A stretch of 42,033 nucleotides of DNA, from NCBI GenBank assembly GCA_018817715.1, contig JAHITT010000004.1, positions 83,751 to 125,783 of the forward strand, read 5' to 3'. The position numbers and the translations under genes are program-made. The notes beneath the pieces are model-generated. The model ran no database searches. It saw nothing but the letters and a program-made list of their open reading frames with translations, and had not been told where the DNA came from. The DNA comes from Patescibacteria group bacterium. Lineage in GTDB: Bacteria; Patescibacteriota; Patescibacteriia; Veblenbacterales; UBA10138. Below are positions 1 through 42,033 of the stretch, one piece after another (position 1 is the stretch's first letter; every line of letters begins with the position of its first letter).

Positions 1-1110
1 GCAGTCAGCACCCTCGGCGCGAGTATTAAAAATATCAATGACTTAAAGAGCGATGAGATTCGTAAACTGGCCTTTGAGAAGATGATCACGAGTATTGAAA
101 GTAACCCCCAGCAAAATTTGTTTAAGACGGCTATTGTAGAAGCGGCGAAGCAGGAGTATGAGTCTATTGTTTCTGAGTTGATTGAAAAGACCATTCCGAT
201 TCCACGTGTCCTCATTCAACAAAAACATGACGTAAAATCCGGCTTTAAGGATTTTGATCTTGATGTCGCTGGTCTTAATTATCAACCGGTATCCGAAGAG
301 ATTATTCGCCGGACACTACGCACCAATGAGAGCGAAGTCTTGCAAAGCGACAGTTCCGGAGTGGCGCGTGATATTCCGGAGAATATTTTAGTAAACGAGC
401 TAATCAACTATCCGGAAGTAGATTATGACCGTGAGTCCGAGCTCTTATACAAACTAGCTCGACAGGCTATCGCCAAGCTTGGTAATGGACGAAACGCTGA
501 AGATTTGGAAAACATCATCCTCTACCACAAACGAGAAATCGGTAAGTATATTTATGCACAATTACAGCAACGCTTCTATTTGGAGAGTTCCGGTTTTGAG
601 GAGCCACTGGTCTATCCATTCGATCGGATAAAGCCCCACAACTTTTCCAAATATACGGCGGACAGCGTGCATCACTACACCGAGACCATCACGCCAACAA
701 ATATTATTCCTTCAAAAGTATTCGGTGGCTTCAAAAAAGCTTGTCATAACCTATATAAGTTTGATTCAAAAGCAGAGAAAGATTTTGCTACGATCCTAGA
801 GAAAGATACCGATGTTTTGAGATGGCTCCGACCAGCCGACTCCCAATTCGAGCTGTATTGGAAGTACAACTCAAAACGCTATCATCCGGACTTCGTGGTC
901 GAGACAGCAGATACGATCTTTATGGTTGAAATTAAAGCCGAAAGAGATATCGATGACGCAGAAGTTCAGGAGAAAGCCGAAGCTGGCAAGAAATACTGCG
1001 AGGCCGCTACCACATTTAACCTAGCTAATGGCGGTAAAAAGTGGACTTATGTTCTTATCCCGCATACAGCTGTCGCGCCGAACATGAGTTTGAAAGGGCT
1101 ATGCAAGTAA
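1..1110 (+). CDS. Type III restriction endonuclease subunit (Res), C-terminal part, 5' truncated by window edge
   Basis: The frame is open from base 1 (369 residues visible), so the ATG at 82 is internal and the N-terminal helicase part lies outside the window. The visible part fits the C-terminal region of type III restriction (Res) subunits, which cut DNA after ATP-driven movement from a site recognised by the Mod methyltransferase. Near the C-terminus (visible residues about 255-320) is a PD-(D/E)xK-type nuclease signature: YHPDFVVE, then MVEIKAE, with Asp about 297, Glu 310 and Lys 312. A FDSKAEKDFA segment before it is also typical. The next gene starts one base after the stop, so the two are probably co-expressed. 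GC is higher than in the core region. A mod gene would be expected upstream but cannot be seen. Confidence 0.82.
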   Translation, partial: AVSTLGASIKNINDLKSDEIRKLAFEKMITSIESNPQQNLFKTAIVEAAKQEYESIVSELIEKTIPIPRVLIQQKHDVKSGFKDFDLDVAGLNYQPVSEEIIRRTLRTNESEVLQSDSSGVARDIPENILVNELINYPEVDYDRESELLYKLARQAIAKLGNGRNAEDLENIILYHKREIGKYIYAQLQQRFYLESSGFEEPLVYPFDRIKPHNFSKYTADSVHHYTETITPTNIIPSKVFGGFKKACHNLYKFDSKAEKDFATILEKDTDVLRWLRPADSQFELYWKYNSKRYHPDFVVETADTIFMVEIKAERDIDDAEVQEKAEAGKKYCEAATTFNLANGGKKWTYVLIPHTAVAPNMSLKGLCK

Positions 1111-1111
1111 T

Positions 1112-3373
1112 ATGATCAGTAAAATATCAAAATCGGATAAAAAGTTTACAGTTAAACAAAAGGCGTTTTTGTATTTCTATAAATCTAGGCAGTATGTTTA
1201 CAATGACTGGTTAATAACAAAGGAGAGGCTGATCAAATTTGTCGACTCTTTTTTGTTTTACTTACTAATCTATAGCATTTTTATATTCACACTCCAAAAA
1301 AGTTTGAACTGGTTAAATGTAACCGTTTCCGAAGATCAGTTACATAATCTCGGCTTTGCCATCGCTGGAATAATTGGTGCTTCAATAGCAATTATATTTT
1401 CTTTTTCTACATTTATTTTACAAAGCACAGCTGATCTTTTTTCTACGCAATATTTACATAAGTTTATCCAAGATAAAAAGGAGAAGTATTTCTTTTGGAT
1501 ATTGGTAGCGTTAACAGTATTATCTTTTTTAACACCAGTATTTCTTAAATTTTCTGTCCTTGAAATATTGCTCACTATTTTATTTATTGCGTTTTATTTG
1601 ATCTACTCTCTATATAAAGAATTAAGAACAAGAATCAGCCCGGATGCAACTCTAACGAAGATCAGAAATGATGCGGTAAAACGTTTAAGTAAAGTAAATA
1701 AGGAACTCAAGAAGCATGCGTATATTCAGGATAAAATATTCGAATACGAAAAAGAAAGCAAAAATCTCTCCTTAGCAATTCAGTACAAATCAAATCCAAA
1801 CTGGAATGTTTTGCCACTTGAAAATGTAAAATATCTATATGAAATAGGTCTTAGGCTTCTCTCAAAAAATGAAATCAACTCTTTCAATTTAACACTGAGG
1901 TACATTCATGACGTTTATCTAAAGCATCTCGGTTTACGAAATGGTCATATCATTAGAGTTCCGGCGAGTTTCTGGGGGGCATATACATTCGAAGACGAGG
2001 GTTTTACTGCAAATATTCTTGAATATTTTGAGTCTATAGGCAACCGAATAATTCAAGATAAGCGGAAGGAAAATATATATTTCTTGCTGAATGTTTACGA
2101 GAATATCATAGCCAATCTCCTTGTTTTTAAGTATGCCGATAACAATATAGGATCACGAGGTGAAAATCCGATCCTAAGTCTAGTTTTAGGTTATTACTTG
2201 GGACTTATTAGTAAGCTAGTCCAAACTAAAGAAAGAGATTGGATATGGGAGGCAATTAAATCAATCTCCAAAGTCTCAAACAGTCTTTTAAGTTCTGAAT
2301 ATAATCACTTTAACCATAATCAAATCAATCAAGCTTTGGATGAAATTACTATAAGCTGTCTTTCATCGAATGAAAGTCAAGAAGCTTTTCTCAAAGAGGT
2401 AGTAAATGTATCTTTCAATCAAATAAAAATTGGTTGGAATAAATACCAAAATAATGAAATCTTTTGGAAAGATCTATTCAAGACCTTGAAGAAAAACACC
2501 TTGGCTCTTGCTCTGGCTCCTGGAATTAATTTGTCAGTAAGTGAATTGTATATAAATTTTCAGGCGTGGTTGGCAGAAGTAATAAACTCAATATTTAAAT
2601 TAGAGGACAAAGATGGGCAAGTAAAACTTCGAGATGCATACATTGATTTACTCGAAAGATGGAGTGATTTTCTGCTAGATATTGCTCGCGACTTTGGCTT
2701 AGAAAATAAGCAGATTGGATTACCTGTTATCCAGTCTGTAGAAAATAATCTAAGAATCATTTATGGCATACAAGGAAAATTTGAACTGAAACTGGACAAG
2801 CTGTACCGAACCCAATTCAATACGCTTAGTTGGTATTTTCATAAGACAGATAAAGTGGATGAGAGTTTCCTTTTTAATCTTGAACAGGTGCATGAACTTC
2901 TACTCAATGAGATAAACGGTAATTTGAGTGAAAAGATTGATAGCACACAGGTTATTGATTTATACATTCGGCTTGTTCAACAACACTTTGAGAAAGTGTC
3001 GGTGGGCTACGGATACAATCATCCACGAGTCATTGAAAAATTCATTCATCTCGGGCTGATTCTAACGAAATACGATTTAGATACTACAGAACTCGTAAAA
3101 CTGATTGATGATCTGAACAAAAAATATCTTGAATTAAATAAGGAATATTTCGACTTAAAATCGAAGACTCCAAACTTGATGGGGCCCGACGAGTACCAAC
3201 TATGTAAAGAAATACACGACCTAGAAAACGATCTATTTTCCTACAACAGTGGGATGGCAATGGGTATCAAACACTTGTTAAGGCAAGAAATAACCAAAGA
3301 TATTTGGGATCGTTTCATTGCGCAGATTAAATATTGCGAAGGAATAAAATATACCACTACAAGTGGTTTTTAA
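1112..3373 (+). CDS. Large membrane protein coupled to the restriction gene (DUF2254-like N-terminus), function unknown
   Basis: A 753-residue protein with four predicted membrane segments in the first 170 residues (about 47-65, 82-105, 126-146, 149-168), followed by about 580 mostly helical, soluble, cytoplasm-type residues. The stretch ILQSTADLFSTQYLHKFI between segments 2 and 3 resembles the conserved patch of DUF2254 membrane proteins, but I make this link from memory of the pattern, so it is tentative. The start lies one base after the stop of the type III restriction gene, which indicates translational coupling and a shared role or shared transfer. The gene is much more AT-rich than its neighbours. 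No nuclease, ATPase or protease motif is visible. Confidence 0.7.
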   Translation: MISKISKSDKKFTVKQKAFLYFYKSRQYVYNDWLITKERLIKFVDSFLFYLLIYSIFIFTLQKSLNWLNVTVSEDQLHNLGFAIAGIIGASIAIIFSFSTFILQSTADLFSTQYLHKFIQDKKEKYFFWILVALTVLSFLTPVFLKFSVLEILLTILFIAFYLIYSLYKELRTRISPDATLTKIRNDAVKRLSKVNKELKKHAYIQDKIFEYEKESKNLSLAIQYKSNPNWNVLPLENVKYLYEIGLRLLSKNEINSFNLTLRYIHDVYLKHLGLRNGHIIRVPASFWGAYTFEDEGFTANILEYFESIGNRIIQDKRKENIYFLLNVYENIIANLLVFKYADNNIGSRGENPILSLVLGYYLGLISKLVQTKERDWIWEAIKSISKVSNSLLSSEYNHFNHNQINQALDEITISCLSSNESQEAFLKEVVNVSFNQIKIGWNKYQNNEIFWKDLFKTLKKNTLALALAPGINLSVSELYINFQAWLAEVINSIFKLEDKDGQVKLRDAYIDLLERWSDFLLDIARDFGLENKQIGLPVIQSVENNLRIIYGIQGKFELKLDKLYRTQFNTLSWYFHKTDKVDESFLFNLEQVHELLLNEINGNLSEKIDSTQVIDLYIRLVQQHFEKVSVGYGYNHPRVIEKFIHLGLILTKYDLDTTELVKLIDDLNKKYLELNKEYFDLKSKTPNLMGPDEYQLCKEIHDLENDLFSYNSGMAMGIKHLLRQEITKDIWDRFIAQIKYCEGIKYTTTSGF

Positions 3374-3410
3374 CTTGCGTGGACAATGTACTAAAAGTTA
3401 ATTATAAAAT

Positions 3411-3719
3411 ATGGAAATCGAATCAAAACATCAAATTCTTGAACGGCGGAAAGAGATCGAGCAGGATCTCGTGGAGATGCTCAAGGAGACCGAGAGTGAT
3501 TTTACTTTGGATCATGTCCGGGACGCTATTTTTCACGAGGAGGATAACGACGACATGATGAAAGTCGTGGCTATGTTTGATCGAGGCGGAGATGCCACCG
3601 AACTTGAAAATGTGCTCGAGCTGGTAACCGACGCTTGGAATTATTTTCCACACAAAGTCCTCGGCGGTATCTCCCCAACCGAGAAATTATTAGAGCATCA
3701 CAATAAAACTAAAAAATAA
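3411..3719 (+). CDS. Small acidic protein of unknown function
   Basis: A 102-residue acidic protein, not recognised. The first 60 residues are charged and helical (many E, D, K, R). The C-terminal part contains a compact motif, AWNYFPHKVLGGISPTE. A NYFPH..LGG.SP pattern also occurs at the ends of some transposase-like and SEC-C-like proteins, but this is too short for a call. It follows the restriction cluster by 37 bases, and the TspO-type gene starts two bases after its stop, suggesting one transcript. A TGGACA (3380-3385) and TATAAA (3403-3408) pair with 17-base spacing lies just upstream, but the -10 is only 2 bases from the ATG. Confidence 0.6.
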   Translation: MEIESKHQILERRKEIEQDLVEMLKETESDFTLDHVRDAIFHEEDNDDMMKVVAMFDRGGDATELENVLELVTDAWNYFPHKVLGGISPTEKLLEHHNKTKK

Positions 3720-3721
3720 TT

Positions 3722-4732
3722 ATGAAAATCAACAACACATTCAAACTCATCATCGCCATTGTCGTATCCGAGCTCGCCGGTATTATCGGCTCGGTGTTCA
3801 CCACTCCATCCATTGCCGGTTGGTATGCTGGGATCGTCAAACCGGCTCTTAATCCTCCAGCGTGGGTGTTCGGACCGGTCTGGACGACACTCTTTGCGCT
3901 TATGGGCATCGCGGCCTTTCTCGTCTGGAAGAAAGGGCTGGATCGCAGAGATGTAAAAATCGCTCTTGGCATATTCCTCGGCCAGCTGGTGCTCAATACC
4001 ATTTGGTCAATTATCTTTTTCGGTCTGCATAGTCCCGGTGGTGCGCTTATCGAGATCGTATTCCTCTGGCTCGCCATTCTCGCCACGATCGTTGCGTTTT
4101 ATAAAATCTCCCGTCCGGCCGCATGGCTCCTTGTGCCCTACATTCTTTGGGTAAGCTTCGCCGGATATCTTAATTTCTCAATCTGGCAACTTAATTCTCC
4201 CGCAGATTCGGGACAAGTTGCATGTACTCAAGAGGCCAAGCTTTGTCCGGATGGATCGTATGTCGGCCGTACCGGACCCAAGTGCGAATTCGCCGCGTGT
4301 CCGGGAGGAAATAATGATCTTTGGAAGACTGCAACTAGCAATGGCATAACGTTCCAGTATCCGGAGACTTTGCTCACTACATACATCAACACGCAGGACT
4401 GGCCTCCGCAGGTTCAGGTTTTGAATGAGCCGTTTACTTGCACCGAAGCAGGAGAAGAAACTGCTCGGGCAGGACAGACCATGAAGCGAATGGTGGATGA
4501 CAGGACATATTGCGTGACCAAAGAAAGCGAAGGTGCGGCTGGCAGTGTTTACACTAACTACGCGTATGCTTTTCCGAGCACTGACAAGACAATCATTTTC
4601 ACATTCAGCTTGCGAGCCGTGCAGTGTGCAAATTACGACGATCCGCAAAAGACCGCCTGCGAAAATGAGCGATCAGCGTTTGATTTGGATAGCACTGTTG
4701 ATCGGATGGCGAGAAGCATAAAATTTCGATAA
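3722..4732 (+). CDS. TspO/MBR family membrane protein with an extra Cys-rich linker and C-terminal domain
   Basis: Residues 1 to about 158 are a full five-helix TspO/MBR (tryptophan-rich sensory protein) domain. The hallmark NPPAWVFGPVW follows helix 1, LNTIWSIIFFGL is also present, and the last helix ends in LNFSIWQLN. TspO proteins bind tetrapyrroles and related ligands in the membrane. Unusually, the chain continues for about 175 residues. A Cys-rich segment (about 165-195, with KLCPDGSYVGRTGPKCEF) is followed by a domain containing four further cysteines (about 230-310), likely outside the membrane. Typical TspO proteins are only about 150-160 residues. GC is high (near 50%), unlike the core of the window. 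The TspO call is firm; the role of the extension is unknown. Confidence 0.85.
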   Translation: MKINNTFKLIIAIVVSELAGIIGSVFTTPSIAGWYAGIVKPALNPPAWVFGPVWTTLFALMGIAAFLVWKKGLDRRDVKIALGIFLGQLVLNTIWSIIFFGLHSPGGALIEIVFLWLAILATIVAFYKISRPAAWLLVPYILWVSFAGYLNFSIWQLNSPADSGQVACTQEAKLCPDGSYVGRTGPKCEFAACPGGNNDLWKTATSNGITFQYPETLLTTYINTQDWPPQVQVLNEPFTCTEAGEETARAGQTMKRMVDDRTYCVTKESEGAAGSVYTNYAYAFPSTDKTIIFTFSLRAVQCANYDDPQKTACENERSAFDLDSTVDRMARSIKFR

Positions 4733-4744
4733 AATAGAATAAAT

Positions 4745-4900
4745 ATGGGAAAATATAAATTTGTTAATCTAACGGTATTCATAATCTTTTTTGGAACAGC
4801 ACTTTTCGAGGCATTCCAAAAACAAAATTGGATAGAGGTGATTTTATTTTTAGCCTTGGGCGTATTATCACTTTGGGCTGATTCTAAAAGAAAAACTTGA
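4745..4900 (+). CDS. Small two-helix membrane protein, hypothetical
   Basis: A 51-residue reading frame: a short basic start (MGKYKF), one hydrophobic segment (about 7-22), a polar turn, a second hydrophobic segment (about 29-44), and a basic tail (DSKRKT) ending in TGA. The hydrophobic pattern and its place 12 bases after the TspO-type gene and 13 before the next gene support a real gene in the same transcript. No strong Shine-Dalgarno sequence is present. It is not recognised. AT-rich compared with both neighbours. Confidence 0.5.
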   Translation: MGKYKFVNLTVFIIFFGTALFEAFQKQNWIEVILFLALGVLSLWADSKRKT

Positions 4901-4913
4901 AATCAAAAAAATA

Positions 4914-5381
4914 ATGAACACATACAAGCACACTCAAATTGGCTACTTGATGTTGGTTGTCACGCTGGTCGTACTGGTTTTTTTCTCCTGGCTTCAGATT
5001 ACGGCCAGAGCTGAACCTCCCTCAGTCGACTCCGGTACAAATTTTGCCATTACCGCTATCATGGTGCTGATCTTATTCATTCTTGCATCTTTCGGCTCGC
5101 TTACCGTGAGCGTTGACGAACAGCGCGTGGCGGTCAAGTTTGGCTGGGGCATTTTTCGCAAAAAATTCTCGGCAAGTGAGATTGCTTCAGTCTCGCAGGT
5201 AAAAAACCATTGGTATTACGGCTGGGGTATCCGATTGTGGTTCTGTCCGAAAATGTGGATTTATAATGTTTCCGGTTTTGATGCAGTTGAAATTCGAATG
5301 AAGAACGGAAAAATCTATCGCATCGGAACGGATGAACCGGAAAAACTTGAGACCGCAATCAAGCGAGTCATATTTGCTTAA
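4914..5381 (+). CDS. Membrane protein with PH-like domain, hypothetical
   Basis: A 155-residue protein with two membrane helices (about 11-30 and 44-65), then a domain of about 85 residues rich in beta strands. Segments such as LTVSVDEQRVAVKFGWG, KKFSASEIASV and EIRMKNGKIYRIGTDEPEKL fit the layout of bacterial PH-like domains fused to a two-helix anchor, including the closing helix (LETAIKRVIFA). The function is not known. It is the last + strand gene of the accessory region. Its stop codon lies inside an inverted repeat (5372-5402) that probably ends the transcript. Confidence 0.6.
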   Translation: MNTYKHTQIGYLMLVVTLVVLVFFSWLQITARAEPPSVDSGTNFAITAIMVLILFILASFGSLTVSVDEQRVAVKFGWGIFRKKFSASEIASVSQVKNHWYYGWGIRLWFCPKMWIYNVSGFDAVEIRMKNGKIYRIGTDEPEKLETAIKRVIFA

Positions 5382-5402
5382 TTTTTGAAAAGTTAAGCAA
5401 AT
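5372..5402. terminator. Inverted repeat at the end of the accessory gene cluster
   Basis: A perfect 10-base stem, ATTTGCTTAA / TTAAGCAAAT, with an 11-base loop. It contains the stop codon of the + strand gene, and on the other strand the stop of an open minus-strand frame (5393-5593), so both frames end in FA-stop within the stem. The position suits a transcription end for convergent genes. There is no long T run, so factor-independent termination is not certain. Confidence 0.45.
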
Positions 5403-5640
5403 CGTCCTACGCTCTCAAATTTCGTCTTACGGCTCGTCAGTGTTGCAATTGGTGCAAAGCTCTTACCTTTGTCACAAAGCTCGCCACAAGGGCAACCAGC
5501 TGGGGAATCAGGGGTTACAGGTTCTCGTACTTGGCCAGCAATCCTTTCATCTGGTCTAAAACCACGGTAGGATATTTGTACTCCTCCGCCCAGTCAAAAG
5601 TTCGAAAATCGTTGAGCAGGGCGAGCCATAACAAAAGACA
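5393..5640 (-). pseudogene. Degenerate minus-strand coding remnant, possibly the 3' end of a serine recombinase
   Basis: This is most of a 339-base stretch without an intact gene (5382-5720). One minus-strand frame (5515-5640) reads 41 residues, including LLNDFRTFDWAEEYKYPT and a closing helix ending KYENL-stop. This resembles the tail of recombinases found in Patescibacteria-type genomes, though I am relying on memory of the pattern. A second frame (5393-5593) is open for 66 codons and contains SPAGCPCGELCDKGKSF. Both start at a stop codon and have no credible start, so this is a remnant rather than a working gene. GC is near 50%, as in the accessory region and unlike what follows. It marks the junction with the core-like sequence. 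Confidence 0.35.
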
Positions 5641-5664
5641 TCACCTTGTGTGGTGTTTTTTGTT
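5630..5664. terminator. Strong hairpin terminator at the accessory/core junction
   Basis: A stem of about 15 pairs (two of them G-T), from AACAAAAGACATCAC to GTGGTGTTTTTTGTT, with a short CTTGT-type loop. A-rich on the left and T-rich on the right, it can work in both directions. It isolates the island side from the following + strand gene. Confidence 0.6.
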
Positions 5665-5689
5665 ATTAGTCTATAAATATGATATGTTC

Positions 5690-5712
5690 TTAGGGGTTTA
5701 ATTTAAACCTAA
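5690..5712. promoter_or_regulatory. Palindrome between promoter and the 5721 gene
   Basis: GGTTTAA-T-TTAAACC (5695-5709) is a perfect 7+7 palindrome, with one more wobble pair. It lies 11 bases before the ATG at 5721 and downstream of a TATAAA (5672-5677). The site is well placed for a repressor. The protein that would bind it is not known. Confidence 0.35.
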
Positions 5713-5720
5713 TCAATATT

Positions 5721-6062
5721 ATGAAAACCGAACAGTCTTTAACTTTTATAAAATCCCTGCACACTATTATCTGGCTGATTATGGCTGTGGCAACAATATA
5801 CATTTTATATGCCGGACTGACTAAAACTTTTAATATCTGGTTGTGGATATCAATCGGACTTTTAGTTATGGAATCTATTGTTTTATTAATTAACCGCTGG
5901 ACCTGCCCGCTTACGCCTGTGGCTATGAAATACACCACCGATAGACAGGATAATTTTGACATTTACTTACCGCTGATAATGGCTAAATATAATAAAATAA
6001 TCTTTGGCACTATTTTTGCTATTGGTTTATTACTGGTGATCTTTAACACTCTTACCAGATAA
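5721..6062 (+). CDS. Three-helix membrane protein, hypothetical
   Basis: A 113-residue protein with three membrane helices (about 14-32, 40-57, 90-108). Between helices 2 and 3 is a conserved-looking segment, NRWTCPLTPVAMKYT, followed by NFDIYLPLIMAKYNK. This NRW-CPLT / NFDIYLP signature belongs to a family of small uncharacterised membrane proteins seen in many bacteria; no reaction is known to me. It is the first gene on the core-like side, and AT-rich like the rest of the core. A terminator follows directly. A palindrome upstream (5695-5709) suggests regulation. Confidence 0.65.
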   Translation: MKTEQSLTFIKSLHTIIWLIMAVATIYILYAGLTKTFNIWLWISIGLLVMESIVLLINRWTCPLTPVAMKYTTDRQDNFDIYLPLIMAKYNKIIFGTIFAIGLLLVIFNTLTR

Positions 6063-6083
6063 CCAATCAAAATTTCTTACTTT

Positions 6084-6116
6084 ATAAAACTCCTTAGTTT
6101 AGCTAAGGAGTTTTAT
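6084..6116. terminator. Hairpin terminator after the 5721 gene
   Basis: A perfect 13-base stem (ATAAAACTCCTTA / TAAGGAGTTTTAT) with a 7-base loop, starting 21 bases after the stop codon. The T-rich right arm suits factor-independent termination on the + strand. Confidence 0.75.
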
Positions 6117-6126
6117 AATTAGTCTG

Positions 6127-6135
6127 TGTTATAAT
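6127..6135 (+). promoter_or_regulatory. Extended -10 promoter of the nitroreductase gene
   Basis: TG-T-TATAAT lies with exactly 6 bases between the -10 and the ATG at 6142. Transcription would start at or next to the A of ATG, giving a leaderless mRNA. No good -35 is present because the preceding terminator occupies that place. Confidence 0.6.
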
Positions 6136-6141
6136 TAAGAT

Positions 6142-6807
6142 ATGAACACTCCAGAACAAATTCTATCAGCTTTTAATTTTCGGCACGCCTGCAAGGAATT
6201 TAATCCCCATAAAAAAATTTCTAAGCCAGATTTTAATGTTATTTTAGAAGCGGCCCGATTATCGCCCAGCTCTTTTGGTTTTGAGCCTTGGAAATTCCTA
6301 ATACTGCAAAATCCAGACTTAAGGGAAAAAATAAGGCCAGTCTGCTGGGGCGCGCAAAAACAGCTACCTACGGCCAGCCATTTTGTTATAATTCTAGCCA
6401 GAACCGGCGCCGACATGTCCTATGATTCTGATTATATAAAATCTACTATGGCTGAAGTGCAAAAAAGTCCGCCCGAAATAATTGAGACCAGAATTAACCG
6501 ACTTAAAAAATTTCAACAAACAGATTTTAATTTGAACAATGAAACTTCTCTGTTTGATTGGGCTAGTAAACAGGCTTACATAGCGCTTAGCAATATGATG
6601 ACGGCGGCCGCCCTACTAAAAATTGATTCCTGTCCCATAGAAGGCTTTAATCGGGAGAAATTAGAACAAATACTGGTTGATGAAAAAATACTAGACAAAC
6701 AACATTTTGGCGTGACTTGCTTGGTAGCTTTTGGTTACCGGGCCGAACCACCTAAAAAACCAAGAACCAGACGATCTTTGGATAAAATTACTGATTGGTT
6801 TAATTAA
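6142..6807 (+). CDS. Nitroreductase family NAD(P)H-dependent oxidoreductase
   Basis: A 221-residue flavoprotein of the NfsB-type nitroreductase family, which uses FMN and NAD(P)H to reduce nitro groups, quinones or similar substrates, normally as a cytoplasmic homodimer. Visible family marks are the N-terminal FNFRHACKEF (FMN phosphate contact), SPSSFGFEPWKFLI (about 38-51), the central SKQAYIALSNMMTAAALL helix, and the C-terminal LVAFGYRAEPP followed by KPRTRRSLDKIT. Length matches the family. The substrate cannot be told from sequence. The gene is probably transcribed alone, from a leaderless promoter, with a hairpin after it. Confidence 0.88.
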   Translation: MNTPEQILSAFNFRHACKEFNPHKKISKPDFNVILEAARLSPSSFGFEPWKFLILQNPDLREKIRPVCWGAQKQLPTASHFVIILARTGADMSYDSDYIKSTMAEVQKSPPEIIETRINRLKKFQQTDFNLNNETSLFDWASKQAYIALSNMMTAAALLKIDSCPIEGFNREKLEQILVDEKILDKQHFGVTCLVAFGYRAEPPKKPRTRRSLDKITDWFN

Positions 6808-6845
6808 AAAATAATTTAACATTTAACTTGTTCAATAAACACCCA

Positions 6846-6868
6846 GCGCCTTATTTAAGGCGTTTTAT
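6846..6868 (+). terminator. Short GC hairpin with T-rich tail after the nitroreductase gene
   Basis: CGCCTT / AAGGCG with a four-base loop, followed by TTTTATTTATTATT. Located about 40 bases after the stop codon. Confidence 0.6.
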
Positions 6869-6904
6869 TTATTATTATTGTTTAAATAAAGAACTTAAAA
6901 AATA

Positions 6905-6994
6905 CCCGACAAAAAATTAAACTGCTCAAATAAAGGGTTAAAGGCCTCTTAACTAGTCGCTACCCTTTTCAGAAACAACAATGTCGTGTAAACT
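6905..6994 (+). promoter_or_regulatory. Promoter and possible structured leader region of the ABC-F gene
   Basis: Contains nested inverted repeats: AAGGGT (about 6936) with ACCCTT (about 6961), and inside them GTTAA / TTAAC around AGGCCTC. A TAAACT -10 hexamer, preceded by TG, lies at 6989-6994. This places the transcription start near 7001 and favours the ATG at 7004 with almost no leader. The repeats would then be upstream of the transcript and could be an operator. Confidence 0.35.
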
Positions 6995-7003
6995 GTGACA
7001 ACT

Positions 7004-8470
7004 ATGTCCAATAACAATGTAATCCTTAGATTTGACGAAGTAAGCTTTGCTTATAACGAAACCAAAATCGTTTTAAATGAGGCCAGTTTTACCGTGCGTA
7101 ATGGCTCCAGAGTCGCCCTAATGGGCCAAAACGGTGCGGGTAAAACCTCTTTATTTAACCTTATTTTAAAACAGGCCCAACCTACTAGCGGTGGAATTTT
7201 TTTAACACCTAAAGATATTTCCGTGGGTATAGCCAAACAAGTAATCGCCCCCGAACTTTTAGATTTAACCGTACGAGAATATTACGCCACCACTTTTGTA
7301 GACGTACCTTATAACCTTAACAAGCATATTGCTAAGGTTTTGGACGCCGTACAACTTAAAACTGATTTAGAAAAAAAATTACGCCACCATTCTGGTGGCC
7401 AACAAGCCAGATTATTATTAGCCTATTCCCTACTGCAAGATCCAGATATTTTGCTGTTGGATGAGCCAACGAATAATTTAGATCAGGCGGGCATTGATCA
7501 TCTGACAGGTTTTTTAATGACTTACCAAAAAACTGTTATAGTAATTTCGCATGATGCCGACTTTTTAAACTCCTTTACCGATAATGTACTTTATTTGGAT
7601 GTTAACACCCATAAAGTAGAACAATACGCCGGTACTTACCTAGATGTAGTGCAAGAAATTGGCCTACGTTTAGAACGTGAACGCCGGCAAAATGCCCGGG
7701 CCGAAGCGGAAATAAAAAAACAAGTCGCCCAAGCTGAAGTTTTTGCCCACAAAGGTGGCAAACTAAGATTAGTGGCTAAAAAAATGCGTCTGGCCGCGGC
7801 CGAAGCCAAAGAAAACATGGTGGAAGTACGTCAAGAAGATAAAACCATCCGGCCTTTTATAATACCAGTACAAAGTTTTCCTTCGGATTTTAATGGTAAA
7901 ATTCTCGAACTTAACCAGATTAGCCTAATTAAAGCTGGAGAAACCGAACACCACGAAACTAATTTAGTTTTAAGACGTGATTCTCACCTATTAATCGCCG
8001 GCCCCAATGGTATTGGCAAAACTTCTTTTTTACAAAAACTAGCCTTAGGTACGGCACCGGGTACCACCCTAAATAAAGACACTCGTTTAGGTTATTATCG
8101 TCAAGATTTTTCTACTCTTGATTTTGAACAAACTGCCTACGACAGCTTGCTAACAGCTATGGCCAAACCAGATGAACATACCTTACGTTCTACCGCCGCC
8201 GGTTTTTTATTAGATGGCAAAATATTAAATAATCAAATTAAAAATTTATCCGAAGGTCAAAAAGGTTTATTATCCTTAGCCAGATTAGTTTTAATTAGGC
8301 CGGGCTTATTACTTTTGGACGAACCAACCAATCACATAAATTTTAGACATTTACCAATTATTGCCCAAGCTTTGGATAAATACCAAGGGGCTCTTATTTT
8401 AGTAAGCCATATTCCGGAATTTGTTAGCCAAATCCGTATAGATGAAACTTTAGACTTGGGTAGTTTGTAG
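7004..8470 (+). CDS. ABC-F family ATPase (two ABC domains, ribosome-associated)
   Basis: A 488-residue protein with two ABC ATPase domains and no membrane segments, the plan of ABC-F proteins that act on the ribosome (translation factors or antibiotic protection). Domain 1 has Walker A GQNGAGKTS, signature HSGGQQARLLLA and Walker B LLLDEPTNN. A charged linker of about 80 residues follows (RRQNARAEAEIKKQ...). Domain 2 has GPNGIGKTS, LSEGQKGLLSLA and LLLLDEPTNH. A GTG at 6995 would add three residues, but it directly abuts the TAAACT -10, so the ATG at 7004 is more likely. It cannot be decided from sequence whether it protects against a drug or is a housekeeping EttA-like factor. Confidence 0.88.
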   Translation: MSNNNVILRFDEVSFAYNETKIVLNEASFTVRNGSRVALMGQNGAGKTSLFNLILKQAQPTSGGIFLTPKDISVGIAKQVIAPELLDLTVREYYATTFVDVPYNLNKHIAKVLDAVQLKTDLEKKLRHHSGGQQARLLLAYSLLQDPDILLLDEPTNNLDQAGIDHLTGFLMTYQKTVIVISHDADFLNSFTDNVLYLDVNTHKVEQYAGTYLDVVQEIGLRLERERRQNARAEAEIKKQVAQAEVFAHKGGKLRLVAKKMRLAAAEAKENMVEVRQEDKTIRPFIIPVQSFPSDFNGKILELNQISLIKAGETEHHETNLVLRRDSHLLIAGPNGIGKTSFLQKLALGTAPGTTLNKDTRLGYYRQDFSTLDFEQTAYDSLLTAMAKPDEHTLRSTAAGFLLDGKILNNQIKNLSEGQKGLLSLARLVLIRPGLLLLDEPTNHINFRHLPIIAQALDKYQGALILVSHIPEFVSQIRIDETLDLGSL

Positions 8471-8476
8471 TTAACT

Positions 8477-9712
8477 TTAGGCACTGCTGGCTGTACCAGC
8501 CAGCCGCCCAGTAGCCCAAGAAGCCTGTAAGTTAAAGCCGCCGGTAAACCCGTCCACATCCAAAATTTCCCCAGCAAAATACAGCCCCGGACATAAACGT
8601 GATTCCATAGTGCTGGGATTAACTTCTTTAAGGTTAACTCCGCCGGCTGTTACAAATTCGTCCCCAGCGCCCCGCCGAATTACTTTAAGTGGTAAACCTT
8701 TTAACCAAGTGGCTACTACAACTAATTCTTTTTTGCTTATTTCCCCAGCATGTTTGTTAGGTGGCCAATTAAATTGACTGGCCATAACCTCAATTAAAGA
8801 TTTTGACACCAACAAACTTAAAATATTATAAAAATTCTTTTTCGCGCCAGCTAAATTAGCGGTTTTAATTTTGCTTATTAACTCTTCTCTTGTTTGTTCG
8901 GGAAAAAAATCAATTTTAATATTAAGCGGCGCTTGCGCATTATAATTTTCCCAAGCAGTCAAAGAGGACAAGGCAAAAACTGCCGGCCCGCTAAGACCTT
9001 GATGGGTAAATAAAAATGGTCCGGTAAAACTTAAAACCTTTTTTGTCTGGACTGTTAGTTTAACTGATTTAAAAGATAAACCAGCCAAAGTAGCTGGCCA
9101 AGTTTCCTGGGTCTGAAAAGCGTTTAAACTGGGGGCTAATTGACTAATGGTATGCCCCAAAGCTAAAGCAAAAGCATAACCATCACCAGTCGAACCAGTT
9201 TGGCGATAAGCCTGCCCACCAGTAGTAATAATTAATTTATCAGCCAACAAGGGTTCAATTTGACCTTTAAGATAAACAGCAAATCGTTTATCTTGTTTAA
9301 CTACTTTAATCACACTAGCTTTAAGCAGTACTGTAGCCTGACGTTGTGTAAATAATTGTTCAAAAACTTTTACTATATCTTGGCCGTTATCGGATACGGG
9401 GAAAACTCTTAAATCTGCTTCTGTTTTTAAAGGCACACCCCGCTTAATAAACCAATCCTTAGTAGCCTGAGGCGGCCACTGATGCATAGCTGACAATAAA
9501 AACTTGCCACCCCGAGGATATTTAGTCAGCAAACTTTTTACATCTTCCAAACCGGTAGTCACATTACAACGACCGCCACCGGAAATAATAACTTTTTTAC
9601 CCAAACTATCATTGCGCTCCACTAAAGTTACTTGAACGTCGGAGTTTTGTTCTAATATCGTGGCCATGGCCATTAAGCCGGCGGCGCCACCACCAATAAT
9701 AACTATTTTCAT
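8477..9712 (-). CDS. HI0933-type FAD/NAD(P)-dependent oxidoreductase
   Basis: A 411-residue flavoprotein of the HI0933/BaiN-like family. The N-terminal FAD-binding motif is GGGAAGLMAMATILEQ, then VIISGGGRCNVT. LIITTGGQAYRQTGSTGDGYAFA lies in the middle, and FTGGFNLQASWATGRLAG at the C-terminus completes the FAD site. Family members are cytoplasmic and their physiological substrate is often unknown. An ATG 18 bases further upstream gives MVQVLH before the dinucleotide-binding strand; I chose the ATG at 9712 because MKIVIIGGGAAG starts in the usual way. It converges on the ABC-F gene, with only 6 bases between the two stops and no hairpin seen. Confidence 0.87.
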   Translation of the reverse strand: MKIVIIGGGAAGLMAMATILEQNSDVQVTLVERNDSLGKKVIISGGGRCNVTTGLEDVKSLLTKYPRGGKFLLSAMHQWPPQATKDWFIKRGVPLKTEADLRVFPVSDNGQDIVKVFEQLFTQRQATVLLKASVIKVVKQDKRFAVYLKGQIEPLLADKLIITTGGQAYRQTGSTGDGYAFALALGHTISQLAPSLNAFQTQETWPATLAGLSFKSVKLTVQTKKVLSFTGPFLFTHQGLSGPAVFALSSLTAWENYNAQAPLNIKIDFFPEQTREELISKIKTANLAGAKKNFYNILSLLVSKSLIEVMASQFNWPPNKHAGEISKKELVVVATWLKGLPLKVIRRGAGDEFVTAGGVNLKEVNPSTMESRLCPGLYFAGEILDVDGFTGGFNLQASWATGRLAGTASSA

Positions 9713-9833
9713 ATGCAGTACTTGTACCATAACTAGCCGGCTATTTCTAGCTAGTTAAAAATATTCTTTAACTCCTCTAATTTCTCTAAGAGGTGTATAA
9801 TTACTTTAGACTTAATCAACTAACAATAAAAGT

Positions 9834-10019
9834 ATGAATTTATTCAAAGATTCTACTTGGCGATGGTGGGAACTAAAATTTATTGCCTGGGGCGGACTAA
9901 TGCTCGGCTTGGCCTTAGGTACTTATTTTGGCGCCTTTTTAGTTAATTGGCTGTGGTTAGTGTGGTTATTATTTGCTGTATTTTGGCTGTACGTAATAAT
10001 AGCCTGGTTTAAAAAATAA
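9834..10019 (+). CDS. Small Trp-rich two-helix membrane protein, hypothetical
   Basis: A 61-residue protein with an amphipathic start and two hydrophobic helices (about 17-34 and 37-57), ending in a basic FKK. It has seven tryptophans. A TATAAT lies at 9796-9801, about 33 bases before the ATG, without a clear Shine-Dalgarno sequence. It is transcribed alone, with a long perfect hairpin after it. Not recognised. Confidence 0.55.
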   Translation: MNLFKDSTWRWWELKFIAWGGLMLGLALGTYFGAFLVNWLWLVWLLFAVFWLYVIIAWFKK

Positions 10020-10041
10020 AAAAACTTTGATTAATTACTAT

Positions 10042-10097
10042 TAATTCTAATATTTTAAAACAGGACTCTTTAGTCCTGTTTTAAAATATTAGAATTA
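10042..10097. terminator. Long perfect bidirectional terminator between convergent genes
   Basis: A 26-base perfect stem (from TAATTCTAATATTTTAAAAC to its complement) with a 4-base loop. It serves both the small + strand gene ending at 10019 and the helicase gene, whose stop codon at 10099 is one base away. Confidence 0.8.
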
Positions 10098-10098
10098 G

Positions 10099-11340
10099 TT
10101 ATCTATATTGACGACGGGCTGGATACTGTTTGCCCCCGCCATAACCCCGCCGAGACTTAGCTGATCCAGACGACCTAGTTGACCTAGGAGTAACGGATGT
10201 TTTATCTAAAGTTGGCAAAACTGGCAATTTAGAAGGCGACAACATAATACGTACCAGTTTTTCTATTTCCCGTACCTCTTTACGTTGATCCGGGGTAGCA
10301 AAAGAAATTGCTAAACCACTTTGACCAGCCCGGCCAGTTCGGCCGATTCGATGCACATAATCGCCAGGGTTGTCTGGCAAATCATAATTAATAACCAATT
10401 CAATTCCTGTAACATCAATACCGCGAGCAGCAATATCGGTAGCTACCAAAACACGGTAACGTCCGGATTTAAAACCATCCAAAGCTTCCCGCCTTTGGTT
10501 TAAAGAACGGTTGGAATGTATTTCGGCGGCCTGATGACCCATAGCTTGCACCGCTCGAGTAACTTTTTTAGCATTAAATTTAGTACGACAAAACACTAAA
10601 GTCGAACCACGATAATCAGCCAGTAATTTTTTAAGCAATAAACTTTTAGATTCTCGCGCGACCACAAATAATTCTTGAGTAACTTTATCAGCCGCTGTGC
10701 CAGGCCGATCTATTTCCACTCGTACGGGTAACTTCATATAAGTAGCAGCAATCCGCACAATACCTTCGGGCATAGTGGCCGAAAATAACATAGTTTGACG
10801 ATTGGTGGGAACAGCTTTTAAAATACGGTTTATTTGAGGCAAAAAACCCATATCCAGCATACGGTCGGCCTCGTCTAAAACCAAAATACTTACCTGATTA
10901 AGTTGAATAGTTTTTTGTTCCAAATGATCTATTAATCGACCAGGTGTGGCAATAATAATATGCGGGCGCTTAGACAGGGCTGTTAATTGCTTTCTAATAT
11001 CCTGCCCGCCAATCAAGACAACTGTACGTAAACCAAAAGACCCACCAATTTTACGAAAAACCTCATCTACCTGTAAGGCCAATTCCCGAGTTGGTAAAAT
11101 AACCAAAGCTTGGTTTTTTGAACCAGCTAAACGTTGTATAGCTGGCAAAGCAAAAGCCAAGGTTTTGCCTGTACCTGTTTGCGCTACGCCGATTAAATCT
11201 TTACCTTCAATAGCTGGCAAAATAGCCGCCTGTTGAATAGGTGTCGGAGTAACAAGTTTAAGTCGATCCAAAGTTTCTAACAGCCGTGGCGCAAGGCCTA
11301 AACCAAAAAAACCTTGGATAATATTTTTAGCTTCTGTCAT
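10099..11340 (-). CDS. rhlE: DEAD-box ATP-dependent RNA helicase (RhlE-like)
   Basis: A 413-residue DEAD-box RNA helicase for RNA remodelling (ribosome assembly, mRNA turnover). All core motifs are present in order: Q motif with TPTPIQ, AQTGTGKT, PTRELALQ, DEAD in VLDEADRMLDMGF, SAT, ATDIAARGID, and HRIGRTGRAG. A short basic Gly/Arg/Ser tail follows (SAKSRRGYGGGKQYPARR), a form usual in RhlE-type proteins. The start at 11340 is chosen because a TTGACA-N17-GATAAT promoter overlaps the upstream ATG at 11352 and places the transcript start about 3 bases before the ATG at 11340. RNase J is also in the window but far away. Confidence 0.9.
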   Translation of the reverse strand: MTEAKNIIQGFFGLGLAPRLLETLDRLKLVTPTPIQQAAILPAIEGKDLIGVAQTGTGKTLAFALPAIQRLAGSKNQALVILPTRELALQVDEVFRKIGGSFGLRTVVLIGGQDIRKQLTALSKRPHIIIATPGRLIDHLEQKTIQLNQVSILVLDEADRMLDMGFLPQINRILKAVPTNRQTMLFSATMPEGIVRIAATYMKLPVRVEIDRPGTAADKVTQELFVVARESKSLLLKKLLADYRGSTLVFCRTKFNAKKVTRAVQAMGHQAAEIHSNRSLNQRREALDGFKSGRYRVLVATDIAARGIDVTGIELVINYDLPDNPGDYVHRIGRTGRAGQSGLAISFATPDQRKEVREIEKLVRIMLSPSKLPVLPTLDKTSVTPRSTRSSGSAKSRRGYGGGKQYPARRQYR

Positions 11341-11350
11341 AGAACAAGGC

Positions 11351-11379
11351 ATTATCGCATTAAATCAGCCAACTGTCAA
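11351..11379 (-). promoter_or_regulatory. Promoter of the RhlE-like helicase gene
   Basis: On the minus strand TTGACA (11379-11374), a 17-base spacer, GATAAT (11356-11351), then 10 bases to the ATG at 11340. Gives a leaderless or nearly leaderless mRNA. Confidence 0.7.
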
Positions 11380-11468
11380 AGACTACATAAAAAATTAATT
11401 ACTTTATTTGGTTATACTTTTATTAATTAATTTGCTATTTTGTTGATAAATAAAAAATAGACATCTTC

Positions 11469-12305
11469 TTAACGATCACTTTTCTGTATATAAAAATTCT
11501 TACTAAACATTTTAGCTAATTTATCAGCCCTCAACTTATTACGGGAAACAACTAAACGGCTGCGGCCCCGGCTATTTATCAATGAATTTAACTTATTTAT
11601 AGCTGTTTGATCAACTACTTTGGTATTATGATACAAATTTTCAATATCTCTAGCTATCCTGGGATTTATCCAAACTTCAATTATAAACTCTCCCACCAAA
11701 TTAAGATAATAATTCAAGCGAGGAAAAGGAACTTTATCGCTCATGTGATATTGACTATTATCGTTTCTGAATTCTTTTGTAATATATTGATCCAATGGAG
11801 TTCTACCATGAACAGTTAAAAAATACTTAGCTCCTCGTTCAACCATAAAATCACGTAAAGCCTTTTCACTATCACTACGTACCACAAAAAACCAACAATG
11901 TGGATTGTACAAAAATATTGGACCCTTTAAGTCTTGCCGCTCTATTAACATATAAAGAAGATGGCCCCAAAAAGCATCTGTTACAGCCGGATTGCTAAAA
12001 TAATATTCTATTTTTTCTTTCTGGTCTAAAGAAGTGGCGTCCCCAAAATCAACCTGCTTTATATAATTACTACGAGCTGTAGAAAAATAGATAGACATTT
12101 CATTCAACCATTTCAAATTTAAAGAAGTTTGTTTGTGGTGTATCACCACTTCTTCCTGTTTCTTAAGTTTGCGTAAAGAAGCATAAACCCCCTGTTTGGT
12201 GGTACCAGGGCGCTCTTTTTTAATTTGTTCAATCAATTCCACCACATTTTTAGGACCGTATTTAAGTATATCTAATATATATTCGGCCAACTTTTTATTC
12301 CGCAT
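11469..12305 (-). CDS. Winged-helix DNA-binding protein, probable transcription regulator
   Basis: A protein of about 278 residues. The first 70 residues form a winged-helix domain (AEYILDILKYGPKNVVELIEQI, then TKQGVYASLRKLKKQEEVV). The remaining 200 residues are an uncharacterised domain with segments such as LYNPHCWFFVVRSDSEKAL and VHGRTPLDQYITKEF, perhaps sensing a ligand. Two ATGs are adjacent; the second (12305) lies 6 bases from a TATAAG -10 (12312-12317), the spacing seen in other leaderless genes here. It is divergent from the SpeD-like gene, and the shared region holds a palindrome (12336-12362) covering both promoters, so it may regulate itself and that gene. The ligand is unknown. 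Confidence 0.65.
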   Translation of the reverse strand: MRNKKLAEYILDILKYGPKNVVELIEQIKKERPGTTKQGVYASLRKLKKQEEVVIHHKQTSLNLKWLNEMSIYFSTARSNYIKQVDFGDATSLDQKEKIEYYFSNPAVTDAFWGHLLYMLIERQDLKGPIFLYNPHCWFFVVRSDSEKALRDFMVERGAKYFLTVHGRTPLDQYITKEFRNDNSQYHMSDKVPFPRLNYYLNLVGEFIIEVWINPRIARDIENLYHNTKVVDQTAINKLNSLINSRGRSRLVVSRNKLRADKLAKMFSKNFYIQKSDR

Positions 12306-12335
12306 CATATGCTTATAACTTAATACAATTTAATA

Positions 12336-12367
12336 AAAAAGTAAATAACTTGTTTACTTTTTATAAT
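12336..12367. promoter_or_regulatory. Palindrome (candidate operator) and TATAAT in the divergent regulator / SpeD-like promoter region
   Basis: AAAAAGTAAA (12336-12345) and TTTACTTTTT (12353-12362) are perfect inverted arms with a 7-base centre. The right arm touches TATAAT (12362-12367), reading toward the SpeD-like gene. The left arm lies at the -35 place of the divergent regulator gene. One bound dimer could therefore affect both genes. That the neighbouring regulator binds here is inference. Confidence 0.45.
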
Positions 12368-12441
12368 AAAACCCTTCTTTTATGGACAGCTCTAACATAT
12401 CTGCTAACTTAGCTAGTTAAAACAAAAAAACACTAACCAAC

Positions 12442-12450
12442 AAAGGAGGT
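12442..12450 (+). promoter_or_regulatory. Strong Shine-Dalgarno sequence of the SpeD-like gene
   Basis: AAAGGAGGT ends 4 bases before the ATG at 12455. This is an almost perfect anti-SD match, in a genome region where most housekeeping genes have no Shine-Dalgarno sequence. It fixes the start codon. Confidence 0.8.
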
Positions 12451-12454
12451 TCAA

Positions 12455-12805
12455 ATGGCACCATTTAAAAACTTGGCGCCTAGTATTCTACGGCAACGTT
12501 TAATAATTGAAGCACTTACAGAAAATTTAGTAACTCCGGAACAAATGGTGGACTACTTTAAAAAACTGGCTGAAGTTGTAAATATGGAAATAATCAACGG
12601 ACCACAAGCTTATTCCGCTCACGAATTAGGCTTTGGTGGTTGGGTACACTGGCGTACCTCAGGAGCAACCATCTATAGTTATCCTTGCTCTCCCCCTCTG
12701 GTAACAGTGGATTGCTACACTTGTAAGCCGTTTGATGTTGCCGAGGCTGTAAAATTTACAGCTAAATATTTCCAAACCTTAAAAATTGTTTGGCAGGAAA
12801 TATAA
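12455..12805 (+). CDS. SpeD-like (AdoMet decarboxylase fold) protein with altered active site; possible pyruvoyl-dependent amino-acid decarboxylase
   Basis: A 116-residue protein close to the size of class 1b SpeD proteins. Its core GFGGWVHWRTSGATIYSYP then VTVDCYTC lines up with the SpeD core (GVSG..., ESH..IH.WPE, then VD.(Y/F)TCG). Ser69 falls at the self-cleaving serine that becomes the pyruvoyl group, and Cys90 at the catalytic cysteine. However the ESH motif is T-S-G, and the processing histidine is Tyr74. Published work has shown SpeD homologues with changed active sites that decarboxylate ornithine or arginine instead of AdoMet, so such a role is plausible. A non-cleaving regulatory paralogue is the alternative. 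It converges on a DHS-like gene, which supports a polyamine role. Confidence 0.6.
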   Translation: MAPFKNLAPSILRQRLIIEALTENLVTPEQMVDYFKKLAEVVNMEIINGPQAYSAHELGFGGWVHWRTSGATIYSYPCSPPLVTVDCYTCKPFDVAEAVKFTAKYFQTLKIVWQEI

Positions 12806-12809
12806 ACCT

Positions 12810-12836
12810 AAAAGGCGAATGATTAATTCGCCTTTT
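12810..12836. terminator. Bidirectional terminator between the SpeD-like and DHS-like genes
   Basis: A perfect 11-base stem (AAAAGGCGAAT / ATTCGCCTTTT) with a 5-base loop. It lies between the two convergent stop codons, with A/T runs on both sides. Confidence 0.8.
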
Positions 12837-12850
12837 TATTTAAAATTAAT

Positions 12851-13885
12851 TTATTTCTTATCTAAAAAATCAGCCCAGCGCTTAACTTCCCTGTCTTTCC
12901 AAACGCCACTCTGATAAGCGTAAGCCGCTATTAACGGCAGGGTTAAAGTAGCTTCAGCATAAACCATTTGCTCGTAATTGGTTTCTACTTTGCCCCAAGA
13001 ACTGGCTTCTTTAAGGGTAGAGCTGGAACAAGCGCCATCCCTAACATCGGCCACAGTTAATTGAATAGCGTACTGATGCATAGGAACTTCCTTACCCAAT
13101 ACTTCAGCCGCTACCACCGTGTCTTGGGCAAAATTCTTAGGCACACCGCCGCCAATCATCAATAAACCACTGGTCGGAGCGGCCATTTTAATTTTGGTTA
13201 ACTCCAAAAAATCTTTTACCGAATCAATTGATAAATGTTTTTCCGGATTATGGTATTGATGATAAACCAAACCAAAACCGGCTGAAGAATCGGAAAAAGC
13301 CGGACAAAAAATTGGCACACCTTTTTCGTAAGCTACTTGGACTAAAGAATCCTGCTTTTTAGCGCCACCCTCTTTTAAGAACTGGCCCATGACCTTAATA
13401 AACTCCCGCGAAGAATAAGGCTTGGCTTCCAAAGAATCAGCAATTTTACCAATAATAGCATCACAATCTTTTAGTTCTTCTTCATTAATAAAAGTATCGT
13501 AAATACGGTCAATAGAAAGATCTCTAAGTTCGTTATCGTCTATAAAAGGTGTACCTTTATAATGCTTATAACCTAAAGCTTCAAAAAAATCCATGTCGAC
13601 AATGGAAGCACCGGTGGCTACAATAGCATCCACCATATTATTTTTTATTAAATCAACATACACCTGCATACAACCGCCAGCACTGGTGGAACCAGCCAAA
13701 GTTAAAATAACCGTGCAATCTTTTTTGGCTAGCATCATTTTGTAAATGTCAGCCGCCCGCGCTAAATCACGCGACGAAAAAGACATTTTGGACATAGCTG
13801 GCACTAAATACGAAGCATCAATCTTAGTAAAATCAATATGCTCAATCGTCTCTTTTAATAAATCCGCTTTACTTAATTTAGACAT
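12851..13885 (-). CDS. Deoxyhypusine synthase family protein (probable homospermidine-synthase-like enzyme)
   Basis: A 344-residue member of the deoxyhypusine synthase family, NAD-dependent enzymes that transfer an aminobutyl group through a lysine imine. Visible marks are the NAD-binding LAGSTSAGG (about 63-71), FCPAFSDSSAGFG (193-205), LLMIGGGVPKNF (241-252) and the catalytic block SSWGKVETNYEQ with Lys299 aligned to the essential lysine. Bacteria lack eIF5A, so the substrate is probably a small amine; bacterial homologues are known as homospermidine synthases (putrescine as donor and acceptor). It follows rpoD by 31 bases on the same strand without a hairpin, so it may be co-transcribed with dnaG-rpoD. 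It converges on the SpeD-like gene. The family call is firm, the substrate inferred. Confidence 0.85.
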   Translation of the reverse strand: MSKLSKADLLKETIEHIDFTKIDASYLVPAMSKMSFSSRDLARAADIYKMMLAKKDCTVILTLAGSTSAGGCMQVYVDLIKNNMVDAIVATGASIVDMDFFEALGYKHYKGTPFIDDNELRDLSIDRIYDTFINEEELKDCDAIIGKIADSLEAKPYSSREFIKVMGQFLKEGGAKKQDSLVQVAYEKGVPIFCPAFSDSSAGFGLVYHQYHNPEKHLSIDSVKDFLELTKIKMAAPTSGLLMIGGGVPKNFAQDTVVAAEVLGKEVPMHQYAIQLTVADVRDGACSSSTLKEASSWGKVETNYEQMVYAEATLTLPLIAAYAYQSGVWKDREVKRWADFLDKK

Positions 13886-13916
13886 AATTAATAATTATTA
13901 ATTTCTAATTTTAAAT

Positions 13917-15215
13917 TTAATAATCTCTTAACTTTCTCATATCTACATGCAACTGAATACGTTCCAAAGCCTTGGCTTCTATTTGACGAATACGCTCTCT
14001 AGTCACACCAAACTCCTGGCCAACCTCTTCTAAAGTATGAGAAACACCATCTTGCAAACCAAAACGCATTTCCAATATTTTTTGTTCACGTGGTGTAAGC
14101 TCGCCCACTATTTCTTTAACATGATCACGCAAAAGTTGCAAAGCCGCCACTCTATCCGGACTAACAGTTTTTATATCTTCAATAAAATCACCCAAAGTAG
14201 AATCTTCATCATCTTCGCCGACCGAAGTTTCCAAACTAATGGTTTCCTGAGAAATTTTAATAATATGCAAAATCTTTTCCAAAGGCTCGCCCATTTCAGC
14301 AGCAATTTCTTCGGGCAAAGGTTCCCGGCCTAAATCTTGAATTAACTGGCGCTCCACTTGCTGAAAACGATTAATAGTTTCGACCATATGAACCGGTATA
14401 CGAATAGTTCGTGACTGATCAGCTAAAGCTCGGGTAATAGCTTGGCGAATCCACCAGGTGGCATAAGTAGAAAATTTATAACCCTTGCGATAATCAAATT
14501 TTTCTACAGCCCGGAACATACCAATATTACCTTCCTGAATTAAATCTAACAGTGACAAAGACTTACCAGTAAATTTTTTGGCAATCGATACAACCAACCG
14601 CAAATTAGCTTCTATTAATCTTTTTTTAGCCTCTTGTTCGCCTCGTTCCTTGCGCTTGGCTAACACCACTTCTTCTTCCGAAGTTAACAAAGGCACCTTA
14701 CCAATTTCCCTTAAATACATTTGGATAGAATCAGTAGAAATTTCCGAAAGGTCATAAGGTTTTTTTTCATTAATCAAACCGGCTTTTTTAAAAATTTCTT
14801 CTCGTTTTTCACCCATATCCAAAATGCCACCATCGGTTTCCAAAACCTGAATGCCCTGCTTATCCAAATCATCCAAAAAATCATCATATTTCTGGGCATA
14901 TTCTTCCACCTCGGGAAAAACAGTCAAAGCCTCATCTTCGGTGATAAAACCGCGACTGCGTCCTTTGCGAATTAATTTTCCTAAATCATCCTGATTTATT
15001 TCTAAAACAACTAGCTTTTTAGCTTTAGTTGATTTCTTAACAGATTTAACAGCTAAACGTTTAACTGTTTTTTTTACGGCTTTAGCTTTGGTTGATTTTT
15101 TAACCAACTTTTTCTTAGCTGTAACCGATTTTTTTACGGCTTTAGCTTTGGTTGATTTTTTAACCGACCGACTGGTTTTTTTGCCAGCTGACTTAAGAGT
15201 AGATTTTTTTGTCAT
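13917..15215 (-). CDS. rpoD: RNA polymerase primary sigma factor
   Basis: A 432-residue sigma-70 family primary sigma factor. Region 1.2 is at [17 protein letters not shown]. Region 2 contains [19 protein letters not shown] and [16 protein letters not shown], the -10 recognition and melting part. Region 3 follows, then region 4 with the helix-turn-helix [20 protein letters not shown] for the -35. The N-terminus is unusual: about 67 residues are Lys/Ala/Thr/Val-rich and contain three copies of a KKSTKAK unit (19-29, 39-49, 60-67). The stop of dnaG lies 5 bases before the start codon, so the two are one operon. The usual rpsU partner is absent. Confidence 0.96.
15015..15161 (-). repeat. Internal repeat encoding Lys-rich units of the sigma factor N-terminus
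   Basis: Three in-frame copies code for KKSTKAK(AVKK). The first two (15129-15161 and 15069-15101) are identical at DNA level over about 35 bases, which points to recent duplication by slippage or recombination. The third (15015-15038) is shorter and diverged. Confidence 0.8.
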
Positions 15216-15220
15216 ATTAA

Positions 15221-17041
15221 TTATTGCTGAACCCTAGCCAATTCTTGACTAATAGCGGCAAAACGGGCCAGGACTTCTTCCAGCTCGTTATGGTCGCCGG
15301 ACTGTTCAGTTTGGCGAATTAAAACGCTTAAACGTTTAAGTTCAGCGCTTAAATATAAAACATTGAGTTGCTTAAGTAAGGAAGCTAATTCCGCTTCCAG
15401 TTCAAAAGACTCCATGTCAACGAAATCATGTTCAGCTTGGAGCTGGAGTATACCGATCAGCTGGCTCAATGAGGCTTCAGCTGAAAGCTCCTGTAAAAGA
15501 CTGCTAATTTCGTTAGTCTGATCTAAATTATAGTAAAGACGCAGCTGATTGTAAAGTTCTTGCAAGAGACCAGGCGGTACAACTTCAGTTTTAAAATTAT
15601 CCATAACTCTAGCAAAATAAGAAGGCTCCTTAATAATCAAAGCCAATAAACGCTGAAATAATACTTCCGGGCGAGTAGCTGGATTAATCGCCACAACTGG
15701 CTCCTCGGCTGATTTCTTATCTACAGAATATTTAAGAACTGGTGATTTTTGTTTAGTCATTAATAAAGAAAATTTTTGCCTAATAGCTGATTCGTTAACT
15801 TTAAGTTCCCTGCTTAATTGTTTAAGATAAAAATCTTGCTCAATTGGATCGGGTAATTTACCAATAACTGTTAATAATTTATCAGCCGCCTGACTTTGGC
15901 CTTGTCGACTGGTTATATCAATATTTTTTAAAACTGTCTGAAAGGCACTATCCACTATAGGCAAAGCTTGCTCCACGGCTTTTAGCAAACCTGCCTGGTC
16001 CTGCCTAGCACAATCATCTGGATCCTTGCCTTGAGGCAAAGTTATAACCCTAACTTCTAAACCAGCCTGCAAGGCTATATCAATACCCCGTTCGGCCGCG
16101 CTTTGACCAGCTAAATCCGCATCAAAAGCTAATCTAACTTCACTAGTATAACGTTTAATTAATTTGATCTGTTCTAAGGTTAAAGCCGTACCCGAAGTAG
16201 CCACCACATTTTTTATACCAACTTGCCAACAAGCCAACACATCCATATAACCCTCCACTAAAACGGCATAACCTAACTCTCTAATAAACTGTTTGGCTCG
16301 ATCTAAATTGTAAACCAACAAACTTTTATTATAAACCAAACCTTGCGGAGAATTTATATATTTAGCTTCTTTGGGTTCAACTTGTAAGGTCCGACCACCA
16401 AAACCAACTATACGGCCCTGCAAATCATTTATCGGAAACATTAACCGGTCACGAAATCTGTCATAAAGTCCGGGGCCCCGATCACTTTTAACACCTACTC
16501 CAGCCGCCACTATTTCCGATAAGCTAAAACCTTGATTAGTTAAATAAATACTTAACTTGTCCCAATCTTTAGGAGCATAGCCTAAACCAAAAACTGTTAA
16601 ACTATCCTGGTTCACTTGGCGTTTATTTAAATATTGACGAGGCACCACACCAAAAGAACCTAACAAATAGTCAGTATAAAATTTTTGCGTAGCTTCCAAA
16701 ACCGCAAACACCCGCAAACGCTGATTATATTCCCCGGGCTTGGCCTGATACTGTTGTAAGGTAACACCGGCTTTACGAGCTAAAATTTCCAAAGCTTCGG
16801 GAAATTCCAAACCTTCCATTTTTTGGACAAACTCAAAAATATCGCCACCAAGGTTGCAACCAAAACAATGCCACATCTGCCGTTCTTTGCTCACCATAAA
16901 AGAGGGGCTTTTTTCATTGTGAAACGGACACAAGCCTTTATAATTCTGACCAGCCGGTTTTAGTTGCATGTATTCGGACAACACATCCACTACATCCAGT
17001 CGCGACTTTATTTGTTGTACGTTGTCGTTGTTGGTTGCCAT
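15221..17041 (-). CDS. dnaG: DNA primase
   Basis: A 606-residue bacterial primase making RNA primers at the replication fork. The CHC2 zinc-binding domain is N-terminal ([14 protein letters not shown], then [11 protein letters not shown], residues about 38-66). The RNA polymerase core follows, with the Toprim part [17 protein letters not shown] and [18 protein letters not shown]. The C-terminal 170 residues are helical, as expected for the helicase-binding region. Length matches the family. It lies 26 bases after the asparaginase-like gene and 5 bases before rpoD, all on the minus strand, so one transcript is likely. Confidence 0.96.
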
Positions 17042-17067
17042 GTTATAAAAAACAACTTTTAAATATT

Positions 17068-17586
17068 CTACTCAAACCTCAGTAAATTAATATTCTTTTC
17101 CACTTCACTATATTTAAATAAACCACCGTTCATACACAAATACACACCCTCAGCCACGCTATTAAAAGAAGCTATACTATAACCTAAATTAAAAGCAGCG
17201 TCGGAAACAGCAAAACCCATAATCGGAATCATAGAACCGGTAATAATAATTTTTTTATTTATTGGACCATCAGTTATTAAATTTTCTTCCAAAAATTTTG
17301 CTGTGTCCTTCATGGTAAAAGTACCGTGGGTTATTAATATATTACTGTGGCTAGTTATTTTTATTTCCTTAACTAATTTTTCCAAATCTTCCCTTGTTAT
17401 ACTACGACTATCTTTATTACAAACGGTTTCAACGCTGAATGTAAAATGCGGCTTGATAAGATTTTTAAAATAACTATCAATAGTAGAATCAATTTTCATT
17501 AATTCTTTGTTGATATTTTCATAAGCCGGGTCGTTAAATTCCACCGTACCACCCATTTTTAGAATATGAATATGATTTTTTAACAT
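17068..17586 (-). CDS. Single-domain asparaginase-like protein
   Basis: A 172-residue protein matching only the N-terminal domain of type I/II L-asparaginases. Marks are IHILKMGGTVEF (the first catalytic Thr region), NKDSRSITREDLEKL, ILITHGTFTMKDTAKFL and KKIIITGSMIPI. In classical enzymes the second motif is THGTDT; here the aspartate is Phe (THGTFT), so ordinary asparaginase chemistry is doubtful. It is not simply truncated: stand-alone asparaginase-domain proteins of about 165 residues ending in a VYVAM.G-type strand exist, and this one ends in GVYLCMNGGLFKYSEV. A TATAAA -10 lies exactly 6 bases before the ATG, suggesting a leaderless mRNA. It heads a probable operon with dnaG and rpoD. 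Function unknown. Confidence 0.7.
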   Translation of the reverse strand: MLKNHIHILKMGGTVEFNDPAYENINKELMKIDSTIDSYFKNLIKPHFTFSVETVCNKDSRSITREDLEKLVKEIKITSHSNILITHGTFTMKDTAKFLEENLITDGPINKKIIITGSMIPIMGFAVSDAAFNLGYSIASFNSVAEGVYLCMNGGLFKYSEVEKNINLLRFE

Positions 17587-17592
17587 AGGCTA

Positions 17593-17598
17593 TTTATA
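17593..17598 (-). promoter_or_regulatory. -10 element of the asparaginase-like/dnaG/rpoD transcript
   Basis: TATAAA on the minus strand, preceded by TG, with 6 bases to the ATG at 17586. The layout gives a leaderless mRNA and supports the chosen start. Confidence 0.5.
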
Positions 17599-17728
17599 CA
17601 CTAACTATTAAAAAATAAATTTCCTACATCTTATAAAGTATACCCCGTCCTCCCCAAAGGGCACCAGAATGCTATTTATTTTATTACCCTTAAAAAAAAC
17701 TATTTAGCCTATTTTATTAATCTTTTTG

Positions 17729-17824
17729 GCGGAGAGGGGGGATTCCCCGCCGACAGCGGGGCAAACTGCCCTACCCGATACCTTGCGGTATATCCCGCCC
17801 TGGCGGGACGCATTAAGCTACTAT
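17729..17824 (-). pseudogene. Degenerate tRNA-Ser copy (3' side best preserved)
   Basis: Compared with the intact tRNA-Ser at 18114-18198, this stretch keeps the acceptor/T-arm part (17729-17745), a 19-base exact block CCCGATACCTTGCGGTATA (17774-17792), and a weaker D-arm-like end (17806-17824). The T loop is interrupted by a palindrome (CCCCGC / GCGGGG), and the anticodon arm is replaced by another (TCCCGCC / GGCGGGA). It cannot fold as a working tRNA. It takes up much of the 250-base gap 17587-17836; nothing else is seen there. Confidence 0.6.
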
Positions 17825-17836
17825 TAAAATAATAAC

Positions 17837-18076
17837 CTATTTAAACAATCTTTTAAATTCGTTACCACCATGATAACTTTTTATTTGTTTTTCTCTTTTT
17901 ACCGCCTCTTTTCTACTACTATATAATTCACTATATACCAATTTCCACGGCGCTTCTTTTTTAGTTAATTTACTTCTACTAGAATTATGCCTAATCAATC
18001 TATCTTCCAGATTACCAGTTGATCCTATGTAATACCTGTCCGTCTTCTGACTTTTTAAAACATAAACATAATACAT
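17837..18076 (-). CDS. GIY-YIG nuclease family protein (YhbQ-like, single domain)
   Basis: A 79-residue single GIY-YIG domain. YYVYVLKSQ and RYYIGSTGNLEDRLIRHN give the two signature strands and the catalytic Tyr/Arg; later KREKQIKSYHGGNEFKRL contains the conserved Glu/Lys part and the family's usual ending. These small proteins are common; their cellular role is poorly known. The start at 18076 is preferred over the ATG 15 bases upstream, because the GGGGGGAAAG before it can act as a weak Shine-Dalgarno sequence. It lies between tRNA-Ser and a degenerate tRNA copy. Confidence 0.82.
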   Translation of the reverse strand: MYYVYVLKSQKTDRYYIGSTGNLEDRLIRHNSSRSKLTKKEAPWKLVYSELYSSRKEAVKREKQIKSYHGGNEFKRLFK

Positions 18077-18113
18077 ATTCTTTCCCCCCAAAGAATATAT
18101 CTAATTTCCTAAG

Positions 18114-18198
18114 CGGAGAGAGGGGGATTCGAACCCCCGATACCTTGCGGTATACCTGCTCTCCAAGCAGGCGCACTAGACCACTATGCGACCTCTCC
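18114..18198 (-). tRNA. tRNA-Ser(GGA)
   Basis: An 85-base tRNA on the minus strand. The acceptor stem is GGAGAGG with TCTCTCC plus discriminator G. The anticodon stem-loop is CCTGCTTGGAGAGCAGG, with anticodon GGA. The long variable arm (TATACCGCAAGGTATC region) is typical of tRNA-Ser, and the T arm is GGGGGTTCGAATCCCCC. The CCA end is not encoded. Broken copies lie on both sides. Confidence 0.93.
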
Positions 18199-18257
18199 GC
18201 CCAGGAAATTAAACATTTTAAACTTACAAACTTTTTAAGATACCAAGTTACCGGGAT

Positions 18258-18296
18258 TATATCCCGCCCTTGGCGGTGGTATGCGACCTCTCCGCC
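18258..18296 (-). pseudogene. Degenerate tRNA-Ser fragment (5' side)
   Basis: TATGCGACCTCTCCGCC (18280-18296) matches 17 bases of the 5' end of the intact tRNA-Ser exactly. Next to it is TATATCCCGCCCTTGGCGG (18258-18276), almost the same palindrome that replaces the anticodon arm in the copy at 17729-17824. The two remnants thus share the same odd unit and flank the intact tRNA and the GIY-YIG gene. Confidence 0.6.
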
Positions 18297-18356
18297 AAAA
18301 AGACTAAACCCTATTTTAGCTTTGCTACTGTAACACTTTTCTTTAAAAAAATAAAG

Positions 18357-18397
18357 CCCTTGGGTAAAGGACTTATTATTAAAAATTTACCCAAGGG
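18357..18397 (-). terminator. Hairpin terminator of the 18416 gene
   Basis: A perfect 12-base stem (CCCTTGGGTAAA / TTTACCCAAGGG) with a 17-base loop, followed on the minus strand by CTTTATTTTTTT. It starts about 19 bases after the stop of the minus-strand gene. Confidence 0.75.
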
Positions 18398-18415
18398 GAA
18401 AACATGACTAACCAA

Positions 18416-18700
18416 CTAAATAAGCTGAACGCTGGCCGCAACAACCGTAAATATATCAAACGGATTTTGAGATTTTAACTTAGTGGCACCGGTTGAAGTT
18501 TTTAATAAAGTAACATTATCGGGTAACTTAATCTTTTCAACAACAGTATGAGGCAATCTTTGTTCTGAGGCCATAAATATTATTTCATCACCATCGGGAC
18601 GAAAAACATAATTATGTCCGCCAAACAAAATTTCCATATCCGAATTAATCTGTTTACAAACCGTCGGCCAGTTTGCTGAATTAAAAGGTTGGCTACTCAT
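18416..18700 (-). CDS. Hypothetical protein with a long untranslated leader
   Basis: A 94-residue soluble protein, not recognised. It shows a mixed pattern with GHNYVFRPDGDEIIFMASEQ and a Thr/Lys-rich part, without membrane segments or known motifs. A GGAG Shine-Dalgarno sequence lies 6 bases before the ATG, unlike most genes here. A TTGACG-N17-TATTTT promoter (18899-18927) lies about 200 bases upstream, giving a long leader that holds a second Shine-Dalgarno sequence with a tiny frame and a hairpin. A good terminator follows. The elaborate leader suggests post-transcriptional control. Confidence 0.55.
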   Translation of the reverse strand: MSSQPFNSANWPTVCKQINSDMEILFGGHNYVFRPDGDEIIFMASEQRLPHTVVEKIKLPDNVTLLKTSTGATKLKSQNPFDIFTVVAASVQLI

Positions 18701-18898
18701 TTTTACTCCATAATTTTATTTTAAAATTAGTTATTTTTTGCCTGCTTGTTAATTTATAGCAAGCAATTAGTTCTCACTCGACAGATGAGTCCGAGTGGAA
18801 AAGTGGAGAAAAATTTTAAAGAGCTTTTATTTTTTATGTAACCATTGGCCTCCTATATTTTTTGATAAATTTTATTTTGATAATTTTAATAGTAAACT
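18701..18898 (-). promoter_or_regulatory. Long 5' leader of the 18416 gene with mini-ORF and hairpins
   Basis: This is most of a 328-base gap (18701-19028). On the minus strand, reading from the promoter, it contains an AGGAGG followed 3 bases later by ATG-GTT-ACA-TAA, a three-codon frame near 18835. Next comes a hairpin, CACTCGGAC / GTCGAGTG, with one bulge (18787-18809), then TGCTTG / CAAGCA (18749-18775), and finally the GGAG start site. A leader-peptide or RNA-structure control is possible. No known riboswitch class is recognised. Confidence 0.4.
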
Positions 18899-18927
18899 AA
18901 AATAGCATTAAATTAAAGTAACGTCAA
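18899..18927 (-). promoter_or_regulatory. Promoter of the 18416 gene
   Basis: Minus-strand TTGACG (18927-18922), a 17-base spacer and TATTTT (18904-18899). Confidence 0.55.
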
Positions 18928-18975
18928 GGGTAATAATTAGATAAAATCTAAAAAATCTTATTAACCTTTGATTAA

Positions 18976-19011
18976 AAACACCCATTGTTAATTAAGTAAC
19001 AATGGGTGTTT
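18976..19011. terminator. Hairpin terminator of ppsA
   Basis: A perfect 15-base stem (AAACACCCATTGTTA / TAACAATGGGTGTTT) with a 6-base loop, just after the ppsA stop. T-rich on the minus strand side. Confidence 0.75.
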
Positions 19012-19028
19012 AAGTGCTAATACTTCAC

Positions 19029-21425
19029 TTATTTACGCTTTAACTTCTTTTCTAATTTGGCGATTCTTAATTTAGTTTCTAAAACCGTATCCGGATTTAA
19101 AGAAATAGAATCTATACCCTCCCTTACCAAAAACTCAGCAAAATCCGGGAAGTCCGAGGGCGCTTGCCCACAAATACCAATCTTAGTTTTAGAAGCCTTA
19201 GCCGCTTTAATTACCTGGCTAATTAAACTCTTAACTGCTTGATTACGTTCGTCATAAACATGGGCCACTAAAGCCGAATCCCTATCCACCCCTAAGGTTA
19301 ACTGGGTTAAATCATTGGAGCCAATAGAAAAGCCGTCAAAAATCTTGGCAAACTCCTGAGCCAAAATAACATTGGAAGGTATTTCACACATCACATAAAC
19401 TTCCAAACCATTCTGACCGCGTTTTAACCCTTCCTCGGCCATAATCTTAAGAACTTTTTGGCCCTCTAGTACAGTGCGGCAAAAAGGCACCATAATTTTA
19501 AGGTTAGTTAAACCAAATTCTTGTCTAACTTTTTTTAAAGCCTTACATTCCAAACGAAAAGCCGGCTCATAAGTTGGATCGTAATACCGAGAAGCTCCGC
19601 GCCAACCAATCATTGGGTTTCTTTCTTCGGGCTCAAAAGCTTTGCCACCAATTAAATTGGCATACTCATTACTTCTAAAATCAGACAAACGAATAATAAC
19701 ATCTTTGGGATAAAAAGCCGCTGCTAAGACAGCCACTCCTTCAGCTAATTTGTCTATATAATATTGGCTTTTATTTTTATAACCATAAGTTAGCTGATCA
19801 ATTTTTTTCTTAGCTGATTTATCCTTTAACTTACCATAATTCAACAAAGCTAATGGATGAATTTTTATAAAATCATTAATAATCAATTCCTGACGAGCTA
19901 AACCTACGCCGTCGCTGGGCAAACTAGACAAAGCAAAAGCCTGCTGTGGTTCACCTATATTCATCATAATCATTGTTTTGGTTTCGGGTAGTTTTCCTAA
20001 ATCAGTTTTCTTAATCTCAAAAGGCAACAAACCTTCATAAACTTGACCGACTTCTCCTTCAGCGCAAGAAACAGTAATCGGCTTACCCTCTTTAAGAGTT
20101 GTTGTGCCGTGAATAGTACCGACTATACAAGGAATACCCAACTCTCTGGAAACTATAGCCGCATGGCAGGTCCGGCCACCAGAATTGGTTACAATGGCCG
20201 AGGCTTGCTTCATAACCGGTTCCCAATCCGGATCGGTCATTTCGGTTACCAGCACGCTCCCGGGCTTAAAATGGCTAATCTGGCCAACCTGTTTAATAAT
20301 ATTAACCTTACCTTGACCAATTTTAGCTCCCACAGCTGTACCAGTTATTAACACTTTACCTTTTTTATTAAGTTGATACTTTTCTAGCATTTGCCTAGAT
20401 TTATTAGCCTCCACTGTTTCTGGACGAGCTTGAACCATATACAACTTATTAGTTAAACCATCTTTAGCCCATTCCATATCCATAGGTTTTTTGTAATGAT
20501 CCTCCACCTGAATAGCCCAAGTAGCTAATTGCAAAATTTCTTTATCGGTTAAAGTAAATTTTTGCTGGTCAGCTAAAGTAACATTTTTCTTAGCCGTAGG
20601 CCTATTACCCTGACCATAAACCAATTTAACTTTTTTGGAACCTAATTTTTTAGAAATAATTGCCGGATAACCTTTTTTAAAAGTCGGTTTAAAAACAACA
20701 TATTCGTCGGGATTAACATAACCTTTAACTATATACTCGCCTAAACCATAAGTGGCGTTAATAATAACTGTTTCACGAAAACCAGATTCCGTATCAATAC
20801 TAAACATAACACCGGATACGGATTTATCGGAACGAACCATTTTTTGCACAGCAATCGACAAAGCAATAGCAAAATGATCAAACTTTTTATCTACCCGATA
20901 AGAAATCGCCCGATCAGTAAACAACGAAGCCACACATTCTTTGGAAGCCTTAAGTAAAGCCTCCACCCCTTTTATGTTAAGGTAAGATTCTTGTTGACCA
21001 GCAAAAGAAGCGTCGGGTAAATCTTCCGCGGTAGCTGAAGAGCGCACGGCGACACCTAAATTAACAGTTTTAAATTCTTTACTTAAAGTTTGATAGGCTT
21101 TGGCAATAGCTTCTTTTAAATCCTCGGGAAATTCTGCCTGTAAAATAACTTGGCGCACTGCCTTACCACGAGCGGCTAAATCTTTAAGATTATGAGTATT
21201 CAAACCCTTTAAAAGGGTCCTTATTTTTTTATCCAAACCGGCCTGCTTTAAAAAATAACGGTAAGCATAAGCTGTTACAGCAAAACCATCTGGTACCCTA
21301 ACACCTCGTTTTAATAACTTTTGGTACATTTCACCCAAAGAAGCATTCTTACCACCCACCAAAGGTATATCCTTGATGGTTATTTGCGAAAAAGGCAAAA
21401 TGAATTGATTTGTTCTATTTGTCAT
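19029..21425 (-). CDS. ppsA: Phosphoenolpyruvate synthase
   Basis: A 798-residue enzyme turning pyruvate, ATP and water into PEP, AMP and phosphate. The N-terminal nucleotide-binding domain has LVGGKNASLGEMYQ, VPDGFAVTAYAY and VAVRSSATAEDLPDASFAGQ. The swivelling phosphohistidine domain has TNSGGRTCHAAIVSRELGIP with the catalytic His. The C-terminal PEP/pyruvate barrel contains GWRGASRYYDP, VMCEIPSNVILAQEF, GSNDLTQLTLGVDRD and KIGICGQAPSDFP. Length is normal for the family. Pyruvate phosphate dikinase is less likely from length and motifs. A small membrane protein gene lies 20 bases upstream on the same strand, likely co-transcribed. Confidence 0.95.
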   Translation of the reverse strand: MTNRTNQFILPFSQITIKDIPLVGGKNASLGEMYQKLLKRGVRVPDGFAVTAYAYRYFLKQAGLDKKIRTLLKGLNTHNLKDLAARGKAVRQVILQAEFPEDLKEAIAKAYQTLSKEFKTVNLGVAVRSSATAEDLPDASFAGQQESYLNIKGVEALLKASKECVASLFTDRAISYRVDKKFDHFAIALSIAVQKMVRSDKSVSGVMFSIDTESGFRETVIINATYGLGEYIVKGYVNPDEYVVFKPTFKKGYPAIISKKLGSKKVKLVYGQGNRPTAKKNVTLADQQKFTLTDKEILQLATWAIQVEDHYKKPMDMEWAKDGLTNKLYMVQARPETVEANKSRQMLEKYQLNKKGKVLITGTAVGAKIGQGKVNIIKQVGQISHFKPGSVLVTEMTDPDWEPVMKQASAIVTNSGGRTCHAAIVSRELGIPCIVGTIHGTTTLKEGKPITVSCAEGEVGQVYEGLLPFEIKKTDLGKLPETKTMIMMNIGEPQQAFALSSLPSDGVGLARQELIINDFIKIHPLALLNYGKLKDKSAKKKIDQLTYGYKNKSQYYIDKLAEGVAVLAAAFYPKDVIIRLSDFRSNEYANLIGGKAFEPEERNPMIGWRGASRYYDPTYEPAFRLECKALKKVRQEFGLTNLKIMVPFCRTVLEGQKVLKIMAEEGLKRGQNGLEVYVMCEIPSNVILAQEFAKIFDGFSIGSNDLTQLTLGVDRDSALVAHVYDERNQAVKSLISQVIKAAKASKTKIGICGQAPSDFPDFAEFLVREGIDSISLNPDTVLETKLRIAKLEKKLKRK

Positions 21426-21445
21426 GTTAAAAAAATAAATAATTA

Positions 21446-21910
21446 TTAAATTTGTGATTGATCATCATTGTCAGGTAATTCTTTGGTTCGAGCAAACTTG
21501 GGCAAATGAAAAAAACCAAAAGCTAACACACCAACTATTATGGCCAATAAACCACTCCAAATAGGTTCAGCTATTAAATTAAAAAATAACCAAGGGTACC
21601 AAAACCTTATTAAAGCAGCAACAGCTGAAACCAAAGCCCCACCTACAGCCGTTAATAAACAAATAACCGCTGTTTGTTTTAAGTTAGCCGGCTGAACTAA
21701 ACTTAAATAAGCATTAACTACCGCCGCCACCAACTGATAAATTAATACTAACGGAAAAACCATTCGGACATAAGACCAATCCAACCAAAAACTTCCCGTG
21801 TAAGTTAAAATAATTATTAAAGATAAAAAAACAAAAGGCAACTCAGCGACATCTAAGTACCAGCGCATTGGTTTTTGAAACAGTTCTATATTTAGTCCAG
21901 TTTGCGCCAT
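21446..21910 (-). CDS. Four-helix membrane protein, hypothetical
   Basis: A 154-residue protein with four predicted membrane helices: about 21-40, 48-72, 81-104, 113-136. The N-terminus is MAQTGLNIELFQKP and the C-terminal tail is charged. Not recognised. The start at 21910 is chosen over an ATG 30 bases upstream, because TATACT and TATAAT elements lie 8 and 3 bases before it, indicating a leaderless mRNA. It precedes ppsA by 20 bases on the same strand, so the two share a transcript. A link to PEP synthase function is not evident. Confidence 0.55.
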   Translation of the reverse strand: MAQTGLNIELFQKPMRWYLDVAELPFVFLSLIIILTYTGSFWLDWSYVRMVFPLVLIYQLVAAVVNAYLSLVQPANLKQTAVICLLTAVGGALVSAVAALIRFWYPWLFFNLIAEPIWSGLLAIIVGVLAFGFFHLPKFARTKELPDNDDQSQI

Positions 21911-21970
21911 ACTATTATAGTATAGCCTATTTTTTAACAAAAAACTACTTAAAAAGCCCCTTAAAACCTA

Positions 21971-22003
21971 AACGGCTCAACAATTTAGAATTGTTGAGCC
22001 GTT
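21971..22003. terminator. Hairpin terminator of groEL
   Basis: A perfect 15-base stem (AACGGCTCAACAATT / AATTGTTGAGCCGTT) with a 3-base loop, 31 bases after the groEL stop. Confidence 0.75.
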
Positions 22004-22033
22004 GGCTATAAACTATGCTTTACAAGTTATTTT

Positions 22034-23680
<1,647 letters not shown>

Positions 23681-23703
23681 TTAAGAATTACAAATCAATA
23701 AAA

Positions 23704-23994
23704 TTATTCAACAATGGCAATTACGTCGGATAATTGCAAAGTACCAAACTCTTCTTCCTCTATTTTAAATTCATCCAAGGCGTACTTTTTAAATAAAATT
23801 TTATCACCGACTTTAACCTCCATAGGAGAACGACTACCGTTGTCCAATAATTTACCCGGCCCCACAGCTATAACCTCACCGGTTTCTTGTTTTTCTTTAT
23901 CAACCGTATCTGGCAAAATAATACCCGATTTAGTGGTTTTGTCCTCCTTGGTAATTTTAACGACCAAATGGTCGCCTAAAGGCTGTAATTTCAT
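23704..23994 (-). CDS. groS: Co-chaperonin GroES (Hsp10)
   Basis: A 96-residue co-chaperonin that caps GroEL. It starts MKLQPLGDHLVVKITKE, the mobile loop contains TKSGIILPDTVDKEKQ with the GroEL-binding IIL, and GEVIAVGPGKL and VGDKILFKKYALDEF follow, ending LSDVIAIVE. Length is standard. It is the first gene of the groES-groEL operon, directly downstream of a CIRCE-containing promoter. No Shine-Dalgarno sequence is seen. Confidence 0.98.
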   Translation of the reverse strand: MKLQPLGDHLVVKITKEDKTTKSGIILPDTVDKEKQETGEVIAVGPGKLLDNGSRSPMEVKVGDKILFKKYALDEFKIEEEEFGTLQLSDVIAIVE

Positions 23995-24031
23995 AGATTT
24001 TTCTTTAATTATTAATACTTTTTAGACTTAA

Positions 24032-24058
24032 TTAGCACTCTACATTATAGAGTGCTAA
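24032..24058. promoter_or_regulatory. CIRCE operator (HrcA site) of groES-groEL
   Basis: TTAGCACTC-N9-GAGTGCTAA, a perfect match to the CIRCE consensus bound by the heat-shock repressor HrcA. The spacer holds the -10 TATAAT on the minus strand, so repressor binding would block the promoter directly. hrcA itself is not in this window. Confidence 0.95.
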
Positions 24059-24072
24059 TAGCATTTTAGCAA
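24044..24072 (-). promoter_or_regulatory. Promoter of groES-groEL
   Basis: Minus-strand TTGCTA (24072-24067), a 17-base spacer and TATAAT (24049-24044) within the CIRCE spacer. A TTGACA further upstream is not well placed for this -10. Confidence 0.65.
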
Positions 24073-24114
24073 GGTTTTTAACTGTGTCAAGTTCTTTTTT
24101 ATTACTTTGTGTTA

Positions 24115-25443
24115 CTACTCTTCTATAAAATTCAAACTAATAATAAGCCAGCCTAATAAAAACATGGATGGTATAGTCCACCAATAATGGTCGACTAAAC
24201 CAGTTATAATAATGGGTAAAAATAACAATTTACTAAAAAATGATGAGCTAAACCGCCAAAATAAATACCAGATAAATAAAAATAATATCAAACCAACAGT
24301 GCCTATTTCTGTTAAAATTAACAACCATAAATTATGAACCGGTTGATATTTATAAGCTTTCAAAGTTGGTTGATAAATTTGTAATTTTTTAGTGTAGTTA
24401 CCCAAACCAACACCTTGCCACCAATAATCCACCAACATAGTGCGGCTTTCCTCAACACTCCCAACCCGTTCTTCTACTGATTGCTGTTCCAAACGGCTGC
24501 CACCTAATAGGCGTCCGCTAACCGGCGGCCAAGCCGCCAAACCTAAAATAATAAAACTTACAATAGCTACTACACTAAATTTAGTTAGGCTTAATCGATT
24601 ATCTTTTTTAAACCACCACCAAACAAACAAAGTTATAAACAAAGCCAACCAAGCACCCCGAGAAAAAGTAAAAAATAACCCGGCCAACTGAACAACATAA
24701 ACCATTAACAACCAAACCCGGCACTGGCTGTATTCTTTTTTATAAAAACAATCAATTAACAAATAAACTGTAAACAATAGGCCTATTACCAACAAACCAC
24801 CTAAAACATTAGGATGCACTTGCCCGGCATAAGCCCTAAGCCACCGGCCGCTAGTAGCCAAGATTACTGAACTGCCCGGTTGAAACAAAGGATGGTCGGC
24901 CACACCTAACCATTTACTGGCAAAGGTGCCCTGCCAGGCAAACTGGCCAATCGCCCACAGCGCTTGAATAAAACCAGCCCCTATAAAACTTAGGCCAAAT
25001 TTTATTAAGTTTGTTTTAATAATTAAAACAAGCAACCATAATAAACCTATTTCCAAAAACCTAATTGACCAAATCGCAGCTAATAATTTATCTGGCGCCC
25101 AAATAATAGTAAAAAAAGATAGTAACAATAAACTTAAATAACTAACAAAAATAAGCTCCCGAGACTTACTAACAAAATTAACTGCTGTAGCTGGTTGTGG
25201 TAATTGGGTATTTTTAAATTTAAAATTATGCCAAAAATTTTTAATAATTTTTACAGCTTCGGGAATAACTAATAAAAACAAAAATACTAATAAAATATCC
25301 CAAGCATAAAGACTTAATCGACCGTATTCCCAAACCTCATCTTTAATAAAAGCGTCCCGAACAATCCATCTGGTTTGCCAAGGCAGTAAAAAAACTAAAC
25401 TATAAAACAAATATTCCTTTATTTTAATAAAAGTTAATCCCAT
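24115..25443 (-). CDS. O-antigen ligase / Wzy-like polysaccharide membrane protein
   Basis: A 442-residue integral membrane protein with about 11-12 hydrophobic helices. The large periplasmic loop carries the marks of the WaaL/Wzy family: QVHPNVLGGLLVIG in the middle, FTFSRGAWLALFIT, then QGVGLGNYTKKLQIYQ and YQPVHNLWLLILTEIG with the functional His. Family members join or polymerise undecaprenyl-linked glycans at the cell surface. The exact glycan cannot be told; no other glycan genes lie nearby. A GATAAT lies 6 bases before the ATG (25450-25455), suggesting a leaderless mRNA. Confidence 0.85.
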   Translation of the reverse strand: MGLTFIKIKEYLFYSLVFLLPWQTRWIVRDAFIKDEVWEYGRLSLYAWDILLVFLFLLVIPEAVKIIKNFWHNFKFKNTQLPQPATAVNFVSKSRELIFVSYLSLLLLSFFTIIWAPDKLLAAIWSIRFLEIGLLWLLVLIIKTNLIKFGLSFIGAGFIQALWAIGQFAWQGTFASKWLGVADHPLFQPGSSVILATSGRWLRAYAGQVHPNVLGGLLVIGLLFTVYLLIDCFYKKEYSQCRVWLLMVYVVQLAGLFFTFSRGAWLALFITLFVWWWFKKDNRLSLTKFSVVAIVSFIILGLAAWPPVSGRLLGGSRLEQQSVEERVGSVEESRTMLVDYWWQGVGLGNYTKKLQIYQPTLKAYKYQPVHNLWLLILTEIGTVGLILFLFIWYLFWRFSSSFFSKLLFLPIIITGLVDHYWWTIPSMFLLGWLIISLNFIEE

Positions 25444-25449
25444 ATACTT

Positions 25450-25455
25450 ATTATC
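25450..25455 (-). promoter_or_regulatory. -10 element of the O-antigen ligase family gene
   Basis: GATAAT on the minus strand with 6 bases to the ATG at 25443. Same geometry as at 6130, 17593 and 29685. Confidence 0.45.
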
Positions 25456-25471
25456 CTTGATATTTATTTAC

Positions 25472-25500
25472 TTGACAAACTAACCCCACAGGATTAAGTT
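25472..25500 (+). promoter_or_regulatory. Promoter of the 25532 gene
   Basis: TTGACA (25472-25477), a 17-base spacer and TAAGTT (25495-25500). Followed by a leader and a TGGAGG Shine-Dalgarno sequence. Confidence 0.6.
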
Positions 25501-25531
25501 CAGGACATAAAATAAACCAACTGGAGGAAAA

Positions 25532-25702
25532 ATGAACAAATTAAAAAATTATTTAGAAGCTATAAATGCTTCTATTAAATCGTTATGGTTTATTCTGTTA
25601 ATTATTCTTCTAACTATCATATCAATTAATTTTACAATAGTTTTAATTATAATAACTTCGCCCTTCATAATAGCTCTGAGAATAAACCAAAAATATTACT
25701 AA
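25532..25702 (+). CDS. Small membrane protein with strong ribosome binding site, hypothetical
   Basis: A 56-residue protein: an amphipathic N-terminus (MNKLKNYLEAINASIKS), then a long Ile/Leu-rich hydrophobic stretch (about 18-49) that can form two membrane helices, ending RINQKYY. Not recognised. A clear TGGAGG Shine-Dalgarno sequence lies 5 bases before the ATG, and a TTGACA-N17-TAAGTT promoter about 32 bases before that. The gene has its own promoter and terminator, so it is real despite its size. Confidence 0.65.
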   Translation: MNKLKNYLEAINASIKSLWFILLIILLTIISINFTIVLIIITSPFIIALRINQKYY

Positions 25703-25708
25703 AAAATA

Positions 25709-25744
25709 AGCAGTCAAAACTTTTATTATTAAGTCTTGACTGCT
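25709..25744. terminator. Bidirectional terminator between convergent genes
   Basis: AGCAGTCAA... and ...TTGACTGCT pair over about 14 bases with one mismatch, followed by GTTTTATTTG on the + strand. It lies between the stops of the 25532 gene and the minus-strand 25756 gene. Confidence 0.65.
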
Positions 25745-25755
25745 GTTTTATTTGT

Positions 25756-26430
25756 TTAATTTTGATGTGGTCCACGTGCTAAGGGAGGGTCAAAATATAA
25801 CACATTAACACCCTTAACCTTTATGCCGATATTTGCCAAATAATTGTTTAAATAATTTTTATAATAATATTCTACTGAATAAATTTTTGGCTGCTCGTAA
25901 GTTTGCCAATCTCGCACTGAAGAAATGACCCTAGTAAATAAAGTATCCAAATTATAATCGCCAACTTTACCAGGATTGTTAATTAGCATCCTTTGGCATT
26001 CTTTAATCAATAGATTTTCGTTATTATAATCATATATAACTTCCACCACAGCGGATGAATAACTTAAATACTTACCAAAATCCTTGGGAACATTAATGAC
26101 ATACTCAGTAACTTTCGGACCATAGGTAAACCTTAAAGAACTTAAACCGCTTATTACTGGGTAATCCACCAGGGAAACTACTGTTGAATCATGATATAAC
26201 AATACTTTGCTATTTGAAGAGGCATCAATACTCCTATGATTAAGAGAGTAAATAACCGAAAGAATTACCCCAGCACTTAGTGTTGCCAAAACACTTAATA
26301 ACACATTAGAACTTATTTTCTTTTTAAATATAAATTTAAAAAGAAAATAGAATAAAACAGAAATTACCAGCAATACTATGCCAGCCAAAAAAATAAATTC
26401 CGACTGACTGTAATAAGATGACTGTAGCAT
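25756..26430 (-). CDS. Membrane-anchored protein with possible SPFH/band-7-like domain
   Basis: A 224-residue protein. Two membrane helices are near the N-terminus (about 10-33 and 42-62). The rest is a likely extracytoplasmic or cytoplasmic domain with alternating strands and a late helix-rich part: VISSVRDWQTYEQPKIYSVE, then YLANIGIKVKGVNVLYFDPP. That ending resembles SPFH/band-7 domains (helix, Gly-I-V-V strand, Pro-Pro), but the match is weak. The start at 26430 is fixed by a GGAGG Shine-Dalgarno sequence 5 bases before it; the ATG at 26442 overlaps that site. The promoter is TTGACT-N17-TAAGGT (26493-26521). Confidence 0.5.
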   Translation of the reverse strand: MLQSSYYSQSEFIFLAGIVLLVISVLFYFLFKFIFKKKISSNVLLSVLATLSAGVILSVIYSLNHRSIDASSNSKVLLYHDSTVVSLVDYPVISGLSSLRFTYGPKVTEYVINVPKDFGKYLSYSSAVVEVIYDYNNENLLIKECQRMLINNPGKVGDYNLDTLFTRVISSVRDWQTYEQPKIYSVEYYYKNYLNNYLANIGIKVKGVNVLYFDPPLARGPHQN

Positions 26431-26492
26431 CTTTACCTCCACTTTTTTAATGAATGTTTTTTGTTTTATTTTGATTATTTTTGAATCAAACT

Positions 26493-26521
26493 ACCTTAAC
26501 AAAATACCACCCATAAGTCAA
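26493..26521 (-). promoter_or_regulatory. Promoter of the 25756-26430 gene
   Basis: Minus-strand TTGACT (26521-26516), a 17-base spacer and TAAGGT (26498-26493). The same -10 type occurs before the 31551 gene. Confidence 0.6.
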
Positions 26522-26524
26522 CCT

Positions 26525-26570
26525 TAATACCCTCCTTACCTTTTCGCACGAAAAGGTAAGGAGGGTATTA
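26525..26570. terminator. Long perfect hairpin after uvrA
   Basis: A 22-base perfect inverted repeat (left arm begins TAATACCCTCCTTACC) around a 2-base centre, ending 16 bases from the uvrA stop. Its far end abuts the -35 of the next minus-strand gene. Confidence 0.7.
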
Positions 26571-26586
26571 AAATAACTATCAAAGT

Positions 26587-29529
26587 TTATAAAACTTTTT
26601 TAAGCCACTGGCCAGTATAACTATTTTTAACCTTAGCCACTTCTTTAGGTGTACCCTGGGCCACTAACTGACCGCCTTGGTCGCCACCTTCTGGACCTAA
26701 ATCTAAAATCCAGTCGGCTGATTTCATAATATCTAAATTATGTTCTATAATCAAAACTGTATTACCCCTATCCACCAATTCGTTCAAAACCTGCAACAAA
26801 CGTTTAACATCGTCAAAATGAAGTCCAGTGGTTGGCTCGTCTAAAATATAAAGCGTGCGACCAGTAGAACGACGGGATAACTCGGTAGATAATTTAATAC
26901 GCTGAGCCTCACCACCAGACAAGGTGGTAGCGCTTTGGCCCAAATGTATATAACCCAAACCAACATCGCACAAAACTTTGAGCTTGTCGTAAATAGTCGG
27001 AATATTGCTAAAAAAATTCATAGCCTCTTCAGCTGTCATAGCTAAAACATTGGCAATATTTTTGCCTTTATAATGAACCTCCAAAGCCTGCTGGTTATAA
27101 CGCTGGCCATGACATTCTTCACACTCCACATAAACATCTGGTAAAAAATGCATTTCTATACGCACCAAACCATCCCCTTCGCAAGCTTCACAGCGACCAC
27201 CTTTAACATTAAAAGAAAAACGCCCGGGATTATAACCGCGAATTTTGGCCTCGGGTAATTGGGAAAATAAATCTCTAATATAAGTAAAAATACCAGTATA
27301 AGTAGCCGGATTAGACCGGGGTGTACGACCAATGGGTGATTGGTCAATAGTAATAACCTTATCAACGTTTTCTAAACCAGTAATGACTTTATGCCGGCCG
27401 GGTAAATCTTTGGCATTATAAAAATGTTGAGCCAAAGCTTTAGATAAAATATCAGTCATTAAAGTGGATTTACCTGAACCAGAAACACCTGTAATACAAA
27501 CTAATTTAGCTAAAGGTATATCTACTGTGATATTTTTAAGATTAAATTCAGTGGCCCCCTTAACAGTTATTTTTTTGCCATTACCTGAACGATATTTTGT
27601 GGGTAAAGGAATACTTAAAGAACCGGCTAAATAGCGACCAGTTAAAGAATTTTTTACTTTGGCCACTTCTTCTGGTGTACCTTGAGCCACTACTTCCCCA
27701 CCATGCTTACCAGCACCTGGACCAATATCAATAAGCTGATCGGCCGCCATCATTGTTTCGTAATCATGTTCTACCACTATAACGGTATTACCTAAATCCC
27801 TTAATCTTTTTAAAGTAACTATTAACTTACTATTATCGCGTTGATGCAAACCAATCGATGGCTCGTCTAATATGTAAATAACTCCCACCAAAGAAGAACC
27901 AATTTGAGTAGCCAAACGAATACGTTGGGCCTCGCCACCCGATAAAGTCGCGGCCGGCCTATCCAATGTTAAATAATCCAAACCAACATCGGTTAAAAAA
28001 ACTAAACGAGCCCTTATCTCTTTTATTATTTGATGAGCGATTTTTAAATCCCTAGCTGATAAAATTTTACTCTTATCCAAGTCCTCAAAAAACTCACTCA
28101 CTTTAAGTATTGATAAGGAGGTTAAATCTGAAATATTATTTTTGTTAATCGTCACGGCCAAAATTTCCTGCTTTAACCGTTTGCTTTGACAGGTCGGGCA
28201 GGGCCAAACTCGCATATAACGTTCAATTTCACTACGAATATAATCAGATTCAGTTTCTTTATAGCGTCTTTCCAAATTAGGTATTACACCCTCAAAAGAG
28301 GTATAAAATTCTCTAACCTTACCAGTTTGTCCAGCCTCAGCGTTAACATTATAAGTTCGGCTACCCGTACCGTATAGAACTATTTTTAATTGGTCTTTGT
28401 TTAATTTATTAACGGGTACATCCAAAGAAAATTTATGCTCCCGAGCCACTGCTTGTAAAATTCGATAATACCAAGTTTGATTAGCCGAAGTTCTAGACCA
28501 GGGACGAATAGCACCTTGGGCTAAAGATAAACGCCTGTTGGGTATAACCAAATCCGGATCAATTTCTAACTTCGTACCTAAACCAGTACAATCGGGGCAA
28601 GCACCATGGGGTGAATTAAAAGAAAAACTTCTTGGTTCAATATTAGGTAAATCAACGTGGCACTTGGGACAAGAAAAATGCTGACTGAACAACATTTCTT
28701 CGTTGGTTTCCGTATTTAAAACCGTAATAACACCATCCCCCAAATCTAAAGCGGTTTCCAAAGAATCAGCCAAACGACTTAAATCTTCTGGATCACTGGA
28801 AATAGATAATCGATCAATCACCACTTCAATGGTATGTTTTTTTTGCTTTTCCACCTGTTTATCCTCGGCTTCTTCTATAGAAATTATATCTCCATCAAAA
28901 CGAAGCCGAACATAACCGGATTTTTTTAAATTAGCAACGATTGATTTATGTTCACCTTTTTGATCACGAATAACTGGTGCCAATAAGGCAATTGGGGTAC
29001 CGTTGGATAATTTATTCAAACGACCAATAATTTGATCAATGGATTGCTTACTAACTTCCCGACCGCATTTAGGACAATGGGGTTGACCAACTCGAGCGAA
29101 CAACAATCTTAAATAATCATAAACCTCGGTAACAGTACCAACGGTTGAGCGAGGATTATGAGAGGTGGATTTTTGATCTATAGAAATAGCCGGCGACAAA
29201 CCTTCTATCTGGTCCACATCGGGTTTATCCATCATGCCCAAAAATTGCCTAGCATAAGCCGACAAAGATTCAATGTAACGTCGTTGACCCTCGGCGTAAA
29301 TAGTATCAAAAGCCAAAGAAGATTTACCAGAACCAGATAAACCGGTTATAACCACTAACCGGTCCCGAGGTATAGACAAAGAAATGTTCTTTAAATTGTG
29401 AACACGAGCACCGCGAATAACTATACTGTCAGCCGGTCTAACCAAAGAAACTAAATTTGTTTTTTGTCTACTGGACCGCCCTTTTACTTTAGCTGTCTTG
29501 TTCTTGTTGCTAGAAGTTTTTTTTAACAT
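26587..29529 (-). CDS. uvrA: Excinuclease ABC subunit A
   Basis: A 980-residue damage-sensing ATPase of nucleotide excision repair. Two ABC modules are visible: Walker [15 protein letters not shown] near residue 50 and [15 protein letters not shown] in the second half, with signatures [16 protein letters not shown] and [12 protein letters not shown]. The zinc modules show CPKCGRE / CPDC, and [16 protein letters not shown] with [10 protein letters not shown]. Start 29529 gives [11 protein letters not shown]; an ATG 45 bases upstream would add a hydrophobic, atypical extension. The N-terminus has a basic extension of about 35 residues before the normal family start ([13 protein letters not shown]). 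Divergent from uvrC. Confidence 0.97.
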
Positions 29530-29684
29530 AAAAAATCTTTCACAAAGTAGGAATAAGTGTACTATTTTTAACAAGTTAGGTCAATAGATAAAAGCAACTA
29601 ACTTACTCTAAATTAACTCTTTATTTTTATCTTTGTTAACAAATAAGAAAAAACCAATTTATATTAAAAAAACTCAGTACGTAC

Positions 29685-29690
29685 TATACT
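29685..29690 (+). promoter_or_regulatory. -10 element of uvrC
   Basis: TATACT with 6 bases to the ATG at 29697. The shared uvrA/uvrC region (29530-29696) shows no LexA-like box that I can recognise. Confidence 0.5.
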
Positions 29691-29696
29691 TAAAAC

Positions 29697-31454
29697 ATGA
29701 AGCAAAGCTTACTTAGACAAATTAATACTCTACCAAAAAAACCGGGTGTTTATATTTTTTATAGTTCTCAAAATAAACCCCTATATGTTGGCAAAGCTAA
29801 AAACTTACAAACTCGAGTACGTTCCTATTTTCAATCACAAACAAACCTAAGCCCAGCCAAAAAAATTATGGTAGAACAAATAATTAAAATAAGAATTTCT
29901 CCAGTTAAAAATGAACTAGAGGCCCTGCTGCTGGAAGCTAATCTTATTAAACAACACCAACCAGCTTATAATGTAGTTCTAAAAGACGATAAAAGCTGGC
30001 TTTACTTAGCCATAAACTATAAAGAAAAATTACCCACTGTATCCTTAACCAGACAAACCAATCAGCCGGGCATAAAATATTTTGGTCCTTATCCATCAGC
30101 TGGTTCCATTAAAAACACTCTTAATCTGCTTAAAAAAATGCTTGGCCTTAAAACTTGCACTAATCCACCAGATAAACCCTGTTTTGCTGCCAAACTAAAC
30201 CGTTGTCTGGGGCATGATGATTCGCCAAGCGGAAAAAAATTCTATCTAGAACAATTAAAAAAGCTAGAAGCAATCCTAAAAGGGCAGACTAATAATTTAA
30301 TAAAAAATACCCAACAAAATATGCTTAAAGCCGGCCAACAGCAACAATATGAAAAAGCCGGCAAGCTTAGAAATCAACTTATCGCTTTAGAAAAAATAAG
30401 CCAAAAGCAAAATATTGTTTCCGGGCGACCAGAAAATTTAGAAATCATCAACCTAGCCCAGAACCAAAACCAAATAGCTGTTTGTTTATTGCCTGTTCGC
30501 CAAGGTATTTTGCTAGATGCTAAAAACTTTTTAATTTCCAGCCAAGCTCAACTAACTAGCGCCGAATTACTAGAGGGATTTTTAAATCAATACCTTAAAC
30601 CTGGTAATGATTTTGCCAAACAAATAATAACACCTGTCCAGCTAGAAAATAATTATCCAGAAATCCGTTTAATTGTTCCACAAAAAGGTTACAAAAAACA
30701 ATTACTAAAACAAGCGGCCGATACAGCCGAAAACTATCTTAAACAAAATCTAGTAAGTTGGCAGAAAAAAAATGAACAAGCCCAACTAGGTCTACAACAA
30801 TTACAAAGAATTCTTAATTTAAAAAAAATACCCCTAAGGATTGAAGGTTATGATATTTCTAACCTACAAGGCAAGCAAGCGGTTGGCGCCATGACTGTTT
30901 TACAAAACGGCTTACCCGAACCTAAGTTATACCGTAGATTCACTATTGAAAACATAAACAGACCAAACGACTACGCCATGCTAGCCCAGGTTTTAGCTAG
31001 GCGCCTAAGCCGTAATAAAAATTGGCCCCGGCCGGATTTAATAATGCTAGATGGTGGAGCCGGACAATTATCGGCCGTGAAAAAAATACTATTAGCCCAA
31101 AAAATTAATATACCCTTAATCGCTTTAGCCAAACAAAACGAAGAGCTGTATCTACCTAATCATAAAAAACCCTTAAACTTGCCCCTAGATAATCCTGGTT
31201 TAAAATTATTAATTAATCTACGTGACGAAGCTCATCGTTTTGGTTTAAATTTACACAGACAACAGCGCTCCAAAGCGCAAATAATTTCCCAATGGGACGA
31301 ACTACCTAATATTGGACCTAAATTAAAAAAGAAATTAAAACAATCTTTTGCTTCAGTGATGGAAATTAAACAATCTGATATAAGCCTCTTAATAAAAATT
31401 ATTGGACAAAACAGGGCCAAAAAACTAAAAACCTATTTAGAAGATAATTATTAA
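29697..31454 (+). CDS. uvrC: Excinuclease ABC subunit C
   Basis: A 585-residue dual-incision nuclease of nucleotide excision repair. The N-terminal GIY-YIG domain contains KPGVYIFYSSQ and LYVGKAKNLQTRVRSYF. A Cys cluster (CTNPPDKPC...LNRC) follows. A UVR-type helix pair is near 205-230. The RNase H-like nuclease domain has IEGYDISNLQGKQAVGAM and PDLIMLDGGAGQLSAV, and LRDEAHRFGLNLHRQQR. The C-terminal helix-hairpin-helix pair begins LPNIGPKLKKKLKQSF. Length is normal. Leaderless layout: -10 TATACT lies 6 bases before the ATG. Confidence 0.97.
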   Translation: MKQSLLRQINTLPKKPGVYIFYSSQNKPLYVGKAKNLQTRVRSYFQSQTNLSPAKKIMVEQIIKIRISPVKNELEALLLEANLIKQHQPAYNVVLKDDKSWLYLAINYKEKLPTVSLTRQTNQPGIKYFGPYPSAGSIKNTLNLLKKMLGLKTCTNPPDKPCFAAKLNRCLGHDDSPSGKKFYLEQLKKLEAILKGQTNNLIKNTQQNMLKAGQQQQYEKAGKLRNQLIALEKISQKQNIVSGRPENLEIINLAQNQNQIAVCLLPVRQGILLDAKNFLISSQAQLTSAELLEGFLNQYLKPGNDFAKQIITPVQLENNYPEIRLIVPQKGYKKQLLKQAADTAENYLKQNLVSWQKKNEQAQLGLQQLQRILNLKKIPLRIEGYDISNLQGKQAVGAMTVLQNGLPEPKLYRRFTIENINRPNDYAMLAQVLARRLSRNKNWPRPDLIMLDGGAGQLSAVKKILLAQKINIPLIALAKQNEELYLPNHKKPLNLPLDNPGLKLLINLRDEAHRFGLNLHRQQRSKAQIISQWDELPNIGPKLKKKLKQSFASVMEIKQSDISLLIKIIGQNRAKKLKTYLEDNY

Positions 31455-31487
31455 TTTACAGTGCGAGATAATAACCAAATAAATTTA

Positions 31488-31516
31488 TTGACAAAACTTT
31501 TGGTAAATATTAAGGT
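31488..31516 (+). promoter_or_regulatory. Promoter of the 31551 gene
   Basis: TTGACA (31488-31493), a 17-base spacer and TAAGGT (31511-31516), then a 5' leader of about 30 bases with a CTGGAGGC ribosome binding site. Confidence 0.65.
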
Positions 31517-31550
31517 AGCAACAAATAAAACCATCAACCTGGAGGCAAAA

Positions 31551-32072
31551 ATGAAAAAAAGAACTTTAAAAGGTTCCTTGTTGATAGCTCATTTTGAACC
31601 ATCCCATATTCAAAGAGTTATTGACGATCTTGAAGCTTGTGGTTTAAAAATAACTAAAACTAACAGCTTCGATAATACACTCAAAGAATCTCAAAACGGA
31701 TATGATTTAATAGTTACTTCTTCTTTAATGTTTGGATTTAAAAAATCCCACAAATCAATAAAGTTTAACGGATTAAAAATTAAAGAAGAAGAAGGAAAAA
31801 TTATGTCAGAACTTGTGCCACATCTTAAGGAGTCTGGCAAAAAAATAATAATCATAGCTCATCATCCTATACAAGCATCCGACATAATTACTGACTCCCA
31901 GTGCCTGGCAGCCATACAGGCGGCTGATCTATATTCTGATCCGAGTTTATTAACTCAAAAAGTAAAACTTTTTTTTAAAAACAAAAAGGCCAACCATGAA
32001 AATCATAAAAATAGTAATTCCCGTAGCCACAATAGCCACAGTAATCGGGCTACTCCTAAAAAAAGTAGCTAA
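31551..32072 (+). CDS. Hypothetical protein, receiver-like alternating fold, with odd C-terminal tail
   Basis: A 173-residue protein. A GGAGG lies 6 bases before the ATG at 31551, so the longer frame from 31461 is rejected (it overlaps the promoter). Residues 8-135 alternate strands and helices (GSLLIAHFEPSHIQRVIDDL, GYDLIVTSSLMF, KKIIIIAHHP), resembling a receiver/Rossmann-like fold, without a recognised phosphorylation set. The last 30 residues (KANHENHKNSNSRSHNSHSN) are low-complexity, polar and unlike the rest. They are encoded over a second frame starting at 31996 that gives a hydrophobic peptide, so this tail may be a by-product of overlap. Function unknown. Confidence 0.6.
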   Translation: MKKRTLKGSLLIAHFEPSHIQRVIDDLEACGLKITKTNSFDNTLKESQNGYDLIVTSSLMFGFKKSHKSIKFNGLKIKEEEGKIMSELVPHLKESGKKIIIIAHHPIQASDIITDSQCLAAIQAADLYSDPSLLTQKVKLFFKNKKANHENHKNSNSRSHNSHSNRATPKKSS

Positions 32073-32115
32073 AAATAACTGGGTCAAAAGGTTAACCACC
32101 TCGGCCCAAGCCTAA
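31996..32115 (+). CDS. Overlapping small membrane peptide, hypothetical
   Basis: A 39-residue frame overlapping the end of the preceding gene by 77 bases, in another frame. It reads MKIIKIVIPVATIATVIGLL followed by a basic KKVAKNNWVKR and TTSAQA: a typical single membrane helix with positive flank. An AAAAAGGC stands about 6 bases before the ATG as a weak ribosome binding site. Its hydrophobic, protein-like composition contrasts with the low-complexity reading of the upstream gene over the same bases, so it is likely a real peptide, translationally coupled. A terminator follows directly. Confidence 0.45.
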   Translation: MKIIKIVIPVATIATVIGLLLKKVAKNNWVKRLTTSAQA

Positions 32116-32123
32116 CATAAGTT

Positions 32124-32156
32124 TAAACTGGTTTTAAGTTTTTTAAAACCAGTTTA
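32124..32156. terminator. Bidirectional terminator between the 31551/31996 genes and uvrD
   Basis: A perfect 14-base stem (TAAACTGGTTTTAA / TTAAAACCAGTTTA) with a 5-base loop and a T run (TTTTTTATT) on the + strand. Confidence 0.8.
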
Positions 32157-32163
32157 TTTTTTA

Positions 32164-34215
32164 TTAAAAAGGTGACGGTAAGTTAAACTCCACCAACTCT
32201 TTAGGGAAATCATTTAAAAATCTGGAAGGCAGCCCCACCATTACTGAACCGAACAAACGTCGATTAGTGGTATAAGTGCAATAAACCATTTTACGCGCCC
32301 GAGTTAAACCCACATAACACAACCTTCTTTCTTCTTCTAATTCCTTGGGATCGTTAAAACTGGAAGAATGAGGAAACAAACCCTCTTCCAAACCAGTCAA
32401 AAATACCGTATCAAACTCCAACCCCTTAGCGCTATGTAGAGTCATTAAAGTTAACCCACCCTGACTAGCTGTAAGTTTATCTTGATCTTGCCACAAAGCC
32501 ACATCAGTTAAAAATTTTTCTAAAGCCTCCATCCCTTGCCCAGGAGCTCTCTCAGTAGCCACGGTTTTTAATTCTTCAATGTTTTCAAAACGAGCCTCCC
32601 CTTCGCTAGTACCATCCAATAATTGTTTTTTTAAACCACTCCTAACCGTCACTTCGTCTATTAATTTCTCTACTGAAATACCTGGTAAAATATTTAACCA
32701 ACGCTGATATAAATCCATAAATTCTACCACTAACTGCTTTTTACTGGTTGGTAAATTTAATTGTTCCAAAAGTGACTTATCTAACAAAGATATTTTTTTA
32801 TCTTGAGCTGTGACCACTACTTTATCTATTGTGGCCAAGCCTAACCCTCGACTAGGAGACAAAATAGCTCTTTGCCAACTAGCACTATCCCAAGGGTTAA
32901 GTAACAATCTAAGGTAAGACAAAATATCTTTAACTTCACGCCGTTCATAAAATCTTACACCACCCACCAAATGATAAGGTAACCCTTTTTTAAGACAAGC
33001 TTCTTCTAAAGCCCGACTTTGAGCATTAGTCCTATATAAAATAGCCAAACCGCTAAGTTCTTGACCTGTACCGTAATAACGCCAACCCTGACTTACTTTA
33101 GATAAACTATCATCTGAATCACCACTAAGATAAGTAAGCTCCACTTGATTATTTTTTTCTTTTAAAGATTCCTGCTGATTACTTAGGCCTATTATTTCAC
33201 CGGTTACCCAATCAGCCTCCACCGATTCATCATATAACTCCACAATTTGTACTGGACGACCTAAATTATTTTTTGTCCATAACTTTTTATCACTTTTATT
33301 TTCAGCTTTAACCATAACTGAGTTAGATAAAGAAATTATGGATTGGCTAGAACGATAATTTTGTTCCAATTTGTAAGTTTTAGCGGTTGGATAATCTTTT
33401 TGAAAACGTAAAATATTTCCAAAATCAGCTCCCCGCCAAGAATAAATGGACTGCCAATCGTCACCCACAGCATAAAGATTGGCTTGATTGCCGGCTAATA
33501 ACTTAGTCCAAACATATTGGGCCCGATTAGTATCCTGATATTCATCAACTAAAATATAAGGCCAAGTTGTTTGATATTTTTTAAGTAAAGCCGGGTGGTT
33601 TTGCCACAAATAAACCTGCTGGCTTAACAGGTCATCAAAATCCATGGCCTGATTTTTTTTTAGAGCGGTTTGATATAAAACATAAACTTGAGATACCATT
33701 TTAGAAAATTGATCATTAACTTTAACTTCTTGATAGTCAATCGGAGTAATTAAATCTGCCTTGGCTCGTGAAATATTGGCCAAGACCGCCCCGGGTGAAA
33801 CCTGGCGCGGTGACCAAGATAAATCTTTTAAAATAGACCTAATCAAACTTAATTGATCGGCTTGATCATAAATAGAAAATTTATTACTATAATCTAATAA
33901 AGAAGCATGGCGACGCAAAAAACGAGCACTAATTGAATGAAAAGTGCCAATTAATAAACCCTTACCTAAAACTGTTTTTGATAATAAGTCTGCCGTTCTA
34001 ACTTTCATCTCTTGAGCCGCCTTATTGGTAAAAGTCACGGCAATAATTTGTTCGGGTTTAACCGATAAACTATCTATTAAATAAGCTAAACGATGAATTA
34101 TAGTTCTGGTTTTACCACTACCAGCTCCAGCCAAAACCAAAGTCGGTCCTAAGGGAGAAGTTACAGCCGCTAATTGTTCTTTATTTAAATCTTTTAAATA
34201 ATTAGGTTGATTCAT
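32164..34215 (-). CDS. UvrD/PcrA-type superfamily 1 DNA helicase
   Basis: A 683-residue 3'-5' DNA helicase of the UvrD/Rep/PcrA family, acting in excision repair and at blocked forks. Motifs in order: Q motif NKEQLAAVTSP, Walker A GAGSGKTRT, TFTNKAAQEM, DEYQDTN, GDDWQSIYSWRGA, LEQNYRSSQS, LMTLHSAKGLEFDTVFLTG and EEERRLCYVGLTRARK. The C-terminus is shorter than in PcrA and lacks the usual tail. Start 34215 (MNQPNYLKDLN) is the usual family start; an ATG 57 bases upstream is rejected because the region holds the secG promoter and divergent elements. With uvrA and uvrC nearby, a repair role is likely. Confidence 0.93.
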   Translation of the reverse strand: MNQPNYLKDLNKEQLAAVTSPLGPTLVLAGAGSGKTRTIIHRLAYLIDSLSVKPEQIIAVTFTNKAAQEMKVRTADLLSKTVLGKGLLIGTFHSISARFLRRHASLLDYSNKFSIYDQADQLSLIRSILKDLSWSPRQVSPGAVLANISRAKADLITPIDYQEVKVNDQFSKMVSQVYVLYQTALKKNQAMDFDDLLSQQVYLWQNHPALLKKYQTTWPYILVDEYQDTNRAQYVWTKLLAGNQANLYAVGDDWQSIYSWRGADFGNILRFQKDYPTAKTYKLEQNYRSSQSIISLSNSVMVKAENKSDKKLWTKNNLGRPVQIVELYDESVEADWVTGEIIGLSNQQESLKEKNNQVELTYLSGDSDDSLSKVSQGWRYYGTGQELSGLAILYRTNAQSRALEEACLKKGLPYHLVGGVRFYERREVKDILSYLRLLLNPWDSASWQRAILSPSRGLGLATIDKVVVTAQDKKISLLDKSLLEQLNLPTSKKQLVVEFMDLYQRWLNILPGISVEKLIDEVTVRSGLKKQLLDGTSEGEARFENIEELKTVATERAPGQGMEALEKFLTDVALWQDQDKLTASQGGLTLMTLHSAKGLEFDTVFLTGLEEGLFPHSSSFNDPKELEEERRLCYVGLTRARKMVYCTYTTNRRLFGSVMVGLPSRFLNDFPKELVEFNLPSPF

Positions 34216-34231
34216 ACTATAGTTTAAGGTA

Positions 34232-34260
34232 TTGACAAAATAAGCTTGGTCTGGTATGCT
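34232..34260 (+). promoter_or_regulatory. Promoter of the secG operon
   Basis: TTGACA (34232-34237), a 17-base spacer and TATGCT (34255-34260), then a leader of about 75 bases to the ATG at 34343. Confidence 0.7.
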
Positions 34261-34342
34261 GAAAAATATCAAACTGCTAGGTACATAAAACTATATCATA
34301 TTGATAAATTAACACACCTTACAAAAGGTTTTTTGTTTTAAA

Positions 34343-34564
34343 ATGAATTCTTATTACTTACAAATCGCTCAATTAGTAATTTCATTACTGCTGATTGTGG
34401 CTGTGCTTTTACAAAATCGCGGTGCTGGACTGGGCGGAGTCTTTGGTGGTGAAGGCAATGTTTACCGAACTAAAAGAGGTGTAGAAAAAGGATTATTCTA
34501 CGCTACCATTGTCTTAGCGACTATTTTCTTTATTCTGGCTGTTTGGTCATTACTTAATTCATAA
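34343..34564 (+). CDS. secG: Preprotein translocase subunit SecG
   Basis: A 73-residue membrane protein of the SecYEG channel. Two helices (about 3-23 and 50-70) flank the conserved loop LLQNRGAGLGGVFGGEGNVYRTKRG, of which GAGLGGVFGG is the family signature. It starts the transcript from a strong TTGACA promoter. The next gene begins with a GTG one base after its stop, suggesting coupling between export and a surface binding protein. Confidence 0.93.
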   Translation: MNSYYLQIAQLVISLLLIVAVLLQNRGAGLGGVFGGEGNVYRTKRGVEKGLFYATIVLATIFFILAVWSLLNS

Positions 34565-34565
34565 A

Positions 34566-36383
34566 GTGCTATCTATCAGTAATCTAAAATTTAGCCTAAA
34601 ATCAACGAACCAACAAATAGTTCGACGATTAAATAAACTGCGCGATCGACTGTATGGGCAAAGAGAGCACTCTGTTTTAACAACCATGAAAAAAGCAGAC
34701 GACAACCGCTTACCTAGTTGGCGGCAATTTAAATTTCTGCCAAAAATTCTTTCCAACCGTGAATGGCGGGTGGCTATAAGTTTATTAATACTTTGTTTAA
34801 TTAGCGGCCTAGCCTTAGTTTGGCGCGCTTACGCCCGTCAGACTATAGTAATTCCAGCGGCTGGTGGACAATACACCGAAGGTTTAATCGGTTATCCCAG
34901 GACAACTAATCCTTTACTAGCCAGCAGTCAAGCTGAGTTAGACCTAGCCAAATTAACTCATCGGGGTTTGTTTAAATATTCTAACCAGGGCCAACTAGAA
35001 AATGACCTGGCAGCTGATTGGACTCTCAGTCCAGATAAAACAATTTATCAAATAAAATTAAAAGAAAAATTATTCTGGTCTGATGGTCAACCAATAACCA
35101 ATGAAGATATTTATTTTACTTATTTAAGCGTTCAAGATAAAACTTTAAACAGTCCCAAATCTGGCAGCTTTCAAAATGTAGAAATAAATTTAACCGAAGA
35201 TGGTTATATCAATTTTAAACTAAAAGAACCTTACCAACCTTTTTTAGACGCTTTAACTTTAGGTATAATACCTGTTCATCTTTGGCAAAATATTGCTCCC
35301 GAAAGATGGCTTTTAGCCGAAGCTAACCTAAAACCAATTAGCTCTGGCCCTTGGCGTTTTAAATCTTTAGCTAAAGATAAACAAGGTAATTTATTAAATT
35401 ACAATCTGGAAGCCAATCCTTATACTCACACCAAAACACCTTATCTTAAAGAGCTCCATTTTAATTTTTACAGCGACTCAGTAGCGGCCAGCGAAGCCTT
35501 ACGCCAGGGAGACATTGATGGATTGGGTGGCCTGAGTTCGCAAAAAAATAACTTTAGCTCCCAAAAATATCAAATCTTAGATATTACCCTACCTCAGTAC
35601 AATGCTATTTTTTTTAATCAACAACAACACAGTTTGTTAAAAGATAAAAATGTCAGATTGGCCTTAACTTACGGTACTAATCGTTTGCCTATTATTCAAG
35701 AAATCTTAAATAATCAAGCTAAACCAAGTCATGGGCCTTTTACTTGGGGAGACTTAAAAATATTAACCGCCTCAAGCAACATAAACTATGATTTCCAAAA
35801 AGCTAATGAATTATTAATTAAAGCTGGTTTAAAAAAACAGGACGACAGCGGACTTTATCAAACCAAAGATGGTAAAGATTTTATTATAACCCTAACCTTA
35901 ATTGATCAAGAAGAAGACTTAAGAGTGGCAGAAATGATTAAAGAACAATGGGAATCTTTGGGATTAATAGTTAATTTAGATGCTGTACCTGCTTGGCGCT
36001 TACAAAAAGATATTATTAACACCAGAAATTATCAAGCCTTACTAGCTGGAGAAGTTATGGGCCTAGATCCCGATCCCTATCCTTTTTGGCACTCTTCCCA
36101 AATTTCCACACCAGGACTTAATTTAGCTCTCTGGCAAAACCGACAAGCCGATCAACTGCTCAATCAAGCTAGACAAACTTTTGATAAAGCTGAACAAAAT
36201 AAACTTTACATCCAATTCCAAAACATCTTAAACGAAGACCTTCCCGCCGTCTTCCTTTACAGTAAGGATTATCATTACGTCATAGGTAAAAAACTCCAAG
36301 GTTTGGCTAATGAATTAATAAGTCAACCAGCCGATCGTTTTTACCAAAGTGAAAATTGGTACGTAAAAACCAATCGACAATAA
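34566..36383 (+). CDS. Membrane-anchored peptide/oligopeptide-binding protein (SBP family 5)
   Basis: A 605-residue (GTG start) family 5 solute-binding protein. A cytoplasmic basic N-terminus (1-68) is followed by one membrane helix (about 69-88, WRVAISLLILCLISGLALVW), then the binding domain: GGQYTEGLIGYPRTTNPLL, DLAADWTLSPDKTIYQIKLK, FWSDGQPITNEDIYFTY, and ISSGPWRFKSL. There is no lipobox Cys, so it is held by the helix rather than by a lipid. Such proteins normally feed an ABC importer, but no permease genes are here. An alternative ATG at 34686 would keep the helix. The start is coupled to secG (1-base gap). Confidence 0.85.
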   Translation: MLSISNLKFSLKSTNQQIVRRLNKLRDRLYGQREHSVLTTMKKADDNRLPSWRQFKFLPKILSNREWRVAISLLILCLISGLALVWRAYARQTIVIPAAGGQYTEGLIGYPRTTNPLLASSQAELDLAKLTHRGLFKYSNQGQLENDLAADWTLSPDKTIYQIKLKEKLFWSDGQPITNEDIYFTYLSVQDKTLNSPKSGSFQNVEINLTEDGYINFKLKEPYQPFLDALTLGIIPVHLWQNIAPERWLLAEANLKPISSGPWRFKSLAKDKQGNLLNYNLEANPYTHTKTPYLKELHFNFYSDSVAASEALRQGDIDGLGGLSSQKNNFSSQKYQILDITLPQYNAIFFNQQQHSLLKDKNVRLALTYGTNRLPIIQEILNNQAKPSHGPFTWGDLKILTASSNINYDFQKANELLIKAGLKKQDDSGLYQTKDGKDFIITLTLIDQEEDLRVAEMIKEQWESLGLIVNLDAVPAWRLQKDIINTRNYQALLAGEVMGLDPDPYPFWHSSQISTPGLNLALWQNRQADQLLNQARQTFDKAEQNKLYIQFQNILNEDLPAVFLYSKDYHYVIGKKLQGLANELISQPADRFYQSENWYVKTNRQ

Positions 36384-36408
36384 ATCTTAAATTACTCGCC
36401 CAAATGGT

Positions 36409-36495
36409 GGGCGTGTGGCGGAACTGGTATACGCGTACGCTTCAGGAGCGTATAGGTTAAAACCTGTGAGGGTTCGAGTCCCTCCACGCCCACCA
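36409..36495 (+). tRNA. tRNA-Leu(CAG)
   Basis: 87 bases including an encoded CCA. The acceptor stem is GGGCGTG / CACGCCC with discriminator A. The anticodon arm is TACGCTTCAGGAGCGTA with anticodon CAG. A long variable arm (TAGGTTAAAACCTGT) fits Leu, and the T arm is GAGGGTTCGAGTCCCTC. Flanking bases extend the acceptor pairing: AAATGGT upstream pairs with ACCATTT, which includes the CCA. Confidence 0.95.
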
Positions 36496-36572
36496 TTTGC
36501 GCGAGATTAATAAATTCATGTACTGGCTTAACAGCCACAACATCTAATAAATTATTCAAAATGTTTTAAGCG

Positions 36573-36593
36573 GGAATTATTTAATAAAATTCC
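36573..36593. terminator. Weak hairpin between tRNA-Leu and RNase J gene
   Basis: GGAATT / AATTCC with a 9-base loop, followed by TGTTATC. It may end the tRNA transcript. Six pairs only, so weak. Confidence 0.3.
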
Positions 36594-36612
36594 TGTTATC
36601 TAATAAATTAAT

Positions 36613-38445
36613 ATGATTAAAGAAAAAATAAATAGACCGAAATTCGGTCGTTCCCGTGGACTTCAGTCTCGCGGCAAATTTAATGCTCAAGCTTCTGCTA
36701 GAAGTCAAAGTCAAAAAATAACCGACCCGAAAGAGACTGGCCAGTTTCCTAAAATAATGCCGGCCAATCAAACTGGCGAAGCTAAACTAAAAATAATACC
36801 CCTAGGCGGGCAAGAAGAAGTTGGTCGTAACATGACAGTGTTTGAATACGGTTCAGACATAGTTATTTTAGATATGGGACTACAATTCCCCGAAGAAGAT
36901 ATGCCGGGTATTGATTATATAATCCCCGACACTAGATATCTAAAAGGTAAAGAAAAAAATATCCGGGGCGTTATTTTTAGTCATGGACACTTAGACCATA
37001 TTGGCGCTGCACCACACTTGTTACCTAAACTAGGCTGGCCACCAGTTTACGCCAGTAAATTAACTCTACACTTAATAAGAAAAAGACTAGAAGAATCCAA
37101 ATTAGCTGATCGATTAAGAGCTTATGAAATAAAATCCGCCAACGAACAGTTAACTATGGGACGAATTCGGGTAAATTTCTTCGACGTTACCCACAGTATT
37201 ATGGATGCTATTGGCGTAGTTATTCAAACCCCCGTAGGCAACGTAATTCATCCAGGTGATTGGCGTTATGATTTTAACACTACTACTGGACAGCAAACTG
37301 ATTTTTCTCATTTAGCACGCTGGAATACACGTAGCACCCCCTCTATCCTAATGATGGAAAGTTTAGGCTCAACTAAAGAAGGTCATCAACTTCCAGAAAT
37401 AGAAGTCTATAAAAATATCAAACAAATAATGATGCGAGCGCCTGGCCGGATGATTATAGCCACCTTTGCCTCAATGATAGAAAGAGTTGGGCAAATTATC
37501 GCCATAGCCGATGAATTAGGGAAAAAAGTCGCTCTGGACGGCTTTTCCATGAAAATGAATGTAGAGATAGCCCGAAAAATAGGTTATTTAAAATTCAAAA
37601 CCAGCACTATTATAGACATCAAAAGAATTCATGATTATCCACCTAATAAAGTGCTGATAGTTTGTACTGGCGCTCAAGGTGAAGATCGAGCTGTCTTAAT
37701 GCGTATAGCTAACGGCGATCATCGACAAGTCAAAGTAGAAAAGTCCGACACCATTGTTTTTTCCTCTTCAGTTATTCCCGGTAACGAAAGAACTATTCAA
37801 AGGCTAAAAGATATCCTCTACCGCCAAGGAGCCGACGTAATCCATAAAGAAATTATGGATGTACATGGCGGCGGACATGCCTTAATTGAAGATATTAAAT
37901 TGCTAATTAGGCAAATAAAACCCAAATACCTTTTGCCGGTTTATGCTAATCATTATTTACTACGTGAAGGGGCTAAAGTAGCCATGTCCATAGGCTTTCC
38001 TCCACAAAACATTTTTATTTTAGATAATGGCCATATTGGCGAAATTAGCCAAAACGGTTTTAAAATCCAAAATCAAAAAATTCCCATTGAATACATCTTT
38101 GTTGATGGTTTAGGTGTTGGTGATATTTCCCACGTAGTATTGCGAGATAGGCAAATACTAGCTGGTGATGGTATGGTAGTATTAGTAGTAATGGTCGACA
38201 ATAAAACCGGCAAACTGGTCGGCTCGCCTGATATTATTTCCCGCGGCTTCGTTTACATGAAAGATAATAAAAAATTGATTGACGAAACCAGAGAAAAAAT
38301 CAAACAAATAATGAAACTCAATGAAGCCCAAACCAGTACCAATGATATTTATCTGAGAGATAAAATGCGTAATGACTTGGGACAATTCCTGTTCCAAAAA
38401 ATACAACGCCGACCAATGATACTACCTATTTTAATTGAAGTTTAA
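36613..38445 (+). CDS. rnj: Ribonuclease J
   Basis: A 610-residue metallo-beta-lactamase/beta-CASP ribonuclease for mRNA decay and rRNA maturation (5'-3' exo and endo activity). The metal-binding motif is IFSHGHLDHIGAAPHL, with FDVTHSIMDAIGV, HPGDWRYDF, beta-CASP motifs (IIATFASMIERVGQII, VLIVCTGAQGEDRA), and MDVHGGGHALIEDI near the C-terminal His. The core starts near residue 58 (LKIIPLGGQEEVGRNM). About 55 basic, disordered residues precede it (SRGLQSRGKFNAQASARSQ), possibly for RNA or partner contact. trpS follows 16 bases downstream. Confidence 0.95.
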   Translation: MIKEKINRPKFGRSRGLQSRGKFNAQASARSQSQKITDPKETGQFPKIMPANQTGEAKLKIIPLGGQEEVGRNMTVFEYGSDIVILDMGLQFPEEDMPGIDYIIPDTRYLKGKEKNIRGVIFSHGHLDHIGAAPHLLPKLGWPPVYASKLTLHLIRKRLEESKLADRLRAYEIKSANEQLTMGRIRVNFFDVTHSIMDAIGVVIQTPVGNVIHPGDWRYDFNTTTGQQTDFSHLARWNTRSTPSILMMESLGSTKEGHQLPEIEVYKNIKQIMMRAPGRMIIATFASMIERVGQIIAIADELGKKVALDGFSMKMNVEIARKIGYLKFKTSTIIDIKRIHDYPPNKVLIVCTGAQGEDRAVLMRIANGDHRQVKVEKSDTIVFSSSVIPGNERTIQRLKDILYRQGADVIHKEIMDVHGGGHALIEDIKLLIRQIKPKYLLPVYANHYLLREGAKVAMSIGFPPQNIFILDNGHIGEISQNGFKIQNQKIPIEYIFVDGLGVGDISHVVLRDRQILAGDGMVVLVVMVDNKTGKLVGSPDIISRGFVYMKDNKKLIDETREKIKQIMKLNEAQTSTNDIYLRDKMRNDLGQFLFQKIQRRPMILPILIEV

Positions 38446-38461
38446 AGATAATAAATTATAT

Positions 38462-39451
38462 ATGTTTCCTAAAAATAAAGTAATATTCTCCGGCATTCAA
38501 CCTTCAGGTGAATTGCATTTAGGTAATTATTTAGGCGCCTTAAAAAATTTCGCCAATCTACAAAAGGATAATCGTTGTTTTTTTAGTATAGTTGATTATC
38601 ACGCTATTACCGTACCTTATGATCCTAAAACCATGCCTAATAAAGTACTGGGTGTAGCTTTGGATTATTTAGCCGCTGGTTTGGACCCTGAACAATGTGT
38701 AATTTTTGTTCAATCACATGTCCCCGAACACACGGAACTGGCTTGGATTCTAAATACCATTACACCCTTAAATGAATTGGAAAGAATGACCCAATTTAAA
38801 GATAAAACTGAACAGCCTTCAGCGGCTATTAACGCCGGCTTGCTTAATTACCCAATTCTCATGGCAGCTGATATTTTACTTTATCAGGCTGAACTCATAC
38901 CAGTCGGCGAAGACCAATACCAGCATTTAGAATTAACCAGGCTGCTGACCAAAAGATTCAATAGTGCCTTTGGAGATTATTTTAAAGAACCAAAAGCTTA
39001 TGAAGCTGTTCTGCCTAGAGTTATGTCTCTGTTGGAACCAAACAAAAAAATGTCCAAAAGCTTGGGTCCTAACCATTATATAGCTTTAAATGACGCCCCG
39101 GAATTAATCCGCAAAAAAGTCGCCAAAGCTATAACCGATGGGGGTGGCCCAATTGGAGAAAAAAGTGGCGGGCGTAACCTGCTTCAATTATTTAAGATAT
39201 TATCCGATGATAAAAAACTAAAAAATGAACTGGAAGACCAATATCAATCTGGTGAACTTAAATATTCAGAATTCAAACCATTATTAGCTGAAACTATAAT
39301 AAAAACTCTAGAGCCTATTCAGGCTAAACGAGCTGAATTAGCAGCTAAACCCCAAGAAGTTAGAAATATACTGCTGGCTGGTCGAGACAAGGCTCGCTTA
39401 ATTGCCCAAAAAACCTTAGCTGATGTAAAAGATAAAATGGGTCTAGCTTAA
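38462..39451 (+). CDS. trpS: Tryptophan-tRNA ligase
   Basis: A 329-residue class I aminoacyl-tRNA synthetase charging tRNA-Trp. VIFSGIQPSGELHLGNYLGA holds the HIGH-type motif (HLGN), YPILMAADILLYQAELIPVGEDQYQHLEL is the tryptophan pocket region, and NKKMSKSLGPN is the KMSKS loop. Length is standard. The ATG at 38462 is preferred; a longer frame from 38435 would overlap the rnj gene by 11 bases and add an atypical N-terminus. Likely co-transcribed with rnj. Confidence 0.96.
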   Translation: MFPKNKVIFSGIQPSGELHLGNYLGALKNFANLQKDNRCFFSIVDYHAITVPYDPKTMPNKVLGVALDYLAAGLDPEQCVIFVQSHVPEHTELAWILNTITPLNELERMTQFKDKTEQPSAAINAGLLNYPILMAADILLYQAELIPVGEDQYQHLELTRLLTKRFNSAFGDYFKEPKAYEAVLPRVMSLLEPNKKMSKSLGPNHYIALNDAPELIRKKVAKAITDGGGPIGEKSGGRNLLQLFKILSDDKKLKNELEDQYQSGELKYSEFKPLLAETIIKTLEPIQAKRAELAAKPQEVRNILLAGRDKARLIAQKTLADVKDKMGLA

Positions 39452-39457
39452 ATAAAA

Positions 39458-39507
39458 AATATCCTCTAAAAAAGAACGTCCTTTTACTGGACGTTCTTTT
39501 GGATATT
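39458..39507. terminator. Bidirectional terminator between trpS and the Nudix gene
   Basis: The inner 12-base stem is AAAAGAACGTCC / GGACGTTCTTTT with a 7-base loop. An outer AATATCC / GGATATT pair closes the structure. It lies between two convergent stops. Confidence 0.8.
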
Positions 39508-39517
39508 AACCGCAAAA

Positions 39518-40105
39518 TTATTTTCCTACCAAAATCTTTCTTAATTCGTCAGCTTTATTTTTATCCAACTCAGCTTCCAAAAAAATCGTACGTAAAGAAC
39601 CATAATCAAATTCCTTATCTAAAACCATTTTTTTAAATTCATCATAACCTGTTTCTATAAGTTCTATCTTTTCACCACTATCCAAATTTTGTTTAGCCAC
39701 CCGACGACAACCTCGAGCCACAAAATAATAAATAGCCCATTCTATTTTACTAACTGGTTGTTCGGATCGTAATAACTGCCAATCAGTACAAACAAACCCG
39801 GCCTCTTCTAATAATTCTCTATTAGCCGCTTCCAAAGGTGTTTCACCTTCATCCACTCGCCCACCAATTAACCCAATAAACGGCTCTAAGCGAGCCGGTT
39901 GTTCCTGCTTGGTTAAAATTATTTTTCCCTCGTCCGTTACAGCAATAATAGCGGCTGTATCCGGTCGTTTTAACTTTTCAAAAACCATTGGTTGGCCATC
40001 GTAACCTATTTCTTCCCATTGATAAACATCAAAAATCTTACCTTTAAACACCAGTTCCGCTTTGGCAGGTAATGGTTGCTTAGAGGGTGGCTTATTTATT
40101 TTCAT
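39518..40105 (-). CDS. Nudix hydrolase (ADP-ribose pyrophosphatase-like)
   Basis: A 195-residue hydrolase of nucleoside-diphosphate-linked compounds. The Nudix box is complete: GGRVDEGETPLEAANRELLE then EAGF (Gx5Ex7REUxEExGU). The preceding strand set (FDVYQWEEIGYDGQPMVFEKL) and FIGLIGG are like ADP-ribose/NDP-sugar pyrophosphatases. The substrate is not certain. The start (40105, or 40117 upstream) lies inside the end of the dehydrogenase gene, so the two are coupled in one minus-strand operon. Confidence 0.88.
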   Translation of the reverse strand: MKINKPPSKQPLPAKAELVFKGKIFDVYQWEEIGYDGQPMVFEKLKRPDTAAIIAVTDEGKIILTKQEQPARLEPFIGLIGGRVDEGETPLEAANRELLEEAGFVCTDWQLLRSEQPVSKIEWAIYYFVARGCRRVAKQNLDSGEKIELIETGYDEFKKMVLDKEFDYGSLRTIFLEAELDKNKADELRKILVGK

Positions 40106-41108
40106 ACTTAATCTCATTTATTATTTGTCCAGACAAATAACCTTTTATATTTTCAATAGTGGTATCCATTATCCGGCGCACCGCCTCCTGACTGTTAAAA
40201 GCATTATGAGGTGTAATAATAACGTCGTCGCGTTCAATCAATTTATTATTTAACAAAATAGTTTTAAAATCATGATTAAGACAAAATTCCGGCGACACTT
40301 TTAAACCATGTTCTTTTAAATAAATTTCCTCTTCTAAAACATCCAAACCAGCGCCAGATAAAATCCCTTTTTCTAAAGCTTGAACTAAAGCTTCGGTCTG
40401 AATTAAACCACCCCTGGCGGTATTAACCAAAACTGCTCCTGGTTTAATAAGTTTTATATTCTCTTTATTAAGCAAATGATGCGTTTTACTATTATAAGGC
40501 GTATGTAAGCTAATAACATCTGATTCTTTAAGTAAGGCAGCTAAAGATACATAATCAAAACCTTTTTCTTTAGCTAAACTATCATTCGGGTGAATATCAT
40601 AAACCAAAACCTTCATACCAAAACCTTTAGCTATTTGCGCCACATGACTACCAATATGGCCACAACCAATTAATCCCAAGATTTTATCCTTTAAATCAAA
40701 ACCTCTTAAACCCTGGGTAGAAAAATTACCCTTTTCTGTATGCTCATAAGATTGAAATATTTTTCGAGACAAAGCTAAAATTAAAGCCCAAGTATGTTCA
40801 GCCACGGTGTTTTCTCCGTAATAAGGCACGTTGCTTACTTTAATCCCCTGGTGAAAGGTGGCAGACAAATCTATATGATCAAAACCCGTAGAACGCGTAG
40901 CAATAAATTTTAAATTGGTTAAACTTGCCACAACTTCTTTACTAACCGGCGAAGAAACAAAAGGCGCCAATACTTCAACCTTAGCCAATTTATCATAATC
41001 AGCTGGTGATAAAAAGTGATCTAATAAAATAAAATCTTGTTCTGGCAAAGATTTGGCTAGGTAATCTTGTTCCCAACCTTCACAATCTGTAAAAGCAATT
41101 ATAGACAT
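40092..41108 (-). CDS. D-2-hydroxyacid dehydrogenase (D-lactate dehydrogenase-like)
   Basis: A 338-residue NAD-dependent dehydrogenase. The nucleotide-binding motif is GLIGCGHIGSHVAQIA. Catalytic residues are visible: Arg in LVNTARGGLIQTEAL, Glu in AGLDVLEEEIYL, and His in IITPHNAFNSQEA. The substrate loop contains RSTGFDHIDL. It probably makes D-lactate from pyruvate, regenerating NAD in a fermenting cell, but other 2-hydroxyacids are possible. TATACT lies 9 bases before the ATG. Downstream it overlaps the Nudix gene by 14 bases. Confidence 0.88.
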   Translation of the reverse strand: MSIIAFTDCEGWEQDYLAKSLPEQDFILLDHFLSPADYDKLAKVEVLAPFVSSPVSKEVVASLTNLKFIATRSTGFDHIDLSATFHQGIKVSNVPYYGENTVAEHTWALILALSRKIFQSYEHTEKGNFSTQGLRGFDLKDKILGLIGCGHIGSHVAQIAKGFGMKVLVYDIHPNDSLAKEKGFDYVSLAALLKESDVISLHTPYNSKTHHLLNKENIKLIKPGAVLVNTARGGLIQTEALVQALEKGILSGAGLDVLEEEIYLKEHGLKVSPEFCLNHDFKTILLNNKLIERDDVIITPHNAFNSQEAVRRIMDTTIENIKGYLSGQIINEIKYENK

Positions 41109-41149
41109 AATAAACTTAGTATAATAAAAAAAACACCAACAGTCACTTT

Positions 41150-41722
41150 TTAAAATTTATTTAAACGTCGCCAAACAGATAAAATTACCACCAAACAGGT
41201 TAATAAACCAAACAAACTATTATTAATTAACCACCAACCTAAGGGTTCTACACCGTAGCCTAAAAATAATAGTGGTACCAAAACAACTAAAGAAACACTC
41301 AAACCAAAAATATAATCCAAAGGTATCCGCCCCCACCATTTCTTATGCCAAGCAACGGTTTCTTTTTGAAAAAATTTTAAAGGATAAGCCGGATTAAGCA
41401 CAAACCACAAAAAATCCCACAACACTACCACACTAAAAAATAAAGAAATCGTTCTAAGCCAATTAGATAAAGTTAATGGCCAACCATAAACATAAGGCCA
41501 ATGAAAAAGCAACAGCACAAAACTAAACAAAATTAAATGGTAACCCGTAGCCGGTTTACCACCCATAATCCGACCAAATAATCGACTCACCAAACTACCT
41601 GGTTCGGGTCGCCAAGTTGGCAAACGACTGGCCCAACCATAACGTCCTTCTATTTGTATTTCTAAAATCGCCAAAAGAAAAGCTACTATAAAATAAAATA
41701 AGGCCACTGGCAAATAAATCAT
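41150..41722 (-). CDS. Multi-helix membrane protein, hypothetical
   Basis: A 190-residue integral membrane protein with about five helices (about 3-22, 61-80, 87-108, 133-157, 162-183). A loop after helix 1 carries EGRYGWASRLPTWRPEP, and the middle holds FVLNPAYPLKFFQKETVAWHKKWWGRIPLDY. It is rich in Trp. The pattern looks conserved and enzymatic or structural, but I do not recognise it. It starts 7 bases after the murI stop and precedes the dehydrogenase by 41 bases on the same strand. Confidence 0.6.
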   Translation of the reverse strand: MIYLPVALFYFIVAFLLAILEIQIEGRYGWASRLPTWRPEPGSLVSRLFGRIMGGKPATGYHLILFSFVLLLFHWPYVYGWPLTLSNWLRTISLFFSVVVLWDFLWFVLNPAYPLKFFQKETVAWHKKWWGRIPLDYIFGLSVSLVVLVPLLFLGYGVEPLGWWLINNSLFGLLTCLVVILSVWRRLNKF

Positions 41723-41729
41723 AGTAATT

Positions 41730-42033
41730 TTAATTTATCAAATCCACTTTTTCTAAATTAATTTTTTTACCCAACCACTGTTCGGCCACTTTTTGAAAAT
41801 GGGGCGTTAAGTCGGATACATAATAATGACTTTGATTGTTATTTAATTTTTGAGAAAAATTTGGATTATTTTTTAACCACGCAACCACTACCCTAGCTGT
41901 TTCATCCGCTGGATCTAAAATCTTCATTTTTTTAGGCAAGCGGGCGCGAATAATTTTTTTAAGTAAAGGATAATGAGTACAAGCTAAAACCAAAGCCTCC
42001 ACTTGAGCTTGTTTAAAAGGTAATAAATAATTT
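41730..42033 (-). CDS. murI: Glutamate racemase, C-terminal part, cut by the window edge
   Basis: The frame is open to the right edge (about 100 residues visible). ALVLACTHYPLLKKII carries the second catalytic Cys of glutamate racemase, which makes D-glutamate for peptidoglycan. KILDPADETARVVVAWL follows, as in the family. The GTG at 42002 is internal. The gene leads into a minus-strand operon with the membrane protein, dehydrogenase and Nudix genes. Confidence 0.9.
   Translation of the reverse strand, partial: NYLLPFKQAQVEALVLACTHYPLLKKIIRARLPKKMKILDPADETARVVVAWLKNNPNFSQKLNNNQSHYYVSDLTPHFQKVAEQWLGKKINLEKVDLIN

Follow-up and report, generated by a model that had tools for sequence, protein, structure and literature searches.

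What does a large membrane protein do directly behind a restriction gene? Restriction-modification (RM) systems are usually regarded as complete two-gene units. In the patescibacterial DNA studied here (G000:C4:83751-125783, a stretch of 42,033 nucleotides referred to as the window), from a genome of 872 kb that is 99.9% complete, the restriction gene of a type III operon is followed after a single base by a gene for a 753-residue membrane protein, here named Mem. A sequence-only reading of the window had offered two answers, an added effector or abortive-infection partner of the RM system, or a passenger. We weighed these and other explanations by comparing the gene, its product and its neighbourhood with those of related genomes.

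Results

Mem follows a type III restriction-modification operon

The features of the locus, in window coordinates, are as follows.

1..1110, + strand: C-terminal 369 of the 883 residues that Res has in the genome, with its PD-(D/E)XK nuclease motif; PADLOC REase_III, 2.7e-57.
1112..3373, + strand: Mem, an ORF of 753 aa; membrane protein with four membrane helices and a big soluble part predicted to be all-helical; sits in the apparent exchange slot.
1238..1615, + strand: Mem membrane module, residues 43-168; DUF2254-like, PF10011 at 22.1 bits over residues 46-203; contains invariant columns.
1640..3370, + strand: Mem soluble domain, residues 177-753; predicted cytoplasmic alpha-solenoid (AlphaFold2 model mc51bd0f0cb06, pLDDT 71; charge pattern).
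3353..3367, + strand: terminator-like hairpin ACCACT-ACA-AGTGGT followed by T5, spanning the Mem stop codon (L002 17104-17118).
3411..3719, + strand: conserved 102-aa gene, 81% identical in DNA to L080 5002-5303; right edge of the slot here and in G328.

The gene upstream of Mem had been read as a type III restriction gene, and the REase_III match and the motifs bear this out, with the window holding only the last 369 residues. The first 514 codons lie outside the window, and Res is complete in the genome. There the operon runs in the order AbiEi-like protein (198 aa), DrmD-like SNF2 helicase (982 aa), Bro-N protein (279 aa), Mod (528 aa), Res (883 aa) and Mem (753 aa), with gaps of one base between Bro-N and Mod, Mod and Res, and Res and Mem. 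The full Res matched the PADLOC family REase_III at 1e-191 and Mod matched MTase_III at 1e-188. Since catalytic motifs are present in both proteins (GVGKT, DESH and PD...EIK in Res, DPPY in Mod), both look intact. Judged from its genes and motifs, the Mod-Res pair is a type III RM system.

The TAA stop codon of res ends at position 1110 and the ATG of Mem stands at 1112, as the earlier reading had it. The hairpin at 3353..3367 might conceivably end the operon 3' of Mem; such sites are no commoner here than in shuffled sequences. The very different base composition that the reading had pointed out is also real. The GC content of Mem is 33.1% (GC3 33%) compared with 45.1% (GC3 47%) for res and 42% for mod, and the SNF2, Bro-N, Mod and Res genes together range from 42 to 47%.

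Mem joins a DUF2254-like membrane module to a helical solenoid

Four membrane helices and a big soluble domain had been proposed for Mem, and both were recovered. The hydropathy profile has four helices starting near residues 43, 80, 127 and 149, and the positive-inside charge pattern places both ends of the protein, by prediction, in the cytoplasm. The AlphaFold2 model, built from five sequences, is all-helical (pLDDT 71, pTM 0.61), with four membrane helices followed by a stacked solenoid. The membrane module carries an invariant block, AGIIGASIAI-FSFSTFILQSTADLFSTQYL, of columns conserved without exception.

Like DUF2254 proteins (PF10011), Mem shows its likeness over the membrane module. 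However, the scores of Mem (22.1 bits) and of its homologue in G040 (19.4 bits) are below the Pfam gathering cut-off of 28.8 bits, and a distant relative in G085 (35.4 bits) is the only one above it. The alignment of Mem covers the N-terminal part only, and the solenoid domain is peculiar to Mem. No PADLOC 2.0 family matched Mem up to E = 1, NCBIfam gave it no label, and no catalytic or enzyme motif was seen in it. In sequence searches of the PDB, Mem as a single sequence had no match and its profile had one meaningless match (E = 3.1). A Foldseek search with the Mem model against the PDB and viral models returned generic alpha-solenoids and helical repeats with query TM-scores of about 0.2 or less, which were rejected as relatives.

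Close homologues stand behind two kinds of restriction system

The Mem family is rare. Among 381 genomes of the class we found three full-length close members (the window Mem included), one fragment and two distant relatives. Searches of 380 genomes across the phylum gave only marginal matches, to the Mem helices, and none was found in the plasmid, phage-record and IMG/VR collections.

The close full-length homologues are 62-77% identical to Mem. The 77% homologue (L006, genome G278; also recovered from GTDB contigs) has its start immediately behind the stop codon of a gene for a GmrSD/HNH nuclease, and that gene is itself preceded by one for an EcoRI-type methylase. The 62-63% homologue in G040 stands behind another pair of EcoRI-type methylase and GmrSD/HNH nuclease, with a 93-aa gene intervening. 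Thus close members lie behind restriction genes at all three resolvable loci, one type III system and two type II systems, and Mem is associated with restriction systems of two unrelated kinds. The sequence-only reading had named the neighbourhood of homologues as the point on which its proposal should be judged, and outside restriction loci only the two remote relatives were found, 23% and 17% identical, with pilin or metabolic genes beside them. Defence is therefore not the only setting of the wider DUF2254-like group.

The fragment, in G053, is cut by a contig end. Contig G053:C59 has RM genes at its end, but joining the fragment to them was rejected because the next gene there is not Mem. 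The operon in question (L127:1-2807) is broken off by the end of that contig and comprises genes for a DPPY methylase and a 579-aa GmrSD-like nuclease and one more gene; it may or may not be the RM partner missing beside the fragment. Behind the G040 homologue (L007:6281-9312) are a Schlafen AlbA_2 gene, a HARE-HTH gene and, on the opposite strand, a gene for a 325-aa reverse transcriptase.

Mem appears to have entered each operon separately

The only DNA common to the window locus (L002) and L006 is the Mem gene. Nucleases about 80-85% identical to the two type II partners of Mem occur in G151, G049, G273, G307, G129 and further genomes of the class, and no Mem homologue is present in any of these. 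Similarly, G328 has a Res 92% identical to that of the window genome, yet it is without Mem. Because only Mem DNA is shared and relatives of its partners are found without it, Mem appears to have entered each operon independently, as judged from sequence comparison of three loci rather than from a phylogeny. A separate origin, which the earlier reading had suggested from GC content, agrees with this picture.

A gene for a large serine recombinase (L002:1598-3241, 547 aa) lies about 4.5 kb 5' of the operon and overlaps the terminal part of a tRNA-Asn gene (L002:1565-1639). This overlap probably marks the integration end of a defence island. The attachment repeat that a duplicated tRNA-Asn end would leave was not found at the right edge of the island. 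The G040 locus is near tRNA-Asn genes and the L006 locus is located between two tRNA-Ser genes, which fits islands that integrate at tRNA genes.

The site behind the nuclease gene is occupied by known anti-phage genes in related operons

The locus of G328 is 81% identical to the window locus in DNA through res. The identity ends 4-6 bases past the stop codon (TAATATGAT) and similarity resumes at the 102-aa gene. In the place of Mem, G328 has an AbiP2 reverse transcriptase (PADLOC, 5.7e-173), a PD-(D/E)XK protein and a TIR-domain protein. In G054, PD-T7-3 (1.8e-156) begins three bases behind an SNF2-Mod-Res operon. The occupants behind type II nucleases include PD-Lambda-5_A, a KAP ATPase, PDC-S06 (twice), an LmuB/PtuA-like ATPase, and IetA with IetS; some other occupants are no known defence gene.

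PADLOC matches below 1e-10 were present at 8 of 16 slot loci and in at most 4 of 64 background genes (Fisher p = 1.4e-4), an upper estimate of the enrichment since the slot set was picked for long same-strand neighbours. Most of the background matches look like housekeeping cross-matches (DndA/SspA-type, RmuC, radical SAM), and a PolA-like match at L106 was excluded from the count as probably housekeeping. The site behind the RM nuclease thus seems to be an exchange slot for stand-alone anti-phage genes, with Mem as one occupant. The open-access literature searched held no description of Mem or of the slot.

Membrane proteins without a family label were also seen directly behind GmrSD/HNH nucleases. 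The longer two are of 837 aa (L086:4862-7375, - strand) and 582 aa (L090:4149-5897), and no relationship of Mem to either of them was detected. Three others in that position are of 208 aa (L082:512-1138, - strand), 269 aa (L102:2937-3746) and 219 aa (L113:4116-4775).

Discussion

The best explanation for Mem, which we hold with moderate confidence, is that RM operons have an exchange slot at their 3' end and that Mem is one of the stand-alone anti-phage accessory genes carried there. It is preferred because all three close homologues lie behind RM genes of two kinds, relatives of the nucleases occur without Mem, and known anti-phage genes occupy the same slot; the informative Mem loci number three. 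The broader statement, that Mem is a defence accessory gene of some sort, is more secure and we consider it probable. The same evidence, taken from sequence, favours the effector or abortive-infection side of the earlier reading.

From its start one base after res, Mem would be transcribed with the RM genes. The cytoplasmic helical solenoid may sense infection, and the activated protein may then disturb the cell's own membrane, an abortive infection. Mem would serve in this way as a second line or backup when a phage escapes cutting. Whether its action is abortive and directed at the membrane is about an even question. That it is triggered specifically by the failure of restriction is rather doubtful.

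Several known systems resemble this arrangement. Like PrrC, the RM guardian in the EcoprrI type IC locus (PMC12707154), Mem would be an accessory abortive gene inside an RM operon, the abortive role of Mem being the presumed part of the likeness. The two differ in that PrrC belongs to a type I locus and is a soluble nuclease of tRNA, and Mem is a membrane protein that follows nucleases of type III and type II systems. AbiP2, PD-T7-3, PD-Lambda-5, IetAS and PDC-S06, as labelled by PADLOC, share with Mem the slot behind Res or a GmrSD/HNH nuclease, but they have no detectable sequence likeness to it. Auxiliary or backup effectors are also found in BREX operons (PMC12839542), where they are likewise exchangeable extra effectors in a modification-based defence operon; those catalogued there are nucleases, unlike Mem, a membrane protein in RM operons. 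Makarova et al. 2012, as cited in PMC12707154, had proposed that immunity is coupled to suicide modules. RM loci with abortive accessory genes are already known, and what is new here is the membrane-protein family in the RM slot.

A more ambitious version of the preferred reading joins two claims, that a 3' RM slot common to type II and type III systems is general in Patescibacteria, and that Mem is a new class of membrane effector, with a DUF2254-like module and a solenoid sensor, which fires when restriction fails. Taken together, we regard these as somewhat unlikely. Its last element can also be stated alone: Mem would be a guard, silent while Mod-Res works and firing when a phage inhibits restriction. 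The coupling of Mem to several RM kinds and its layout of sensor plus membrane part would suit a guard, for which PrrC and PARIS are precedents (PMC12707154). But the type II and type III enzymes are unrelated, and a single sensor could register the failure of both only through a common signal; most of the slot neighbours (AbiP2, PD-T7-3, IetAS), moreover, are catalogued as independent defences and not as RM guards. We consider this explanation improbable.

An unrelated membrane protein, for example one for transport or envelope upkeep, could instead be carried in a mobile island and expressed from the RM promoter. The distant relatives outside RM loci, the differing GC content of Mem, and the mobile island indicated by the large serine recombinase and tRNA-Asn upstream all speak for such a passenger. 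On the other hand, Mem arrived by the present comparison three separate times in one type of slot, in which other loci often have anti-phage genes, and a neutral passenger is not expected to recur behind RM genes. We give the passenger the same low standing as the guard. Least probable by a clear distance is a working restriction subunit, for example one tethering Mod-Res at the membrane to cut incoming DNA; the close spacing, with Mem beginning a single base past res and, in L006, immediately behind the stop codon of the nuclease gene, would suit it, but the role is very unlikely because the partner enzymes (a type III helicase-nuclease and a GmrSD/HNH nuclease) are unrelated and close relatives of each are found elsewhere without Mem.

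If the slot behind RM genes is common and is filled by exchangeable stand-alone anti-phage genes, it would account for the stacking of several defences in a single operon of a very small genome. It would also give a search rule for new anti-phage families, namely to inspect the gene 3' of a restriction gene. By this rule Mem and the unlabelled slot membrane proteins of 837, 582, 208, 269 and 219 aa are ready anti-phage candidates. Mem would provide, moreover, the first functional setting for DUF2254-like membrane modules.

Other genes of the operon

The Bro-N gene, which stands 5' of Mod in the type III operon, corresponds to the PADLOC candidate PDC-S13 (L002:9781-10620; also L100:51-881 and L108:2079-2924). 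In G095 a relative of it is located between the methylase and nuclease genes, and in G353 one immediately precedes the nuclease gene. These relatives lie in type II operons, so accessory genes are common to type II and type III operons. The DrmD-like SNF2 helicases at L002:6774-9722 and L081:4374-7316 are 70% identical, whereas the Res proteins of their two type III operons are only 37-39% identical, and the helicase may therefore move on its own. Beside the AbiEi-like antitoxin gene (L002:6146-6742), no AbiEii toxin gene was recognised.
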